From Halocatena pleomorpha (lineage in GTDB: Archaea; Halobacteriota; Halobacteria; Halobacteriales; Haloarculaceae), in the NCBI RefSeq assembly GCF_003862495.1, contig NZ_RRCH01000040.1:1-61423 (forward strand): 61,423 nt of DNA. Direction: 5' to 3'. The notes beneath the pieces are model-generated. The model had not been told where the DNA came from and did no database searches. It worked only from the letters and a program-made list of their open reading frames with translations. The translations under genes were made by a program, and so were the position numbers. Below, piece by piece: positions 1 through 61,423 of this stretch. Numbering within the stretch: the stretch's first letter is position 1; each line of letters begins with the position of its first letter.

Positions 1-789
1 GTGATCCGTTCGCTGTTAGGGTATGAGTACGCCGTTCCCGAAAACGTGAATATCATGCCCGAGTACATCCCTATCGCAACGCAAATTCCACACGCAGTGG
101 GTGTCGCATGGGGCTGTACGCTGCAGAACGACGATGACACCGCTGTGTTGTGCCACCTCGGGGACGGCGCGACGAGTGAAGGGGATTTCCACGAAGGGTT
201 GAACTTCGCCGGTGTGTTCGACGTTCCTGTCGTGTTCGTTTGTAACAACAATCAGTGGGCGATATCGGTTCCGCGTGAACGCCAAACAGCCAGCGAGACG
301 CTCGCGGTAAAGGCTCACGCCTACGGATTCGACGGCGTTCGAGTCGATGGTTTGGATCCTCTCGCCGTGTACCTGATTACGCGGAACGCGCTGAAGAAAG
401 CGAAAGCCCCGAGCGATGGGGAACGGCGCCCGACGCTCATTGAGTCGGTCCAGTATCGGTATGGTGCCCATACAACCGCTGACGATCCAACTGTTTACCG
501 GGAGGAGACAGCCGTTACGGAGTGGAAAGAGCGTGATCCACTCAGCCGCCTCGAAACGCACCTGTACCGAGCAGGACTCCTTGATCGAGAACAGCAGACC
601 GCCATCGAAAGCCGAATCGAAACCCAGGTTCAAACTGCGATCGACACGGCGCAATCGGTGTCGATCGATCCCGAACGGGTGATCGAACACACGTACGAAT
701 CGCTTCCCGATCGGCTTCAGGAACAACAAGCGGAACTCCTCGCGTTCGGGGACCGCAACGACGATGCGTCCTCAACCGAGGAATCCTGA
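1..789 (+). CDS. pdhA: 2-oxoacid (pyruvate-type) dehydrogenase E1 component, alpha subunit, 3' part only
   Basis: This is the C-terminal 262 residues of a thiamine-diphosphate E1-alpha subunit, which carries out the decarboxylation step of a 2-oxoacid dehydrogenase complex. The ThDP/Mg motif GDGATSEGD lies at residues 54-62 and closes with NNNQWAIS at 82-89. The phosphorylation-loop-like stretch YRYGAHTTADDP follows further on. The family is about 360-370 residues long, so roughly 100 N-terminal residues lie left of the window and the GTG at base 1 is not the true start. No E1-beta, E2 or E3 gene follows; the next gene is convergent. Substrate specificity (pyruvate or branched-chain oxoacids) cannot be decided from this fragment. 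Confidence 0.9.
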   Translation: MIRSLLGYEYAVPENVNIMPEYIPIATQIPHAVGVAWGCTLQNDDDTAVLCHLGDGATSEGDFHEGLNFAGVFDVPVVFVCNNNQWAISVPRERQTASETLAVKAHAYGFDGVRVDGLDPLAVYLITRNALKKAKAPSDGERRPTLIESVQYRYGAHTTADDPTVYREETAVTEWKERDPLSRLETHLYRAGLLDREQQTAIESRIETQVQTAIDTAQSVSIDPERVIEHTYESLPDRLQEQQAELLAFGDRNDDASSTEES

Positions 790-837
790 TGCTGTTCAGG
801 TCCGGATTTGTCTGTGCGCGTCCGAGATACGTGGACG

Positions 838-1848
838 CTATTCGTCCGTGACCTTCACGAGCTGCTTTCCGATGTTCTCTCCTTCGAACAGCCCAAGGAA
901 CGCGTCGGGTGCGCTTTCGAGTCCTTCCGTGACGGTCTCGCGGTAGGTGATGTCACCGGTTGCGACCCACTCCCCGAGGCGCTGGGTCGCTTGCTCGAAT
1001 CGAGGCGCGTAATCGCTGACAATGAACCCACTGACTGTCGCGCGGACCGGCAGGAGCTGGGGTAGCTTTCGCGGCCCAGTTACCACTCCCTCCTCGTTGT
1101 AGTGAGCGATCTGTCCGCACACGGCGACGCGGGCGTCGGTGTTGAGCTTGGTGAACACGGCGTCGGTGATCGGTCCGCCGACGTTATCGAAGTATACGTC
1201 TACACCCTCTGGCGCAGCGTCGTCGAGTGCTGCGCGGTAGTCGTCGGTTTGCTTGTAGTTGATCGCGGCGTCGGCTCCGATCTCTTCGAGATACTCAACC
1301 TTGGTATCGCTGCCGGCGAAGCCAACGACACGGCACCCTGCGATCGACGCGATCTGAACAACGGTGGAACCCACCGCTCCGGCCGCGCCCGAAACGACGA
1401 CGGTATCACCGGGGGTTGGCTTGCCTTCTTCGAGTAGTCCGAAGTACGCCGTCCGACCGGGCATGCCGAGCACACCGAGATACGTCGAGAGTGGTGCCAG
1501 ATCGGGATCGACTGGGTGAAGGGCGCTACTGTCGGTCACTGTGTACTCCGCCCAATCGAGTTCGCCAGTGACGTAGTCGCCGTCGTCCCACTGATCGGTC
1601 TCGGAGTCGACGACGCGACCGACGACGGCTGCCTGCATCGGGTCACCAACGTCCCACGGTTCTGCGTACGATTCGCCCGCTCGCATCCGATCGCGCATGT
1701 ACGGATCGACGGACAGGTACACCGTCTGTACCAGCACTTGGCCGGTCTCAAGCTCAGGGATCTCGGTCTCTTCGAGTTCGAACGTCTCCTTGTCCGGAAC
1801 GCCCTCGGGGCGCTTTGCGAGCACGTACCGCCGATTTGTTTCGTGCAT
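838..1848 (-). CDS. NADP-dependent medium-chain oxidoreductase (quinone/alkenal reductase, CurA-like)
   Basis: This is a 336-residue zinc-independent MDR-family protein. The N-terminal GroES-like fold carries SVDPYMRDRM near residue 46, as in leukotriene B4 12-hydroxydehydrogenase and CurA-type double-bond reductases. A Rossmann motif (GAAGAVG, 154-160) sits in the nucleotide-binding half. The protein ends with the LVKV-type tail usual for the family. No structural zinc cysteine cluster is visible. It probably reduces alpha,beta-unsaturated carbonyls with NADPH, but the substrate is unknown. It converges on the E1-alpha gene at its 3' side. Two short palindromes lie 105-150 bases upstream of its start. 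Confidence 0.85.
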   Translation of the reverse strand: MHETNRRYVLAKRPEGVPDKETFELEETEIPELETGQVLVQTVYLSVDPYMRDRMRAGESYAEPWDVGDPMQAAVVGRVVDSETDQWDDGDYVTGELDWAEYTVTDSSALHPVDPDLAPLSTYLGVLGMPGRTAYFGLLEEGKPTPGDTVVVSGAAGAVGSTVVQIASIAGCRVVGFAGSDTKVEYLEEIGADAAINYKQTDDYRAALDDAAPEGVDVYFDNVGGPITDAVFTKLNTDARVAVCGQIAHYNEEGVVTGPRKLPQLLPVRATVSGFIVSDYAPRFEQATQRLGEWVATGDITYRETVTEGLESAPDAFLGLFEGENIGKQLVKVTDE

Positions 1849-2473
1849 ATTGGTGTTTCGAGAGGATCACATTATGTCTCCGCGATCCCGGAGAGTGTCA
1901 CCGGATTCGAAACTGTCCCTCTCACCCACTGATCGATGACCGTTCTACGACAGTTGTATGACAACAATGATGTGTCTGTGAGTAGCATACAACATTGTAT
2001 CAGGTTTTTCGTATAAGTGGTCGTGTCTAATTCCACAGCATGAACATGTGACTACGCACACTCTTTTCGACGGCAGCAAGAATTTCTGACGCACTCTATC
2101 GTATCGCGTTGCTCTCTGTCCTCTCGATTCGATCGAATCCGAACGGCTATGATCTAAAATCACAAATATATCTTCAGAACAAACATAACTCTGACAGTCA
2201 TACGATATTCATCGATCGCCCCTGCCACGGAGCGACTGGATTCGAGTACTTGACGGCGACGAAAACGGTGCGGTGATCCCGAGCGTAACTCGTTGCTAGG
2301 CATCTTCGAAAACCATATGTATCTTGTCACCGTTCAATGTGTATTCACAGCTGATCAGTACGGCAGGCTTTCACGATGAGCCTCTTTTTATACGTCTTCT
2401 GATGTGTGCTGCTCACTGGGGAAGACGGATTTCATATAGTGGTATGTGATGTACACACATGACAGCGTTGTGG
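1849..2473. other. Intergenic region without a supported gene
   Basis: This 625-base gap separates the oxidoreductase start from the 3' end of the recombinase gene. The possible reading frames in it have no recognisable protein character. It holds the oxidoreductase promoter region, with palindromes at 1953-1965 and 1987-2000, and AT-rich patches around 2160-2200 and 2380-2450. No tRNA gene or obvious direct-repeat attachment site is visible near the recombinase. Confidence 0.5.
1953..2000. promoter_or_regulatory. Pair of short palindromes upstream of the oxidoreductase gene
   Basis: GTTGT-ATG-ACAAC lies at 1953-1965 and ATACAA-CA-TTGTAT at 1987-2000, centred about 34 bases apart. Both contain a TTGTAT core. 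They lie upstream of the leftward oxidoreductase gene and look like paired operator half-sites. Only their symmetry supports the call; no regulator can be named. Confidence 0.3.
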
Positions 2474-3505
2474 TTAGCAGAGCGAGTAAATGTTCGACTC
2501 ATACACAGTCCGAACACGGTTCCCCCAATCATGGGTGTAGGTGTCGATGATGTCCTGTGCGACGTCCCCCCGGAGATACTTCACGATCCCGCGATCACCG
2601 GTCCGGTCGCGCAGGTAGGTTGTGAAGAAGTGACGGAAGTAGTGGGGTGTGACGTTCTCCGAAGCACCCCCGCCAACGCGGTACCATCCGTTCTGTTTGG
2701 CATGCTTTCGGACGAACGCCCGCACCTGTGATGGTTCGAGACGGTGTCCCCAGCTTCGTCCCGTATCCCCAAACAGCGGCTCTGCGGACGAAGGGGTATC
2801 GGGACGGATCGCAAGCCATCTGATGAGCGCCTCTTTTAACTCCGTGTCGATGGGGATCATCGTCACTCGCTTTCGTTTGTTCGAAGCGGTTCGCTCTTCT
2901 CCGTTGACTGTCTGTCCGGCAGCGATGTCGTTCGAAATGAACAGGGTATCAGTTCGCCCGTCCAGTTGCGGTCGGTGGGTGTAGTCGTACTCTGCACGGA
3001 CGGCAGGCGCGTCGAGGTTGAGATCCCGGAGATCGAGATTGCAACACTCCCCGACGCGCAGTCCCGTTTTCAACAGCAACAGCATGACGGTCCGCTCTAA
3101 CGGATGAGTGATTTCATCGAGGAACGTGCGCATCTCTTCGATAGAGATCTCACGCCGGGTCGGGTCCGTGTTGATGGATTCGTCCATTTCTGCCATCACG
3201 AGAGTCATCGGATTCGTATCGAGCTCCCCTGTTTGGGTCATGTAGGCGTAAAATCGGTGAACGTAGGACGCATACGACGCCACAGTGCTCCTTGCGAGTG
3301 AATCACGAAGCGAATGGACGAACGCCATACAGTCGCGCTGGCTAGCCGTCGCTGGCGTGGCGTCTCGATCGATCAGAAACTGCTCGAAACGACGGAGCAC
3401 ACGCTCGTACGCCGTGAGCGTGCGCTCGGATTTTCCGTGATAGGTGAGGTCCTCGATAAAATACGTGATGGGATCGGCCCCATCCGAGTCAATTCGTGCG
3501 TTCAT
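2474..3505 (-). CDS. Tyrosine recombinase/integrase (XerC/D-type)
   Basis: This 343-residue site-specific recombinase has an N-terminal SAM-like core-binding domain (about residues 12-95) and a catalytic domain (about 120-330). Visible catalytic residues are Arg150 in TGLRVGE, the H-Y-F-R box (His288, Arg291) and Tyr323 in DTYTHDW. The start chosen is MNARIDSDG at 3505, where the conserved protein begins; the frame stays open upstream but overlaps the preceding gene in a shadow frame. It overlaps the small upstream gene by 17 bases, so the two are probably translated together. AT-rich gene-free DNA flanks the pair on both sides. A housekeeping or domesticated element role is as likely as an active integrase. 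Confidence 0.85.
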   Translation of the reverse strand: MNARIDSDGADPITYFIEDLTYHGKSERTLTAYERVLRRFEQFLIDRDATPATASQRDCMAFVHSLRDSLARSTVASYASYVHRFYAYMTQTGELDTNPMTLVMAEMDESINTDPTRREISIEEMRTFLDEITHPLERTVMLLLLKTGLRVGECCNLDLRDLNLDAPAVRAEYDYTHRPQLDGRTDTLFISNDIAAGQTVNGEERTASNKRKRVTMIPIDTELKEALIRWLAIRPDTPSSAEPLFGDTGRSWGHRLEPSQVRAFVRKHAKQNGWYRVGGGASENVTPHYFRHFFTTYLRDRTGDRGIVKYLRGDVAQDIIDTYTHDWGNRVRTVYESNIYSLC

Positions 3506-3887
3506 CCTGTATCGTATACCCCCCGTTTCGGCCGCTGTATTTGACCTGGTTGGTTTCTTGGAGTGAATCGAGCGTCGCTTCGAGTTGCTCTTCGATGTCG
3601 TCGGTGACACCGGCGAGGAGCTCCTCCCAATCGAGATAGTCACGATCGGAATTCCGGAGTACATCGAGGACACGTGTTTCGAGGTCGTTACCCCTAGGGG
3701 TAGCATCCGAAGAACCGGCCTCCGGTGGCTCCGACGATTCCCAAAATCCCCGGCGACCAGCCTGCACCATTGACCGGACGAACTCGCTTTGGCTCATGTC
3801 GAGTTGGTCAGCGTTAGCAACCCAGCGCTTTTTCTGCCACTGTGGCATATGTACTTTTATCGACACAGTGTCGTCGTCTTCCACCAT
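3489..3887 (-). CDS. Small haloarchaeal DUF5805-like protein, ribbon-helix-helix-like N-terminus
   Basis: This protein of about 132 residues starts at MVEDDDTV, although an upstream ATG would add ten residues. The N-terminal third (VHMPQWQKKRW, then LDMSQSEFVRSMVQAGRRGF) resembles the ribbon-helix-helix-like start of the haloarchaeal DUF5805 family. The C-terminal part reads as a winged-helix-like segment (LEATLDSLQETNQVKYSG). Such genes are often found directly upstream of tyrosine recombinases in haloarchaea, as here, where the 3' end overlaps the recombinase start. A regulatory or accessory role for the recombinase is inferred, not shown. Confidence 0.65.
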   Translation of the reverse strand: MVEDDDTVSIKVHMPQWQKKRWVANADQLDMSQSEFVRSMVQAGRRGFWESSEPPEAGSSDATPRGNDLETRVLDVLRNSDRDYLDWEELLAGVTDDIEEQLEATLDSLQETNQVKYSGRNGGYTIQDERTN

Positions 3888-4480
3888 GACTGTTGGGTCT
3901 CCCCCGCCGCACATCAATCTGTCCCTATCTATTGGGATAAGGATTCTTATCCCGATGCATGTCGAAGGATATCGGATTTATATCTTAGCTCATGTGGTCA
4001 CTATATTCGAGGATTACCCCGTGATATAGGATATATCGCCCGCTCCGAGTCGACCACGGGTGACTGCTACTGCAATCATCATCGCATCGCTTCGATTCTC
4101 ATCTTCCGCATCATCGATATTTTCAGATTTCTTTCTCGGTCTGAGGGATAAACAGCGGTACACTTGGAAAACCGAGTCGGTTCTGTCAACTGTGCTTAGA
4201 GTGACTACCGGAGCATTGTGCAGTAAGAATCTTACACAGAACTGCCGATTCCGATAGGTCGTTGAGTCGAAAATCGTCTTGTTACTTATTCAGACAATAT
4301 AATACATTGATAAATTACATATAACTGTATAGAATTGGATCGATCGTTTACTCACACTGTCTCAGCTTCTACGGAGCGTCTCGTGCGTTCGCAGTTTACA
4401 GAACCGTCACAATGACACGACAGCATCCATAAACTGTTCATACCAAAAAATACATGGTATTCGTTTATTAATTCCATCCA
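3888..4480. other. AT-rich intergenic region without a supported gene
   Basis: About 590 bases contain only short open frames with haphazard composition. Runs such as the AT-rich stretch around 4290-4340 and 4430-4475 contrast with the coding DNA on either side. The region holds the promoters of the recombinase pair (leftward) and of the PQQ lipoprotein (rightward). No RNA gene was recognised. Confidence 0.5.
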
Positions 4481-5668
4481 ATGGTATCCCGTCGCGCATT
4501 TCTCGGTGGAGGTGGGTGTATGATAGCGACCGTCTTCGCTGGATGTCTGAATAGTAACGGTTCATCGATCACACCTGGGACGAATACAGAAACTGATTGG
4601 CCTGTTTCCCGGGCTGATACTGCCAACACGGGTCATGTTCCTGATGCGAAAGCACCACGGGAATCTGTTCGGAAACGGTGGAGTGTTGCGGACGGAACGG
4701 CAACTGGGACCCCTGTGATCGTGGATAAGAAGGTGTATCTCCCGACAGCAGGTACGCTCCGTGCTCTGGACGCCGAAAGCGGAAACGAACTGTGGCGGTT
4801 TCCCCTTCCAAACGGGAAGAATCCATCATCACCCATCGTCCACAACGGTCGGGTGTATACAACGAGTGGCAAACATCTGTACGCTCTTGATCCGACGACG
4901 GGTGTCCCCTACTGGTCTCACACTACCGATGATCACGAATACACTGCCCTCACAGTTGTCGACAGTGAAGGGGTTCCGACTCCACACCTTGTCGTCGGCA
5001 CGAGGGGTGGCACAATGCTTGGAGTTGCTCCCCAAAGTGGAAAACAGATGTGGCAAAAAGATCTCTCAAGCCCGATCTCGGCATTTGGGTTCCGGTCATT
5101 CGTTCTGTACGTGGGTACTGACGAGGGAACGGTGTACGCGCTTTACTGGAAAGAGAACGACACACTCCCACATGAAGCGTGGCGCAGTACGGTGGACGGT
5201 GCTGTGAGGACGGCGATACCTTGCTCGGACGGCGTCGCAGTCCACACTTCCGGTGGTCCACTGTGGTTACTTCAAGGAGGAGAATCAGCTGGGACGACTC
5301 TCTGGACTATCGATCGTGAACGCTCGACTGTCGCCCCTGTTTACACCAATCCGATGTTCTATACGGTCGGTTCCGAGGGAATTACGGCGACCCGAGAGTA
5401 CAACGAACAGACCGACTGGCAGATCGATAGAGGCTACGACGCAGTCGCCCCTGTCGCTGCCGGGGACACCTTGTATCTCAGTAGCGGTGACACGGTCCAC
5501 GCGTACGCGGCTGACGGTGGTTTCGGGATCGGCTCGATACGCACAGGCGCAAAACGGTGGTCCTACTCGACACCCGACGCTGTCACGGGACTCGCGCTTG
5601 CTGACGGTGCCCTCTTCGTCGCGTGTGATGGATCGAATCAAACCCTGTACTGCCTCGAACCGGCGTAA
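4481..5668 (+). CDS. PQQ-binding-like beta-propeller lipoprotein exported by Tat
   Basis: This 395-residue protein has a twin-arginine signal (SRRAFLGGGG, residues 3-12) and a lipobox ending at Cys22 (VFAGC), so it should be exported folded and anchored outside the membrane. The mature part contains repeated propeller blades of PQQ/YVTN type: LRALDAESGNELWRF, LYALDPTTGVPYW and APQSGKQMW carry the A-D-x-x-x-G-x-x-x-W signature. The catalytic residues of quinoprotein dehydrogenases cannot be seen, so this is more likely a binding or scaffold protein related to BamB-like propellers than an enzyme. It stands alone, with gene-free DNA on both sides. Confidence 0.85.
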   Translation: MVSRRAFLGGGGCMIATVFAGCLNSNGSSITPGTNTETDWPVSRADTANTGHVPDAKAPRESVRKRWSVADGTATGTPVIVDKKVYLPTAGTLRALDAESGNELWRFPLPNGKNPSSPIVHNGRVYTTSGKHLYALDPTTGVPYWSHTTDDHEYTALTVVDSEGVPTPHLVVGTRGGTMLGVAPQSGKQMWQKDLSSPISAFGFRSFVLYVGTDEGTVYALYWKENDTLPHEAWRSTVDGAVRTAIPCSDGVAVHTSGGPLWLLQGGESAGTTLWTIDRERSTVAPVYTNPMFYTVGSEGITATREYNEQTDWQIDRGYDAVAPVAAGDTLYLSSGDTVHAYAADGGFGIGSIRTGAKRWSYSTPDAVTGLALADGALFVACDGSNQTLYCLEPA

Positions 5669-6024
5669 CGATCCCATGATCGCTGATCATGTTGTACAAT
5701 TAATCTATCACGGCCTGCACGATCACACACTGTCTTTAGGTCTGTCCATCAGTCGTCGTTTGATGCTCCATCACGTTTTATATCATCCTCCTCGGTAACT
5801 TCGATACTGGGGAATGATACGAACCATCGTCCACACCGTATACAAGATATAATTCGTACTGACACTATCGACAGGATAACAGCCAATCGACATCGGTTGG
5901 CGACCACTTTGACGTACATGTGGGTTAGTCGCCGGTCGACTGGGCGTATCCTGATCCGTTCCTTCAGTACTACTGTGGATGATGCGTTCGTTAAGTTATA
6001 ATCTGAACCCAGAACAAGACAATC
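5669..6024. other. Intergenic region, mainly promoter DNA
   Basis: This 356-base gap between the PQQ lipoprotein and the small secreted protein holds no reading frame with protein-like composition. It is AT-rich after 5780 and ends with a clear TATA box at 5996. Confidence 0.5.
5996..6002 (+). promoter_or_regulatory. TATA box of the small secreted protein gene
   Basis: TTATAAT begins 29 bases before the ATG at 6025. This spacing puts transcription start at or next to the start codon, so the mRNA would be leaderless or nearly so, as is common in haloarchaea. Confidence 0.5.
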
Positions 6025-6249
6025 ATGACACGAACACTTCGAACCGTACTGACCGTTGTTCTGCTTGCGACGCTCCTCGCAGGCGGCATGGGTACTGCTG
6101 CTGCCGAACAGACCGACATCGACAGTGGGTGTGATACTATCGTCAACGACGACGATCTGGTGGACGCCGACAACGTTGTGAACGACATCAACGCCAACGT
6201 CTTGGGACTGCAGTCTGACGACTCCGAAATCGGCCAACTCACCGCGTAA
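6025..6249 (+). CDS. Small secreted haloarchaeal protein of unknown function
   Basis: This 74-residue protein has a Sec-type signal peptide: MTRTLRT, then a hydrophobic core (VLTVVLLATLLAGG) and a cleavage-like AAA-E near residue 27. The mature part is about 47 acidic residues (DDDLVDADNVVNDINANVLG) with one Cys. No family was recognised. A well-placed TATA box supports a real gene. The C-terminus stops abruptly with no domain, so it may be a naturally tiny secreted protein or the remnant of a longer one. Confidence 0.6.
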   Translation: MTRTLRTVLTVVLLATLLAGGMGTAAAEQTDIDSGCDTIVNDDDLVDADNVVNDINANVLGLQSDDSEIGQLTA

Positions 6250-6267
6250 CGGAGTCACTCGAATTTT

Positions 6268-7107
6268 TTATCGCTCGTAATTCTGATCAAACATTTGCGC
6301 AGACAGCGGTACTGGGTCTCCGTCAGTGAGATTGTACTGCGAGAAATCCTCAACGCCGGACGCTCGAAGGACTTCCTCGTCATAGAGTGCGTTTCCAGTG
6401 AACTGGTCGGGATCACGAGCAAGGATTTCGAGTACCGCGTCCGCTACAATGTCCGGTGACCGCCAGTCGTCCTCGGTGCCCATTCCGAAATACCGCGTTG
6501 CGCGAGTATCGATAGCGGTGACTGGCCAGAGAGTGTTGGCTGCAATCCCATCGCTGGCGAGTTCCGAAGCAAGCGAAAGGGTTACAAACGTCATACCGAG
6601 TTTCGACCACGAATACGCCGCACTGCCCGGCGACCGGTCTTTGGTGATCGGCGGTGCGTTGGTCAGAATGTGACCACCACCGATCTCGCGCAGGTGCGGA
6701 ATGAACGCCCGACTGGTGAGGTACGTTCCGCGGACGTTGACATCAGTCATTAGATCGAATCGATCAGCTGGCATTTCATCGACAGAGGCCAATTGGATGG
6801 CGCTCGCGTTGTTGATGACGATGTCGATCTCACCGAACACGTCGATTGCCTCCTCGACAGCAGCCTGCACGTTCTCCTCGTCCCGGAGATTCAGTCGCAC
6901 AGCGTGAGCGTCTACACCGCGCTCTTCGCACTCGTGGGCGGTCTGGTGGATCGTTCCGGGCAACTCTCCACCCTCTTCGGTCGTCTTTCCCGTCGAAACG
7001 ATGTTACACCCTGCCTCCGCAAGACTGAGCGCGATCTGTTTCCCGATCCCTCGTGTCGTCCCCGTAATGAATGCGGTCCGTCCGTCGAAATCCGGCACTG
7101 TCACCAT
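6268..7107 (-). CDS. Short-chain dehydrogenase/reductase, HSDL2-like
   Basis: This 279-residue SDR has the cofactor motif TGTTRGIG (15-22), INNAS (98-102) and YSWSK with catalytic Tyr165 and Lys169. The order of motifs and the NAPPI segment near 150-154 resemble the HSDL2-like branch of SDRs. At the position where these proteins usually have Ser before Pro-Pro (catalytic Ser), Ala151 is seen, so activity may be changed. The cofactor is probably NADP(H) but this is not certain. The gene converges on the small secreted protein gene, 18 bases away. The substrate is unknown; fatty-acyl or sterol-like substrates would be typical of the branch. Confidence 0.85.
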   Translation of the reverse strand: MVTVPDFDGRTAFITGTTRGIGKQIALSLAEAGCNIVSTGKTTEEGGELPGTIHQTAHECEERGVDAHAVRLNLRDEENVQAAVEEAIDVFGEIDIVINNASAIQLASVDEMPADRFDLMTDVNVRGTYLTSRAFIPHLREIGGGHILTNAPPITKDRSPGSAAYSWSKLGMTFVTLSLASELASDGIAANTLWPVTAIDTRATRYFGMGTEDDWRSPDIVADAVLEILARDPDQFTGNALYDEEVLRASGVEDFSQYNLTDGDPVPLSAQMFDQNYER

Positions 7108-7213
7108 ACCCGCTACTTGATTCGGTCACGGATAAGCGATGTGAGTGCGACAGAATCGGCCGCACTCATCCATTCGAGCTTGTATCCGGTGGTTTATAGA
7201 AGGAAACAGCTCT

Positions 7214-7711
7214 TCACTCGGTAATTTCTTGTTGTTGTGTCCGAATCATATCTTCGACCTGTTCGTGGCTAGTGGTGCCTGGCAGCGAGAGGATGCCTGT
7301 TGCACCAGTACTGTCAATCTGGACCGTCCCTTTGCCGAACACCCATTCGGCCCACGATTCATCGGTTGAGAGGCTGTGAATATCTGACATTCGAGCTTCA
7401 TTGGTCGTTCGCCGCAGGATGCCGGATTTTTTATACACACGCTCTGTTGTCACGACGTATCGAGTGTTCTTTCGGTCAAGGTACACGTATCCACCGACAA
7501 GTGCTGCGACCCCGATGAACGGAATGCTCATACCAATATCGCCTGTAAGCACGCCCAACACTCCGAACAGGGCGAAGAATGCCCCGATCCCGATCAATTT
7601 CAACCAATTCACCCAGTGCGGGTGGATGTTTTCAAGTACGAGTTCTTCTTCGAGCAGTGGTACTCCCTCAGTCGACGCGTCATGTGTGTCGGGGAGCTTT
7701 GTTTCTGACAT
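7214..7711 (-). CDS. PH-domain membrane protein (bPH2/DUF304 type)
   Basis: This 165-residue protein has an acidic N-terminus and two membrane segments (about residues 36-56, WLKLIGIGAFFALFGVLGV, and 62-80), followed by a bacterial PH domain (about 85-160). The domain shows the family's pattern TRYVVTTERVYKKSGILRR and ends with a strand leading into LPGTTSHEQVEDMI. Proteins of this kind are small membrane-anchored domains whose function is mostly unknown. It stands alone, 106 bases from the SDR start on the same strand. Confidence 0.8.
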   Translation of the reverse strand: MSETKLPDTHDASTEGVPLLEEELVLENIHPHWVNWLKLIGIGAFFALFGVLGVLTGDIGMSIPFIGVAALVGGYVYLDRKNTRYVVTTERVYKKSGILRRTTNEARMSDIHSLSTDESWAEWVFGKGTVQIDSTGATGILSLPGTTSHEQVEDMIRTQQQEITE

Positions 7712-7982
7712 ACACGTGTAGTTTCACACCGTATCTAATAATGATACATCAAAAGGATATATTTTCCTATTAGTTTATATCTTATGGATATTGGAGCACA
7801 TTAATGAGATACAGAAACGAAGTTTGACACTCTATAGCTACATGAGTCCAACAGCATCCAATATTTCCTCTCTTAATCTATATCAATAAACAATAAATAT
7901 ATTTATGTGTCAGTATTCAATGTTTTATACTGATGTTACAGTTAGAGAAGATGTCGGTAGAGGTTATCGTCTCGAACGTCGT
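7712..7982. other. AT-rich intergenic region
   Basis: These 271 bases are strongly AT-rich, especially 7740-7800 and 7860-7910. They hold the promoter of the PH-domain gene and the 3' flank of the enoyl-CoA hydratase gene. No gene is supported. Confidence 0.5.
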
Positions 7983-8774
7983 TTATTCGCCAGCGAAATC
8001 AGGATCCCGGCGTTCCATGAACGCCGACGCGCCTTCCCGGTGATCGTGTGTTTCGAACACGGCGGCCTGGTGAGCGGCTTCACGGGTCATCGCCTGTTCG
8101 AGTGACTGTTCGAGACCCTGATTGAGTGCGCGTTTCGAGGTTTCGAGGGCGACGGTGGGACCCTGCGCGAGCTGATCGACGAATTCGGTCGCTCGTTCTT
8201 CGAAATCCTCGTGGTAGACATGATTTATGAGACCGAGCTGCTCAGCCCGATCGGCATCGAGCACTTCGCCGGTGAAGACGAGTTCTTTCGCAGTGTTGAG
8301 TCCGACGAGTCGCGGGAGCAGGTAGGACGTTCCTGTGTCGATCGCAAGCCCAACGTTCCGGAAGCCAAAGCCCATCTTCGCGTCACCACTTCCAAGTTGG
8401 ATATCACACGCGATAGCGAGGTTCGCCCCCGCTCCGAACGCGACGCCTTCGAGCAGCGCGACAGTCGGGAGATGACACTCATACACCCGCCGAATAGCGC
8501 GACTCGTCCGCTGGTGAATCCGTCGGACGGCCTCGTACAGTTCCACATCGCCGCTCATCCGCTCCATCATCGCAGAGACATCGCCACCCGAACAGAACGC
8601 ATCGCCAACACCCCTAATCACGACGGCACGAGCGTCGCTCTTTTCGATCGTGCGAATCGCTTCGATAACGCCGGTCGCTACGTCTTCAGAGAGTGCGTTT
8701 CGCATTCCGGGATTGTTCAGCGTGATCGTCGCGGTTCCGTCTTCGATGTCGAGCAGGACTGCATCCTCGCTCAT
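7983..8774 (-). CDS. Enoyl-CoA hydratase/isomerase family protein
   Basis: This crotonase-fold protein of about 263 residues starts at MSEDAVLL; an upstream start would add nine residues. It shows the oxyanion-hole segments RNALSED and FCSGGDVSAM, and later LEGVAFGAGANLAIACDI with the second backbone NH region. The C-terminal helix region (SKRALNQGLEQSLEQAM) is typical. It should hydrate or isomerise acyl-CoA thioesters in fatty-acid or branched-chain amino-acid breakdown. The thiolase gene lies 70 bases upstream on the same strand, so the two probably form a short beta-oxidation operon. Confidence 0.88.
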   Translation of the reverse strand: MSEDAVLLDIEDGTATITLNNPGMRNALSEDVATGVIEAIRTIEKSDARAVVIRGVGDAFCSGGDVSAMMERMSGDVELYEAVRRIHQRTSRAIRRVYECHLPTVALLEGVAFGAGANLAIACDIQLGSGDAKMGFGFRNVGLAIDTGTSYLLPRLVGLNTAKELVFTGEVLDADRAEQLGLINHVYHEDFEERATEFVDQLAQGPTVALETSKRALNQGLEQSLEQAMTREAAHQAAVFETHDHREGASAFMERRDPDFAGE

Positions 8775-8844
8775 TGGAAGAGCCGTGTCGCCCACCAGCA
8801 TAATTCTTCCGACCTACTGAAACGATCGGCTCACAAGCGCGTGT

Positions 8845-9993
8845 TCACACTCGTTCGATGAGCGTGGCGATGCCCTGTCCAAAGCCGATACACATGGTCG
8901 AAAGCGCGATGTCTAAGCCGGTACGGTCGAGTTCGTGGGCGAGTTTCGTCACGAGCGCAGCGCCGGTGGCTCCGAGTGGGTGCCCATGGGCGATCGCTCC
9001 GCCGTTGACATTGGTTCGGTCCCAGTCCGCGCCGGTTTCTTCGAGCCACGCACAGATCACGGGGGCAAACGCCTCGTTGACCTCGAACAGATCGATGTCG
9101 TCGATCGTCATGTTGTTTTGATCGAGAAGTTCCTGCGTGGCTGGAATGGGTCCCGTGAGCATCGTGATCGGATCGACACCGACCACGTGGCTGTCGATGA
9201 TCCGGGCCATCGGCTCCCAGCCGTGTTCGGCAGCCGCATCGGCGCTTGCCATCAACAACGCTGATGCGCCGTCTACGATTCCCGAGGAGTTCCCCGGGTG
9301 AACGACGCCGTTGCCTGCTGATCGAAACGCGAGCGGGAGGTCGTGAAGCGTCTCCTCAGTTGTCTCGGGACGTGGGTGTTCGTCTCGTTCGACTGTCACC
9401 GATTCGCCGTCGAGTTCCGTCTCGACCGGAACGATCTGATCGTCATAGTGGCCCGCCTCCCACGCAGCATCCCACCGGTGTTGGGAATCGACGGCAATCG
9501 CGTCGACATCTGCCCGCGTGAATTCCCACTGCTCTGCGATCCGTTCGGCCCCCTCTCCTTGTGTCGTAAGCTCATCGAACTGCTCGAAATACGTTTCGGA
9601 CAAGGAGTTCCCATCTGAACCCATCGGGACACGAGACATATGCTCGACGCCACCCGCGACGATCACGTCGTGTGCTCCCGCTTGTATCTGTCCAGCCGCG
9701 AAGTTGACGGCCTGTTGGCCCGACCCACACATACGATTGAGTTGAACGCCCGGAACGCCGTCGCCCCACCCAGCGACCATCGACGCAATCCGACCGATGT
9801 TCAGTCCCTGTTCTTCGATTGGAGTGACACACCCATAGATCACGTCTTCGATGAGTTCCGGATCGAATCCGTTGCGCTCTTGAAGCGCTACCAACGGCTC
9901 AGCCGCCAAATCTTGCGGATGGGTGTCGCTGAACACACCTGATTGCTTGCCGAACGGAGTGCGGACGCCGTCGATGATGACTGCTTCTCGCAT
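8845..9993 (-). CDS. Thiolase family protein (acetyl-CoA C-acyltransferase)
   Basis: This 382-residue thiolase starts at MREAVIIDGVRTPFGK, the family's usual first strand. All active-site elements are present: nucleophile Cys89 in NRMCGSGQQ, NEAFAP, His338 in GHPLGATGA and Cys368 in STMCIGFGQG. It condenses or cleaves 3-oxoacyl-CoA. It is followed by an enoyl-CoA hydratase gene on the same strand, pointing to fatty-acid breakdown, although a biosynthetic acetoacetyl-CoA role cannot be excluded. Confidence 0.92.
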   Translation of the reverse strand: MREAVIIDGVRTPFGKQSGVFSDTHPQDLAAEPLVALQERNGFDPELIEDVIYGCVTPIEEQGLNIGRIASMVAGWGDGVPGVQLNRMCGSGQQAVNFAAGQIQAGAHDVIVAGGVEHMSRVPMGSDGNSLSETYFEQFDELTTQGEGAERIAEQWEFTRADVDAIAVDSQHRWDAAWEAGHYDDQIVPVETELDGESVTVERDEHPRPETTEETLHDLPLAFRSAGNGVVHPGNSSGIVDGASALLMASADAAAEHGWEPMARIIDSHVVGVDPITMLTGPIPATQELLDQNNMTIDDIDLFEVNEAFAPVICAWLEETGADWDRTNVNGGAIAHGHPLGATGAALVTKLAHELDRTGLDIALSTMCIGFGQGIATLIERV

Positions 9994-10244
9994 TACTGTG
10001 CGATATCGTCCGATCACTCAAATAGTTCATCTAGAGGATACAAGCCGATTTATATATAGAGTTAGTTTCATAAGTTTCTTACCACAGTTATTGGGATCAT
10101 ATTACAAATATATATTGTATTGTACGTGGTTGTTGCTTATATCCAATAGAAAGGAAACGTTCCATGATTACAATTTATAAATAAAAATCCAAAGTAGATA
10201 TATCCTAATTAAATTGGTATACAATTCAGCCTTTCCACAAAGCG

Positions 10245-10250
10245 TATAAT
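10245..10250 (+). promoter_or_regulatory. TATA box of the polysaccharide deacetylase gene
   Basis: TATAAT begins 29 bases before the ATG at 10274, the same spacing as at 6025 and 15103, implying a leaderless or nearly leaderless transcript. The rest of the gap from 9994 is very AT-rich and holds no supported gene. Confidence 0.5.
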
Positions 10251-10273
10251 GGCGACCGACTGATTGACGATAC

Positions 10274-11524
10274 ATGCAACGCCAGTCGACTCGACGGACG
10301 TTCCTCACGGCAGTTGGTGTTGTTGGGGCAATGTCGGTTGCTGGATGCTCTTCACTTCCAGGGAACGGTGGGTCAACGTCCGCTAGTCCTACCGACACGA
10401 GAACCACAGGCAGCGGAACGAGCGACGATTCCAGCGTACCTGAAACAGTGGTTGATGACTTCGAGGATATTTCGAGGTGGGAGGTCACTCACGGTCGGTT
10501 GCGAAGCACCGGTCAGGACGTGTTCCAAGGCAACCAATCACTAGTGCTCGAACCAAAAAACGGCGCGAGCGAACCAGTTGCCAAGATCTCCCGTGCGTTC
10601 TATCCGGAGGTACTGGATCTCAGCAGTCACGATCTCTCATTGGCGGTGAAGGTGAACAAACCAGACAGTATCAAGATACGAGCGGAGATCATCGCGCCCG
10701 CTCAAAGCGCGATGCTCACCTCCACTCGACACATTCCCCTTGAACTCGATGGATGGGTCCGATTTGATCTCGGCTACACCGGCAAGCGAGGTAATCCGGT
10801 GTTAGACAACGTAACCAATGTAAACCTCCAGATCGGACCTGTGGACAAATCCTTTCAGGTGTTGGTCGACGATCTGCGAAAGATACCGAAACCGGATACC
10901 GGGAAAGTGATGTTCCAATTCGATGATGGACACGTGAGCGCGTATGAAACGGCCTATCCGACGTTGAAGCAGAACGGTTGGCCGGGCGCAGTCGCTGTCG
11001 TTTCTGACGCAGTAGGTGCCCAAGACCGCATTACTGAAGCCAACATGCGGGAGATGGCCACCAACGACTGGGATATGATCGGCCACGCTGGTGAACTGCT
11101 CCCCGACCACTCATCCCAGAAGCAACGGCAGATACTCCAGCAGACCAAGGAATATCTTGAGGTGAAAGGATTCACGGACGGTGCCCGTCATTTCGTTGCT
11201 CCCTACAGCCGAGTCGATAGCGCCACTCTTGATCACATCAGTGATCTGTTCGAAACCGGTTACCTCTTCGGCGCAGGTCCGAACAACGCCAAGCATCCGA
11301 GTAATCCCGCGTTCATCTCCCGCGTTCAGGGACCGTCGGCAGACGGCGCGAGTCAGATCATTGATATGGCCGCCGAATTCAACCAATTAGCCGTCATCTC
11401 CTACCACGAAATCGGAGGCGAGGGCGTTTCCGTTGAGACGTTTGAGCGGGTTGTCGACCACGTCGCTAGCAAAGATGTTGATGTCATCACCCCTTCACAA
11501 CTCGTCGACAGCGATAGCTGGTAA
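10274..11524 (+). CDS. Polysaccharide deacetylase (NodB-fold) lipoprotein, Tat-exported
   Basis: This 416-residue protein has a Tat signal (TRRTFLTAVG, 6-15) and a lipobox ending at Cys25 (VAGC). After a Ser/Thr/Gly-rich linker comes a carbohydrate-binding-like beta domain (about 60-205). A NodB-type deacetylase domain follows (about 210-410), beginning KVMFQFDDGH with the metal Asp pair and then IGHAGELL carrying a His. It should act on surface or environmental polysaccharide outside the cell, as a carbohydrate esterase family 4 relative. The second metal His of the canonical HxxxH is not plainly visible, so activity needs checking. It stands alone. Confidence 0.8.
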   Translation: MQRQSTRRTFLTAVGVVGAMSVAGCSSLPGNGGSTSASPTDTRTTGSGTSDDSSVPETVVDDFEDISRWEVTHGRLRSTGQDVFQGNQSLVLEPKNGASEPVAKISRAFYPEVLDLSSHDLSLAVKVNKPDSIKIRAEIIAPAQSAMLTSTRHIPLELDGWVRFDLGYTGKRGNPVLDNVTNVNLQIGPVDKSFQVLVDDLRKIPKPDTGKVMFQFDDGHVSAYETAYPTLKQNGWPGAVAVVSDAVGAQDRITEANMREMATNDWDMIGHAGELLPDHSSQKQRQILQQTKEYLEVKGFTDGARHFVAPYSRVDSATLDHISDLFETGYLFGAGPNNAKHPSNPAFISRVQGPSADGASQIIDMAAEFNQLAVISYHEIGGEGVSVETFERVVDHVASKDVDVITPSQLVDSDSW

Positions 11525-11775
11525 CAGCACGCGTGTTATCGGTTGCTGTTCGTTCGGCCGTGGTATTTTCCGGTAACTGGGACGCACTGACGTTATCGCT
11601 ATCGGGCGACGCTCGCGCGTAGACGTGCTTTCTCCTCCGTACTGATCGATAGTTCCGTGTTATCCTGTCATACGTTATGGCAAAAACGACCTCGGTCGGG
11701 TAGCACCGACATGACTGGCCGCAAGCCAGAGATACAATCCTTGGGAGATCTTGTATCACAAACCATGGAAAAATT

Positions 11776-13482
11776 ATGAACACTGTTGAACGGTGGAAAC
11801 AAAATAAACATCCATTAGACGTTATCGATGACGTATACGAGTACGCCCAAGAGGGATTGACGTTCGACGAGATCGAAGCCCGTGCCGGTGAGGGTGAGTG
11901 GGAGCGGTTGAAGTGGGCGGGGCTGTACACCCACGGCCAGCACCGGGGGTATTTCATGCTCCGAACGAAGGTACCAGGCGGATATCTCACGCCCGAGCAG
12001 GCCGAAGTGATCGGTACCGTCGCTGAGGAGTTCGCTACTGCTCCCGAAGCGTTCGGCGGGAACGAGCAAAACGAGGAGTGGGGTGACGGCTTTCTCGACA
12101 TCACGACCCGTCAGGACGTGCAGATGCACTGGATCGAGATCGAGGACATCCCCGAGATATGGGAGCGATACGACGCTGTGGATCTCACGACGGTTCAGGG
12201 ATGCGGTGACGGCGCACGAAACGTCTTGGGCTGTCCAGCCGCCGGTCTCGACGATCACGAGTGTTTCGACGCTCAGCCGGTCGTGAACGCGGTTTCGGAC
12301 TTTTTCACGGGGAATCGGGAGTACGCGAACCTCCCCCGGAAGTTCAAAATGACGATCACGGGCTGTCGAGAGGATTGTGCCCAATCACAGATCAACGACG
12401 TGGGATTAACACCGGCAAAGCGACAGATCGACGGCGACTGGTACTACGGCTTTCACGCCCGCGTCGGTGGCGGGCTGTCGGATGGGCCGCGGATGGCCTC
12501 ACCGCTCGACGTGTTTGTCCGTCCGGAGGATACGGTCGAATTCTGCCGTGCCGTCGCGCAAGTGTTCAAAGAGCTTGGCGACCGCAACAACCGCGGGGTG
12601 TGCCGGATGCGGTATCTCGTCGAACAGCTTGGTCCGGAAACGTTTGAGAGAGCCGTTCGTGATCGGTGTTCGGTTCCCCTACGCGATCGCGGCGTGGATC
12701 TCACCGAAGGATACACCGGTGATCATGTCGGTGTTCACGAACAGGACGCCGACGGACTGTCGTACGTCGGCTTCAACGTCATCACTGGACGGATCGGTGG
12801 ATCGGAGTTCGCGTCGGCCGCCCGCGCCGCTCGTCGATACGGTACCGAGGAAGCCTCGATTCGGTTGGCGACCGACCAGAACTTCCTACTCAGTCACGTG
12901 CCGAACGACGCCATCGATGACCTCGTCTCCGAGCCGTTCGCTGTCGACTACCAGCCCGATCCCGGTCCCTTTTCCCGTGGTGCAGTCGGCTGCACCGGCA
13001 GTGAATTCTGTAACTACGGGATCATCGAGACGAAACAGCGCGTCAAACGATGGGCGCGGGCATTGGACGAACGCATCGAGACGCCGGCCGAGTTGGATGT
13101 CGTTCGGATGCACATGAGCGGCTGTTCGGCCTCCTGCGCCCAACCACAGATCGCTGACATTGGGTTCCGAGGCGAGACAGTCGCGGTAACCGATCCCGAG
13201 CGAAGTAGTAACGAGGAAGGCGACACCATCGTCGAAGGGATGGATGTCGGTCTCGGGGGGAGCCTCGGCGCGGACAACGCCTTTATCGACTGGATCGAGA
13301 CCGCTGTTCCGGCTGACGCCGTGATTCCGGCACTTGAACAACTGTTCGTCGTCTACGCCGAGGAACGCGTCGAGGGTGAACGGTTCTATGAGTGGTGTCG
13401 CCGGATGGATAACGACAGGCTTCGAACACTTATGCAACGCGCTGACGCGCCGGTTTCGCGGGGTGTTTCCCGTGGGGACTGA
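11776..13482 (+). CDS. Siroheme/[4Fe-4S] nitrite or sulfite reductase
   Basis: This 568-residue protein has the two pseudo-repeats of the assimilatory reductase family. The cluster/siroheme cysteines are complete: Cys406 and Cys412 in GCTGSEFC, and Cys450 and Cys454 in GCSASC. The first repeat carries the degenerate TGCREDC. It should catalyse six-electron reduction of nitrite to ammonium or sulfite to sulfide. Haloarchaeal members are usually annotated as ferredoxin-nitrite reductase. No nitrate reductase or transporter gene is nearby. The next gene, an FrhB-like protein with two ferredoxin motifs, overlaps its end by 11 bases and is the obvious candidate electron donor. Confidence 0.85.
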   Translation: MNTVERWKQNKHPLDVIDDVYEYAQEGLTFDEIEARAGEGEWERLKWAGLYTHGQHRGYFMLRTKVPGGYLTPEQAEVIGTVAEEFATAPEAFGGNEQNEEWGDGFLDITTRQDVQMHWIEIEDIPEIWERYDAVDLTTVQGCGDGARNVLGCPAAGLDDHECFDAQPVVNAVSDFFTGNREYANLPRKFKMTITGCREDCAQSQINDVGLTPAKRQIDGDWYYGFHARVGGGLSDGPRMASPLDVFVRPEDTVEFCRAVAQVFKELGDRNNRGVCRMRYLVEQLGPETFERAVRDRCSVPLRDRGVDLTEGYTGDHVGVHEQDADGLSYVGFNVITGRIGGSEFASAARAARRYGTEEASIRLATDQNFLLSHVPNDAIDDLVSEPFAVDYQPDPGPFSRGAVGCTGSEFCNYGIIETKQRVKRWARALDERIETPAELDVVRMHMSGCSASCAQPQIADIGFRGETVAVTDPERSSNEEGDTIVEGMDVGLGGSLGADNAFIDWIETAVPADAVIPALEQLFVVYAEERVEGERFYEWCRRMDNDRLRTLMQRADAPVSRGVSRGD

Positions 13483-14908
13483 TCCAGGGTCCTCTGAGGA
13501 GCGATCCCTGCCGGGCGTGCCGACCGTTGCCTCCGACGAACACGCGCTCGCGGACGGGGGAAGCGTTCCGACGAACGTCGATCGAGACGGCGATCTCGGT
13601 CCGATCGAATTCACCCAGCCAGCGAAAAACGCCAGTCAGGACGTTACACACGGCCAACCCGATGAGCGCGTGGGCGTTCCCGATGGCGTGGCGCTCGATA
13701 CCCCAGGCTACGGCATCCGCAACGAGATGAACGAGATCGAAACGCCCGACGAGAAAACGTGGTTCATGGAACTCGACGAGGCAGTCATTCAGGATGACCG
13801 GTGTATCCAGTGTGGAACCTGTGTCGCGTCCTGTCCGTCCGATTCAATCGGGATCGGCGCGGATGGACTCCCAAAACTGGTGAAGATGTGCACGGGTTGT
13901 TCTCTCTGTTGGGATTTCTGCCCTCGGGGTGGGCTTCGGTACGAGCGTCAGTGGAAGATCACCGGCGGCGAGGACAACGTGAGCGGTGCGGGCGATCCGA
14001 TCACCGAGTTCTCAGCGAAAGTCAACGATGAGTGGCGTGAGAACGCTCAGGATGGCGGTGTCGTCACGAGCGTCCTAATCCACCTGCTTGAAGCCAACGA
14101 GATCGACGGCGCGCTCATCGCAACCGAATCTGAGACGGACCCGTGGAAAGCCGAGTCGTTCCTCGCAACCACACCGACAGAGCTGATCGAGAACGCCGGG
14201 AGTTTCTACAACCAGACAATGGCACTCGGCAATCTCGACATCGCCCGCTGGGAGCACAAACTCCCGGACAAACCGCCGGAGGAACTCTCATTGGCGCTCG
14301 TGGGAACGCCGTGTGAGATCGAAGGCGTTCGGGCGCTCCAGGATTTCGACTGGGACTATCAGTCCCAAGACGCGTGCGTGCGCGCGATCGATTACACGAT
14401 TGCGTTACTGTGTACGAAGAACTTTAACTATCAGAAACTCATCGGGGAGCAACTCGAAGCGAAACGAGGGATCGATCCGAATGACATCGGCAAGCTCGAC
14501 GTGCTTCACGGGAAAATGATGGTGTACGACCGGCAGGGAGAGATGGTGCTCCAAGCGGACGTCGAACAGTTCCACGACGCGGCGCTCAAAGGCTGCGATG
14601 AGTGTGCGGATTTCTCGGGACTCTGTGCGGATCTGGCCGTCGGTTCGGTCGGAAGCAGCGAGGCATACTCTAGCGTCATCGTTCGTACTGAGGCGGGTAT
14701 GACAGCGTGGGAACTGACGGCTGAGGACCTCAATTTTCACGATCTCGAAGACCGCAGCGCGATCGGGAAACTCCAAGGCTGGGACAAAAAGAAGGCCTTC
14801 GACTCGCTTGAACGACCGTTCGATCCCGACGCCCCTCGGTTCATCGAATACACAGACCACGCAGACCAGTACGCCACTAAAACTAATCCCCACGACGCCG
14901 ACCACTGA
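13472..14908 (+). CDS. FrhB-like F420-binding iron-sulfur protein (coenzyme F420 hydrogenase/dehydrogenase beta subunit family)
   Basis: The chosen start is GTG at 13472, giving 478 residues and an 11-base overlap with the reductase; later in-frame starts are possible. A variable acidic N-terminus of about 90 residues precedes MNEIETPDEKTW. Two [4Fe-4S] ferredoxin motifs follow: Cys111, 114, 117, 121 (CIQCGTCVASC) and Cys140, 143, 146, 150 (CTGCSLCWDFC). After them come the N- and C-terminal FrhB domains (ALVGTPCEIEGVRAL, and a Cys-rich CDECADFSGLC near the end). FrhB proteins bind FAD and coenzyme F420 and pass electrons into iron-sulfur clusters. The tight coupling to the reductase suggests F420H2- or ferredoxin-driven reduction. 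Confidence 0.85.
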   Translation: MGTDPGSSEERSLPGVPTVASDEHALADGGSVPTNVDRDGDLGPIEFTQPAKNASQDVTHGQPDERVGVPDGVALDTPGYGIRNEMNEIETPDEKTWFMELDEAVIQDDRCIQCGTCVASCPSDSIGIGADGLPKLVKMCTGCSLCWDFCPRGGLRYERQWKITGGEDNVSGAGDPITEFSAKVNDEWRENAQDGGVVTSVLIHLLEANEIDGALIATESETDPWKAESFLATTPTELIENAGSFYNQTMALGNLDIARWEHKLPDKPPEELSLALVGTPCEIEGVRALQDFDWDYQSQDACVRAIDYTIALLCTKNFNYQKLIGEQLEAKRGIDPNDIGKLDVLHGKMMVYDRQGEMVLQADVEQFHDAALKGCDECADFSGLCADLAVGSVGSSEAYSSVIVRTEAGMTAWELTAEDLNFHDLEDRSAIGKLQGWDKKKAFDSLERPFDPDAPRFIEYTDHADQYATKTNPHDADH

Positions 14909-15073
14909 TCTGACGGGGATCAATTCCTCATTTGAGGAATACAAATAAGTATTTGAATTTTTATTAGTAGTACAGGAAGATACATGGGTGTTCTTCAAAC
15001 GCCCGAGACCGCTGTTCTCACACCAAATGGTACATCATAGTTGCTTGATCAGTTTCGAAAACAACCGCAACGG

Positions 15074-15079
15074 TTATAC
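15074..15079 (+). promoter_or_regulatory. TATA box of the MscS gene
   Basis: TTATAC begins 29 bases before the ATG at 15103, again implying a nearly leaderless transcript. The gap from 14909 is otherwise AT-rich with no supported gene. Confidence 0.45.
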
Positions 15080-15102
15080 GACTATTACTGTTCATACCAA
15101 CA

Positions 15103-16011
15103 ATGCATCCGATACTCCAGACGAATACTGCTAATACAGTCGACGAGTTGGTTGTGGAGCTCCTAGGAATGGCGCTTAAAGCGCTTGGGACGATGGTAAC
15201 GTTCGTCGCCGCGTTCGTGTTGCTGTACTACGCGCTGAAACGGGTGTTCAAGCCCCGTCTTCGGCATGTTCTAGAGTCGCGTGGAGTCAATCCGACAGTG
15301 CTCAGCCTCACGATGAGTGTTACGGAAGCGGCGGCCCTTCTCATAGCGATCGCGGCCGCTTCGACCATCGCGGAGTTTGGGGTCGTGATGTCCGCGTTTG
15401 CGACGCTCACGGGAGCGGTCGCGCTGGCAGTCGGGTTTGCCGCCCAAGACATCATCAGCAACTTCGTGTCCGGCATTTTCATCCTTCGTGACGAGCCGTT
15501 TCACGTCGGTGACTGGATCGAGTGGAACGACAACGAGGGCGTCGTGCGTGACGTTCAGCTCCGTACGACGAAGATCGAGACGTTTGACAACGAAGTGATC
15601 ACTGTTCCCAACTCCCATCTTGCGAACAACGCGGTTACGAACCCCGTTTCGAACGACACGCTGCGGATCACGTTCTTGTTCGGGATCGACTACGACGACG
15701 ACATCGAACACGCAAAGCAGGTCATCCTTGAGGAAGCACGCAGCACGCAGGGCGCGGTCAGCGATCCGAGTCCTGTCGTCAGGCTCACGGAGCTTGGAAA
15801 CTCGTACGTCGGATTGACGGGCGCGGTCTGGATCGACGACCCGACACACAGTGACTACGTGAAGGTTCGATCCGATTTCGTTCAAGCAGTCAAAGAGCGG
15901 TTCGACGCCGAGGGGATCGACATGCCCTACCCCTTCACCGAACTCACTGGTGAGGTTTCAATCGCCGAACCCGCCGCACCGACCCAACGCGACGCGACAG
16001 TCAACGACTGA
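15103..16011 (+). CDS. Small-conductance mechanosensitive channel (MscS family)
   Basis: This 302-residue protein has three N-terminal membrane segments (about 26-46, 66-90 and 92-118). The last is the glycine/alanine-rich pore helix TLTGAVALAVGFAAQD. The MscS beta domain follows (DEPFHVGDWIEWN, then TVPNSHLANNAVTN) and an alpha/beta C-terminal domain runs to about residue 285. It releases solutes when membrane tension rises on dilution, a clear need in a salt-in organism. The gene is monocistronic with its own TATA box and converges on the FMN oxidase gene 25 bases away. Confidence 0.93.
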   Translation: MHPILQTNTANTVDELVVELLGMALKALGTMVTFVAAFVLLYYALKRVFKPRLRHVLESRGVNPTVLSLTMSVTEAAALLIAIAAASTIAEFGVVMSAFATLTGAVALAVGFAAQDIISNFVSGIFILRDEPFHVGDWIEWNDNEGVVRDVQLRTTKIETFDNEVITVPNSHLANNAVTNPVSNDTLRITFLFGIDYDDDIEHAKQVILEEARSTQGAVSDPSPVVRLTELGNSYVGLTGAVWIDDPTHSDYVKVRSDFVQAVKERFDAEGIDMPYPFTELTGEVSIAEPAAPTQRDATVND

Positions 16012-16035
16012 ACCGGCGTACCCCCGTTTTGCCGA

Positions 16036-17217
16036 TCACCGAGAAACGAGTAGCGATCGGTCGAGGTCGGCAACGCTCGTTCTGCCGGTGTTTGCGAGTG
16101 TGAGATCCAACTCCGCTCGGATATTTTCGAGTACCGATCGAACACCGTCGGCACCGTCGAGTGCCAACCCGTACACGACGGGCCGACCGATGCCCACCGC
16201 GTCGGCACCGAGCGCTAGCGCCGTGAGCGCGTCGGCTCCCGACCTGACGCCGCTGTCGAAGAACACGGCGCTCCGTCCAGCCACCCGTTCGACGATTCGG
16301 GGAAGCGCGTCAAGCGCGCTGAGCTCCCCGTCGACTTGCCGCCCGCCGTGATTGGAGACGACGATCCCGTCCACGCCGTGATCAACGGCTGTCTCGGCGT
16401 CGTCAGGGTGGAGCAACCCTTTAACGACCACCGGAAGATCAGTCATCGAGCACAGATCCGACACCGCGTCCCACGTGATCGTTGGATCACCGAACGTGTC
16501 GAGGAAGTGCTGGACTGCAGCGTCTTCGTTTTCCGACGGTGGCTCCGTAAGCCCGTCACAGAACGCCGGATCACTCGTGTAGTTCGCGAGCCCGTGCCCA
16601 TCGAGCATCGGGAGATATCCTTGTTCGAGGTCCCGCTCGCGCCAACCCAAAAGCGGCACATCGACCGTGAGAACGATCGCGTCACAGCCGGCGTTCTCGG
16701 CTCGCCGCACGAAGCTCTCGGTGATCGACCGATCCGACGACCAGTACAGTTGGAACCACGTCGGTGTCTCTCCCAGTTGGTCTGTGATCTCCTCGATCGG
16801 GAACGACGAAACCGAACTGAGACAGATCGGAACGTCGAGATCCGCGGCGGCTCGGGCGGTCTCAAGGACGCCGTCCTCGTGGACGATCGACTGCACGCCG
16901 ATAGGCGCGATCTGCATCGGAAGGTCCCACTGTTGTCCGAACACGTTAACGCTGAGATCACGTTCGCTCACGTCCCGTAGCAGTCGCGGCACGACGCGCC
17001 ACTCATCGAACGCGCGGCGGTTCTCGGTCATCGTTTCCCCGCTACCGGCACCGCCAGCGACGTACGCCGCTGCCCGGTCGTCCATCGCCTCGGTCGCTGC
17101 CGCTTCGAGCGCGGTCCATCGGACCGGAATCTCCGGTGGCCGGTCAGCAAGCGTTCCCATCGCGTAGATCTCTTGTTGACGGTGCTCTCCGTACGGCTCA
17201 CTCGGATCAAACGTCAT
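16036..17217 (-). CDS. FMN-dependent 2-hydroxyacid oxidase/dehydrogenase (lactate monooxygenase-like)
   Basis: This 393-residue TIM-barrel flavoprotein belongs to the glycolate oxidase/lactate oxidase family. It shows PIGVQSIVHEDG for FMN binding, TVDVPLLGWRERDL, the VVVKGLL lysine strand, and SNHGGRQVDG with the catalytic His and substrate Arg, then DSGVRSGADALTALALGAD for the phosphate site. The closest named relatives are lactate 2-monooxygenases. It would oxidise L-lactate or a related 2-hydroxyacid; the substrate is not certain. The gene stands alone. Confidence 0.88.
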   Translation of the reverse strand: MTFDPSEPYGEHRQQEIYAMGTLADRPPEIPVRWTALEAAATEAMDDRAAAYVAGGAGSGETMTENRRAFDEWRVVPRLLRDVSERDLSVNVFGQQWDLPMQIAPIGVQSIVHEDGVLETARAAADLDVPICLSSVSSFPIEEITDQLGETPTWFQLYWSSDRSITESFVRRAENAGCDAIVLTVDVPLLGWRERDLEQGYLPMLDGHGLANYTSDPAFCDGLTEPPSENEDAAVQHFLDTFGDPTITWDAVSDLCSMTDLPVVVKGLLHPDDAETAVDHGVDGIVVSNHGGRQVDGELSALDALPRIVERVAGRSAVFFDSGVRSGADALTALALGADAVGIGRPVVYGLALDGADGVRSVLENIRAELDLTLANTGRTSVADLDRSLLVSR

Positions 17218-17420
17218 ATCGATGTGTTGAGCATGAACGGGCCGAGCGATTCAGCGAGAACGCGCTTCTGTCGAGTGGCCCATCGGGCACGCAAACGGTT
17301 GTGTTCCGGCTCTCGATCGGGATTCTGTTGCACGATGTTCCCCTTGTGAAAGGATACGGATATCGTTACCACCGTTCATACTGGGGCGTTTTTCAGCAGA
17401 GGAGTGCGCCCTGACTCGCT

Positions 17421-18048
17421 TCAGTGTTGGCTCCACTCCACTTTCGAGATGCCACCGTCGTACTCCTTTTCGAGCACGACTGTGACGGCGTCAGGGGTAA
17501 CGTCCGATGGAATATCGAAGCTAACCCATCCCGTCCACGGTTCGTTCGCTCGGATTGAGCCCTTATTGCGGGCTGCGTGGTAAAAATCACCTTCGATGGG
17601 CGAACCGATCGGACCCTTCAGACGCCCGGACTCGGGGTGTACCGTGCCGTTTGCTCGAATCGAGAAATGATCGTCGTCAGGCATGTTCAGGACATCACCG
17701 CTGTCGGGAACGAATTCGACGTACGCAAAGAGGAACGCGTCGCCGTTGTCGGGCGTATAGGTGGTGTTCCTGTTAACCCACAGATCTTTCGCCGTCGTGT
17801 AAGAAGAATGTTTCTGCACCTTACGAACCGTAGTTGAATGCGGACACCGTTACACTCACTGGCGTGTCAACGGTTGCGTTTTCCGGCGGTTCGATCTTGT
17901 AATTGGTAAACTGTGCCGGTCCATCGACAATCGTCGGTTTCGGTGTCGTAGATTTCTCGTTACTATTGATAGAAAGCATACTACAACCAGCTAGTCCTGT
18001 GGGTCCGAATCCACTCACTGCAGCGAGATACACGCGACGATTCATCAT
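17421..18048 (-). pseudogene. Frameshifted haloarchaeal lipoprotein (DUF4352-like)
   Basis: Two reading frames on the same strand join end to end. The first (18048 to 17821) encodes a signal with NRRVYL, a lipobox LAGC and the start of an immunoglobulin-like domain (FTNYKIEPPENATVDTPVSV). It stops at a TAA at 17823-17821 just after AFNYGS. The second (17819 to 17421) continues with QKHSSYTTAKDLWVN and DAFLFAYVEFVPDSG and ends KVEWSQH, but begins without any signal. Dropping one base at the stop (for example the T of TAA) restores one continuous protein of about 208 residues. Either a real frameshift or a sequencing error explains it. The function is unknown; such lipoproteins are surface-exposed. 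Confidence 0.75.
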
Positions 18049-18130
18049 GTATGGATCACTATTTATATTAAAAAACATTTCGATAACATACCGTATTATA
18101 ACCAGATTGTCCAGTATAACTACCGATGCG

Positions 18131-19243
18131 CTACTTACATCCCAGCCCGCGATCGGCGTGATTTAGCCGTTCACAGCCGTCCTCGGTGACGACCACCAGG
18201 TCCTCGATCCGAACGCCGAACTCGCCGGGGACGTACACTCCGGGTTCGATGCTGAACACCATCCCCGGTTTCAGGGTACGGTCGTTGTCAGCCACGATGT
18301 ACGGCTCTTCGTGGACATCGAGACCGACACCGTGGCCGGTCCGGTGGATGAACTGCTCGCCGTATCCTGCCGATTCGATGACATCGCGCGCTGCGTCATC
18401 GACCGCGCTCGCGGTGACGCCGGGCGCGACGGCGTCGACTGCCGCCGCTTGTGCGTTTCTGACGATCTCATGCACATCAGCGACTGCCGCCGGTGGGTTC
18501 CCATCGAAGACGAGCGTTCTTGTTTGGTCGCTCGGGTAGCCATCAGCGCGCGTCCCGAAATCTAACACCACAGGCTCACCAGCACGGATCTCGCGGTCCC
18601 CGTGGCGGTGGTGTGGATCCGCGCCGTTGGGTCCGGATCCGATGATCGGCGCGAACGACACGCCCGTTCCGCCCGCCGCCTGCAGTTGCTTCTCGATGAC
18701 GGCCGCGAGTTCGGTTTCAGTCAGTCCAACCGCGTCCGAGCCGAGTTCCCTGAGCGACGCAACTACCTCGTCGGTGATCGTCGCTGCCGCTCGGAGGGCG
18801 TCAAGCTCCGCGTCGTCCTTGCGACGTCGAAGCGGCCCGAGCACCTCGCTCGCAAGCCCGAACGTCGCTGCCGGAAACAGCGATCGAAGCTCTTGGGTAA
18901 ACCGTGCCCCCATCGTGTCGTCGACAAGGAGACGGTTCTGCGGATCGATCGATGAATCCTCCACGACCGTTTTGATGAGTGTGAGGGGATCATCGCTGTC
19001 CGCCCACGTTCGCACGTCGGCCACCCACGTTTCGGCACGCAGTTGTTCCCCATACAGTTCAGGAACGACGAACACCGGCTCACCTCTCGCAGGGACGATG
19101 AAAAACAGGTGTCGCTCGCTCGGTTCCTCCACAACCGATGTCGTGTACTGGAGGTTTCGGCTCGGAAACAACACGACTGCCTCCGCTTTCTGGTCGCGGA
19201 GCCGTTGCTGACAGGCACGTGTTCGGCGCTCGAACGGTGTCAT
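18131..19243 (-). CDS. M24-family Xaa-Pro aminopeptidase
   Basis: This 370-residue protein starts at MTPFERRT. The N-terminal creatinase-like domain (about 1-130) precedes a pita-bread metallopeptidase domain. All five metal ligands are visible: Asp in VVLDFG, Asp in SDQTRT, His in HRTGHGVGLDVHEEP, Glu in SIEPGVY and Glu in VRIEDL. It should remove N-terminal residues ahead of proline, feeding peptide turnover. The gene lies 32 bases downstream of the HTH_10 regulator on the same strand, so the two may be cotranscribed. Confidence 0.9.
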   Translation of the reverse strand: MTPFERRTRACQQRLRDQKAEAVVLFPSRNLQYTTSVVEEPSERHLFFIVPARGEPVFVVPELYGEQLRAETWVADVRTWADSDDPLTLIKTVVEDSSIDPQNRLLVDDTMGARFTQELRSLFPAATFGLASEVLGPLRRRKDDAELDALRAAATITDEVVASLRELGSDAVGLTETELAAVIEKQLQAAGGTGVSFAPIIGSGPNGADPHHRHGDREIRAGEPVVLDFGTRADGYPSDQTRTLVFDGNPPAAVADVHEIVRNAQAAAVDAVAPGVTASAVDDAARDVIESAGYGEQFIHRTGHGVGLDVHEEPYIVADNDRTLKPGMVFSIEPGVYVPGEFGVRIEDLVVVTEDGCERLNHADRGLGCK

Positions 19244-19275
19244 ACACCGGTTTTCGATCGGCAATCATTAGTCCG

Positions 19276-19944
19276 TCACGTATCGCTGTTCGAGTTCGCG
19301 CCGCCGAGGGTGTTCTTAATGAGAAGATGACACCCTCGACGAAGACGTTCGGACGCTGCTTGGCGGGAGATGTCTAGCTCCCGTGCGAGATCCTCAAGCG
19401 TAATCGTCCGCGGAACGGTGTAATATCCCCGACTCATCGCCTTCTGCAGCGCGGTTTGCTGTTTCGGTGACAGTCCATACCGCCCTATCCGAGTCGACCC
19501 GTCGTCTTCGTACAACCCTTGAAGTGAGAGGGAAACGTCGTACTCGTCACATATTTTCCGAAACTGTCGGATTGCCCTCCGGTCAGGGAGTCGCATTCTG
19601 GTCTTGACGCCGTCTTCGCTGGCTAAAACCGAGAGCCGCGACGTGCCGGCTTCGAGTTCTGCTGGATACAGCACCATCTCTGATCGTTCAGTGACCTGCA
19701 CCCGGTACAGCCGACGATCGCCCGTGTCCTCGATCCGTGTCGAGTCCTCGACGGTGCGGTCGGACGCGAGTGCCGACTCGAACGTCTCGAAATCGTCGCC
19801 GTTTGCCCACAGAAACAGGATGGGTTGCTCAGAGTGTTCAGCGATCGCCTGTTCGACTCGCAACTGCATATCCGGAACCGTCGAGAGCGAATCCATGAGT
19901 GGGAAATTCGGATTGAAGAGACGAAACTCAGCGATAAGACTCAT
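19276..19944 (-). CDS. Bat-type transcriptional regulator with HTH_10 domain
   Basis: This 222-residue haloarchaeal regulator of the bacterio-opsin-activator type has an N-terminal sensor-like domain of about 150 residues. The C-terminal HTH_10 domain reads LSPKQQTALQKAMSRGYY, VPRTITLEDLARELDISRQAASERLRRG. No PAS or GAF domain is plain. The target is unknown. It precedes the Xaa-Pro peptidase on the same strand. Confidence 0.85.
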   Translation of the reverse strand: MSLIAEFRLFNPNFPLMDSLSTVPDMQLRVEQAIAEHSEQPILFLWANGDDFETFESALASDRTVEDSTRIEDTGDRRLYRVQVTERSEMVLYPAELEAGTSRLSVLASEDGVKTRMRLPDRRAIRQFRKICDEYDVSLSLQGLYEDDGSTRIGRYGLSPKQQTALQKAMSRGYYTVPRTITLEDLARELDISRQAASERLRRGCHLLIKNTLGGANSNSDT

Positions 19945-20124
19945 AACCTAAGTGGGACACCGATCGATAAAACATTGATCGTACGCCGTCACCCAGTTGT
20001 TGTGTCGTCCGTACATTCGTTCGATCATTATAGCTCGAAAATCATGTCCCAGTGTCGTAGCACGGTGGCGACGTTCGTCGACGGACGTCTCAACGCTGAA
20101 GGCGGTGGCCTGCTTATTTCGGTC

Positions 20125-21069
20125 ATGAGCCATCCACGACACCGGATTGCGCGGGCGCTCGCCGAAAGCGACGGATCAGTGTCCGGACCGACGCTTGCAG
20201 AGGCGCTTTCGGTTTCACGGACAGCAGTATGGAAACAGATCGAAGGACTCCGTGAGGAGGGATTCGAGATCGAAAGCGACGAGAGCGGCTACCGGTTGGT
20301 AGCCGTTCCAGAACGGGGTTCGACAGCACTGTCGTTAGGTCTCGACGCGCCATTTGAGATCGAGTATCACGAGGCGATCGACAGCACGAACCGGCGTGCG
20401 CGGGAACTGGCAGAGGACGGCGCGACGGACACTGTGGTCGTTGCCAACGCACAAACCGCGGGTCGCGGGCGTCTCAACCGATCGTGGGAGTCCCCTCCTG
20501 GCGGCGTCTACGTGAGCATCCTTAGCCGTCCCGATCGTCCGCCCGCTGAAGCCCCCCTGTACACCCTTGCTGGGGCAGTAGCGACGACGCGCGCGGTGCG
20601 CGAAACGGGACTCGACGCGCGGATCAAGTGGCCCAACGATGTGCTCCTCGTTGCGGACGACACCGAGTCTAAGATCGCGGGGATTCTGACTGAAATGCAG
20701 GGTGAGACCGACCGTATCGCGTGGCTTACTGTCGGTATCGGCGTAAACATGGACGATCCGGGAATCGAGGGAGCCACTGGTCTCCGGGCGGAACTCGACG
20801 AGCACGTCTCATTGCGGGCGTTCGTTCAACGCCTATTGGAATCGTTCGAGGCGCTGCGCGAGCAGGATCCTGAATCGATACTCGCCAGTTGGCGCGAGGT
20901 TGCTGCCACATTAGGCCAGCGCGTTCGCGTCGAAACGCCGGACGGCGTCGTCGTCGGGCGCGCCGTCGATGTCGAACCGCCGGGTGCGCTCGTTGTCGAA
21001 ACGAACGACGAAACTGTCAGTCTTCACGCCGGAGACTGTGAACATCTGCGGTGTGCACAACTCCACTGA
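20125..21069 (+). CDS. birA: Biotin--[acetyl-CoA carboxylase] ligase, bifunctional BirA type
   Basis: This 314-residue protein starts at MSHPRHRIARAL; the open frame extends upstream but conserved sequence begins here. The N-terminal winged helix (PTLAEALSVSRTAVWKQIEGLREEGF) is the HTH_11 domain, so it can both biotinylate and bind DNA. The ligase domain has DSTNRRARELAEDG, the biotinyl-AMP loop AGRGRLNRSWESPPGG and KWPNDVLL. The C-terminal SH3-like domain is present (TPDGVVVGRAVDVEPPGAL). It activates biotin for acyl-CoA carboxylases; no carboxylase gene lies in the window. Confidence 0.92.
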   Translation: MSHPRHRIARALAESDGSVSGPTLAEALSVSRTAVWKQIEGLREEGFEIESDESGYRLVAVPERGSTALSLGLDAPFEIEYHEAIDSTNRRARELAEDGATDTVVVANAQTAGRGRLNRSWESPPGGVYVSILSRPDRPPAEAPLYTLAGAVATTRAVRETGLDARIKWPNDVLLVADDTESKIAGILTEMQGETDRIAWLTVGIGVNMDDPGIEGATGLRAELDEHVSLRAFVQRLLESFEALREQDPESILASWREVAATLGQRVRVETPDGVVVGRAVDVEPPGALVVETNDETVSLHAGDCEHLRCAQLH

Positions 21070-21175
21070 GCGGCGATCCATCACGTAGTGACTGGTGTGG
21101 ACAGCCATCAAATATTGCGTGGCATCGAATCCTCACGCAACATTGATTTTTCATGGGCCGCATACGATCGGGATA

Positions 21176-23179
21176 ATGGCTGATAGCGAGGAGAGTGATG
21201 TCTCGAACTGGCGAGAGGCTGAACGCCGACACGGCACTGATGATGAGGCGATTGGTGTATCTACGCTTGGACGACTGTTCGAAGGGAGTACTAGTCGCAA
21301 CCGTGACCGGATTGCACAGATGTACAAAGGCGGTGTGTACGACCGTTCGCTCGTTTCGGCGGGGGTGATCGATGCCTCGGCCGCTGGGCGGTACGCACAG
21401 TTGACCTACAACGAGATGCAACACATCGTCCACAATCTCGCCGCCGGCTTTCGAGATCAGGGGATCGAGCCGGGTGCCCGCGTCGGACTCTTTGCGAGCA
21501 CCCGAATGGAGTGGGCGCAAGTCGATTTCGCGCTGCACGTCGCGGGCGGCGTTGTGACCACGGTGTACACCGAATCCTCGTCGGACCAAGTGCAGTATCT
21601 CCTCGGAGATTGTAGTGCCTCGGCAGTCGTTGTCGAGAATCAGGAGCTGCTAGAGCGCGTCCTCGCTGTTGAGGACCAACTCGACCTTTCCCTGATCGTC
21701 GTCATGGACGAGTTTACTGGCTACGAGAACCGAGAAGACATACTCACGCTTGGTGAACTCCACCGCCATGGCGAGGGGATTTCATGGCCGTTGAAGCTCG
21801 AAAGCTGGCTCAACGAACGTGATGTTGACGATTTGGCGAGCATCATCTACACCTCCGGAACGACCGGAAAGCCAAAGGGCGTGAAACTCACTCACAGACA
21901 GCTCAGATCGAACATCAACCAGATCAGAAAGCGGCTCGGTCCGCGCCCGGACAAGGATCCTGATCTCCCCGTGTTCGACGAGGAGGTGACAACACTGGCG
22001 TTTCTGCCCCTCGCTCACGTGTTCGAGCGGACCGCCAATCACTTCCTGATATTCGCCTCCGGAGCGACGGTGGCGTACGCCGAATCATCGGATACGGTGG
22101 CGGACGATCTCCAGACCGTCCAGCCGACGAACATAGCGAGTGTGCCCCGTATTTATGAGCGGATCTACGACAGTATGCTTGAACAGGTCAGCGGGTCATC
22201 GCTCAAAGAACGCATCTTCGATTGGTCCGTTGGCGTCGCCCGCGAACACGCCCGCACCGATTCCCCCGGGATCACCCACCGGATAAAACACGCACTGGCC
22301 GATCGATTAGTGTATAGCGACGTGAAAGAGAAGCTCGGCGGAAACATCAACATCTTCATCAGCGGCGGCGGGAGCCTCTCGAAGGACCTCTCTGAACTGT
22401 TCTTGGGGATGGGTGTTCGTATCGTCGAAGGATACGGACTCACCGAAGCCGCTCCTGTGGTGAGCGTCAATCCACTTGAGAACGTTCAGCCAGGAACGCT
22501 CGGGCCGCCCGTGCCTGGTGTTGAGGTCGCGATCGATCAAACCGTGCTGAGTGAGGAGCAAAAACGGCGTACAACGAGCGATATCGGTGAACTGCTGGTT
22601 CGCGGACCGAACGTCACGGAGGGCTACTGGAAAAACCAATCGGCGACCGAAGACGCGTTCACCGACGGCTGGCTTCGGACTGGTGACATCGTTGAACAAA
22701 CTGAAGACGATTATCTCGTCTTCCACGACCGAATCAAACAGGTTCTCGTTCTCTCGACGGGGAAAAATATCAGTCCTCGACCTATCGAAGACGAGTTTGC
22801 AACCAGCGACCGGATCGAACAGATCATGGTCATCGGAGACAACGAGAAGTTCGTCGCTGCGTTGATCGTTCCGAACTTCGAAACCATCGAACGGTGGGCC
22901 GCCCACCACCAGATCAATCTCCCTGACGACAAAGCAGCAATCTGTCAGAATGATCGGGTAAAACGGTGGATCCTCGAGGAAGTCGATATGGTAAACGAGC
23001 ACCTCGAATACGAAGAACGAATCAAGATGTTCGAACTCATTCCCGAGGAGTGGACGCCTGAGAACGATCTCCTCACTCCATCGCTGAAGAAAAAGCGCCG
23101 CAACATCTTACAGCGGTATGCCGGACAGGTCGACCGGATCTACGCCGACCAAAAACGTCCTGCCCTCCCTGAAAGTTGA
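21176..23179 (+). CDS. Long-chain acyl-CoA synthetase (AMP-forming)
   Basis: This 667-residue adenylate-forming enzyme starts at MADSEESD. It carries the P-loop motif IIYTSGTTGKPKGVKLTH, the A5 motif VEGYGLTEAAPVVS, the A7 motif WLRTGDI, and KNISPRPIEDEF leading to the C-terminal domain. The family (FAA1/FadD15-like) activates long-chain fatty acids to acyl-CoA at the membrane. It could feed the beta-oxidation genes near 8-10 kb, although it is not linked to them. It lies 106 bases after birA on the same strand. Confidence 0.92.
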   Translation: MADSEESDVSNWREAERRHGTDDEAIGVSTLGRLFEGSTSRNRDRIAQMYKGGVYDRSLVSAGVIDASAAGRYAQLTYNEMQHIVHNLAAGFRDQGIEPGARVGLFASTRMEWAQVDFALHVAGGVVTTVYTESSSDQVQYLLGDCSASAVVVENQELLERVLAVEDQLDLSLIVVMDEFTGYENREDILTLGELHRHGEGISWPLKLESWLNERDVDDLASIIYTSGTTGKPKGVKLTHRQLRSNINQIRKRLGPRPDKDPDLPVFDEEVTTLAFLPLAHVFERTANHFLIFASGATVAYAESSDTVADDLQTVQPTNIASVPRIYERIYDSMLEQVSGSSLKERIFDWSVGVAREHARTDSPGITHRIKHALADRLVYSDVKEKLGGNINIFISGGGSLSKDLSELFLGMGVRIVEGYGLTEAAPVVSVNPLENVQPGTLGPPVPGVEVAIDQTVLSEEQKRRTTSDIGELLVRGPNVTEGYWKNQSATEDAFTDGWLRTGDIVEQTEDDYLVFHDRIKQVLVLSTGKNISPRPIEDEFATSDRIEQIMVIGDNEKFVAALIVPNFETIERWAAHHQINLPDDKAAICQNDRVKRWILEEVDMVNEHLEYEERIKMFELIPEEWTPENDLLTPSLKKKRRNILQRYAGQVDRIYADQKRPALPES

Positions 23180-23426
23180 GCTTCACCCAATCAACGTGAT
23201 ATCGACGATTTCGTGGATGCACACCCAACCCGTCGGCCTGAGAAAGCCGATCGGCACCGCTTTTGACGGTTATCAGTACAAAATAATAATAATGATGATG
23301 ATATAATTTATATAGGAGGTGGTGTTGCACTGTTCGATCGGGTATAACGACTGCGCGTTCTTGAACTGACGTTCGTTTCGAGAGTCGAGAGACGGTGGTG
23401 ACCACTTCAGTTTTCGAGACACGCGG

Positions 23427-23912
23427 TTACTGATCGGGATCGTCTCGCGCGAGAAAGCCGTGATAGGAACAGACGTACTCGTGTCGAATTATCTGTTCGT
23501 CTTCGATTTCGAGTCCAAGATCGTACAGGTCTTTTCCGATTCGACTCAGATCCTCGTGATCGGCTCCGAGAACGTTGATATAGACGTTTTCGTGTCCGCT
23601 CATGATCTCGCGCACCGCTTCAACGCCAGAGATTTCGAGCGCCTGTTTGGCGAGTGTTTCCCGTTCTAGGATCAGTGCTGAACGGATCAGTTTCGCGTAC
23701 AGCGGAAATCCCGCTGCCTCGTAGTCGATATCGACGTGATAGCCGGTAATGATCCCTTCGTCTTCTAACCGTTGCAGCCGTTTTCGGACCGTACTGGAAG
23801 AAACGCCCTATTCTTCGGCGATGTCTCCCGAGGAGGTGTTCCGGGCGTCTTGCTGGAGGGAATAGAGGATGTAGCGATCGAGTTCGTCGAGCCTCCCGTT
23901 TTTCATCACCAT
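23427..23912 (-). pseudogene. Lrp/AsnC-family regulator interrupted by an in-frame amber codon
   Basis: Read as one frame from ATG at 23912, the protein has 161 codons and fits an Lrp/AsnC regulator throughout: LDELDRYILYSLQQDARN, then GVSSSTVRKRLQRLEDEGIITGY (in two parts) and a ligand-binding half with VYINVLGADHEDL. Codon 35 is TAG (23810-23808), in the turn of the helix-turn-helix between AEE and GVSSS, where a Gln, Leu or Glu codon would be expected. Nothing else in the frame is damaged. A CAG-to-TAG or TTG-to-TAG change or a base-call error is the likely cause. Without suppression, only a fragment lacking DNA binding could be made. Confidence 0.8.
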
Positions 23913-23956
23913 CCAGTAGTGAGAATCCAGTACTGAATGTTTTGTGTGAGTGTCGA

Positions 23957-24610
23957 TCAGTCGACGAGCGTCGAGAGAACGCGTGATTCGGCCTTTCGGA
24001 GGTGCTCATCGATCGTTGAGGGAGCGCAGTCGAGTTCGTTTGCGAGCTTTTCGTGTGTCGTTTGGCGTGGAATCTCATAATACCCCGTCTCGACCGCTAA
24101 CTGGAACACTTCGGCTTGGCGTTCGGTGAGTAACGACAGGAGGTACGGTCGTTCGGGCGAATACTGACCCACCTGCTCGACAGAGATCTGGATATCTTCC
24201 GGAAGATCTTCGAGTGCTCGGCGTAACATGTCGTGGGTCCCGACGACGGTCACGCGAAGTCCGCCGCGATCGGTGAACGCGAGCGGCGTATCGATGATGA
24301 GTGCGTATTTCTGGGCAAGCGCCATCAGCTTTCCCGCTGGCTCTCCGGGTCGAACGTGGAGGTACAGGTGAAACACGTCTCCCTCTACGTCGAGAACGTC
24401 GTGGGCGATGACATCGGTAATCTCGGTAAGGACTCCCTGAAGCTGAGGCGCGTCACCGCGAAGTCGATACAGCATGACGCCAGTGCCGTCTCCGAGTGCA
24501 TTGATATGCAGTAATGCCTCACGGGTCACGTGTACGTTCTCCGCGATGATCGTATCTACCGGATGAATGGATCCCTCTTCGGGAGTCAGCGTGAAATCGA
24601 AGTACCTCAT
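23957..24610 (-). CDS. HTH_10 (Bat-type) transcriptional regulator
   Basis: This protein of about 217 residues starts at MRYFDFTLTPEEG, the usual beginning for the family; an upstream ATG would add 12 residues. The N-terminal sensor-like half is about 150 residues. The C-terminal HTH_10 domain reads LTERQAEVFQLAVETGYYEIPR, then TTHEKLANELDCAPSTIDEHLRKAE. It lies 44 bases upstream of the broken Lrp/AsnC gene on the same strand. The target is unknown. Confidence 0.82.
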   Translation of the reverse strand: MRYFDFTLTPEEGSIHPVDTIIAENVHVTREALLHINALGDGTGVMLYRLRGDAPQLQGVLTEITDVIAHDVLDVEGDVFHLYLHVRPGEPAGKLMALAQKYALIIDTPLAFTDRGGLRVTVVGTHDMLRRALEDLPEDIQISVEQVGQYSPERPYLLSLLTERQAEVFQLAVETGYYEIPRQTTHEKLANELDCAPSTIDEHLRKAESRVLSTLVD

Positions 24611-24701
24611 CAGTGGCTCATCCGTGCTATCCAGAATATACCGCATGATTGTTTATCCTTTTCGTTCCCACTATCTTTCGTCACGGAGAGTATCCGACTG
24701 A

Positions 24702-25109
24702 TTATTCGCCTTCGACACCTGTCACCCGAACGTCTTCGTCGTCGATATCATCGACAGCATCGAGGAGTGCAGACTGATCACCAGTGGCTTCATAGTAAAA
24801 GACGACATCGAACGTGCCGTTTCGGAGCAGCTGCTGGCACTCCCAAACGAACGCGTCATCGGCAAGCGTGAGTCCTTGGTGTTGGTTCAGCCCAAATTCT
24901 GGATCATCGTTCCCGGAATACACGTACGTCTCGCCCGCGTCGGCGTGTTCTGCGATCCGATCACCAACCGCAAGTGTGAGTTGGTGAAGACGAGACTCTT
25001 GGTCGTTGCCCAGTTCCGTATGGACGATGAGCCCGTTCAGTTCGATCTCGCCCGGTTCGAGCAGCGCTTTCGTTCGTGCGATGAGATCTTCATCGAGAAC
25101 GTTGTCCAT
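24702..25109 (-). CDS. Haloarchaeal DUF5778-like protein
   Basis: This 135-residue protein starts at MDNVLDEDLIART. It is an acidic, single-domain cytoplasmic protein with the conserved segments LLEPGEIELNGLIVHTEL, YVYSGNDDPEF and HQGLTLADDAFVWECQQLL, and ends in VTGVEGE. The pattern matches a conserved haloarchaeal family of unknown function. It lies between a regulator and the cold-shock pair on the same strand. Confidence 0.65.
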   Translation of the reverse strand: MDNVLDEDLIARTKALLEPGEIELNGLIVHTELGNDQESRLHQLTLAVGDRIAEHADAGETYVYSGNDDPEFGLNQHQGLTLADDAFVWECQQLLRNGTFDVVFYYEATGDQSALLDAVDDIDDEDVRVTGVEGE

Positions 25110-25216
25110 ACCCGCATATGGACCGCTGATCCGTATACTTCTCACGATCACACGATTGGTCTTGCCACTCGACGATTATCGTATAAAAAACCGCGTTCAG
25201 TCTACTGCAGACTGTG

Positions 25217-25411
25217 TTACAATCGAGTGAGTTCCGAGGCGCGCGGGCCTTTATCGGCCTGCTCGATCTCGAACTCGACTTCTTGGCCTTCTTCGAGGTC
25301 AGGACCTCCGACGTCTTCCATGTGGAAAAACACGTCCTCGTCAGCGTCCTCAGTATCGATGAAACCGTAGCCTCCCGTATCGTTGAAGAAATCAACCGTA
25401 CCAGTTGCCAT
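25217..25411 (-). CDS. Cold-shock protein (CspA-type OB fold), copy 1
   Basis: This 64-residue single cold-shock domain protein has GTVDFFNDTGGYGFI (RNP1-like GYGFI) and DVFFHMEDV (RNP2-like VFFH). Haloarchaeal members bind single-stranded nucleic acid and act as RNA chaperones. It lies 2 bases downstream of a nearly identical gene, so the two arose by tandem duplication and share a transcript. Confidence 0.95.
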   Translation of the reverse strand: MATGTVDFFNDTGGYGFIDTEDADEDVFFHMEDVGGPDLEEGQEVEFEIEQADKGPRASELTRL

Positions 25412-25413
25412 GA

Positions 25414-25608
25414 TTAGAGCCTCGTTAGTTCTTTTGCACGCGGGCCTTTATCGGCCTGCACTATCTCGAACTCGACTTCCTGACCTTCTTCGAGGTCAGG
25501 ACCTCCGACGTCTTCCATGTGGAAAAACACGTCCTCGTCGGACTCGTCAGTATCGATGAAACCGTAACCGCCAGTGTCGTTGAAGAAATCAACCGTACCG
25601 GTCGCCAT
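25414..25608 (-). CDS. Cold-shock protein (CspA-type OB fold), copy 2
   Basis: This 64-residue protein differs from its downstream neighbour at only a few positions (TDESDED for TEDADED, IVQADKGPRAKE for IEQADKGPRASE). It has the same GYGFI and VFFHMEDV motifs. It is the promoter-proximal gene of the tandem pair and is divergent from the cis-prenyltransferase gene across 110 bases. A third paralogue lies at 55355. Confidence 0.95.
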   Translation of the reverse strand: MATGTVDFFNDTGGYGFIDTDESDEDVFFHMEDVGGPDLEEGQEVEFEIVQADKGPRAKELTRL

Positions 25609-25718
25609 TGCGTTTTACTGGTGGTGACGCCCCTATTAAAATCCTCTGGGTGATGATTCCCGCGCGGACACCAACCACCGGTCACAAGTTTCATACGCTC
25701 AGACGGACACCTCCTGGT

Positions 25719-26618
25719 ATGTTACGACGGTTTCGTCGGTGGGCGCTCGACCTGTACGAGCGAAATCTCGAACGCGAGTTCTCCGGCGTACCGAGCCACA
25801 TCGCTGTCATTCAGGACGGCAACCGCCGATACGCCGATAAACGCGGCGAGGGAACGGCGTTCGGCCACCGCGAAGGAGTGAAAACCACGGAATCGATACT
25901 CGAATGGTGTGCGGATCTCGGCGTCGAAGAGCTCACCTTATACACTTTTTCGACTGAGAATTTTAATCGTCCGCCAGACCAGCGCAAAGAGCTGTTTGAT
26001 CTCATCGAATCTAAGCTACGAACGTTCGCAGACGAATCTGAGATCCACGAACGGAAGGTACGTATCCGTGCGATCGGACAGATTCACCGGCTTCCGAGTC
26101 GGGTACGGGACGCAATCGACTACGCCGAATCGAAAACCGCCGAGTACGACTGTTTTCATCTGAACGTCGCGCTCGCGTACGGCGGGCGCGCGGAGTTGCT
26201 TGACGCCGCCCGTGACGCCGCTGCCGCTGTCGACCGCGGCGACCTCTCGCCTGATGAGATCGGTGTCGACGACATCGAAGAGCGGTTGTACTCCCACTCC
26301 GGGCGCGATGTCGATCTCATCATCCGAACCGGAGGCGCAGAACGCACGAGTAACTTCCTCCCGTGGCACGCCAACGGTAACGAGGCCGCCGTGTTCTTCT
26401 GTACGCCGTACTGGCCCGAATTCAGACGGATCGATCTCTTACGCGCGATCCGGACCTACGAGTCACGTCAACAGTCCTGGCGCAGAACGCGCGTCCAACG
26501 CGCGATCACGTTGGTACGTGTTCTCGGATCGGACGACGGACTCCGGTCTCGTCTTCGTAGACAGGTAGGCGAATTCGACGGATTCGATATCGAAGACGAA
26601 CCCGCTCCTAAGCAGTGA
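25719..26618 (+). CDS. uppS: cis-Prenyltransferase (undecaprenyl/polyprenyl diphosphate synthase)
   Basis: This 299-residue enzyme starts at MLRRFRRW. It carries the full active site: Asp33 in QDGNRRYA, FGHREGVKT, TLYTFSTENFNRP, and further on DLIIRTGGAERTSNFLPW. It elongates allylic diphosphates with isopentenyl diphosphate into the long lipid carriers used for glycan assembly on S-layer and archaellin glycoproteins. The 3' end converges on a second, degenerate paralogue only 9 bases away. Confidence 0.93.
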   Translation: MLRRFRRWALDLYERNLEREFSGVPSHIAVIQDGNRRYADKRGEGTAFGHREGVKTTESILEWCADLGVEELTLYTFSTENFNRPPDQRKELFDLIESKLRTFADESEIHERKVRIRAIGQIHRLPSRVRDAIDYAESKTAEYDCFHLNVALAYGGRAELLDAARDAAAAVDRGDLSPDEIGVDDIEERLYSHSGRDVDLIIRTGGAERTSNFLPWHANGNEAAVFFCTPYWPEFRRIDLLRAIRTYESRQQSWRRTRVQRAITLVRVLGSDDGLRSRLRRQVGEFDGFDIEDEPAPKQ

Positions 26619-26627
26619 GTGCACGCT

Positions 26628-27287
26628 TTACGCGCCAAACCGTCGTTGTCGCTCCTGAAAATCCAAAATCGCGCGCAGATAATCCCGCTTTCTGAAGTCT
26701 CGCCAGTTGATGTCGGTGAAATACAACTCGGAGTACACCGACTGCCAGATCATGAAATCCGACAGCCGTTCGGCACCGGTTTTGATGATGAGATCCGGGT
26801 CCGTAGGAAAGACGAGGTGTTGCTCGATCTGTGTCTCGTCGATCGCGTCGGCGGTCAACTCACCCTGTTCGACGCTTCGAGTGACCTGTTGTACGGCCTT
26901 CGCAAATTCAGCTTTTCCACCGAGTCCGATGCTCACCTGAATCGGCGTGTCAACCCGCTCGTTGTCATCCGGAACTCGGATCGCAAGCTCGCGGGGAGTT
27001 TCAATTTCAGAGAGGGCGCTTTCGAGCGTCGGTACTGCGGCTTCGTCGAGCACACTCACGTACACCATGACGCGCCGGGCACCGTTCTCGAACGCCCACC
27101 GAAAGAATGCCTCAAGCGTTGAGTACGCCCCCGGATTGAGGAGGTCCCGTTCGGTGATCACGAGCGCGATGCTTTGGGGAAGGTCCGCATCGTTCCACCT
27201 CGTCCGAGCAGCGAGATACCGGTCGTATAGGGACACGTGTGTAGAAAGCGGATAAACAAGCCTAAACTTCACGGCCTTGATCGCCAT
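26628..27287 (-). CDS. Degenerate cis-prenyltransferase-like protein
   Basis: This 219-residue protein is clearly homologous to undecaprenyl diphosphate synthases in its C-terminal half (DLIIKTGAERLSDFMIWQ, VYSELYF, RRFGA at the end). In place of the catalytic D-G-N-R-R loop it has ALVITERDLLNPG, with no Gly-Asn-Arg. The N-terminus (LVYPLSTHVSLYDRYL) is also unlike the enzyme. It is probably a non-catalytic subunit or a protein with another role. It is convergent with uppS and divergent from the DUF92 gene, and this grouping is known in other haloarchaea. Confidence 0.8.
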   Translation of the reverse strand: MAIKAVKFRLVYPLSTHVSLYDRYLAARTRWNDADLPQSIALVITERDLLNPGAYSTLEAFFRWAFENGARRVMVYVSVLDEAAVPTLESALSEIETPRELAIRVPDDNERVDTPIQVSIGLGGKAEFAKAVQQVTRSVEQGELTADAIDETQIEQHLVFPTDPDLIIKTGAERLSDFMIWQSVYSELYFTDINWRDFRKRDYLRAILDFQERQRRFGA

Positions 27288-27340
27288 GCCGTCCCCCCGT
27301 TCTATACCCCTACGAGAATGTGGCCCACCATGATAAATTT

Positions 27341-27352
27341 TTCATTAATGAA
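27341..27352. promoter_or_regulatory. Perfect 12-base palindrome between divergent genes
   Basis: TTCATTAATGAA is perfectly symmetrical and is flanked by AT-rich runs. It lies between the start of the degenerate cis-prenyltransferase gene (leftward) and the DUF92 gene (rightward), about 50 bases from either start, where one protein could affect both promoters. Confidence 0.3.
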
Positions 27353-27401
27353 TTTTTTCATAATACGAGCTGAACGACGATCTGGCACCCGAGAGGATTA
27401 A

Positions 27402-28811
27402 GTGACCGACAACAAAATCGAGGGTGTGGCATCCACAGTCCGGCGGGCGGTCGGGTTCGCCTTCGTTGGGTCGTTTGCCCTTCTCGTGCCGGTATTCGTA
27501 GCGTGGGGCGAACTCCGGACGATAGTCGGTCTCATCCCGATCGGTTCAGTTCTCGATCCAGTTCAGGCGATGACGATCGTGGTCAGCATTCCGTTTCTCG
27601 CAGTTACAGCCCTTTCACTGATCACGACTCACGGTCGGTTGTTCGATCTGTTCGCGTTTCCGGCCGACCACGAAGAAGGGCGACTGTATGGGCTTGCGAG
27701 TTTCTGTTTCGTGACGGCGGGATTGACAGTGTTCGCGCTCCAGTTCGAGCTGTCTCTTCCTGCGTTCGTCGCCAGCGTGTTCTTACTCGTGTATGGGAAC
27801 CTCGCAGAGAAAGCGGCTCGCCAGTCCATGACGGATCCGTTCGTGTTGACGACCGTCTTCGCCGGGGCGGCCTTCTGTATGGGAATTATCGGGCAAGTCC
27901 TCACGATGTCGATTCTAGGAACATCACTGTCGCTGTCGCTTGTCGTTTTTCTTGGGGCGAGCGGCAGCCTCTTGGCCGCGTTGTTGCGGTCGATGTTGTT
28001 CGATCGAGACGATCCGATCGTTCTACTCTCGGTGGCGTTCGCCCTCTGGCTGTTCGCTGATCTTCCGATTTCGCTCGATAGGATTCACGTGGTCGGTGGA
28101 CTCTGTCTCAGCCTCGTGTTCGGGTATCTTTCGTACGCGCTCGAAACCGCGTCGGTCACCGGAATGCTGTCCGGTGTCTTACTCGCGTTGTTGACCGTCG
28201 CTCTCGGGGATTATGGCTGGTTTGCGGTGTTGATCTCCTTTTTCGTTGTCGGTGGGCTTTCGACCAAGTTTCGGTATGAAAGCAAACGTCACCGTGGTCT
28301 CGCCCAAGAGAACGAGGGCGCACGCGGCAGCGGGAACGTGCTTGCCAATTCGGCCGTCGCTCTCATCGCTGTTATCGGGGCAGCGGCACACACCACGCTC
28401 GGCATTCCCGAATCGGTGTTCTTGTTCGCGTTCACAGGCGCGATCGCTGCAGCGATGAGCGATACGCTGTCAAGCGAGATCGGCGGGTTGTTCGGTCCAC
28501 CACGACTCATCACGACGATGCGGCCCGTCAAACCGGGAACAGACGGCGGTGTGACGTGGCAAGGTTTCGCCGCCGGCGTCGGCGGCGCGGCCATCGTTGC
28601 GACGATCACTGTGGTGTTCTTCGATATCACTGCGCCCGGTGCGGGTGTCGTTGTTCTTGCCGGGGTCGTGGGTATGACGGTCGATAGCCTCCTTGGTGCA
28701 ACCGTGGAGGGACCACTGCTCGACAACATGGCGGTCAATTTCCTCGCTACCCTCTCTGCGGCACTCGTCGCCGTTGGGACGTCGCTCGGAACCGGCGTCG
28801 TGGTACTGTGA
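27402..28811 (+). CDS. DUF92/TMEM19-family membrane protein
   Basis: This 469-residue polytopic protein starts at GTG. About a dozen hydrophobic segments are visible, for example VGFAFVGSFALLVPVFVAWG near the N-terminus. The C-terminal half has the DUF92 signature: VGGLSTKFRYESKRHRGLAQE, GNVLANSAVALIAV, AMSDTLSSEIG and the last small-residue-rich segments GMTVDSLLGATVEG. Plant and cyanobacterial relatives are phytyl phosphate kinases (VTE6), so an isoprenoid phosphate kinase role is conceivable here next to prenyltransferases. It overlaps the GNAT gene by 4 bases. Confidence 0.85.
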   Translation: MTDNKIEGVASTVRRAVGFAFVGSFALLVPVFVAWGELRTIVGLIPIGSVLDPVQAMTIVVSIPFLAVTALSLITTHGRLFDLFAFPADHEEGRLYGLASFCFVTAGLTVFALQFELSLPAFVASVFLLVYGNLAEKAARQSMTDPFVLTTVFAGAAFCMGIIGQVLTMSILGTSLSLSLVVFLGASGSLLAALLRSMLFDRDDPIVLLSVAFALWLFADLPISLDRIHVVGGLCLSLVFGYLSYALETASVTGMLSGVLLALLTVALGDYGWFAVLISFFVVGGLSTKFRYESKRHRGLAQENEGARGSGNVLANSAVALIAVIGAAAHTTLGIPESVFLFAFTGAIAAAMSDTLSSEIGGLFGPPRLITTMRPVKPGTDGGVTWQGFAAGVGGAAIVATITVVFFDITAPGAGVVVLAGVVGMTVDSLLGATVEGPLLDNMAVNFLATLSAALVAVGTSLGTGVVVL

Positions 28812-29290
28812 TTCGAAACGCTGTTCCCGCTGATCAGTCCGCTCTTGAGACGATCCAACGCGATTCGCTCGCTTCTCCCTGGCCAGAACTGCTTGACACC
28901 GCCGTTCAGGCACTGGATCTCGACCTGAAGGGACCGCTCTGTCTCGTGGCGACGCCGTCTGAGTCGAACACGCCAGTCGGCTACGTACTCGCTGTTGAGG
29001 GCCATCCCCCCGAGGAGTCGGACAGTTACGAGGGGACTGAAGGACAGTGTTACGTGGCGGAGATCGCCGTCGCAGCCGATCACCGTCGTGAGCGGTATGG
29101 CTCTGCGCTCCTCACAGCTGTTGTCGATCGAACCGACGCGGAGGAGGTCGTTCTGACTGCCCGAGCTAACGCCGACGCCACCCGATCGTTTTACATCGCT
29201 AACAGCTTCCGTGTTGTCGAGCGGCTTTCCGGGTACTACGACAGCGATGGCGAACCGGAAGACGGTCTGTTGTTTTCGAAGCGAGTGTGA
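28808..29290 (+). CDS. GNAT-family N-acetyltransferase
   Basis: This 160-residue protein starts at GTG, overlapping the DUF92 stop by 4 bases, so translation is coupled. It has the acetyl-CoA-binding motif A region CYVAEIAVAADHRRERYGSALL and motif B NADATRSFYIANSFRVVERL. The layout resembles RimI-type protein acetyltransferases, though the substrate is unknown. Confidence 0.85.
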   Translation: MIRNAVPADQSALETIQRDSLASPWPELLDTAVQALDLDLKGPLCLVATPSESNTPVGYVLAVEGHPPEESDSYEGTEGQCYVAEIAVAADHRRERYGSALLTAVVDRTDAEEVVLTARANADATRSFYIANSFRVVERLSGYYDSDGEPEDGLLFSKRV

Positions 29291-29316
29291 GTCCGATCAG
29301 ATGGGTTGAGAGACGG

Positions 29317-30639
29317 TTAGGATTCCGCTTGGACGAGTTGGTCGGCCGTTCGGATCCGAACGCTAGTCGGCTGTTTGACGAACGCCGCCGTTTCGTGCGC
29401 AACGATCTGCGCTACTCCTCGCTGAGCAGCGATGTCGAGCACCCGCTGGCTCAACTCGCCGTCGAGAACCACTGCCGCTGGAACCGACTCGCACGTTTTG
29501 ATCCGATTGAACGCTTCGTTTGCGTCTCCAGTATCGAGCGTGTCGAACTGCTCATCGAGCAACCGAACCGAACCGGTGTTCTCGACGATGACTGCTCGAA
29601 CGTGTCCGCGGAGCGTTTCCGGTTCGGTCGGTGGCGCGGGCGCGTGTTCTTCTGACGGTGTTCGTTCGTCTGTGACACCCGTCTCGGTCACCACTGACGA
29701 TTCTCCCGTTTCGGCGTCAGCGTCGGTGTCGTGAGCGTCGCCGTCTCCCGACTCGGACACGGGTGGGGTCGCAGCCGGTGGAGCCGGACGAGCACTCCCG
29801 TCCGTTGCCGCCATCGCGTCGCGCGGTGTGTTTGCGTCGGTAACTGTCTCGTAGGGAACCTTCTCCCGGAGCGCTTTCATCACAGCACTCCGAGAGAGGT
29901 CTTCGACGTTCTGTCCGGGAGGCGTGACAGCGACGTAATCGACGGTCGTGACCTGCCCGAGTTCTTTGAGGATGAGATCACCGCCGCGGTCACCGTCGAA
30001 AAACACCGTGACAGTGCGCTCGGCCGCGAGTTCGGTGATCGGCGCAGGGATGTTCGTTCCCTCGACGCCGATCGCGTTTTTCACGCCGTACTGGAGCAGC
30101 GTGAGTACGTCCGACCGACCTTCAACGACGATGATAGCGTCTGAGTCCTCAACGCGCGGACCGGCTGGAAGTCCTTCGTATTCGGTGATGTCCTCAACTC
30201 GGATTGAGCGACGCACTTCCTCAACGAGTTCCTCGCTGGTGAGAATTCCACCGTCGAACGCCTCCCCGAGCAGCGTTTTCGCTCTGTCGACGATCTGTCG
30301 GCGCTTTGCGGCTCGAACGTCCTCAATGCGGTCAATCTCGACGCGAGATCGACACGGACCGACTCGTTCGATCGTCTCAAGCGAGGCTGCGAGAATCGCG
30401 GTTTCGACCTGATCCAGACCGCTCGCTATCGTAACGGTTCCGAACGATTGACCTTGTTCGGAATCGATCTCGACATCGATGCGACCGATCTTTGAGGAGT
30501 CCTGAAGGTCACGGAGGTCGAGTTCGTCCCCGAGCAACCCCTCGGTCTGTCCGAAGACGGCCCCGACAACATCACTCCGTTCGACCACCCCCTCTGCAGT
30601 GATATTGGCGTGGATAAGGTATTTCGCTGTATCGTACAT
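29317..30639 (-). CDS. dnaG: Archaeal DnaG-type primase
   Basis: This 440-residue archaeal DnaG begins MYDTAKYLIHANITAEG, as the family does. The TOPRIM domain has Glu173 in VVEGRSDVL and Asp215/Asp217 in FFDGDRGGD, the metal-binding acidic residues. An acidic, low-complexity linker (about 265-340) separates it from a conserved C-terminal segment (RGHVRAVIVENTG). Archaeal DnaG synthesises short oligonucleotides in vitro and is found with the RNA exosome, so it has roles in both RNA decay and priming. It converges on the GNAT gene. Confidence 0.95.
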   Translation of the reverse strand: MYDTAKYLIHANITAEGVVERSDVVGAVFGQTEGLLGDELDLRDLQDSSKIGRIDVEIDSEQGQSFGTVTIASGLDQVETAILAASLETIERVGPCRSRVEIDRIEDVRAAKRRQIVDRAKTLLGEAFDGGILTSEELVEEVRRSIRVEDITEYEGLPAGPRVEDSDAIIVVEGRSDVLTLLQYGVKNAIGVEGTNIPAPITELAAERTVTVFFDGDRGGDLILKELGQVTTVDYVAVTPPGQNVEDLSRSAVMKALREKVPYETVTDANTPRDAMAATDGSARPAPPAATPPVSESGDGDAHDTDADAETGESSVVTETGVTDERTPSEEHAPAPPTEPETLRGHVRAVIVENTGSVRLLDEQFDTLDTGDANEAFNRIKTCESVPAAVVLDGELSQRVLDIAAQRGVAQIVAHETAAFVKQPTSVRIRTADQLVQAES

Positions 30640-30939
30640 GATTGTGTGAGTGCCCGCGTGGGCGTGATTGTGATATCGTCCATGCCCTGCGCATGAGACA
30701 CCCTAAAATCGGGGCTATCGATACATAAACCATACGGGATAGCTTTTTCGAACGCTGTTTCCACCCGTCTGCTGTCGGATTTCGAGATCGACAACAAGAG
30801 CTTATATGGCCGCTCTCTGGTCGGGTCAGTCGACCACCGACATTTGCCGGTGCCGACAGTCACGTTGGGTTTCAAGGTGGTCGTCGCAGTACTGACAGGT
30901 ATGCACGAGCGAGATTTCATGGAGGGAACGCGCGGAACG
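30640..30939. other. Intergenic region between divergent dnaG and M24-like genes
   Basis: These 300 bases hold the dnaG promoter (leftward) and the 5' region of the M24-like gene (rightward). The rightward frame is open upstream to 30844, but that extension is not protein-like until about 30919. No RNA gene was recognised. Confidence 0.45.
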
Positions 30940-32169
30940 ATGGCAGTCGACTGGGAAGAACGCATCGACGTGAACCGACTCCGAACGGAGCGCAAAGAAC
31001 GCGCGCTTGAACAACTACAGGACAGCGGGATGGGAAGCATGCTGTTGGTTTCGGATCCCAACATCCGGTACATGACGGGGCTTGCGATGACCGGCGGCAG
31101 CGGGGCGGACCACTACACGCTACTCACCGAGGAAGGCGATGTCGTCCACTGGGATACGGCGGATCACGCGAGCAATCAACGGTTCAACTGTCCGTGGCTC
31201 ACTGACATTCGGTATGCCTGCCCCGGTCTCGGAAACGTTCCGCGCGCGTCCGGACGGTCCTCCGCCCGGCGGTTCCTGTTGGAGACGATGGTCGATGGGA
31301 TCGTCGGAGCGATGGACGAATACGGCGTGAAAACGGAGCCGATGGGGATTGATGTCGGCCACCACGGACTCGTCAGCGCGTTCGAAACACGGGGTGTCGA
31401 TGTGCGGACTGAAGAATGCACCCGCGTGATGGAGACTGCCCGAAGAATTAAGACCAGAGACGAGATCGAATGCCTTCGGCAGGTCGCGGCGATCTGTGAA
31501 GCGGGCTTCGGACGCATCACCGATGAAACTCGTCCCGGAAAGCGAGAATCGGAGGTGTGGGGAGCAGCGGTCAAGGAACTGTGGCGACACGGGGCACAGG
31601 TGCAGGGCGGCTACCTCACTTCGGGACCGAACACGTGGCCCAAACACCAAGCCAACACGACCGACCGGCTGATCCGACCCGGAGATCTCGTGTACGCCGA
31701 TTTTTACAATATCGGTTATCTTGGGTATCGATCGTGTTACTACCGGACGTTCAGCGTCGGACAGCCCACCCAAGCCCAACGCGACGCCTACGAGACCGCT
31801 CGTGACAACTTATACGACGTGCTCGAACGGATCGAGCCGGGTGCCACGACGGATGAGATCTGTGAAGGCTTTCCCGACATGGATGGTGAACACGCCGAGT
31901 GGTACGACGCGAACGAGCACTGGCAACTCACCACCAATCACTGGGCGCACGGGCTGGGACTCCAACTGTATGAGGTGCCCCTGATTTGGCGCGGACTCTC
32001 TCCCGACCACCCAATCGAAATCGAGGAGGGAATGACGATGGCCGTCGAAACGATGGAACCAGCCGAAAGGCAGGGTGTCCGAATCGAGGAGATGGTCGTC
32101 GTCCGCGAGAACGGTGTCGAAATTCTTAGCCAATGGCCGATCGAAGAGATAACGACAATTGATTATTAA
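30940..32169 (+). CDS. M24 (creatinase/DddP-like) fold protein with altered metal site
   Basis: This 409-residue protein starts at MAVDWEERIDVNRLR; ATGs at 30901 and 30919 are alternatives. The N-terminal creatinase-like domain and C-terminal pita-bread domain are clear, and the overall length resembles the DddP/creatinase branch. Conserved elements are DPNIRYMTGL, the His in NHWAHGLGLQLYEVP, Glu in MAVETMEP and RIEEMVVV. The second metal Asp of the usual D-x(10-12)-D pair is missing: YADFYNIGYLGYRSCYYRTF has Cys where M24 peptidases have Asp before the T-R-T/S. Peptidase or DMSP lyase activity is therefore doubtful. The gene stands alone. Confidence 0.78.
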   Translation: MAVDWEERIDVNRLRTERKERALEQLQDSGMGSMLLVSDPNIRYMTGLAMTGGSGADHYTLLTEEGDVVHWDTADHASNQRFNCPWLTDIRYACPGLGNVPRASGRSSARRFLLETMVDGIVGAMDEYGVKTEPMGIDVGHHGLVSAFETRGVDVRTEECTRVMETARRIKTRDEIECLRQVAAICEAGFGRITDETRPGKRESEVWGAAVKELWRHGAQVQGGYLTSGPNTWPKHQANTTDRLIRPGDLVYADFYNIGYLGYRSCYYRTFSVGQPTQAQRDAYETARDNLYDVLERIEPGATTDEICEGFPDMDGEHAEWYDANEHWQLTTNHWAHGLGLQLYEVPLIWRGLSPDHPIEIEEGMTMAVETMEPAERQGVRIEEMVVVRENGVEILSQWPIEEITTIDY

Positions 32170-32645
32170 CTAGTATTCAATGATATGTGGTTAATCAACA
32201 GATTACATTCCTAGAGGTGTTTCACAATCGTTTTGTTGGTTGGCTCGGTCTGTATCGATGTCGTCCATCAGACCTGACCCACTCGCCGAACACGGACGGC
32301 ACGGAGTCCCGGTGTTGACCACTCCCGGTCTTTTTACGGGTGCCACCGGTCAGTTTCTTGGGGAGTTTCATTCCCGAATCGCGCTACTTCAGGTATTTTT
32401 GCCACATACCTCCACAAGATTCATAACAATACAGTAGAAATAATAAAATGGACGATGGGACGATATAACAACCGTGCCCTTAGAACTGTACGTCATTGAC
32501 CCATCGTTCTGCACGCTCCCTAACACGTTTTCCCTACGGACGGGTGGCGTTCGATCACCTGTCCGGTTCACCCCTTTCCGTAAACAGAGTATCCGCTAGC
32601 GGGCCCAACCGGCTATGCCGTTTTTTTGGAGTCTCCTCGTCTCTT
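32170..32645. other. Intergenic region without a supported gene
   Basis: This 476-base gap separates the convergent M24-like and small acidic protein genes. Short open frames are present on both strands but none has a recognisable family, start signal or clear protein character. A pyrimidine-rich run near 32335 could end the upstream transcript. Confidence 0.4.
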
Positions 32646-32963
32646 TCACTTGACTCCGATCTGTTCTCTAATTTCGTCTGCGTGATCGAGCATCACTTGG
32701 ACACCGTTTGTCCAGAAGAGCTGGTTCGGTTCGAGTCGCTCCCCGTATCGTTGATAGAAATCTCCGTCCAGCTCATCGTACAGTGAGATGATCTCATCCG
32801 CAAGTTCGTCAGGCAACCGCATCTGTACGGTCGTGCCTTCTTCCTCATCATTCGAATCAGAAGGCAACCCCACCGTTCCACGAACTTCCACGTGGCTTTG
32901 TCCGCTTTCTTGGGCGTCGTTGACCCAAACGAATTCACTCGAATCGGGCTGGTCCTCGACCAT
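32646..32963 (-). CDS. Small acidic haloarchaeal protein, function unknown
   Basis: This protein of about 105 residues has a charged N-terminal half rich in Ser, Asp and Glu. A more ordered C-terminal half (VQMRLPDELADEIISLYDELDGDFYQRYGERL, seen in two parts) is helical in character and ends in MLDHADEIREQIGVK. No family was recognised. The composition is typically haloarchaeal and the frame is clean, so it is probably a real gene. It could be a small regulator, but nothing in the sequence proves it. Confidence 0.5.
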   Translation of the reverse strand: MVEDQPDSSEFVWVNDAQESGQSHVEVRGTVGLPSDSNDEEEGTTVQMRLPDELADEIISLYDELDGDFYQRYGERLEPNQLFWTNGVQVMLDHADEIREQIGVK

Positions 32964-33132
32964 CATCTGCTATGTGGAAACTAATACAAATATACCTTGG
33001 GAGTTGCTGGTGTGTACTATACGTTACCCATCAACTTGTGATCAAATCATCGGTGAATAGGGATGACCGCCGGGAAAACCGGTGTATTGGCACGAACGCT
33101 TTTTGTGAGTGTACACCTACGGATAAGATGCG

Positions 33133-34401
33133 ATGGATATCGACAGCCACGCCGGGGAACTCGCCTCCGATCTCGGCGTCGAAAAACAGGAGGTCGCAGC
33201 GGATCTTGAGACACTTCTGGAGTACGACGTTCCCCTGAACGAGGCCAAACAGAGCCTTCGTCGAAAGCATGGTGGGGGCGGGGGCGGAACGGCGCCGACC
33301 GTTGCTTCGATCGGTGACGTTGCAACCACGGATTCGAGCGTAACGGTCACTGGTCGCGTTCTCACCAACGGAACGCGAACGATCATGTACAATGGAGAGG
33401 AACGAACCATCTCGGAAGGTGAGATCGCTGACGAAACGGGCGTGATCTCCTACACAGCGTGGGAGACGTTCGGTTTCGCGGTCGGTGATACGATCACCGT
33501 TGGCAACGCTGGCGTCCGCGAGTGGGACGGTGAACCGCAACTCAATTTCAACGAGAACACCTCGGTTACGACAGAGGCGGCGTCGCTTTCGGTTCCGTAC
33601 GAGATCGGTGGTGAGCGCTCTCTCGTCGATCTCGACCCCGGTGACCGTGGCGTCGTCGTCGAGGCAACAGTGATCGAGTGCGAACAGCGAACGATCGATG
33701 GACGTGATGGTCCGACCGACATTCTGAGCGGCGTGCTCGGAGATGATACTGCTCGACTTCCGTTCACTGATTGGGACGTACACGCGACGATCGAAGCTGG
33801 TGCGTCGGTTCGTCTCGATGACTGTTACGTTCGGAAACACCGGGGCGTACCGTCGGTAAACGTCTCAGAGTTCACGACGGTCACGCCGTTGGATCGTTCG
33901 ATCGCGGTGACTGAAACGGCGCCGACGATGGAACTCGGGACGGCGATCACCGAGGGGAGCACGTTCGATGTCGAATTACGAGGGACCGTAATCGACGTTC
34001 GTGATGGCTCCGGACTGATTCAGCGGTGCCCAGAGTGCAACCGGGTCATCCAGAACGGGCAATGTCGAAGCCACGGCGCGGTCTCCGGTGTTGACGACCT
34101 CCGAGTGAAGGCCATCTTCGATGATGGAACGGGGACAGCCACCGTCGTTCTCGGCCGGGAGCAGACCGAACGAGTCTACGGCGGTACACTTGCGGATGCC
34201 CGAGAGCAGGCCCGCGACGCGATGGACAAGGATGTCGTCACCACTGCGATCGCTGCGGAGATCGTCGGACTAGAACACCGCGTCCGGGGATCGCTCAGCG
34301 TCGACGACTACGGCGCGACGCTCGACGCCACCGAATTCGAGCCGCTCACGGACGATCCGACGGATCGTGCTCAGGCCCTCCTCACAGAGGTGAACGGATG
34401 A
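33133..34401 (+). CDS. rpa1: Replication protein A, RPA1-type single-stranded DNA-binding protein
   Basis: This 422-residue protein has an N-terminal helical segment followed by several OB folds (for example VTVTGRVLTNGTRTI, GVVVEATVIECEQRT and DVELRGTVIDVRDGSG). A zinc finger is present, CPECNRVIQNGQC, with His further on. It coats single-stranded DNA in replication and repair. Its two downstream genes overlap or nearly touch it (4-base overlap, then 4-base gap), matching the haloarchaeal rpa1-rpap1-rpe operon rather than the two-gene rpa3 operon. The length also agrees with RPA1. Confidence 0.88.
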   Translation: MDIDSHAGELASDLGVEKQEVAADLETLLEYDVPLNEAKQSLRRKHGGGGGGTAPTVASIGDVATTDSSVTVTGRVLTNGTRTIMYNGEERTISEGEIADETGVISYTAWETFGFAVGDTITVGNAGVREWDGEPQLNFNENTSVTTEAASLSVPYEIGGERSLVDLDPGDRGVVVEATVIECEQRTIDGRDGPTDILSGVLGDDTARLPFTDWDVHATIEAGASVRLDDCYVRKHRGVPSVNVSEFTTVTPLDRSIAVTETAPTMELGTAITEGSTFDVELRGTVIDVRDGSGLIQRCPECNRVIQNGQCRSHGAVSGVDDLRVKAIFDDGTGTATVVLGREQTERVYGGTLADAREQARDAMDKDVVTTAIAAEIVGLEHRVRGSLSVDDYGATLDATEFEPLTDDPTDRAQALLTEVNG

Positions 34402-35708
34402 GTCACAGTTCATCCGAGGAACGCACCGTTGCCCCTGGCGGTCGGGAAGTCGCCCGCCGCTTGTTCGCGGCAGAGTACACGGACGCGACCTACTCGTATT
34501 CGGAAAGTGACGAAGAACGGGCACCCAACTACGTCGTTACGCCGACCGGCGCGCGCATAAACCGCCTGTTCGTCGCCGGTGTGCTGACTGAAGTCTCACC
34601 AGCCGGCGAGAGTATGCTCCGCGCGCGCGTCGTTGATCCGACGGGCGCGTTCGTCGTGTATGCAGGCCAGTACCAACCCGACGCGATGGCGTTTCTCGAC
34701 GACGTCACCCCGCCAGTGTTCGTGGCCGTTACCGGCAAAGCCCGGACGTTCTCGCCCGATGACACGGATGTCGTGTACACATCGATCCGGCCGGAGGTGA
34801 TCACTGAGATCGACAGTGACACCCGTGATCGGTGGACGGTTTCGACAGCGGAGCGAACCCTCGAACGGATCGCTACCGTTGCTGGTGCGCTTCGGAGTAA
34901 TCACGCGAGTGATTCGGAACTCACGACCGCTCTCAAGGACGCAGGCGTCGATCCGAGCCTCGCAGCCGGCGTTCCGCTCGCGCTCGAACAGTACGGTACC
35001 ACTGAGGCGTACCTTGCAGAGCTACAGCGACGCTCGCTCGACGCGGTGCGACTTGTTGCCGGCGAGATCGACGCTGTCGACGAACTCGCCCATTCACCCG
35101 ATCAGAAAGCGCCCGACGTGTCGTTCACCCCGGTGATCGATCCTGCGCTTCGTCCTGCGACGACGCCGGATCGGGAATCGACGCCGGAACCGGCGTCCAT
35201 CGGCCGTGAGACCCGAGAGGAACCAGTGTCTGACGACTCGATGGAACCGACACCCTCTCTTGAAGACGACGCCGAGGAGTCCGACGCGGCGTTCGATATG
35301 GAAACGGACATCGATGAGGAGTTCGATCCCGAGGAGTTCGAACTAGACGCCGAGATCCGAGATGCGGTAGAATCGGAGTACGGAACGGAATTTTCGACGG
35401 CTGCCGAAGTCGACGCGTCCGAGGAGTCGTCGATTGACGAGGAGGGCGGTGATGAGCAACCAGACCACTCCGACGAGGAGAGTGAAGCGACAGCGGCCGA
35501 CGCTCCCGCCGAACGCGACATAACGTCTGTGTTGCTCAAAACGATGCGCGATCTCGACGACGGCGACGGTGCGGATCGGACACGGCTCATCGAACAAGTA
35601 AGCGAGACGACTGGCGCGTCCGAGACAGCGGTTTCCGAGGCGATTCAGGACGCGCTGATGAGTGGACAGTGCTACGAACCCGATGACGAGACGCTGAAAC
35701 CGATCTGA
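34398..35708 (+). CDS. rpap1: RPA-associated protein (RPAP1-type)
   Basis: This 436-residue protein starts inside the rpa stop codon. The N-terminal OB-fold half (about 20-200) includes RINRLFVAGVLTEVSP and VFVAVTGKARTFSPDD. A long, extremely acidic low-complexity linker (about 260-375) follows. A C-terminal winged-helix-like segment (LIEQVSETTGASETAVSEAIQDALMSG) completes it. In haloarchaea such proteins bind the RPA encoded by the gene next to them and help it work on DNA. Confidence 0.85.
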   Translation: MSHSSSEERTVAPGGREVARRLFAAEYTDATYSYSESDEERAPNYVVTPTGARINRLFVAGVLTEVSPAGESMLRARVVDPTGAFVVYAGQYQPDAMAFLDDVTPPVFVAVTGKARTFSPDDTDVVYTSIRPEVITEIDSDTRDRWTVSTAERTLERIATVAGALRSNHASDSELTTALKDAGVDPSLAAGVPLALEQYGTTEAYLAELQRRSLDAVRLVAGEIDAVDELAHSPDQKAPDVSFTPVIDPALRPATTPDRESTPEPASIGRETREEPVSDDSMEPTPSLEDDAEESDAAFDMETDIDEEFDPEEFELDAEIRDAVESEYGTEFSTAAEVDASEESSIDEEGGDEQPDHSDEESEATAADAPAERDITSVLLKTMRDLDDGDGADRTRLIEQVSETTGASETAVSEAIQDALMSGQCYEPDDETLKPI

Positions 35709-35712
35709 TTCG

Positions 35713-36486
35713 ATGGCTTCCGTAGAGCCGGTACCGAACGAACCCGCGGCAGTTGCCGCTGTCGATTCCGAGCGTGCGCTCATTGTGGCGGACTATCACG
35801 CCGGGATCGAGATCGAACTCCGTCAGGAGGGCGTTGAACTCCCGAGTCGTGCGACCGACCGCCGGGAATCCGTTCTTTCGTTGCTCGATCAGACGAACGC
35901 GGACCGGCTGATCGTGTTGGGTGATCTCATGACCGAGATCGGAGCGCCACGCCCACCGGAACGCGACGAGCTTCGAACACTGATTACACGGGTCACAGAA
36001 CGGGTTCCGATGACGATCGTGAAGGGCAACCACGACGGGTCGATCGAACCGATCGTTGACGCGGCTGTGAGCGAGTTTGATCCACCTCACGAAGTCCATG
36101 TTACACCGACAGACGGCTACCGAACAGGGAACATTGGATTCATCCACGGACACACGTGGCCGTCAACAGACGTACTCGACGCTGATGTGATTGGAATGGG
36201 CCACGAACATCCAATGGTCCGACTGACTGACGCAGTCGGCGGAAGCCGGACGGAACGGGTATGGCTCCGGGGAGCACTTCGTTCGGAGCCGTTCGAAACC
36301 CACTATGGAGCCTCGATCGACGTTGCGGGTGAACTCGTCGTGTTCCCCGCGTTCAACGATCTCACTGGCGGAACGTGGACCAACACCGGACAGGAGTTTC
36401 TCGCTCCGTATCTTCCAGCGGGTGTCAGGTCAACTCAGGCGTATCTACTGAATGGAACCCGACTCGGACAGTATGACCGGATCTGA
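35713..36486 (+). CDS. rpe: Calcineurin-like metallophosphoesterase of the rpa operon
   Basis: This 257-residue phosphoesterase has the full metal-binding motif set: DYHAGIE, GDLMTEIG, KGNHDG, IHGHTWP and GMGHEHPM. It follows the RPA-associated protein gene by 4 bases, which is the known third gene (rpe) of the rpa1 operon. The substrate is unknown; a nucleic acid or nucleotide phosphate would suit the operon. This placement supports a role in DNA repair, but that is inference. Confidence 0.87.
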   Translation: MASVEPVPNEPAAVAAVDSERALIVADYHAGIEIELRQEGVELPSRATDRRESVLSLLDQTNADRLIVLGDLMTEIGAPRPPERDELRTLITRVTERVPMTIVKGNHDGSIEPIVDAAVSEFDPPHEVHVTPTDGYRTGNIGFIHGHTWPSTDVLDADVIGMGHEHPMVRLTDAVGGSRTERVWLRGALRSEPFETHYGASIDVAGELVVFPAFNDLTGGTWTNTGQEFLAPYLPAGVRSTQAYLLNGTRLGQYDRI

Positions 36487-36558
36487 GACCGATTTTCACC
36501 GAGAAAATGAGACGACAGGCTCAGATATCGCTGCCGACAGTGCCTGTAGAAGTCCGAA

Positions 36559-36717
36559 TCAGTTGCCGCGGGAGGACCGAGCCTGTCGAATCGATGCACC
36601 GTCACGGAGCTTGTCTTCGCAGTTTGGACACACACGAACGGACTCCATCCCGTTCGGTGCGAACACTCGTACATAAGCATCCGTCACGAACGATCCACAG
36701 TTCTGGCACTCTGGCAT
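36559..36717 (-). CDS. 52-residue zinc-ribbon protein (DUF7563-like)
   Basis: This short gene starts at MPECQNCGSF and encodes 52 residues. Two CxxC knuckles at Cys4/Cys7 and Cys30/Cys33 (VCPNCEDK) form a complete four-cysteine zinc ribbon, followed by a basic tail (QARSSRGN). The motif spacing and opening residues are those of a widespread haloarchaeal small zinc-finger family. It converges on the rpe gene. Haloarchaeal zinc-finger micro-proteins often act in regulation, but this member's role is unknown. Confidence 0.8.
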   Translation of the reverse strand: MPECQNCGSFVTDAYVRVFAPNGMESVRVCPNCEDKLRDGASIRQARSSRGN

Positions 36718-36812
36718 CCTCTGAAGCAATTCCATTGGTGCACATACATCTTGCGTATTTGAACGAGAAGAAATAATGTTCTTATCCGAAAGACTGATCT
36801 GTATTGATATAT

Positions 36813-37061
36813 TTATGATATGTCTGCTCTACTCGTCGTAAGATATTCGAGGATGCGTTCCGATTCGGCCATTGTGATGTCCTGTTCGTCGTCAACGAGG
36901 ACGGGAACAGACCGCTGTCCTGAAACACGTTTGACTTCATCGCGTTTCGAATGCAGTCCCTCTACCCACGCGCTGTCGAAATCAACATCGAGTTCGTTCA
37001 GGCGGTCGACGACCCGTTCACAGTAGGGACATCCTTCGAGCCGGTAGAGTGTGACACTCAT
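36813..37061 (-). CDS. Glutaredoxin-like protein
   Basis: This 82-residue thioredoxin-fold protein has the redox motif CPYC (residues 11-14, EGCPYCERV), the cis-Pro segment RSVPVLVDD and a closing helix ESERILEYL. It also reads as a free-standing glutathione S-transferase N-terminal domain, as haloarchaeal glutaredoxins often do. It probably handles disulfides of gamma-glutamylcysteine, the haloarchaeal thiol. The gene stands alone. Confidence 0.85.
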   Translation of the reverse strand: MSVTLYRLEGCPYCERVVDRLNELDVDFDSAWVEGLHSKRDEVKRVSGQRSVPVLVDDEQDITMAESERILEYLTTSRADIS

Positions 37062-37127
37062 ACGGACAGTATGTCGTGATAGAATAAATAGTCGTGGGCG
37101 GCCGTTCGCCGTCCCGAATACCGGTGG

Positions 37128-38885
37128 CTACAACCGATCGAGGTACTCCTCAAACGTGTCGGCCGCGCGTTCGTACGGCCCTGTTCGCCGGATGTCGAGT
37201 CCAACCCGTTCGAACAGTTCCACGGATGGGTGCCGTCCCGTTGATTCAAGGAACGCTCGGTAGGTCTCCGGATCGAGCGCGCCGGTATCGAGTCGGTCAC
37301 GAACAGCAAGCGCCCCGACCACTCCGAGCACATACTGGTATGAGTGATACACCTCTCGGGTGAGACTCCCAGCGAGCCACGCCCGGTCAGCGCGTTCGGG
37401 CCAGTCGACTTCCGACTCGAACGTTTCTAAGCAGTCAGCATACCTCTCGGAGATCCGCTCGGTGGTGAGTGCTGTTCCTTCTTCGACAGCGCTCGCCAGT
37501 CGGTGGGTGAACGCGGACCGCATCGCAGTGCGGTACAGCATATATCCGACCGACCGAAGCAGCCTATTCTGAGCGTAATCGGCAAGCGCACCACCCGCAT
37601 CGAGACAGTGCTCGATCAACAGGAGTTCGTGAAGCGTACTCGGGATCTCCGACACCGGGCGTGGACTTCCGACGTATCGCAACGGTCCCGTCCGAAGCTG
37701 TTCGATGTGGAGTGCGTGACCGAGTTCATGGCACAGGATGAACATCGATTCGACATCATCTTGATAATTCATCAGAATGAACGCGCCGTCGTCGGCAGAG
37801 GACGGACAGTATCCGATGTCGTTTCGTCTGTGCTCGTGTGGATACGCGTCAATCCGGGCGGCGTCGAAAAACGCTCGGGCTGTCTGCTGGTAGTCACTGC
37901 CAAACGGTGCGAGCGCCGCGACGATCTGGTCGATCGCGGTCTCGAACGGGATCGTCGGCTCTGGTGTGTCAGTGATCGGTGCGCGGAGATCCCACGGCAG
38001 AAGCTGTTTGACCCCGAGTCGATCGGCCCGGAGCCGTCGGGCGCGGTGCCACGGACCGAGGTTCGCTTCGATTGCCGTGAGCAGCGTGTCGTGAACGGCG
38101 GTGGGTAACGTGAGGGTCAGCCCTGTCTCTGGATAGCACGCGCGGCGAAACTGCAACTGGCGCACTGAGTCATAGCCACGAACGGCCGCGAGCGTGCTCG
38201 CAGCGGTGATCTTTTCGGCGTATGCCGTTGTGATTGTCTCTGCATACCGGTCAAACGCCGTATGATAGGCGTTGTACACCCGCTTTCGGTACGCCCGGTC
38301 GGGATGAGTGAGTCCCCGCCGAAACCGGCCGGGAGTGATCTCGACCCGAGTGCCGTCGGGCCGTTCTACTGTGGGCGGATCGAAATCCTCGGTCGTCACC
38401 GCGTTAAGGATCCGATCCGCTGCCGTTCGGGACTCCTCGTGCGCCGCGATCACCTTCTCGACCGCGAGATCACGCGCGTGATCGGCCTGTTCGCGGAGAT
38501 TCCGGTAATAATACGTGTGCTCACCGAGATCGAGATCTGGATCTGCCGTTCGGAGCGTCGCGTACACGCGGGCCATCGTGGACTCGAACGTCGATTCAAC
38601 GTCTCGAAACCGTCGCAGTCGGTCCTCGGCCGCCCCGTCGTCGGTGTGTACGTTGCAAACCAACGTTGCGTACAGCTCTAAGCGCTGCTTTCGGCGGTAC
38701 CACGCAGCGATCCGGTCAAGCAGGTCGATCCACTCCTTTGTGGCCGTGGGCTGATCCCCGTCGAAAGCGGACAGTTCCGACTGGAGCGCGGTGAGGCAGT
38801 CGTCCCAATCGGCGGGTGTAGCGAAGATTTGGGTGAGATCCCACTGATACTGATTGTCGATGTCGTTTCTATCTGGTAGTGACAT
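37128..38885 (-). CDS. pepF: Oligoendopeptidase F (M3 metallopeptidase)
   Basis: This 585-residue enzyme starts at MSLPDRNDIDNQYQW; an upstream start is possible. The zinc motif HELGHALH (HExxH) lies near residue 380. DYQDDVESMFIL, just upstream, and EIPSTLHELLLIEHCL, with the third ligand Glu, complete the site. The N-terminal helical half (about 1-200) is typical of PepF. It degrades medium-length peptides in the cytoplasm. Its length is normal for the family (about 600). Confidence 0.93.
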   Translation of the reverse strand: MSLPDRNDIDNQYQWDLTQIFATPADWDDCLTALQSELSAFDGDQPTATKEWIDLLDRIAAWYRRKQRLELYATLVCNVHTDDGAAEDRLRRFRDVESTFESTMARVYATLRTADPDLDLGEHTYYYRNLREQADHARDLAVEKVIAAHEESRTAADRILNAVTTEDFDPPTVERPDGTRVEITPGRFRRGLTHPDRAYRKRVYNAYHTAFDRYAETITTAYAEKITAASTLAAVRGYDSVRQLQFRRACYPETGLTLTLPTAVHDTLLTAIEANLGPWHRARRLRADRLGVKQLLPWDLRAPITDTPEPTIPFETAIDQIVAALAPFGSDYQQTARAFFDAARIDAYPHEHRRNDIGYCPSSADDGAFILMNYQDDVESMFILCHELGHALHIEQLRTGPLRYVGSPRPVSEIPSTLHELLLIEHCLDAGGALADYAQNRLLRSVGYMLYRTAMRSAFTHRLASAVEEGTALTTERISERYADCLETFESEVDWPERADRAWLAGSLTREVYHSYQYVLGVVGALAVRDRLDTGALDPETYRAFLESTGRHPSVELFERVGLDIRRTGPYERAADTFEEYLDRL

Positions 38886-39056
38886 GTATGTCTCTGGTAA
38901 TAATCGAACGCGATACGAACGCACAGCTATCGGTGTGCTACCCGCACGAAAAGGAGGTTAGCAGGTCATCGTTCGCCTGTGTTATCTCCTTGTTTGTGGT
39001 CATAATATAAATATATGTGGGTGTGAACAGGACCAAACTGATTCCTGTGACAGACG

Positions 39057-39785
39057 CTATCCGATCCGTGTTCCCGGTTGTCCACCTCCCAAGAACGGTT
39101 CGAGTCCGTTCTGATCGAAGACGAACGCGGACGTTTCGAGAGCAAGTAGTGCGCGCACTTTCCCAGCCATCCCACCAGTCACGTCAGTGGCGTCACTCCC
39201 ACCGAGCGCGTGGGCTACGTCCTCGAAGTCGTCGATCTCTGGAATCACGTGCTCACCGTCGAGCACGCCGGGCACTGCAGAACACAGTCCGACTCGGTCA
39301 GCGGACAGCGCTTCAGCGAGCGCACAGACCAACTCATCCCCACTGAGAACGGTTGCCCCCGTCTCTTCGTGGGCGATCACGTCGCCGTGCAACACGGGAA
39401 CGAACCCGTCAGCAAGCAACGTTCGCACTTGCTCTGTCGGGAGTCGTAGCTCTCCCTCCGCCGATCGATGAGCGATCGACAGCGGGTGCACTGGTATCGC
39501 AGGCACGCCCGCAGCGGACAGCGCGTCGACCACGGCCGTGTTGAGCCGTTTCATCGCGCGGTGAACGTCTCGAACGGCAGTATCGTCGCGGGTACCGGTC
39601 GTTTGACTGACGCCGTGAGCGGCGGCGTGGTGGTGGCCGAAACTCCCGCCACCGTGAACGATCACGATATCGGTGTCGTACGCAGCGATCGTGGAACATA
39701 CCGCGTCGAGCACCGACCAATCGACGGTTTCGGGCGTGTCCTTGTCTGTGATGACGCTGCCACCGAGTTTCAACACGACAGTCAT
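39057..39785 (-). CDS. ipk: Isopentenyl phosphate kinase
   Basis: This 242-residue amino-acid-kinase-fold enzyme has the N-terminal VLKLGGSVITDKD, the catalytic-His loop HGGGSFGHHHAAAHG and ATDVTGGMAGKVRALL near the C-terminus. It phosphorylates isopentenyl phosphate to IPP, the last step of the archaeal mevalonate pathway variant. It overlaps the mevalonate kinase gene by 4 bases on the same strand, so both pathway enzymes are made together. Confidence 0.95.
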   Translation of the reverse strand: MTVVLKLGGSVITDKDTPETVDWSVLDAVCSTIAAYDTDIVIVHGGGSFGHHHAAAHGVSQTTGTRDDTAVRDVHRAMKRLNTAVVDALSAAGVPAIPVHPLSIAHRSAEGELRLPTEQVRTLLADGFVPVLHGDVIAHEETGATVLSGDELVCALAEALSADRVGLCSAVPGVLDGEHVIPEIDDFEDVAHALGGSDATDVTGGMAGKVRALLALETSAFVFDQNGLEPFLGGGQPGTRIG

Positions 39786-40771
39786 TCTGATTCCACCCGA
39801 ACCCCATCGTGGTCCAGTTCGGCGCGGAACGTTTCCTCACAGCCCGGCGTGTACTGGAGGGCGGTCGCCGTATCCGGTGTGGGATCGAGCGCAACGATAC
39901 AGCCGCCGCCGCCTGCCCCCGTCAGCTTCGCACCGAACGCCCCCGCGTCGCGGGCTGCCCACACCATCGCGTCTAACGATCGGGAGGACACCCCGAGCGC
40001 CGACAGCAGTCCGTGGTTGAAGTTCATCAGCCGACCAAGCTCCTGTTGGTCTTCCGTGGTGATCGCTCGCTCGCCTGTACGGACGATATTACCGATCGTT
40101 TCCACCGTATCCGCAGCGAATTCGTACTCCTCTTTGAGGCTTCGCACGCCAGCCACCAGCGTGCCAGTGTCGCCAGCCCCTCCATCGAAACCAATGACGA
40201 ACGGGAGTTCCGGTGACTCCTCGATCGGTCGACAGTCGTCGCCTTCAACGCGGACCGCCTTCCCCATCGCGGAACAGAACGTGTCGGCCCGTGAGGCCTG
40301 TCCGTCCTGAACGTCGTATTCGACGCGGTAGGCCCGCTGTGCGATCTCCTCTGGGGTGAGTTCGACGCCCATCTCTCGTGTGGCAGCGTCGATGGCCGCG
40401 ACGACGACCGCAGCTGACGATCCCAGTCCGGCTCCGAGCGGAATCTCGCTCTCGATGGTGATCGTAAATCCGGTAGTGTCGACCACCTCCTTTACCTGCT
40501 CAACCGCTCCGTCGACGTAGCCCACAGCGGCCTCGATGAGCGGGTGTGGAACGTCGATATCTGTCGATTCGTCCACTACGCCGTCACCGTATTCGACGGA
40601 AAACCCGTCAATCGTCAAATCACGGGCCTGTACTCGAATCCGATCATCGTCCCGTGCTGTCGCAGTAACTGTCGCTCGTCGGTCGATGGCACACAGCATC
40701 GCTGGCTCACCGTACACAACGGCGTGTTCACCGAGAAGATACACTTTCCCCGGCGCGCTCGAAACGGTCAT
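39782..40771 (-). CDS. mvk: Mevalonate kinase
   Basis: This 329-residue GHMP kinase begins SAPGKVYLLGEHAVVYGEPA. The ATP-binding motif PLGAGLGSSAAVVVA, the catalytic Asp region VSRADTFCSAMGK-like segment (ASRADTFCSAMG) and the C-terminal LTGAGGGGCIV glycine-rich strand are complete. It starts mevalonate phosphorylation for isoprenoid membrane lipids. It leads the ipk gene and is divergent from the DJ-1 gene. Confidence 0.96.
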   Translation of the reverse strand: MTVSSAPGKVYLLGEHAVVYGEPAMLCAIDRRATVTATARDDDRIRVQARDLTIDGFSVEYGDGVVDESTDIDVPHPLIEAAVGYVDGAVEQVKEVVDTTGFTITIESEIPLGAGLGSSAAVVVAAIDAATREMGVELTPEEIAQRAYRVEYDVQDGQASRADTFCSAMGKAVRVEGDDCRPIEESPELPFVIGFDGGAGDTGTLVAGVRSLKEEYEFAADTVETIGNIVRTGERAITTEDQQELGRLMNFNHGLLSALGVSSRSLDAMVWAARDAGAFGAKLTGAGGGGCIVALDPTPDTATALQYTPGCEETFRAELDHDGVRVESE

Positions 40772-40906
40772 ACCTCACCTTCCGGAGCGAACAGTTAAAA
40801 CCATCTGAAAGCTCCTCAGATACACGATCAACAGTCCATTGATTGCAGAGATCTTCAGGGGTTGCACACGTCTTTTCTCCTGATGGGACGTACGGTGAGT
40901 CGTATT

Positions 40907-41590
40907 ATGCCATCAGCACTGTTCATCGTCAGCGAAGAAGGCTACTGGGGCGAAGAGTGTATTGAGCCGTTAACGGCACTTTCGGACGCGGGTGTCGACA
41001 TTACTGTATCGACGCCGTCGGGAGACCCACCGGTCATCGACGAACGGTCGGTTGATCCCGAGGAAGTCGGTGCCGAGACCGCTGAGCACCTCCGTTCCGT
41101 TCACGAGACCGACGAGCGATTGAACGATCCAGTTCCGCTTGCCGACGTCGACGCCGACGCCTACGACGCCGTGGTGTTCCCTGGCGGCCACGGAACGGTA
41201 TGGGACATCAACCACGACCGCCACGCACAGCGAGCACTCGCCACGGCCGTGGCAGGAGAGACGAGCGTCGCGCTCGTCATCTGTCACGCAGTCGGGATCT
41301 TCGCGTTCGCCCGAACGGAAGACGGTGAACCGCTCGTTGCGGGACGGGATGTGACTGGCTTTCCTGACGCATGGGAGGAAGGGATCGTAGACGAACACGA
41401 TCGACTACCGGATGGTCGAAAGATCCCCTACTGGGTCGAAGCGGAAGTCACTGCTGTCGGAGCCAACTGGGACGCCGAACTCGACGCCGACACCAGTGTC
41501 ACTATCGATGGCGATCTCATCACCGCACGCGGCCCGGAATCCTCAACAGCAGCCGCTCAAACGCTACTAGAAGAACTCGGGATCGAATAG
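40907..41590 (+). CDS. DJ-1/PfpI-family protein (class I glutamine amidotransferase-like)
   Basis: This 227-residue protein starts at MPSALFIVSEEGYWGEE. The nucleophile elbow is AVVFPGGHGTVWDI, followed by the VALVICHAVGIF segment with the reactive Cys and adjacent His. The family (Hsp31/YhbO-like) acts as glyoxalase III or deglycase on methylglyoxal damage. It is transcribed against its neighbours and sits between rps2 and mvk, which adjoin in many haloarchaea, so it may be an insertion. Confidence 0.88.
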   Translation: MPSALFIVSEEGYWGEECIEPLTALSDAGVDITVSTPSGDPPVIDERSVDPEEVGAETAEHLRSVHETDERLNDPVPLADVDADAYDAVVFPGGHGTVWDINHDRHAQRALATAVAGETSVALVICHAVGIFAFARTEDGEPLVAGRDVTGFPDAWEEGIVDEHDRLPDGRKIPYWVEAEVTAVGANWDAELDADTSVTIDGDLITARGPESSTAAAQTLLEELGIE

Positions 41591-41609
41591 ACACCCTCGT
41601 TACCGTCGC

Positions 41610-42386
41610 TCACATTCCCTCTTCGAAATCTTCGAGCGCGTACGTGGGTTCACCGCCACGGTTGTCGATCACTTCGTTGGCGAGCAGCCAGTAGACGACC
41701 GACAACGCACGTCGACCTTTGTTGTTTGTCGGAACGACGAGATCGACGTTTCCAGTCGTGTTATTCGAGTCGCACATCGCCACGACAGGAATCCCGACCG
41801 TGATAGCCTCTTTGACAGCCTGTGCGTCACCGATCGGGTCGGTGACGACGACCACGTCCGGTTCGATGTAGCCTTCGTACTCCGGATTCGTGAGCGTCCC
41901 CGGAATGAACCGTCCGGTACGGGCGCGCGCACCGACCGCGGTGGCGAACTTCTCGGCCGGGAACCGACCGTACTGGCGCGATGACGCGACGAGGATCTGA
42001 TCGGGTTGGTAGTTCGAAATGAACTGTGCTGCCGTCCGGATGCGAGAGTCAGTTTGGCTCACATCGAGCACGTACAGCCCGTCGGTTCGAACGCGGTGAA
42101 TGAACCGCTCCATCGACTCTGTCTTTTGTTGGGTGCCAATGTGAACACCGGCAGCCAAGTATTCCTCGACTGGGATGAGGAGATCTGCTTCCTCGTCCGG
42201 CATCACATTCTCATCAAGCACCGGCTGGTCGTCCTCGGCGGAGTCGTCCTGTTCGGGCGTCTCCGCCGGTGGCTCTGCTGATTCGGTTTCGCTCTCTGCT
42301 TTAGTTGTCATATCGGTCTCCGTGTCGGTTTCGGGAGCCTGAGCGTCGTCGTCGGGCTCCTCTAGTCCTTCTTCGTTGTTGCTCAT
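41610..42386 (-). CDS. rps2: 30S ribosomal protein S2
   Basis: This 258-residue uS2 carries a haloarchaeal acidic N-terminal extension of about 60 residues (many Glu, Asp and Thr). The core starts at [21 protein letters not shown]. Typical elements are [12 protein letters not shown] and [24 protein letters not shown]. It overlaps enolase by 4 bases and is the last gene of the ribosomal cluster. Confidence 0.97.
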
Positions 42387-43579
42387 ACGTTCGTCTCGAT
42401 TCGGATGAGTTCGTTCAGTTTCGCCGTTCGCTCGCCGCCGACCGCGCCCGTTTTGATGTACGGTGCTGCGGTCGCCACTGCGAGGTGTGCGATGGTGGTG
42501 TCTTCGGTCTCGCCGCTCCGGTGTGAAATGACCGGCGCGTAGCCGTTTTCGACGGCCAACTCGACGGCGTCGAACGCGTCGGTCAGTGTTCCGATCTGGT
42601 TCGGTTTCACCAGAATGCTGTTTGCGGCTCCGCGCTCAATGCCATCCTCAAGCCGGTCGGTGTTCGTTACGAACAGGTCATCACCACAGATGAGCGTCTG
42701 CTCCCCGACCTTCGAGGTGAGTTCCGCGAAGCCCGCATAATCGTTTTCGTCGAGGGGATCTTCCACGTAGACGAGATCGTACTCCTTGACGAGATCGGCG
42801 ACGTAATCGATCTGTTCGTCTGTCGTTCGGGCGTCGTCCGCGTACTGGTACTGATCGCCATCGAACAGTTCGGACGCCGCAACGTCGAGTCCGATTTCGA
42901 TCGTAAAGCCCATCTCGTCACCGACGGTTTCGGTCGCCTCGGCCATGATCTCGAACGCCTCGCTGTCGGCGATCGGCGGTGCCCACGCGCCTTCATCTCC
43001 TTTCTCGGCCGCAACTCCCTGTTCGGAGAGGCGGTCTCGGACCTCGCCATGCACGGCCGCGTTGGCGTGAACGGCGTCGGAAACGCTCGGTGCGCCGACC
43101 GGAACCGAAAGGAATTCCTGAATATCTGTTCCGCCGGACGCGTGCTCGCCACCACCGATCACGTTACCGAGTGGTGTCGGGTACGTGGATCCACGGAACG
43201 TTCCGCCGAGATGCTGGTACAGCGGTGCGCCAAGCATGTCAGCGCCCGCTTTCGCCGCCGCCATACTGATTGCGACGGCGCTGTTCGCGCCGATCTCACC
43301 GAAATCGTCGGTCCCATCCGCTTCGTGGAGCAGTTGATCGACCGAACGCTGATCACCGGCGTACACTTGTCCTTCGAGCCTCGGAACGGCCAACTCCCGC
43401 GCGTTGGCGATTGCCTCGTCTACGGGGAGTTCGATCGCTTCGTACTCGCCTGTGCTCGCGCCACTCGGCGCACTCGCGCGACCGAACCCACCACTTTCGG
43501 TCGACACGTCGGCTTCGACCGTCGGATTCCCCCTCGAATCCAGCACCTTTCGGAGCCGAACTTCAGTGATCAGTGTCAT
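42383..43579 (-). CDS. eno: Enolase (phosphopyruvate hydratase)
   Basis: This 398-residue enolase interconverts 2-phosphoglycerate and phosphoenolpyruvate. The catalytic and magnesium-binding elements are visible: [53 protein letters not shown] and [18 protein letters not shown]. It overlaps both neighbours by 4 bases, in the archaeal arrangement rpoK-eno-rps2. Confidence 0.97.
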
Positions 43580-43779
43580 CGTGCTTCCTCCGTATGGTTG
43601 CCCGTTTCTCGTTTCACGGTGAACGGGAGCACCCCTGCGTCGTACTCCTCGGCTGCGACGAGGATCGGCTCACTCCGTTCTGACTCGATAAGAACGGGCG
43701 CACCATACGTTACCTGAAGCGCACGTGCGCCGATGATGCGTGCCTTCTCGTACCGATTGTGTCGTTGTTGTGTCGACAT
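43576..43779 (-). CDS. rpoK: DNA-directed RNA polymerase subunit K
   Basis: This 67-residue RPB6-like subunit has the conserved core [22 protein letters not shown] and IASEEY-type [17 protein letters not shown]. The C-terminal tail is short and charged. It helps assemble the polymerase clamp. It lies 2 bases from rpoN and overlaps eno. Confidence 0.95.
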
Positions 43780-43781
43780 GG

Positions 43782-43976
43782 TTACTGGTAGGGGGAGACG
43801 ATATCGACGAGATCCTTATGGGAGACGAGCATCCGTCGACAGCACGGTCGTTCGATACCGAGGTCGTCGAGCACGATCTCCGCAGATTCGTCGTTCTCCT
43901 TCGTTCGCTCTTTGAACTCCTCCCAGTGCTCGCCAACGACCTTACCACACGTGAAACACCGAACGGGTACCATCAT
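43782..43976 (-). CDS. rpoN: DNA-directed RNA polymerase subunit N
   Basis: This 64-residue RPB10-like zinc-binding subunit begins [18 protein letters not shown] with the Cys-x2-Cys knuckle and later [16 protein letters not shown] with the second cysteine pair. It is a structural subunit that links D and L in the platform. It follows rps9 by 11 bases. Confidence 0.96.
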
Positions 43977-43987
43977 ACGTGATCACC

Positions 43988-44386
43988 TCAGCGGTAGGAT
44001 TTTTGATACCGAGCACGCGCTCCGGGACCGCCCCACTTTTTGGCCTCCGACTGTCGGACATCGTTCACCAGCAGTGAACGGTCGAAGTTCATGAAGGCGT
44101 CGCGCAGTTCGGCGTCGTTCGTGTGATCGACTAGTCCGCGCGCGATAGCCGTCCGAACGGCGTCAGCCTGCCCACTGACGCCGCCACCGGACACCTCTAC
44201 ATTGATGTCGACGTTATCACGCATCTCCGAGCTGGCGATGCGGAACGGTTCGAGCATTTTTAGTCGGGACTGTTCCGGTTCGACCAGTTCGATTGGTTGT
44301 GCATTGATACGAACACGCCCATCGCCGTCATCGACCGTGGCGCGGGCGATTGCCGTCTTTTTCTTGCCACTCGTGTTAGTTACCAT
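43988..44386 (-). CDS. rps9: 30S ribosomal protein S9
   Basis: This 132-residue uS9 begins with a [10 protein letters not shown] strand and ends with the conserved basic tail [13 protein letters not shown], which reaches the P-site tRNA. It overlaps rpl13 by 7 bases. Confidence 0.97.
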
Positions 44387-44820
44387 GTGACGTTAGCCCC
44401 CAGTCGTTCGCTGATGTCGCTCAGCTGAACAAATTTGATGTTCGATAGTCGATCGAGAGAGGTGTCTTCGAGCACCTCTGATTCTTCGTCTTCGTAGGGA
44501 TCACCGACGTAGCACCGGACGTTTTCGAACGCCTGTCGCCCGCCTTGACGCTTGTACGGCAACATCCCACGGATCGATCGCTTGAAGATCCGGTCGGGCC
44601 GCTTGGGGTAGTACGGTCCTCGATCGGAGCCGATGTCGAGCCGCTTTTCGTACACCGACATGATATCATCGTCGTTGCCGGTGATCACTGCGCGTTCCGT
44701 GTTGACGACGGCGACGCGTTCTCCTTCGAGCGCGCGATTCGCAACGGTGCTTGCTACCCGTCCGAGAATGCAATCGCGGGCGTCGACAACCACGTCGGCG
44801 TCGAATTCTGCGACGCTCAT
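44380..44820 (-). CDS. rpl13: 50S ribosomal protein L13
   Basis: This 146-residue uL13 shows [19 protein letters not shown] and the core [22 protein letters not shown]. It overlaps rpl18e by 4 bases and rps9 by 7. Confidence 0.97.
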
Positions 44821-45164
44821 CGAATCACCCGGACACCGGTGCCGTCGGGATTGCGTTCGAGTGCCTGTTCGAGATCGATTGCCTCACCGACTTGACCGAT
44901 TTTCGTTTTCGCAGTCCCGGAGAAATCAACAGCAGCGACGGTAACGTCCTTTCGGAGCACGCCACTACCGAGTACTTTCCCGGGAACGAGCACTGTTTCG
45001 TCCTCTTTGGCGTATCGCTCGATACGCCCGAGGTTGACCTCAGCGTGGGTCCGGCGGGGTTTTTCCAACCGTTCGGCAATATCACCCCACACGGAACCAC
45101 CGCCTCTGGCTGCCCGTTTGCAGTCGGCGATGAGACTCGTGAGTCTCGGATTCGTCTTGTTCAT
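44817..45164 (-). CDS. rpl18e: 50S ribosomal protein L18e
   Basis: This 115-residue eL18 begins [17 protein letters not shown] and has the conserved [19 protein letters not shown] strand. It is the first protein gene after tRNA-Leu, 12 bases downstream of the tRNA's 3' end, so tRNA and mRNA are probably one transcript. Confidence 0.97.
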
Positions 45165-45176
45165 GATTCTGAGAAA

Positions 45177-45261
45177 TGCAGGGAGCAGGATTTGAACCTG
45201 CGGACCTCTACAGGACAGCGCCCTGAACGCTGCGCCGTTGGCCTGACTTGGCTATCCCTGC
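45177..45261 (-). tRNA. tRNA-Leu (anticodon CAG)
   Basis: This 85-base class II tRNA has the acceptor stem GCAGGGA/TCCCTGC with discriminator A. The anticodon stem CAGCG/CGCTG encloses the loop TTCAGGG (anticodon CAG). There is a long variable arm TCCTGTAGAGGTCC and the T loop TTCAAAT. No intron is present and CCA is not encoded. It lies between rpoD and rpl18e on the same strand. Confidence 0.95.
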
Positions 45262-45410
45262 TCAGTGTGTGTGTAGTTTCTGGCTCCCACATACCACTTT
45301 CGGTACGTCCGCCTTCAACCGATCGCACCCACCACGTACTCACAGTCCGACCGGTTGTGGTGGCCGAGGGTTGAATCGTGGCCGATGTGGGTGTGGGATG
45401 CATGGTGTTG

Positions 45411-46226
45411 TTACAGGGAAACTGCTTGTTCGAGTTCGTCCGCCCGGTCGAGCAACGTGTCGGTGGCCGTGAGCACCAACTCGTCGATGCTCATCGAACC
45501 GTCGCTCTCGACGTGAAACACGAACGACTCCGGTACGTCGCGTACGTCGACCTCTTTGTCAGGGTATCGCTGTGCGAGGTCGTTGTCGAACGTTTCGGTA
45601 GGAACGAGCTGCCCGTTTTCGGGCGTGCCGTTACCGGCACTGACGGCGTGTTCCGCCGCACTTTCCTCGATGACGCCACGAAGGACAGTGGACTCCTCGG
45701 AACCGTCATTGAACGCGTCTTGGTCTCCGACGACATCGACCGTCTGGAGGTGTCGATAGCCGACGGCGATTCCGCCTTGGTTTTTGGCGTGCTCGCGCCC
45801 GCGTCCCATCACAGCGTCGGCTTCGAGCTCTAAACGCTGTGGGGAGTCTGCCGTTTCCGGATATTTCAGCTCTATGATCGGAATGTTCTTGTCTGCAGGT
45901 TCGACGAGTTCGTGATTCGAGACGAGATCACCGGAGTAGGCGGTGTCCGGTCCCTCGACATCGAGCGCAAGCGTAACGCTGTCGCCTTCTTCGAACTCGT
46001 CTGGTGGCGTCGTGAGCGGGACCAGCCCCAACCGAAGGGCGATCTGCTCGTCGAACATCACCGAGGAATTCTCGATGATCCGGACTGAGTCGATCGACAA
46101 CGTCGGCACGTCTGCGACGATTGCCCGTCGAAGACCGTTTGCGAACGCGGGTGTCACCCCTCGGACGACAAAGCGCGCCGTGCGCTCGCCGCGGTCGATG
46201 AACTGCACCTCGAAATCTCCCGCCAT
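45411..46226 (-). CDS. rpoD: DNA-directed RNA polymerase subunit D
   Basis: This 271-residue RPB3/alpha-like subunit starts at [13 protein letters not shown]; upstream in-frame sequence is the overlapping rps11 region. The dimerisation signature [21 protein letters not shown] and the RLGLVPLTT segment are present, and a C-terminal helix closes it. It nucleates polymerase assembly with subunit L. It follows rps11 by one base. Confidence 0.96.
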
Positions 46227-46227
46227 T

Positions 46228-46617
46228 TCAGAACCCGCTGTTTTTCGGTGGCCGCGTCCCATCGTGTGGGATCGGTGTGACATCTTCGATACGTCCGATC
46301 TCCAATCCCGCGCGAGCGAGCGCACGAATCGCTGCTTGTGCGCCCGGCCCGGCGTTCTTTTGGAGGTTGCCACCCGGACCACGGACCCGGACGTGGACGC
46401 CTTCGAGTCCCTGCGCTATGATGTCCTCAGCAACGACTTCCGCCATCTGCATCGCGGCGTAGGGCGACGCCTCGTCTCGGTTCTGTTTCACAACCGACCC
46501 ACCACTGGATTTGGCGAGCGTCTCCGCGCCCGTCTCGTCCGTAATGGTGATGATCGTGTTGTTGAACGACGCGTGAATGTGAGCGATACCCCAACGTTCG
46601 TCTGATCCTGAACTCAT
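46228..46617 (-). CDS. rps11: 30S ribosomal protein S11
   Basis: This 129-residue uS11 starts at [15 protein letters not shown]. It has [16 protein letters not shown], the [18 protein letters not shown] core and the C-terminal [12 protein letters not shown]. It follows rps4 by one base. Confidence 0.97.
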
Positions 46618-46618
46618 G

Positions 46619-47146
46619 TTATTCCTGTCCCTCCGCCCGCGCTGGGTGGAGCTCGTCAGCAAGCGGGCTGTTTTCGTCGTATGCGATGCTGTTCTCCTCC
46701 TCCGTACTCACGGTGTAGGAGGGGGTCGTCACACGGTGTCCATCGATCGTAACGTGTCCGTGGGTGATGAACTGGCGCGCTTGCTTTGGCGTGTTGCCGA
46801 GCCCCTTGCGGTAGACGATCGTCTGGAGCCGCCGTTCGAGCAGATCGGTCACTTCGAGACTCAACACGTCATCGGCACCGTCTTCACGGCCGAGAATGCC
46901 GATCCGTCGGAGGCGGTCCAGAAACTCCGTCGCCTCTTCAGTGATCGCCGCGACATCGCCCTGCTCGCGGCCGAGTAGCAACCGGGCCTCCCGACGGAAC
47001 GATCGAAGTTCCGACTGGGTGCGCCACAGTTCTTCTTTGTTCTTCAACCCATACTGGCCGATCAGCCCGCTTTCCTCAGCGATCCGCTCGCCTTGGTAGG
47101 GATGATTCGGTGTTTCGTAGAACTTCGTGTTTTTTCCGAGTGTCAT
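46619..47146 (-). CDS. rps4: 30S ribosomal protein S4
   Basis: This 175-residue uS4 has [15 protein letters not shown] at its start, an S4 RNA-binding domain ([29 protein letters not shown]) and an acidic C-terminus. The stop overlaps the rps13 context by one base. It is an early 30S assembly protein and nucleates the 5' domain of 16S rRNA. Confidence 0.97.
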
Positions 47147-47640
47147 TACTCAGCTTCCTCCCCCTCTTCTTTGATCGCTTCGACGTTGACGCCGATCGTT
47201 CCCTCCGTACGGCCTGTGGACTTTGTGCGCTGTCCACGAACCTTTTGGCCCCGCTTGTGTCGGATGCCTTTGTAGGAGTCGATCATTTTCATTCGGTTGA
47301 CGTCCTGTCGAATGGTCATTTCGAGATCGTTACCGGTCTCGTGGGTTGTTTCCCCTGTGAAGTAGCTCCGGCGGTGGTTTGTGAGCCACTCCGGAACGGT
47401 ATCCGTGTACGATTCGACCTGATCGACGATAGCGTCGATCTCCGATTCGTCGAGCCGTCCGAACGTCGTGGTACGGTCGATACCGACTTCTTGGCAGATG
47501 ATTCGTGCCGTTCGTCGCCCGATACCGTTCATTTCGCTTAACGCTCTCTCGGCGGATTTCGTTCCGTCGAGATCAGTTTGTCCAATACGGACGAAGTAGC
47601 GAATATCCTCCTCGTCCGCTTGTGTGTCTTCGGAACTCAT
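47146..47640 (-). CDS. rps13: 30S ribosomal protein S13
   Basis: This 164-residue uS13 begins after a short acidic stretch with [14 protein letters not shown]. It has the helix-two-turn-helix region [19 protein letters not shown] and the C-terminal [20 protein letters not shown]. It is the first protein gene of the block, 15 bases downstream of tRNA-Ser. Confidence 0.97.
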
Positions 47641-47655
47641 GGATGGATGATCAAA

Positions 47656-47740
47656 CGTCGTGGCGGGGATTCGAACCCCGGAGGCTTAACGCCACTGAGT
47701 TAGCAACCCAGCGCCTTGGGCCAAGCTTGGCTACCACGAC
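47656..47740 (-). tRNA. tRNA-Ser (anticodon GCT)
   Basis: This 85-base class II tRNA has the acceptor stem GTCGTGG/CCACGAC with discriminator G. The anticodon stem CTGGG/CTCAG (one G-U pair) encloses the loop TTGCTAA (anticodon GCT, for AGC/AGU). It has a long variable arm and the T loop TTCGAAT. No intron is seen. It lies just upstream of rps13 on the same strand. Confidence 0.95.
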
Positions 47741-48032
47741 CCGCACCTTCGCCCGCGAGGACTCGGGGGATATCCCCCTACATTCATTCGATTGCATTCG
47801 TACCAACCCCGCCGTCGTACTTAAACACACCGATGATCACAGAACGGTTGTGGCTCGCTCACACGACGACGGATTCCCTTCCACTCACCCGTTTGGAGTT
47901 CGAGTGCTGCGATAGCTGCCCACTGGTGATATCGTAGTGTTCAAATAGGTTTGTGTTGCTCGATTGTTCTTAGACGTACTCACAGTACGCGATCGGAGAT
48001 GTTGCGTCGGTGAACAATGTGATGGACTTCAA

Positions 48033-48989
48033 CTACGTGTCGATGTACTCCTCGTTGAGCACCCACTTCTCGTCGTCTTTGATCATGTACTCGCCGTAGT
48101 AGGGCACGCGATCGTTGACGACGTCCCGGAACGCCGTTCTGATTTCGGGTTTCGTCATCTCACCCATGGGTTTGAGGTCGTCGTTACGGTTGAGACAGCC
48201 CTTGAGATAGCCATTGTGGGTCACCCGAACCCGGTGGCAGTTGGCACAGAATTCCTCGTTGCCGACCGGATCGACGACTTCGACCAACCCGCCGTCGATC
48301 CAGTAGCGCCGTCTGTCGTGCATCTCGCGGTGTTCGATCCGGTCGGCTTGATCGGTGAGCCATCCATGAACTCGGTCGATGTCGATCGCCCAGTCGGGTC
48401 GGCCGGCGAGTTCGGGCATGTACTCAATGAGTTGAAGCTGTAGCCCCTCGCGTTCAGCGACGTGCTCGACCATCTCCGGGACGTACCCAGCTGTCGCCTC
48501 GAAAACGACCATGTTTAGTTTGACGGGCGTCAGCCCGGCGTCGACTGCTGCCATCACCCCCTCGATAACGTCGTCGTACGCACCGCTTTGGGTGACCGCT
48601 CGGAACGCTTTCGGGTCCAAGGCGTCCTGTGAAACGTTCACGCGGTCGAGTCCCGCTTCGACTAACCCCTCGGCGCGACCGGGAAGGAAGGTTCCGTTGG
48701 TGGTCAGCGAAACCGACATCGAGTCTGGCGTCTGGCGAACGATCGATTCGAGATCCTCCCGAAGCATCGGTTCCCCGCCGGTGAACTTGACCGCCTCCAC
48801 GTCGAATTCCTCGGCTACTTCGAGAAACCGAACCACGTCATCAGCAGTCATCTCCGCGTCTTGTGGTTCCATCGGCCCACGCGTATCACCGAGCCCCTCG
48901 TTGTGACAGTACACGCAATCGAGGTTACAACGGTCAGTGAGCGAGATCCGAACCCCGGTCACTTCACGGCCGAATCCGTCCACGAGCAT
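48033..48989 (-). CDS. moaA: GTP 3',8-cyclase MoaA (molybdopterin biosynthesis)
   Basis: This 318-residue radical SAM enzyme has the N-terminal cluster motif [14 protein letters not shown] (Cys-x3-Cys-x2-Cys) and the C-terminal cluster in [18 protein letters not shown]. Other landmarks are [10 protein letters not shown] and the [11 protein letters not shown] strand. It starts molybdenum cofactor synthesis by turning GTP into the cyclic intermediate. The gene is divergent from mrp and stands alone. Confidence 0.95.
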
Positions 48990-49139
48990 GTGGAACCCTA
49001 CCTCTACGCACGGTTAAGCCTCGTGCTATTTTCATCCCGACTGATTTGTTCCTCGCTGGAATGAGCCGCCGTGTACTCGCTCACAGCCTTGATTTGGTGG
49101 TTCACAATCCTTATTCACGGGCCAACGGTAAGCAGGGAT

Positions 49140-50182
49140 ATGGACAAACAGGACGTTCTCGACCGGCTCACAGCCGTCGAGGATCCCGATTTTGGGGACG
49201 ACATCGTTTCTCTCGGATTGGTCAATACAGTTGATATTGATGGCGAGACGGTCCACATCTCGCTTGCGCTCGGTGCGCCCTACTCACCGCGAGAAACGGC
49301 GATCGCAAACGAAGTCCGCCAAGCGCTCTCTGACACCGCGTTGGACGTGACGCTCTCGGCGTCGGTCGAGACGGGTATCACGCCCGACGAACAGGTGTTG
49401 CCGAACGTGCAAAACATCATCGCGGTCGCCTCGGGGAAAGGCGGCGTCGGCAAGAGCACGGTCGCGGTGAACTTGGCTGCCGGATTAGCCGATCGTGGTG
49501 CCAGCGTCGGACTGTTCGACGCCGACATCTACGGGCCGAACGTTCCACGAATGGTTAGTGCCGACGAACGACACGGGCGACCGCCGAGGAAACCATCATT
49601 CCTCCGGAACGGTTCGGCGTGAAACTGATGAGCATGGCGTTTCTCCTCGGGGAGGATGATCCGGTCATCTGGCGAGGCCCGATGGTTCACAAGATCATCA
49701 CTCAGCTCTGGGAGGATGTCGAATGGGGAACGCTCGATTACATGATCGTCGATCTTCCCCCTGGAACGGGTGATACACAGCTCACGCTGTTACAGAGCGT
49801 TCCGCTGGCTGGTGCAGTGATCGTCACGACACCCCAAGCGGTCGCCATCGACGACGCGCGCAAAGGATTACGAATGTTTGGCGAACACGACACTCCCGTG
49901 TTGGGGATCGTCGAAAACATGAGCGCGTTCCAGTGCCCCGATTGTGGTTCGACGCACCAGATCTTCGGTGAGGGCGGTGGGCGCGAGTTCGCCGATGATG
50001 TCGACATGCCGTTTTTGGGGGAGCTACCGCTCGATCCGACCGTTCGGGAGCGGGGGGACACCGGCGACCCGGTCGTTCTCGAATCTGACTCGACGACCGC
50101 CGATCACTTCCGCTCGTTCACCGAGAACGTAGCGAACAACGTCGGCATCGTTCGGAGACGGAAACACCGGTCTCACTCATGA
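49140..50182 (+). pseudogene. Mrp/NBP35-family P-loop ATPase, split by a frameshift
   Basis: The gene encodes the full iron-sulfur carrier ATPase in two frames. The first part starts [10 protein letters not shown] with an MIP18-like domain, then the deviant Walker [16 protein letters not shown] and [14 protein letters not shown], but runs into a wrong frame after SADER and stops at 49622. The second part continues in another frame: [28 protein letters not shown] and the cluster-binding CPDCGS. Adding one base near 49571 restores one protein of about 347 residues. An ATG at 49619 lets the second half appear as a separate reading frame. Either a real 1-base deletion or a sequencing error explains this. 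Confidence 0.85.
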
Positions 50183-50409
50183 GCATCGATGACGATCCGG
50201 AAACCGCAGTGACGCTACGATCGATCGCAGAGGAGATTCGCCAGTCCGAGGGCACGAACAACGAACAGATTGCCGCCATGCTGTATCGCGTTTCGGACCT
50301 GTACGATCCCGCCGAGTCCACCACGACACAGGACATCTATCTGAACATGCGAAACATCCTCAACGTCAAAGAGCGCGGCGGGCTCCACCGTGGCTCGGAT
50401 TCGAAGTGA
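50179..50409 (+). CDS. Small conserved haloarchaeal protein, function unknown
   Basis: This 76-residue acidic protein begins at an ATG that overlaps the mrp stop codon by 4 bases, so it is translationally coupled to it. It is helical throughout (SIAEEIRQSEGTNNEQIAAMLYRVSDLYD, two parts; DIYLNMRNILNVKERGG). No family was recognised. The coupling suggests a function linked to iron-sulfur assembly or simply shared expression. Confidence 0.6.
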   Translation: MSIDDDPETAVTLRSIAEEIRQSEGTNNEQIAAMLYRVSDLYDPAESTTTQDIYLNMRNILNVKERGGLHRGSDSK

Positions 50410-50479
50410 ACAGCGGTCGAGAGCCACGGTCACGGTTTTGAAGTAAGATATAGGGTGCTTGACTGTTTATGGGATCAAC

Positions 50480-50998
50480 ATGGGATGGTTCCGTGATCAC
50501 CTCTTCGTGATTTCGTTGGGCGCGTTTCTCCTTTCTGTCCTCACATCGGCTCTTGTGGTGAGCTTTGGGGGATTTGTTGTCCTCTCGGCGTTGCTTTCTG
50601 GTTCGTTACCCCTCGACGTGCTGGTCGGACTGTGGCCAGCGATTCCGGTGTTGGCCGTGACGCTCACTGTTGCGGTTCTCTCCGGTCTCGGCGTCGGCTG
50701 GTCGGCACTCAGTCGGCTCTCGCTCCCGTCGCTCGACGGCCGAGCGGTCTCCGAGCGGATCCATCCAATCGTCAAAACGCTTGAACAGAAGAACAGTACG
50801 CTCGCGTCGCTCTCGCTGTCGGAGTATGTCGCTCCGCCAGAGCCGTCGGATGAAGAGAAAGTAGAGCGCTTGAAACAGCAGTACGTCGAGGGAACGATCG
50901 ATGAACGCGAGTTCGAGCGGCGCGTCGAACGCCTCACGTCGGTCGACACCGCATCGGTCGACACGGATCGAGACCGAATCGTCGAGCGCGGGCGGTGA
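50480..50998 (+). CDS. Two-helix membrane protein with C-terminal SHOCT domain
   Basis: This 172-residue protein starts at MGWFRDHLFVIS; an earlier ATG adds 7 residues. It has hydrophobic segments at about 6-45 and 50-80. A charged linker leads to a C-terminal SHOCT motif (EKVERLKQQYVEGTIDEREFERRVE, two parts), a short helical hairpin found at the ends of many small proteins. Its function is not known. It converges on the tatC gene 9 bases away. Confidence 0.8.
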   Translation: MGWFRDHLFVISLGAFLLSVLTSALVVSFGGFVVLSALLSGSLPLDVLVGLWPAIPVLAVTLTVAVLSGLGVGWSALSRLSLPSLDGRAVSERIHPIVKTLEQKNSTLASLSLSEYVAPPEPSDEEKVERLKQQYVEGTIDEREFERRVERLTSVDTASVDTDRDRIVERGR

Positions 50999-51007
50999 GC
51001 AGTACCC

Positions 51008-53257
51008 TTACGCCTGTCGTGATTTTCTGAGCGGACTGACGCGCCGTCCGCCGAAGGTGTACAACCAGAGACAGGCCACTCCTACCAGATACGCACCGAC
51101 AACCGGCAACGAAAACAGAAGCATCCCGAAGACGCCACCGGGGGCGGCGACCGAGATGACGCTGATGATGATGACCACGGCCTCTCGCCAGTATTCTTTG
51201 ATCATCGAGAACGGAACGAAACCGCTGCGATGGAGGAACACGAGCGTTGTCGGGACCGTTGCAAGCAACCCTACACCGATGGTCGTGAAAAACACCAACC
51301 AGCCGGCGGCGCTGATGCGGTATTTGATCAGCATTCCAGAGTTGATGGCATCGTACGCCAGCCACGAGATGATCGTCGGCGCGACGAGGGCGTATCCGAT
51401 GATCGTTCCGACGACGAGCATGACGAGTGAAGTCGTCGTCCACATGAAGATGATCCCGCGATTGCCGCTGTTCCGCGAGACGAAGCCCCGCTCTTTCAGG
51501 GCGGGCCAGATGTAATAGAGCAGAACCGGCAACACGGCGACAATCCCGGCGACAGCAGCGATCTTCACGTTGAAGATCAGTCCTTCGACGGGGTGTAGTG
51601 GGACGATATCGACCTCACTGGCTTTGACACCTTCGGGAAGCCGTCGCAGGAAGTCCCGCTGGAGCGCTCCCAATCCGCCCCGGTACATCGCCGTGAACAC
51701 TCCGCCCATCACGACGATGAACAGGCCGATGATCCGGAACGTCTTGGAGGTGAGACTGCTCAGAATGAACTGGATGTCGTAGAAATACCCACCGATGTCG
51801 TCCTCCGACTGTTCCTCTTCAGTGAAGGAGCTGACCACGCCCGCCGTGGTTCCGGTTATAACGTTGCCGACATCGTTGTCCGAACCCGACTCCTCGGCAG
51901 TCGCTTGTGTGGCGTCGTCGGTTCCACCAGCGGCTGACGGAGATTGGTCCTGTGGCGGTGGAGAGCCACCACCGCCGCCAGCGTTGGCCGTCTCTTGGGC
52001 AGCGTCGAACCGATCGAGAACTGCTTCTGCTTTCGTCGGATTTCCTCGCTCCATCGCCTGATTGGCGTATTCGAGCGCCTCCTCCTCACTCATCGAGGTG
52101 AACACCTCCGGTGGGGCGACGGCGATGCTGTCAGCGTCGAGTCGGGAGAGATCCACCTCGCTGGGATCGCCAGCGCTAGCGGGTGCTGGCGAGTATCGTG
52201 CTTCCGTGGGATCGACCGTGTTGAACAGTTGTATGAAATACGCAGTGGTTCCGGCGGTGAGCGCGACTACCGCGCCAAGTGCAAGCATCGCTGGCTGACG
52301 TGACAGCGGAACGAACGACTCGATCGGCGGCAGCTGTGGGAGTCCGTACGTCGTGAGATACGAACTCGCCATCGCGCCGTACCCCCGTGCGAGACTCCAG
52401 TAGACGAGCGCGCCGGCCAACAGCATACTTCCGAGTATGATGTTCCAGTTTTTCACCGCGATCATGAGGAGTCCGAACTCGTCGCTCGAATACTTGATTG
52501 TGAGGATGAACCGCGTCAACAGGAGGCTGAACATGTACAGGAACAACAACGGTGTTGCCCACATGACCTGTGTGAACGGATCCGGTGGGGTGAACACCGC
52601 CCCGAGCGTGTAAATGATCACGACCGCATGCCGCCATTTATCTCGGAACGTCCGATACGGCACGATGTTACTGTACGACAGCAACACCATGAACAGCGGC
52701 AGCTCCGCTGCGATCCCCATCCCGAGGGTAATCAACATCAGAAACCGGAACCACTTCACGAACGAGTAGTGGGGAGCTAATCCCGACTGCTGTGCGTTCG
52801 AGATGAGGAAATCGAACAATAGCGGCAGAAAGAACGAGTGAGCATACAAGAGTCCCAAGAAGAAGAGGACAGTGACGCCAACACACAGAAGAATGAGTTG
52901 CCACAGAGATAGTGGGTTGTCCGGAAGCCATCCCCGATCTCGCAGCGTTTTCCGGGAGACGTACAAGAGAACCGGGGTGGCTATCAGGATCCCACAGATC
53001 ATCGATACTTTCGTCTGGAGAAGAACGACATCGAACGTGGTGAGCGCATTGAGTGTTGCTTCTGTGTCTGTTACGGTCCGCTCTTTGAGATACGCGAACA
53101 CCCATTGGCGAAGGGCGTAAAACGCCCCTACAAATCCGATGGCGAACACGATGAAGATCTTCTGGAGCTCAGTTTGAGCGTCCGACAGTACCTCTCCGGC
53201 TGCTGCGCGTCCATCATCGATCGTTCGGAGAGTGCTCTCGTCGATCGCCCCGGCCAT
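51008..53257 (-). CDS. tatCt: Double TatC protein (TatCt), twin-arginine translocase
   Basis: This 749-residue protein consists of two TatC domains fused in one chain, known only from haloarchaea. The first (about 20-325) carries the TatC-like segments RQWVFAYLKERTV, LLPLLFDFLIS and FLMLITLGMGIAAELPLFMVL. The second (about 490-735) repeats the pattern: EGVKASEVDIVPLHPVEG, YYIWPALKERGF and a final hydrophobic helix. An acidic, Ser/Gly-rich linker (about 355-480) joins them. TatC recognises twin-arginine signals; haloarchaea export most proteins by Tat, and several Tat lipoproteins lie in this window. Confidence 0.93.
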   Translation of the reverse strand: MAGAIDESTLRTIDDGRAAAGEVLSDAQTELQKIFIVFAIGFVGAFYALRQWVFAYLKERTVTDTEATLNALTTFDVVLLQTKVSMICGILIATPVLLYVSRKTLRDRGWLPDNPLSLWQLILLCVGVTVLFFLGLLYAHSFFLPLLFDFLISNAQQSGLAPHYSFVKWFRFLMLITLGMGIAAELPLFMVLLSYSNIVPYRTFRDKWRHAVVIIYTLGAVFTPPDPFTQVMWATPLLFLYMFSLLLTRFILTIKYSSDEFGLLMIAVKNWNIILGSMLLAGALVYWSLARGYGAMASSYLTTYGLPQLPPIESFVPLSRQPAMLALGAVVALTAGTTAYFIQLFNTVDPTEARYSPAPASAGDPSEVDLSRLDADSIAVAPPEVFTSMSEEEALEYANQAMERGNPTKAEAVLDRFDAAQETANAGGGGGSPPPQDQSPSAAGGTDDATQATAEESGSDNDVGNVITGTTAGVVSSFTEEEQSEDDIGGYFYDIQFILSSLTSKTFRIIGLFIVVMGGVFTAMYRGGLGALQRDFLRRLPEGVKASEVDIVPLHPVEGLIFNVKIAAVAGIVAVLPVLLYYIWPALKERGFVSRNSGNRGIIFMWTTTSLVMLVVGTIIGYALVAPTIISWLAYDAINSGMLIKYRISAAGWLVFFTTIGVGLLATVPTTLVFLHRSGFVPFSMIKEYWREAVVIIISVISVAAPGGVFGMLLFSLPVVGAYLVGVACLWLYTFGGRRVSPLRKSRQA

Positions 53258-53411
53258 AAACCGTCTTGTTCATCGGTTGTTGTCAATCTTCCCTCTTTGT
53301 CCGCGCCCGCCGCTCCTTTTCAACTATAATACCAGATTATTTAATGTGTTTTCCGATGTGTTCCTTCTTTTTGGTGAGTATTTCCCCACTTCGATACAAT
53401 AAAAGAGAAAG

Positions 53412-53418
53412 TATTTAA
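53412..53418 (+). promoter_or_regulatory. TATA-like element of the carbamoyltransferase gene
   Basis: TATTTAA lies 36 bases before the ATG at 53448. Transcription would start around 53438, inside or next to the palindrome at 53429-53444. Confidence 0.4.
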
Positions 53419-53428
53419 CGGCAACTTG

Positions 53429-53444
53429 AATACCGGCCGGTATT
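53429..53444. promoter_or_regulatory. Perfect 16-base palindrome, candidate operator
   Basis: AATACCGGCCGGTATT is perfectly self-complementary. It ends 3 bases before the carbamoyltransferase start codon and covers the expected transcription start, where a bound dimer would block transcription. Confidence 0.4.
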
Positions 53445-53447
53445 ACG

Positions 53448-55163
53448 ATGACGTTCTATCGTCTCACGTTTAAGCCCGCAGTCGGACTGTATGGACAACA
53501 TGATCCGAGTGTGGCCCTTTTCGAAGACGATCAACTCGTGTTTGCTATCGAGGAGGAGCGACTAAGCCGCGAGAAGCATGCCGTCAACTCTTTTCCGGAA
53601 AACGCGATCAGGGCGTGTTTAGAGCATCAGGATCTCTCTCTCAGCGACATCGATGAGATTGTCCTTCCGTATGAGCCGTCGCTTCGGTGGAAGATACTTC
53701 CCCATTACGTTCGGGCGTCGCTATCGCTCGACGAGCGGCTCAAGCAGTTCGTCTCTCTTGGAAGTACGGTGGTCTCGCAGATCCGTGGACGGCTGTATCC
53801 GACTCGTCAGATTGAAAACAAACTGGCGTCGATCGGCACCCCGGTGCCCCCCATTGAAACCCATCCTCACCACGCGTGTCACGCCGCGAGCGCGTTTCAT
53901 CCTTCAGGGTTCGATGAGGCGCTCGTTCTTACTCTCGACGCCAAGGGCGAGTACGACGCGACCGTCGTCTGGAAAGGAACGGCAAACGGGTTAGAACGAA
54001 TCCGAACGTACAAGCATCCAAACAGCTTGGGGCTGTTTTTCGCTGCTATCACCGAGTATCTCGGCTTTCGAATGTTCAACGGCGAAGGGAAAGTAATGGG
54101 GCTTGCCCCCTATGGACGATCCAATCATGCGATCGAAACTGGTCTTCGGGAGCTGATCGACACTGGGGCCGATTACGACGTGACCGATCTCACGAAACAT
54201 TGGGGGGCTGACGCCGGTGTCGCGGAGCTTGAGTCGGTGTTCGACCGTCCCCGACGAACTGATTCGGGAGAGTTCACCCAATGGGAGAAAGATCTGGCGT
54301 TTGAAGCCCAGTCACTCCTCGAAGAGATCGTGCTTGATCTCACTGAGACGTACTGCCGACAGCTCGGCGTGAGTGATGTCGCGCTCGCTGGCGGGGTTGC
54401 GCTCAACTGCAAGCTGAATCAGAAAGTCGGCTCGCTCGATGTCGTCGATGACGTGTTCATCCAACCGGCAGCCAACGACGCCGGGTTGGCGCTGGGCGCC
54501 GGATGGTTCGATCAAGCGCCCCGGACCGTAGCGACGATGTCGGACGTGTACTTCGGGCCATCCTTTTCGACGCCGGCGATCAAACGCCGCCTTGACGCCA
54601 ACAAGATCGAGTACACCGAGCCGGACGATCTCGAACACCACGTTGCAGAACGGATCGCGGACGGCGGACTCGTCGGCTGGTTCCAAGGCCGACTCGAACT
54701 GGGTCCTCGGGCGCTTGGCAACCGGAGCATCCTCGCTGATCCACGAACGATCGCTTCCCGTGATCGGGTTAACAAGCACGTCAAACACCGCGAAGAATGG
54801 CGGCCGTTCGCGCCGTCGATGCTCGAACGCGCGGCCGAGGAGTATCTTGCAAGCGACGGTAGCACGCCCTTTATGATCACTACCGCCGACGTGCGGGACG
54901 ATCGCGTTGATGACATGGCGGCTGTGATCCACCCGGCAGACGAGACGACTCGGCCACAAACCGTACGGGAAGAACAAAACCCTCGATACGCTCGGTTGCT
55001 GTCCGAATTCGAGTCGATAACCGGCGTGCCCGTGCTGTTGAACACCTCGTTTAACGATCACGGCGAGCCGATCGTGACAACGCCCAATCAAGCGATTAAG
55101 GATTTCTACGGCATGGGACTGGATTATCTCGTGCTCGAAGACATCGTTATCGAGAAGACGTAG
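53448..55163 (+). CDS. NodU/CmcH-family carbamoyltransferase
   Basis: This 571-residue enzyme contains the N-terminal domain (ASKHA-like fold) with the HPHHACHAASAFHPSG motif, LTLDAKGEYDATVVW, EGKVMGLAPYG and VALAGGVALNCKLN. The C-terminal domain carries FQGRLELGPRALGNRSIL and VPVLLNTSFN. NodU/TobZ relatives transfer carbamoyl from carbamoyl phosphate to hydroxyl groups of sugars and secondary metabolites. A surface-glycan role would fit, but no glycosyltransferase genes are near. The upstream palindrome may regulate it. Confidence 0.9.
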   Translation: MTFYRLTFKPAVGLYGQHDPSVALFEDDQLVFAIEEERLSREKHAVNSFPENAIRACLEHQDLSLSDIDEIVLPYEPSLRWKILPHYVRASLSLDERLKQFVSLGSTVVSQIRGRLYPTRQIENKLASIGTPVPPIETHPHHACHAASAFHPSGFDEALVLTLDAKGEYDATVVWKGTANGLERIRTYKHPNSLGLFFAAITEYLGFRMFNGEGKVMGLAPYGRSNHAIETGLRELIDTGADYDVTDLTKHWGADAGVAELESVFDRPRRTDSGEFTQWEKDLAFEAQSLLEEIVLDLTETYCRQLGVSDVALAGGVALNCKLNQKVGSLDVVDDVFIQPAANDAGLALGAGWFDQAPRTVATMSDVYFGPSFSTPAIKRRLDANKIEYTEPDDLEHHVAERIADGGLVGWFQGRLELGPRALGNRSILADPRTIASRDRVNKHVKHREEWRPFAPSMLERAAEEYLASDGSTPFMITTADVRDDRVDDMAAVIHPADETTRPQTVREEQNPRYARLLSEFESITGVPVLLNTSFNDHGEPIVTTPNQAIKDFYGMGLDYLVLEDIVIEKT

Positions 55164-55354
55164 CTCTTGGGACTCAGGCAGTCTGTCGGCAGGTGTTCCC
55201 CAACTCGTCTGCGTTATGTTAGCGTCAATGGTGTACGATTCGAATCGGATACACCACTGCCGATGGGCGACAGGTTCGATTTCCAGCGATCGAGCGTCGT
55301 GATACCGCGACCCCCGGAACTGTTATCCGTGGGCAGACAGTATGATCGGCTGCA

Positions 55355-55549
55355 ATGGCAACCGGAACGGTCGATTTCTTCAACGACACTGGCGGCTACG
55401 GATTCATTTCTACCGAGGATGCAGACGACGACGTGTTCTTCCACATGGAGGATGTTGGTGGTCCTGACCTCGAAGAAGGAACTGAGATCGAATTCGAGAT
55501 CGAACAGGCTCCGAAAGGACCGCGCGCGACGAACGTCGTTCGAGTCTGA
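55355..55549 (+). CDS. Cold-shock protein (CspA-type), third copy
   Basis: This 64-residue protein is near-identical to the tandem pair at 25.2-25.6 kb: GTVDFFNDTGGYGFI and DVFFHMEDVGGPDLEEG are shared. It differs mainly at the end (IEQAPKGPRATNVVRV). It is monocistronic and on the opposite strand from the pair. Three copies in one 61-kb window are notable. Confidence 0.95.
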   Translation: MATGTVDFFNDTGGYGFISTEDADDDVFFHMEDVGGPDLEEGTEIEFEIEQAPKGPRATNVVRV

Positions 55550-55601
55550 AACACAGTCGCTTCACAGCGACAACGCTATCACTTTCTTTCGAAGCTGCTC
55601 T

Positions 55602-56384
55602 TCATAGCGACGCCGACGGAATCCGCACGGAGTGCGACAGCGTTCCGATCCCGTCGATTTCAATCTCCACTTCGTCGCCGTCGCGCAGAGGTCCGACACC
55701 CGCAGGCGTCCCGGTCGAGATGATATCGCCCGACTGGAGCGTCATGAAACTCGTAAGCTCCTCGATGAGTTCCGCAACGGGAACGATGAGTTCCTCGATG
55801 GTTGAATCCTGCTTGCGGTCACCGTTAACCCACAGCCGGATTGATGCGTCGCTCGCAACGTTTTCGGGTCGGGAGATGACGGGACCGATCGGCGCGGAGC
55901 CATCAAACGCTTTTCCGCGAACCCAGTTCTGTTCGATCGATTGATCGTCACGGTTCGAGATGTCGTTAAGACACGTGTATCCCGCGATCACGTCCATCGC
56001 GTTTTTCGCCCGGACGTTCTTACACGTGTCACCGATTATAACGGCTAACTCCGCCTCGTAATCGATCCGTTCTTTTCCTGCCGGAAGCGTGATCGTGTCG
56101 CCGTGCCCTGCGACCGCGGAGGGTGGTTTGAGGAAAAACGAGGGTCGGTCTGGAACTGACGTGTTCTGTTCGGCTGCGTGGTCTTCGTAGTTCAATCCAA
56201 CACACACGATCTTGCTCGGGTCACAGGGCGGAAGCACGTCGATCTCTTCGGGCAGAAACGTCTCGTTTCCGAGCGCAACCCGACCGCCGTAGTTCGTACG
56301 AAGTGTTATCTCATCACTTGGTTGACCACTCCACTCACCGCGCCGGACGTTCCCCGCTGGATCGCGGAATCGAACAGTTCGCAT
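55602..56384 (-). CDS. Fumarylacetoacetate hydrolase family protein
   Basis: This 260-residue protein has the FAH-fold metal site: ICVGLNYEDHAAE-type start (IVCVGLNYEDHA), IDYEAELAVIIG with two Glu, and CLNDISNRDDQ with the Asp. The C-terminal DIISTGTPAGVGPLRDGD loop is typical. The family hydrolyses C-C bonds of diketo acids or decarboxylates/isomerises related compounds. The substrate is unknown. The gene stands alone. Confidence 0.9.
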   Translation of the reverse strand: MRTVRFRDPAGNVRRGEWSGQPSDEITLRTNYGGRVALGNETFLPEEIDVLPPCDPSKIVCVGLNYEDHAAEQNTSVPDRPSFFLKPPSAVAGHGDTITLPAGKERIDYEAELAVIIGDTCKNVRAKNAMDVIAGYTCLNDISNRDDQSIEQNWVRGKAFDGSAPIGPVISRPENVASDASIRLWVNGDRKQDSTIEELIVPVAELIEELTSFMTLQSGDIISTGTPAGVGPLRDGDEVEIEIDGIGTLSHSVRIPSASL

Positions 56385-56548
56385 ACCGGACGGCTCACGC
56401 CCGATCCGAATAAATCTGGTCGAACGTCCCTATTCGAAACAATCATTTTTATTATGTGTATTTTCGTGTATCATTATTACGGATCGTCAATATCTGCTGG
56501 TGTGCATTCCGATCACCTTTAAGTATTCGAGACGAGATGTGGCTTGAT

Positions 56549-57265
56549 ATGGAACTGACTTGGCACGGCCATTCGACGTGGAACGTTACTGTTGGCGATA
56601 CCACTCTTCTCATCGATCCGTTTTTCGACAATCCCCACACGGAGTACGATCCGGTCGATATCGAGTCTCCAGAGTATCTCCTGTTGACGCACGCTCACGC
56701 GGATCACATTGCAGACGCTGGATCGTTCACCGACGCTACAGTTGTCACGACGCCCGAGTTAGCAGGGTACGTAGCGGACGAACACGACATGAGTGAGACG
56801 ATTGGTATGAACATCGGAGGGACTGTCGAGTGTGGTGACGCGTTCGTAACGATGCATCGCGCCGACCACACTAACGGGGCGATGACCGATTACGAGCATT
56901 CCATGGGTGTCCCGACGGGCTTTCTCATCAGCGATACGGAGCCGACACGAGATAGCGACACTGACAGCGCCACGACGTTTTATCACGCAGGAGACACAGC
57001 ACTGATGACGGAGATGCGCGACGTGATCGGTTCGTATCTTAGTCCCGACGCCGCGGCGCTTCCCGTCGGTGACCATTTCACGATGGGTCCGTGGCAAGCG
57101 GCGATCGCCACCGAGTGGCTCGGTGTCGATCACGTCTTACCGATGCATTACGATACGTTCCCACCGATCGAGATCGACGTGAGCGAGTTCGAAGAAGCCG
57201 TTGAATCGTCTGAGAGCGACGCTCAACCCGTCGTTCTCGAAGGAGACGAAACGTTCACACTCTGA
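56549..57265 (+). CDS. Metal-dependent hydrolase of the UPF0173 family (metallo-beta-lactamase fold)
   Basis: This 238-residue protein starts at [13 protein letters not shown]; upstream in-frame sequence is not conserved. The two-metal motif LTHAHADHI (HxHxDH) lies at about residues 50-57. Later histidines are in YHAGDTALM and [10 protein letters not shown]. The UPF0173 branch is uncharacterised but reliably predicted to hydrolyse a small ester or phosphodiester. It is followed 12 bases later by a perfect hairpin. Confidence 0.9.
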
Positions 57266-57277
57266 ATCACGCACAGA

Positions 57278-57301
57278 AATCCCGCCGTTCACGGCGGGAT
57301 T
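57278..57301. repeat. Solo GC-rich palindrome resembling an IS200/IS605-type terminal hairpin
   Basis: A 10-base stem, AATCCCGCCG...CGGCGGGATT, closes a TTCA loop. The CCGCCGT/ACGGCGG core is like the terminal palindromes of haloarchaeal IS200/IS605 elements and of the MITE-like elements derived from them. No transposase gene or second end is near. It lies 12 bases after the UPF0173 stop, so it could also act as a transcription terminator, although no T-run follows. Confidence 0.45.
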
Positions 57302-57359
57302 CTCTCCTTGAAAAAAGATAGCCATACCTTTTTCCCGGTTCGGAGTGATTCACCAGTGT

Positions 57360-57758
57360 ATGGAAACGATCGAAACAACGACCACGTCCGAGTCCGGTTA
57401 CACGTCAGTAAGCCGTGTTGGAGCGTACGAACTGACGATCGACGCGGCCAACGAGGAGGGTCCGAACCCGAACGAAGTGCTCGTGGTCGATTACGTCTCC
57501 TGTTTCGTTCCGGCGTTTCGCGTCGGCGCGAACAAGGAAGGCCACGACGATCTCGGCCGGATCGACGTTGACGCGGAGGCCGATGTCGATGACAGTGATG
57601 ATCTTGACGCGATCCGGTTTTCGATGGATGTCGAGGCGGACCTTTCCGATTCGGAGTTTGACGACATCGTTGAGCGCGCTGAAAACATCTGTCACGTACA
57701 CGACGCGCTTCGAGAGGGACTCCACGCCGATATTGCGGTCAACGGAAACGCGTTCTGA
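57360..57758 (+). CDS. OsmC-family protein
   Basis: This 132-residue protein starts at METIETTTTSESG. The OsmC/Ohr-like fold has conserved cysteines in VLVVDYVSCFVPAFRVGA and later ENICHVHDALREG, where the two Cys form the peroxide-active pair. An acidic stretch (DVDAEADVDDSDDLDA) lies between. It probably reduces organic hydroperoxides. The gene is monocistronic. Confidence 0.8.
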   Translation: METIETTTTSESGYTSVSRVGAYELTIDAANEEGPNPNEVLVVDYVSCFVPAFRVGANKEGHDDLGRIDVDAEADVDDSDDLDAIRFSMDVEADLSDSEFDDIVERAENICHVHDALREGLHADIAVNGNAF

Positions 57759-57796
57759 CGGGAACGCTCATATTCGTCCCGAGCCGACTTTTGTGC

Positions 57797-58231
57797 ATGA
57801 CCGAACGGTGGACCGATCGTATCGTTGGTGCACGGATGGCAGTCGATGACGAGTTTGAAGACCGGATTCAGAACTCGGAGTTTTCGAGACAGCAGTGGGG
57901 ACTGGTGATGACGGCCGTCGAATTCGAGATCGAACATCCCGGCGATCCCGACCGCGCTCGGATCGTTGCGAACACTGATGATCTTTCTGCGATCATGCCT
58001 GAGCTTGAGACTGTCGAAAACATATCTACGATGGGATCACCAGCGCGCGATCAATCGGGCGGCATCTTGGCGGCAGTGAAAGAGATGCTTGGCTTCGACA
58101 GCAGTGCTGTCGATGACCAAAAGCGGGAAACGGCCGAGCAGTTGGCGGACGAATACGCCCGACAGCTCCAGCAACACCTCGAACAACGCGGCTCGTGGAC
58201 GGAGATCCGGAGCCTCGCCACCGATTCATAA
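57797..58231 (+). CDS. Haloarchaeal DUF5799-like protein
   Basis: This protein of about 144 residues starts at MTERWTDRIVGARMAVDDEF. It matches the conserved pattern FSRQQWGLVMTAVEFEIEHP and RARIVANTDDLSAIMPELETV. A C-terminal helical segment (RETAEQLADEYARQLQQHL) follows. It is a cytoplasmic, acidic, conserved haloarchaeal protein with unknown function. Confidence 0.7.
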   Translation: MTERWTDRIVGARMAVDDEFEDRIQNSEFSRQQWGLVMTAVEFEIEHPGDPDRARIVANTDDLSAIMPELETVENISTMGSPARDQSGGILAAVKEMLGFDSSAVDDQKRETAEQLADEYARQLQQHLEQRGSWTEIRSLATDS

Positions 58232-58367
58232 CGTAATCGGCTAGCGTTCGTCTTCTGATTGACCGTTTGAGCGCACAGTCTGCGTAGAATAACCACGCCC
58301 GACCGGCGTGAAGCGGATACAGCCGGCAAAACACCGCGTTTTTCACTGCTCACTAGCTACGTCGGGT

Positions 58368-58940
58368 ATGACGAAGGTAAGCATCGGTCTCCGGGGGTGG
58401 CGCTTCGAGGAAGCGGAGGTGTTCGACGAATCGGGGGCGTTTCGACCGCTCACCGAAATGCCGCCCGATACACGCGATCGGATCGGGCGACTAATGGCAA
58501 TCATCGACAACCCGTGTGATGCCTGCTGGCTCATCCACGGTGAAGAGGAGAAACAGCGTTGTCGACCTGCTGCTGTTGTCTATGGCGAACCACTCCGAGA
58601 GGTCGTTCTGTGTGACACCCACGAGGCGGATTTCCTCTACTGGTTCCGGGAAGAGGGGGGGCGTGATCTCGTTGGCAAACGGACGTTCCAGAACGCCTTT
58701 CACCAGTGGTTTGCTGACGGCGGGCGCGCTCCAGATGGATACGCGGGGGTCGAACACATCGAAACGGATCCCGATCTTGTGCCCGAGCCATCCCGAGAGG
58801 AACCCACTTCCAGCGTTCACGAGACTCCGTCTCGTGAGCCAACCAGAACCGCTGGTTCTGGTGACGACGACGAACTGGTCTCCCTGAGTGAAGAAGAACA
58901 GGAATCGCTCGACATCGACCTCGATGATCTTGATGTATGA
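58368..58940 (+). CDS. Haloarchaeal protein with Cys-rich core and an IS-like inserted tail segment
   Basis: This 190-residue protein starts at [14 protein letters not shown] possible zinc site is formed by [17 protein letters not shown] and [14 protein letters not shown] (residues about 49-88). The C-terminus is acidic ([16 protein letters not shown]). Residues about 149-169 ([20 protein letters not shown]) are encoded by a 69-base double-hairpin sequence that also occurs in the putative IS end at 61.3 kb, in the same reading frame. The stop overlaps the RNA methyltransferase start by 4 bases. The function is unknown; the pairing suggests a link to RNA modification. Confidence 0.7.
58810..58878 (+). 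repeat. Double-hairpin repeat inside a coding sequence, copy 1
   Basis: The 69-base segment contains two adjacent hairpins: CACGAGAC-type arms (58819-58837 region, loop TCC) and CCAGAACC-GCT-GGTTCTGG (58842-58860). It matches the reverse complement of 61275-61343 at about 63 of 69 positions by eye. Three of the six differences fall in the second hairpin's loop, which is AGC in one copy and GCT in the other, as if inverted. Confidence 0.8.
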
Positions 58941-59668
58941 GTGAAACGTCGATCTCGGTGGCAATCGTCGACGCACAAACCCCCGGCAACGTCGGAACTA
59001 TCGCCCGTGCAATGAAGAACTTCGGTCTCTCCGATCTGTATCTCGTCGATCCGCCGTCTCTCGATCCCGACGGTGAAGCCTACGGGTTTGCGGGCCAAGC
59101 GCGTGAAGACGTGCTTCCGAATGCCCAAACGGTCCAGTTCGAATATCTCGTAGAAAACTTCCATACTGTTGGATGTACAGCAGTCGCCAACACTGATGAC
59201 CGTCGCCACATCCGTTACCCCTTCAAAACCCCCCGCGAGCTAGCTGACTCTCTCTCTGGAATCGAGACCGACACGCTGGTTGTGTTCGGCCGGGAGCGCG
59301 TCGGGCTTCACAACGAGGAACTCGAACGACTCGACGAGATCTGTTCTATCCCCGCAAGCGCGTCGTATCCGGTGCTCAACCTCGGCCAAGCAGCGACCGT
59401 CGTTCTGTACGAACTCCGAACTGTGACGCTCGAAGAAACCCAACTGCCGGACGACATCGTTCGCGCGCCCGAGCAAGATCTCGAAGGGCTGCACGAACAG
59501 TTCGCTACATTCCTCGAACCGATCGAAGCCGAACCCGAACAACGAACACGGTTACGACGCCTCTGGCGACGTCTCCTTGGCCGTGCACACCCTACACGAC
59601 GGGAAGTAAGCTCGCTTCGAGGCGTGTTTCGACGCGCAGAATCACGGCTCGAAAAACGGGACGACTGA
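58937..59668 (+). CDS. SpoU/TrmJ-type RNA 2'-O-methyltransferase
   Basis: This 243-residue SPOUT enzyme begins [25 protein letters not shown] with the SpoU motif 1. Motif 2 is [15 protein letters not shown] and motif 3 is [16 protein letters not shown], forming the knotted SAM site. The C-terminal segment is basic. The TrmJ-type methylates the ribose at position 32 of tRNAs. It overlaps the upstream gene by 4 bases. Confidence 0.9.
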
Positions 59669-60139
59669 TCCGGACACACGAAGCGAGCGTCAGTGGGTCG
59701 GTCAGTTACACCGACGCCCGCGACACGCAATACGAAGTATCATCGGTCGGGGTCCAGAGAAGCAGTGGTCCCGCGACTCTGGCACATGTTTTCGGCATCG
59801 AGTGAAAACGAGCGATAGAATCACCGTCTCCACCGATCACTGTCGGACCCGTCGGATGAAGGCCACGCCAGCGAGGGGGTTCCACTGCTGAGCTGCGTCG
59901 GTATCTAATACGCACACCCAATAAATATACACTTTCGAATTGGATTTAATCTTAATGTAATGTTACATCTATTCATTACATGAATATAATACGTGTCCCG
60001 TATCCTCCTCAACGACAGCGGTACCTCCGACCGACAATGGGCAGTGGTTCCAGTTTGCGTCGTCGATCCGTGAGTGGTGTCATCACTGGTTGAGCGGGTG
60101 TGCGTTAGGATTAACAGCGTTCATCCGGTAGTAAAAACC
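59669..60139. other. Gene-poor region before the IscA-type gene
   Basis: These 471 bases contain no supported protein gene. A minus-strand open frame at 59706-59921 lacks a recognisable family. The part from 59900 is AT-rich, with a promoter-like stretch. The conserved motifs of RNase P RNA and 7S RNA were not seen. Confidence 0.4.
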
Positions 60140-60496
60140 ATGAGTTCCACGGTCAAGTCGGACACTCCGATTGCTGTGACGGAGACCGCTGCGGAGGAGG
60201 CGATCAATCTGTTAGAGGGAGAAGATATGGACATCACAGAGGCGGGTCTCCGACTGTTCGTTCAGCAAGGGGGGTGTGCCGGTCTCTCATACGGAATGCG
60301 GTTCGATCTTGAGCCGGAAACCGACGACACGGTGTACGAACACCACGGTCTGCGCGTGTTCGTCGATCCGGCCAGCATGGAGTACATCGAGGGGAGCGTT
60401 TTGGACTTCGAAGGTGGGCTGCAGGGTGCCGGATTCCACGTCGAGAATCCGAATGTAGTAAGCGAATGTGGCTGTGGTGAATCGTTCCGCACGTGA
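60140..60496 (+). CDS. Iron-sulfur cluster carrier protein (IscA/ErpA/HesB family)
   Basis: This 118-residue A-type carrier starts at MSSTVKSDTPIAVTE. The three conserved cysteines are present: RLFVQQGGCAGLSYGM and VSECGCGESF near the C-terminus. It should hold and pass on [2Fe-2S] or [4Fe-4S] clusters to target enzymes. The start was chosen because upstream in-frame sequence is not conserved. The gene is not linked to other Fe-S assembly genes here. Confidence 0.92.
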   Translation: MSSTVKSDTPIAVTETAAEEAINLLEGEDMDITEAGLRLFVQQGGCAGLSYGMRFDLEPETDDTVYEHHGLRVFVDPASMEYIEGSVLDFEGGLQGAGFHVENPNVVSECGCGESFRT

Positions 60497-60519
60497 TCTG
60501 TTTTGCTGGCGCGCTCGGG

Positions 60520-60720
60520 TTATTCCGATAATTCGAACGCCACTTCGACCTCAGCTTGATACTCGCGGGCGTCTGCGGTTGCAATCTCAACGCCCAGATC
60601 TTCGACTTCGACCCAGAGCACGTTGTCGAGCGTCTGTTCCGCTCGATCGATGGCGTTCGCCGTCGCCGCATCGAATCCGTCCTCGCTCGTCCCGATGAGT
60701 GTGATTTTTTTGTACACCAT
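60520..60720 (-). CDS. Dodecin family protein
   Basis: This 66-residue protein begins [20 protein letters not shown] and has the flavin-stacking tryptophan in [16 protein letters not shown] and the closing strand [11 protein letters not shown]. In Halobacterium the dodecamer stores riboflavin and other flavins. It converges on the IscA gene. Confidence 0.95.
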
Positions 60721-60820
60721 GGTGTGTTGGTTCGGCAGTGTTCAGTCGTTTCCCGATCTCCGTGCTGGAACGGCCCAGCGAATGGAAATACGCACGCTTC
60801 CGTAGTCAAGGTAGTGGATA

Positions 60821-61033
60821 ATGAGCGATCTCGAACGATTGATACAGGTCGGGACCACAAAACGTTGCATGGTGACGATTACCCCACCGCGTGAACGGAC
60901 GTGCGAACGCTGTGGCCGCACGGATGTATGGCGTCCTGAACGCAAAAACTGGATCGTTGACGGCGACGTTGGTAATCCCTACTGTATTCACGATTGGGAC
61001 ATCAACGGGAGCTACAACCCGATCGAAAAATAG
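60821..61033 (+). CDS. HEWD-family small zinc-binding-like protein
   Basis: This 70-residue protein has CERCGRTDVW with a Cys-x2-Cys knuckle, and later YCIHDWDINGSYNPIE, where HDWD takes the place of the family's name motif. The single Cys and His nearby may complete a metal site. It is a conserved haloarchaeal family of unknown function. It lies 3 bases upstream of cutA and the two are presumably cotranscribed. Confidence 0.8.
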   Translation: MSDLERLIQVGTTKRCMVTITPPRERTCERCGRTDVWRPERKNWIVDGDVGNPYCIHDWDINGSYNPIEK

Positions 61034-61036
61034 CTG

Positions 61037-61228
61037 ATGCCGACCGCATACATCACCTGCCCGCGATCGGACGCTGACGAGCTCGCAACGGCTCTTCTTG
61101 CGGACCGACTCGCCGCCTGCGTCAACATCGTTGACCGCCAACCGTACGACGTTCCGTGCATCGAGCGTTTCGAGGATGATCCGATCGATCCGTTTCGCGC
61201 GTGGCGCGACCGGAGCGTCGAGGAGTGA
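61037..61228 (+). CDS. cutA: CutA-like divalent cation tolerance protein with a large internal deletion
   Basis: The 63-residue protein has the first strand and helix of CutA (MPTAYITCPRSDADELATAL, LAACVNIVD) and then jumps to its C-terminal part (PYDVPCIERFED, AWRDRSVEE). Normal CutA is about 100 residues, so roughly 35-40 residues are missing between Asp33 and Pro36, in frame. These would have carried the core strand with YxW and the E-x-x-L-L-x-K-T-T segment. The trimer could not form, so the product is probably non-functional. A putative IS end begins at or within a few bases of its stop codon. Confidence 0.8.
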   Translation: MPTAYITCPRSDADELATALLADRLAACVNIVDRQPYDVPCIERFEDDPIDPFRAWRDRSVEE

Positions 61229-61231
61229 CAT

Positions 61232-61257
61232 CCTCCTCGCCGTAAACGGCGAGGCTT
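61232..61257. repeat. IS200/IS605-type terminal palindrome at the cutA stop
   Basis: CCTCGCCG-TAAA-CGGCGAGG forms a perfect 8-base stem with a 4-base loop. Read on the minus strand it follows the putative TnpB tail by about 25 bases, where the right-end hairpin of haloarchaeal IS200/IS605 elements sits. Confidence 0.6.
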
Positions 61258-61274
61258 CCCACGCAGTAGGAATA

Positions 61275-61343
61275 CCAGTTAGTTGTCGTCACCAGAACCG
61301 CTGGTTCTGGTTGGCTCACGAGACGGAGTTTCGTGAACGCTGG
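61275..61343 (-). repeat. Double-hairpin repeat inside the putative IS end, copy 2
   Basis: This is the reverse-oriented partner of 58810-58878, with about 63 of 69 positions equal. It includes CACGAGAC-GGA-GTTTCGTG and CCAGAACC-GCT-GGTTCTGG read on the plus strand. It lies within the partial minus-strand coding sequence at the window edge and encodes its last residues. Confidence 0.8.
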
Positions 61344-61423
61344 CAGAGGGTTTCGACTCTCGAAATGCCGTGAGCGTCATCTGCGCTGGTACGCTCTTCT
61401 CACGGTGTCGTTCGAAAGACGCG
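61279..61423 (-). CDS. 3' end of a probable TnpB-like coding sequence (partial, runs off the window)
   Basis: An open frame enters from the right edge and gives 47 residues before a TAA at 61281-61279: SVPAQMTLTAFRESKPSASV, then [18 protein letters not shown]. The terminal palindrome of IS200/IS605 type lies about 25 bases beyond its stop, as expected downstream of a tnpB gene. No catalytic motif of TnpB is inside the window, so the identity rests on position and on the hairpins. Confidence 0.45.
   Translation of the reverse strand, partial: ASFERHREKSVPAQMTLTAFRESKPSASVHETPSREPTRTSGSGDDN

Follow-up and report, generated by a model that had tools for sequence, protein, structure and literature searches.

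A double-hairpin palindromic element of haloarchaea found in frame in a conserved protein gene and in a tnpB gene of Halocatena pleomorpha

Results and Discussion

An inverted pair of double hairpins

The window analysed here, a stretch of 61,423 nt from Halocatena pleomorpha, comprises the whole of contig C35 in a haloarchaeal draft genome of 61 contigs and 3.65 Mb. A repeat search of the window found two inverted arms of 85 nt that are 88% complementary (58801-58885 and 61268-61352). An earlier note on this DNA had described a double-hairpin segment of 69 bases at 58810-58878 and, inverted, at 61275-61343, with a loop turned over between the copies. Both observations hold: 63 of the 69 positions are identical by hand count, leaving six differences, and the two copies have reverse-complementary loops, GCT and AGC, in the second hairpin (HP2). 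The hairpins with these loops (58842-58862 and 61291-61311) belong to otherwise similar copies. Loops GAA and TTC, again reverse complements, occur in the locus pairs L120/L121 and L331/L333, and the recurrence of such loops suggests repeated loop inversion. The first copy (58813-58867, plus strand) folds as DNA with a z-score of -5.5 against shuffles. The family covariance model scores it at 68.5 bits (E 5.6e-19) and the second copy (61286-61340, minus strand) at 64.3 bits (E 1.1e-17), both copies being among the 28 sequences used to build that model.

The first copy is located in an open reading frame (58368-58940, plus strand) encoding a conserved haloarchaeal protein of 190 amino acids without a known family. 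Profile searches with this protein gave no Pfam or NCBIfam match, and 118 of 146 genomes of the family contain a match to the gene. Its end is overlapped by the start of a gene for a TrmJ/YjtD-family (SpoU) RNA methyltransferase (58937-59668, plus strand; PF00588, E 7e-26; TIGR00050, 183.8 bits, above the cut-off); the element is in frame inside a conserved gene upstream of an RNA methyltransferase, as had been proposed. We interpret 58816-58866 (TTC...TGACG), 51 nt or 17 codons, as the unit that was inserted net. The alignment of orthologues that the earlier note called for found no counterpart of the segment in any of the 27 sequences that were aligned individually; the orthologues are mostly of 174 amino acids, against 190 here. 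The closest of them (genome G042) reads ATSV-DDEIASLSE where the host protein begins PTSSV and then carries the insert. In the alignment, the insert falls in a variable acidic linker ahead of a conserved C-terminal motif, with the conserved domain on one side of it and the conserved C-terminus on the other. Judging from the reading frame, its peptide is probably translated as part of the host protein, where it may serve as a linker and would be harmless or neutral.

The second copy encodes the C-terminal tail of a tnpB gene on the minus strand, of which the 3' end (61279-61423) is present; the frame is still open at the contig end, which cuts the gene. The assignment is based on the translation, on the homologous locus L002, a tnpB-like ORF in which the Cas12f1-like TNB domain PF07282 is matched (E 3e-16), and on a tail shared with loci L196 and L237. 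The true terminal hairpin, or right end, of this tnpB element is CCTCGCCGTTTACGGCGAGG (61235-61254, minus strand), which corresponds to the 3' hairpin of the Rfam family HgcC in homologues. The double hairpin is inside the reading frame and upstream of this terminal hairpin, which bears out the description of this copy as coding for the tail of a TnpB-type protein that adjoins a terminal palindrome. Halogeometricum pallidum and Halorubrum alkaliphilum also have tnpB genes with the tail VHETxSREPTRTxGSGDDD, followed by a stop codon, in which the letters of the loops differ, and a plasmid of Haladaptatus carries the same element and flanks. An HgcC-like RNA match (RF00062; 61212-61338, minus strand) extends over the tail and the terminal hairpin; its 35.7 bits (E 1.5e-5) do not reach the gathering score of 50. 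Weak HgcC matches were likewise found in L002, L196 and L237. Since the match recurs in the window and in these three loci, the element is likely to lie within an RNA-coding 3' region of this tnpB group. A cutA gene (61037-61228) is apparently internally shortened: it encodes 63 amino acids, its Pfam CutA1 match covers only positions 3-33 of the 99 in the profile, and it ends in a stop codon directly adjoining the tnpB element's border.

A family of elements dispersed in haloarchaea

The family to which the two copies belong has the consensus CGTY-HP1-GCCAA-HP2-RACG, modelled from 28 distinct copies as gCGTY-HP1-nGCCAA-HP2-GACG. The element has about 55 bases and the inserted unit, TTC-HP1-GCCAA-HP2-TGACG, has 51-60 nt, adding about 17-20 amino acids to the host protein when in frame. 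In the stems, 96.4% of the cells are paired, and covariation is 0.472, compared with 0.130 after shuffling and at most 0.066 after sliding. Paired changes were found at all eight pairs of helix 1 and at the two apical pairs of helix 2, whose lower seven were fixed by the search pattern. The exact pattern has 17 matches in the genome and its reversed control none; this absence and the covariation rule out a chance origin of the repeat.

With the covariance model, about 30 distinct sites in the genome of the window gave 47 matches, and a relative had up to 143 matches, some sites being counted on both strands in these totals. Matches were present in 125 of the 146 genomes of the family and in 20 of its 22 genera. 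A scan of named genomes returned at least 114 stretches, and the titles among the matches listed are those of haloarchaea or other halophilic archaea. The element is placed between genes, within tnpB genes and in frame inside unrelated genes, and there are tandem arrays that overlap at a common GACG. Viral contigs had no match to the exact pattern and so gave no support to phage carriage. No known Rfam family was matched, save for the weak HgcC match over the tnpB copy, and a full-text literature search for the element sequence gave only unrelated papers among the best 15 of 310 matches. We conclude, with a probability of about 0.8, that the segment is a copy of a dispersed haloarchaeal palindromic element, most likely copied here from the tnpB 3' end.

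Origin of the copy in the host gene

The earlier note took the double hairpin for an IS200/IS605 end. In that case the hairpins would be the tnpB 3' end, a guide-RNA scaffold region, and all other copies IS remnants or captured pieces. Some observations agree with this: among 170 copies with readable flanks, 36 are in or beside a tnpB-like ORF, the tnpB copy of the window is within the weak HgcC-like match, and the flanks of the copy in the host gene match the tnpB tail. However, the motif test gave no tnpB signature for the other 134, and elements such as those of L085, L076 and L078 have no flank in common with tnpB. Within tnpB genes, moreover, the element is found in the N-terminal half, in the middle of the tail or at the C-terminus, on either strand. 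These variable positions largely refute the idea that the hairpins are a tnpB end, which we regard as improbable for the family as a whole. The ends of IS200/IS605 or IS1341 transposons, which are boundary-located and IS-specific, were likewise rejected as a class for the element, given its varied sites in tnpB and the location of most copies elsewhere.

The particular copy in the host gene is a different matter, because its flanks point to a source. The stretch 58801-58885 (plus strand) resembles the tnpB 3' end in both element and flanks and, from the inverted repeat and the flank comparison, is taken as a copied tract; L002 is 94% identical to it over 78 nt. At the 28 flanking positions outside the element, 23 match the tnpB tail, while the best match to any copy beyond that tail family is at most 16 of 28. 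Because of this similarity, and because the same tnpB tail is present in other genera, the proximate source appears to be IS DNA. The proposal that IS DNA was captured in frame can therefore be kept as regards the in-frame insertion and its proximate source, the tnpB 3' end, although not as regards the double hairpin being an IS end. The alternative is that the copy inserted independently and that its likeness to the tnpB tail is due to coincidence or target preference. Its junction does obey the general rule of the family (after CG, with TGACG at the right end), and the left flank ACTTCC and the right flank GACGAACT are host-like in relatives. As the host sequence in relatives itself resembles the tnpB tail at these junctions, some of the likeness between the flanks may be older than the event. 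Nevertheless, the number of flank matches, together with a peptide that equals that of this particular tnpB tail, makes an independent insertion unlikely. Most likely, as far as the sequences indicate, the copy was taken from this tnpB 3' end. It would then have made no independent hop into the host gene; the element carried in the C-terminal tail of tnpB would have been copied, together with about 14 nt flanking it at either end, by homeologous recombination or gene conversion, as the flank similarity suggests, and would now encode a linker-like stretch of the host protein.

Copies inside genes and the reading frame

The effect of the element on reading frames was examined in copies whose two flanks are coding by codon usage, an open frame through the element not being required. 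Such flanks were found for 26 of the 170 copies, and 16 of these read through, in frame and without a stop, with unit lengths of 51, 54, 57 or 60. All 16 are in sense orientation and in the same phase, and nearly all end in SGD. Unit lengths divisible by three make up 48% of all copies (82/170) and 45% outside the set with coding flanks. The cases that break the frame are mostly in tnpB genes or in one multicopy gene family. When independent hosts other than tnpB were counted by hand, with shared insertions grouped (AbrB-like; copper ATPase in three genomes), about 13 of 15 were in frame against the 45% background (P 0.001). Intergenic copies are free in length, whereas the codon statistics show that copies inside genes persist mainly if the unit length is divisible by three; the unit is then read as a short hydrophilic peptide with SGD at its end.

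The in-frame hosts include AroE, archaeal GlmM, RlmE/FtsJ, GlyRS and a copper ATPase, as well as an FAA hydrolase, a macro domain protein, an M20 peptidase and a DUF1028 protein; as with the Rickettsia palindromic elements (RPEs), a repeated palindrome is thus found in frame in several unrelated genes. The enzyme domain itself contains the unit in AroE, GlmM, RlmE and the copper ATPase; for GlmM and RlmE, alignments to solved structures are obtained only as two pieces, one on each side of the element. A DUF5781 protein of the window's genome (L119, region 1389-1674, contig C59) has an in-frame tandem array that splits its Pfam match in two. One insertion is common to the copper-type P-type ATPases of genome G066, Halorarius litoreus and Haloferax prahovense (L076, L222 and L236), G066 possibly being of the same species as one of the other two. 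Since these three ATPases share it, this in-frame insert has been retained across divergence or transfer.

In ten members of a multicopy gene family from two species, the element is at an identical codon (TGGTG/T) with differing stems: L120-L124 in the genome of the window (contigs C23, C33, C34 and C61) and L325, L327, L331, L333 and L334 in G043. Between matching Cys codons, the 55-nt elements of this family break the frame and the 51-nt elements bring stops. It could be supposed that elements inside genes are not translated and are removed instead, by RNA processing or by ribosomes bypassing the double hairpin. This would account for five copies here and five in a relative with a disrupting element at one site between Cys codons, and for dN far below dS on both sides of the element among the five copies of the window's genome. 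However, the genes with an insert form mosaics with intact paralogues, and one of them contains an additional stop, so the low dN/dS may predate insertion; this weakens the case for a translational bypass in this family, which had looked strong on dN/dS. Removal would also not need lengths divisible by three, which are strongly favoured elsewhere. We consider removal very improbable, and for this family it is simpler to suppose that the element inserted repeatedly at a favoured site or was spread there by gene conversion.

Insertion rule and mobility

In the GlyRS gene of genome G056, GTCGACG precedes a unit of 57 nt that has GACG at its end. Seven relatives were searched, of which two could be aligned at the site; both, the closest aligned, are without the unit, and one reads GTCGACGGCGAG. 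When TTC...TGACG is removed, the copper ATPase yields VDGETTHLGG, a BNR-like protein yields ADDGGVTW and a GIDE-domain protein yields YVDDGTDRVLVD, which we take to be the usual motifs of these proteins. In the reconstructed empty sites, and in the two genes that were compared directly, CG is found at both ends of the unit. These sites show that the family spreads by insertion of the unit after a target CG, often GACG, which leaves CG at both ends. Members of IS200/IS605 insert 3' of a fixed target without duplication, and the CG at both ends fits either this chemistry or a short target duplication; the insertion chemistry proposed here is deduced from such junctions. The number of Y1 transposases is only weakly correlated with the copy number of the element (rho 0.28), and 4 of 19 element-rich genomes had no Y1 match; a Y1 transposase as sole mover is thus unsupported, and no transposase could be tied to the element among the genomes compared for Y1. 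A wider view is that these protein-coding palindromes are still mobile, that they are independent of or ancestral to the rickettsial ones, that they insert after CG by a single-strand reaction of IS200/IS605 type and add peptides to essential enzymes, and that tnpB 3' ends act as carriers to host genes. We offer this only tentatively and hold it to be possible rather than probable.

Comparison with known palindromic elements

Translation of selfish palindromes within working proteins has been reported from Rickettsia and from a small number of other bacteria. With tens of copies per genome and sites in AroE, GlmM, RlmE, GlyRS and a copper ATPase, a haloarchaeal family would extend the phenomenon to a second domain of life, and it could then be tested in archaea that can be cultivated and manipulated genetically. 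The element would be a source of new protein loops, and is a likely annotation trap.

The RPEs are similar in being selfish palindromes found in frame in unrelated metabolic and housekeeping genes, but they are bacterial and of about 150 bp (PMC10969869), whereas the unit here is archaeal and of 51-60 nt. REPs and REPINs associated with RAYT are also short hairpin pairs in many dispersed copies; they are reported to have a GTAG tag and a dedicated Y1 transposase (PMC2817692, PMC3116915), a link that is not seen here. Membership of this REP-RAYT group was rejected, as the ends have no GTAG and 4 of the 19 rich genomes are without Y1 matches. With respect to tnpB 3' ends (HgcC, RF00062, and sot RNAs), the copy at 61286-61340 is in such a region, but the element is also widespread without tnpB.

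The closest resemblance is to the CGTC-tagged REPs. Di Nocera et al. (2013) distinguished two superfamilies of REPs, one with GTAG and one with CGTC tags; members of the latter are reported from five bacterial phyla without a dedicated transposase, some are in frame and add 20-30 residues, and they include RPE-4 and RPE-6 of Rickettsia conorii, many of which are in frame in genes (PMC3733652). Like these REPs (PMC3733652), the haloarchaeal elements are short and palindromic, carry a terminal CGTC tag, are often dimers and occur both between and within genes. In the REPs the tag is an unpaired CGTC (or TGTC/CCTC) at one end of a hairpin; the outward-facing ends found here are CGTT or CGTC on the left and GACG, the reverse complement of CGTC, on the right, the right end being partly fixed by the search pattern. 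The stems have 8 pairs (HP1) and 9 pairs (HP2) and the loops 3 to about 7 nt, the values described for the REPs being 8-9 bp and 4-5 nt. In the published elements almost every stem begins with two A-T pairs and loops are of 4-5 nt (PMC3733652), whereas the haloarchaeal stems start with C-G/A-U (HP1) or A-U/C-G (HP2), have varied loops and nearly always form a hairpin pair. The A-T stem start with a CCA tail was not found, the GCCAA linker after HP1 being a partly similar tail. As the A-T starts are lacking and the agreement in tail and loop sizes is partial, we do not place the element in any of the four published CGTC-REP families. Those families have been reported only for bacteria (PMC3733652), and a 2025 survey of bacterial and archaeal REPs has no haloarchaeal name in its main text (PMC12306157). 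The haloarchaeal element is a new family, archaeal in distribution, and its kind, to which the CGTC-tagged REPs come closest, was previously reported from Bacteria only.
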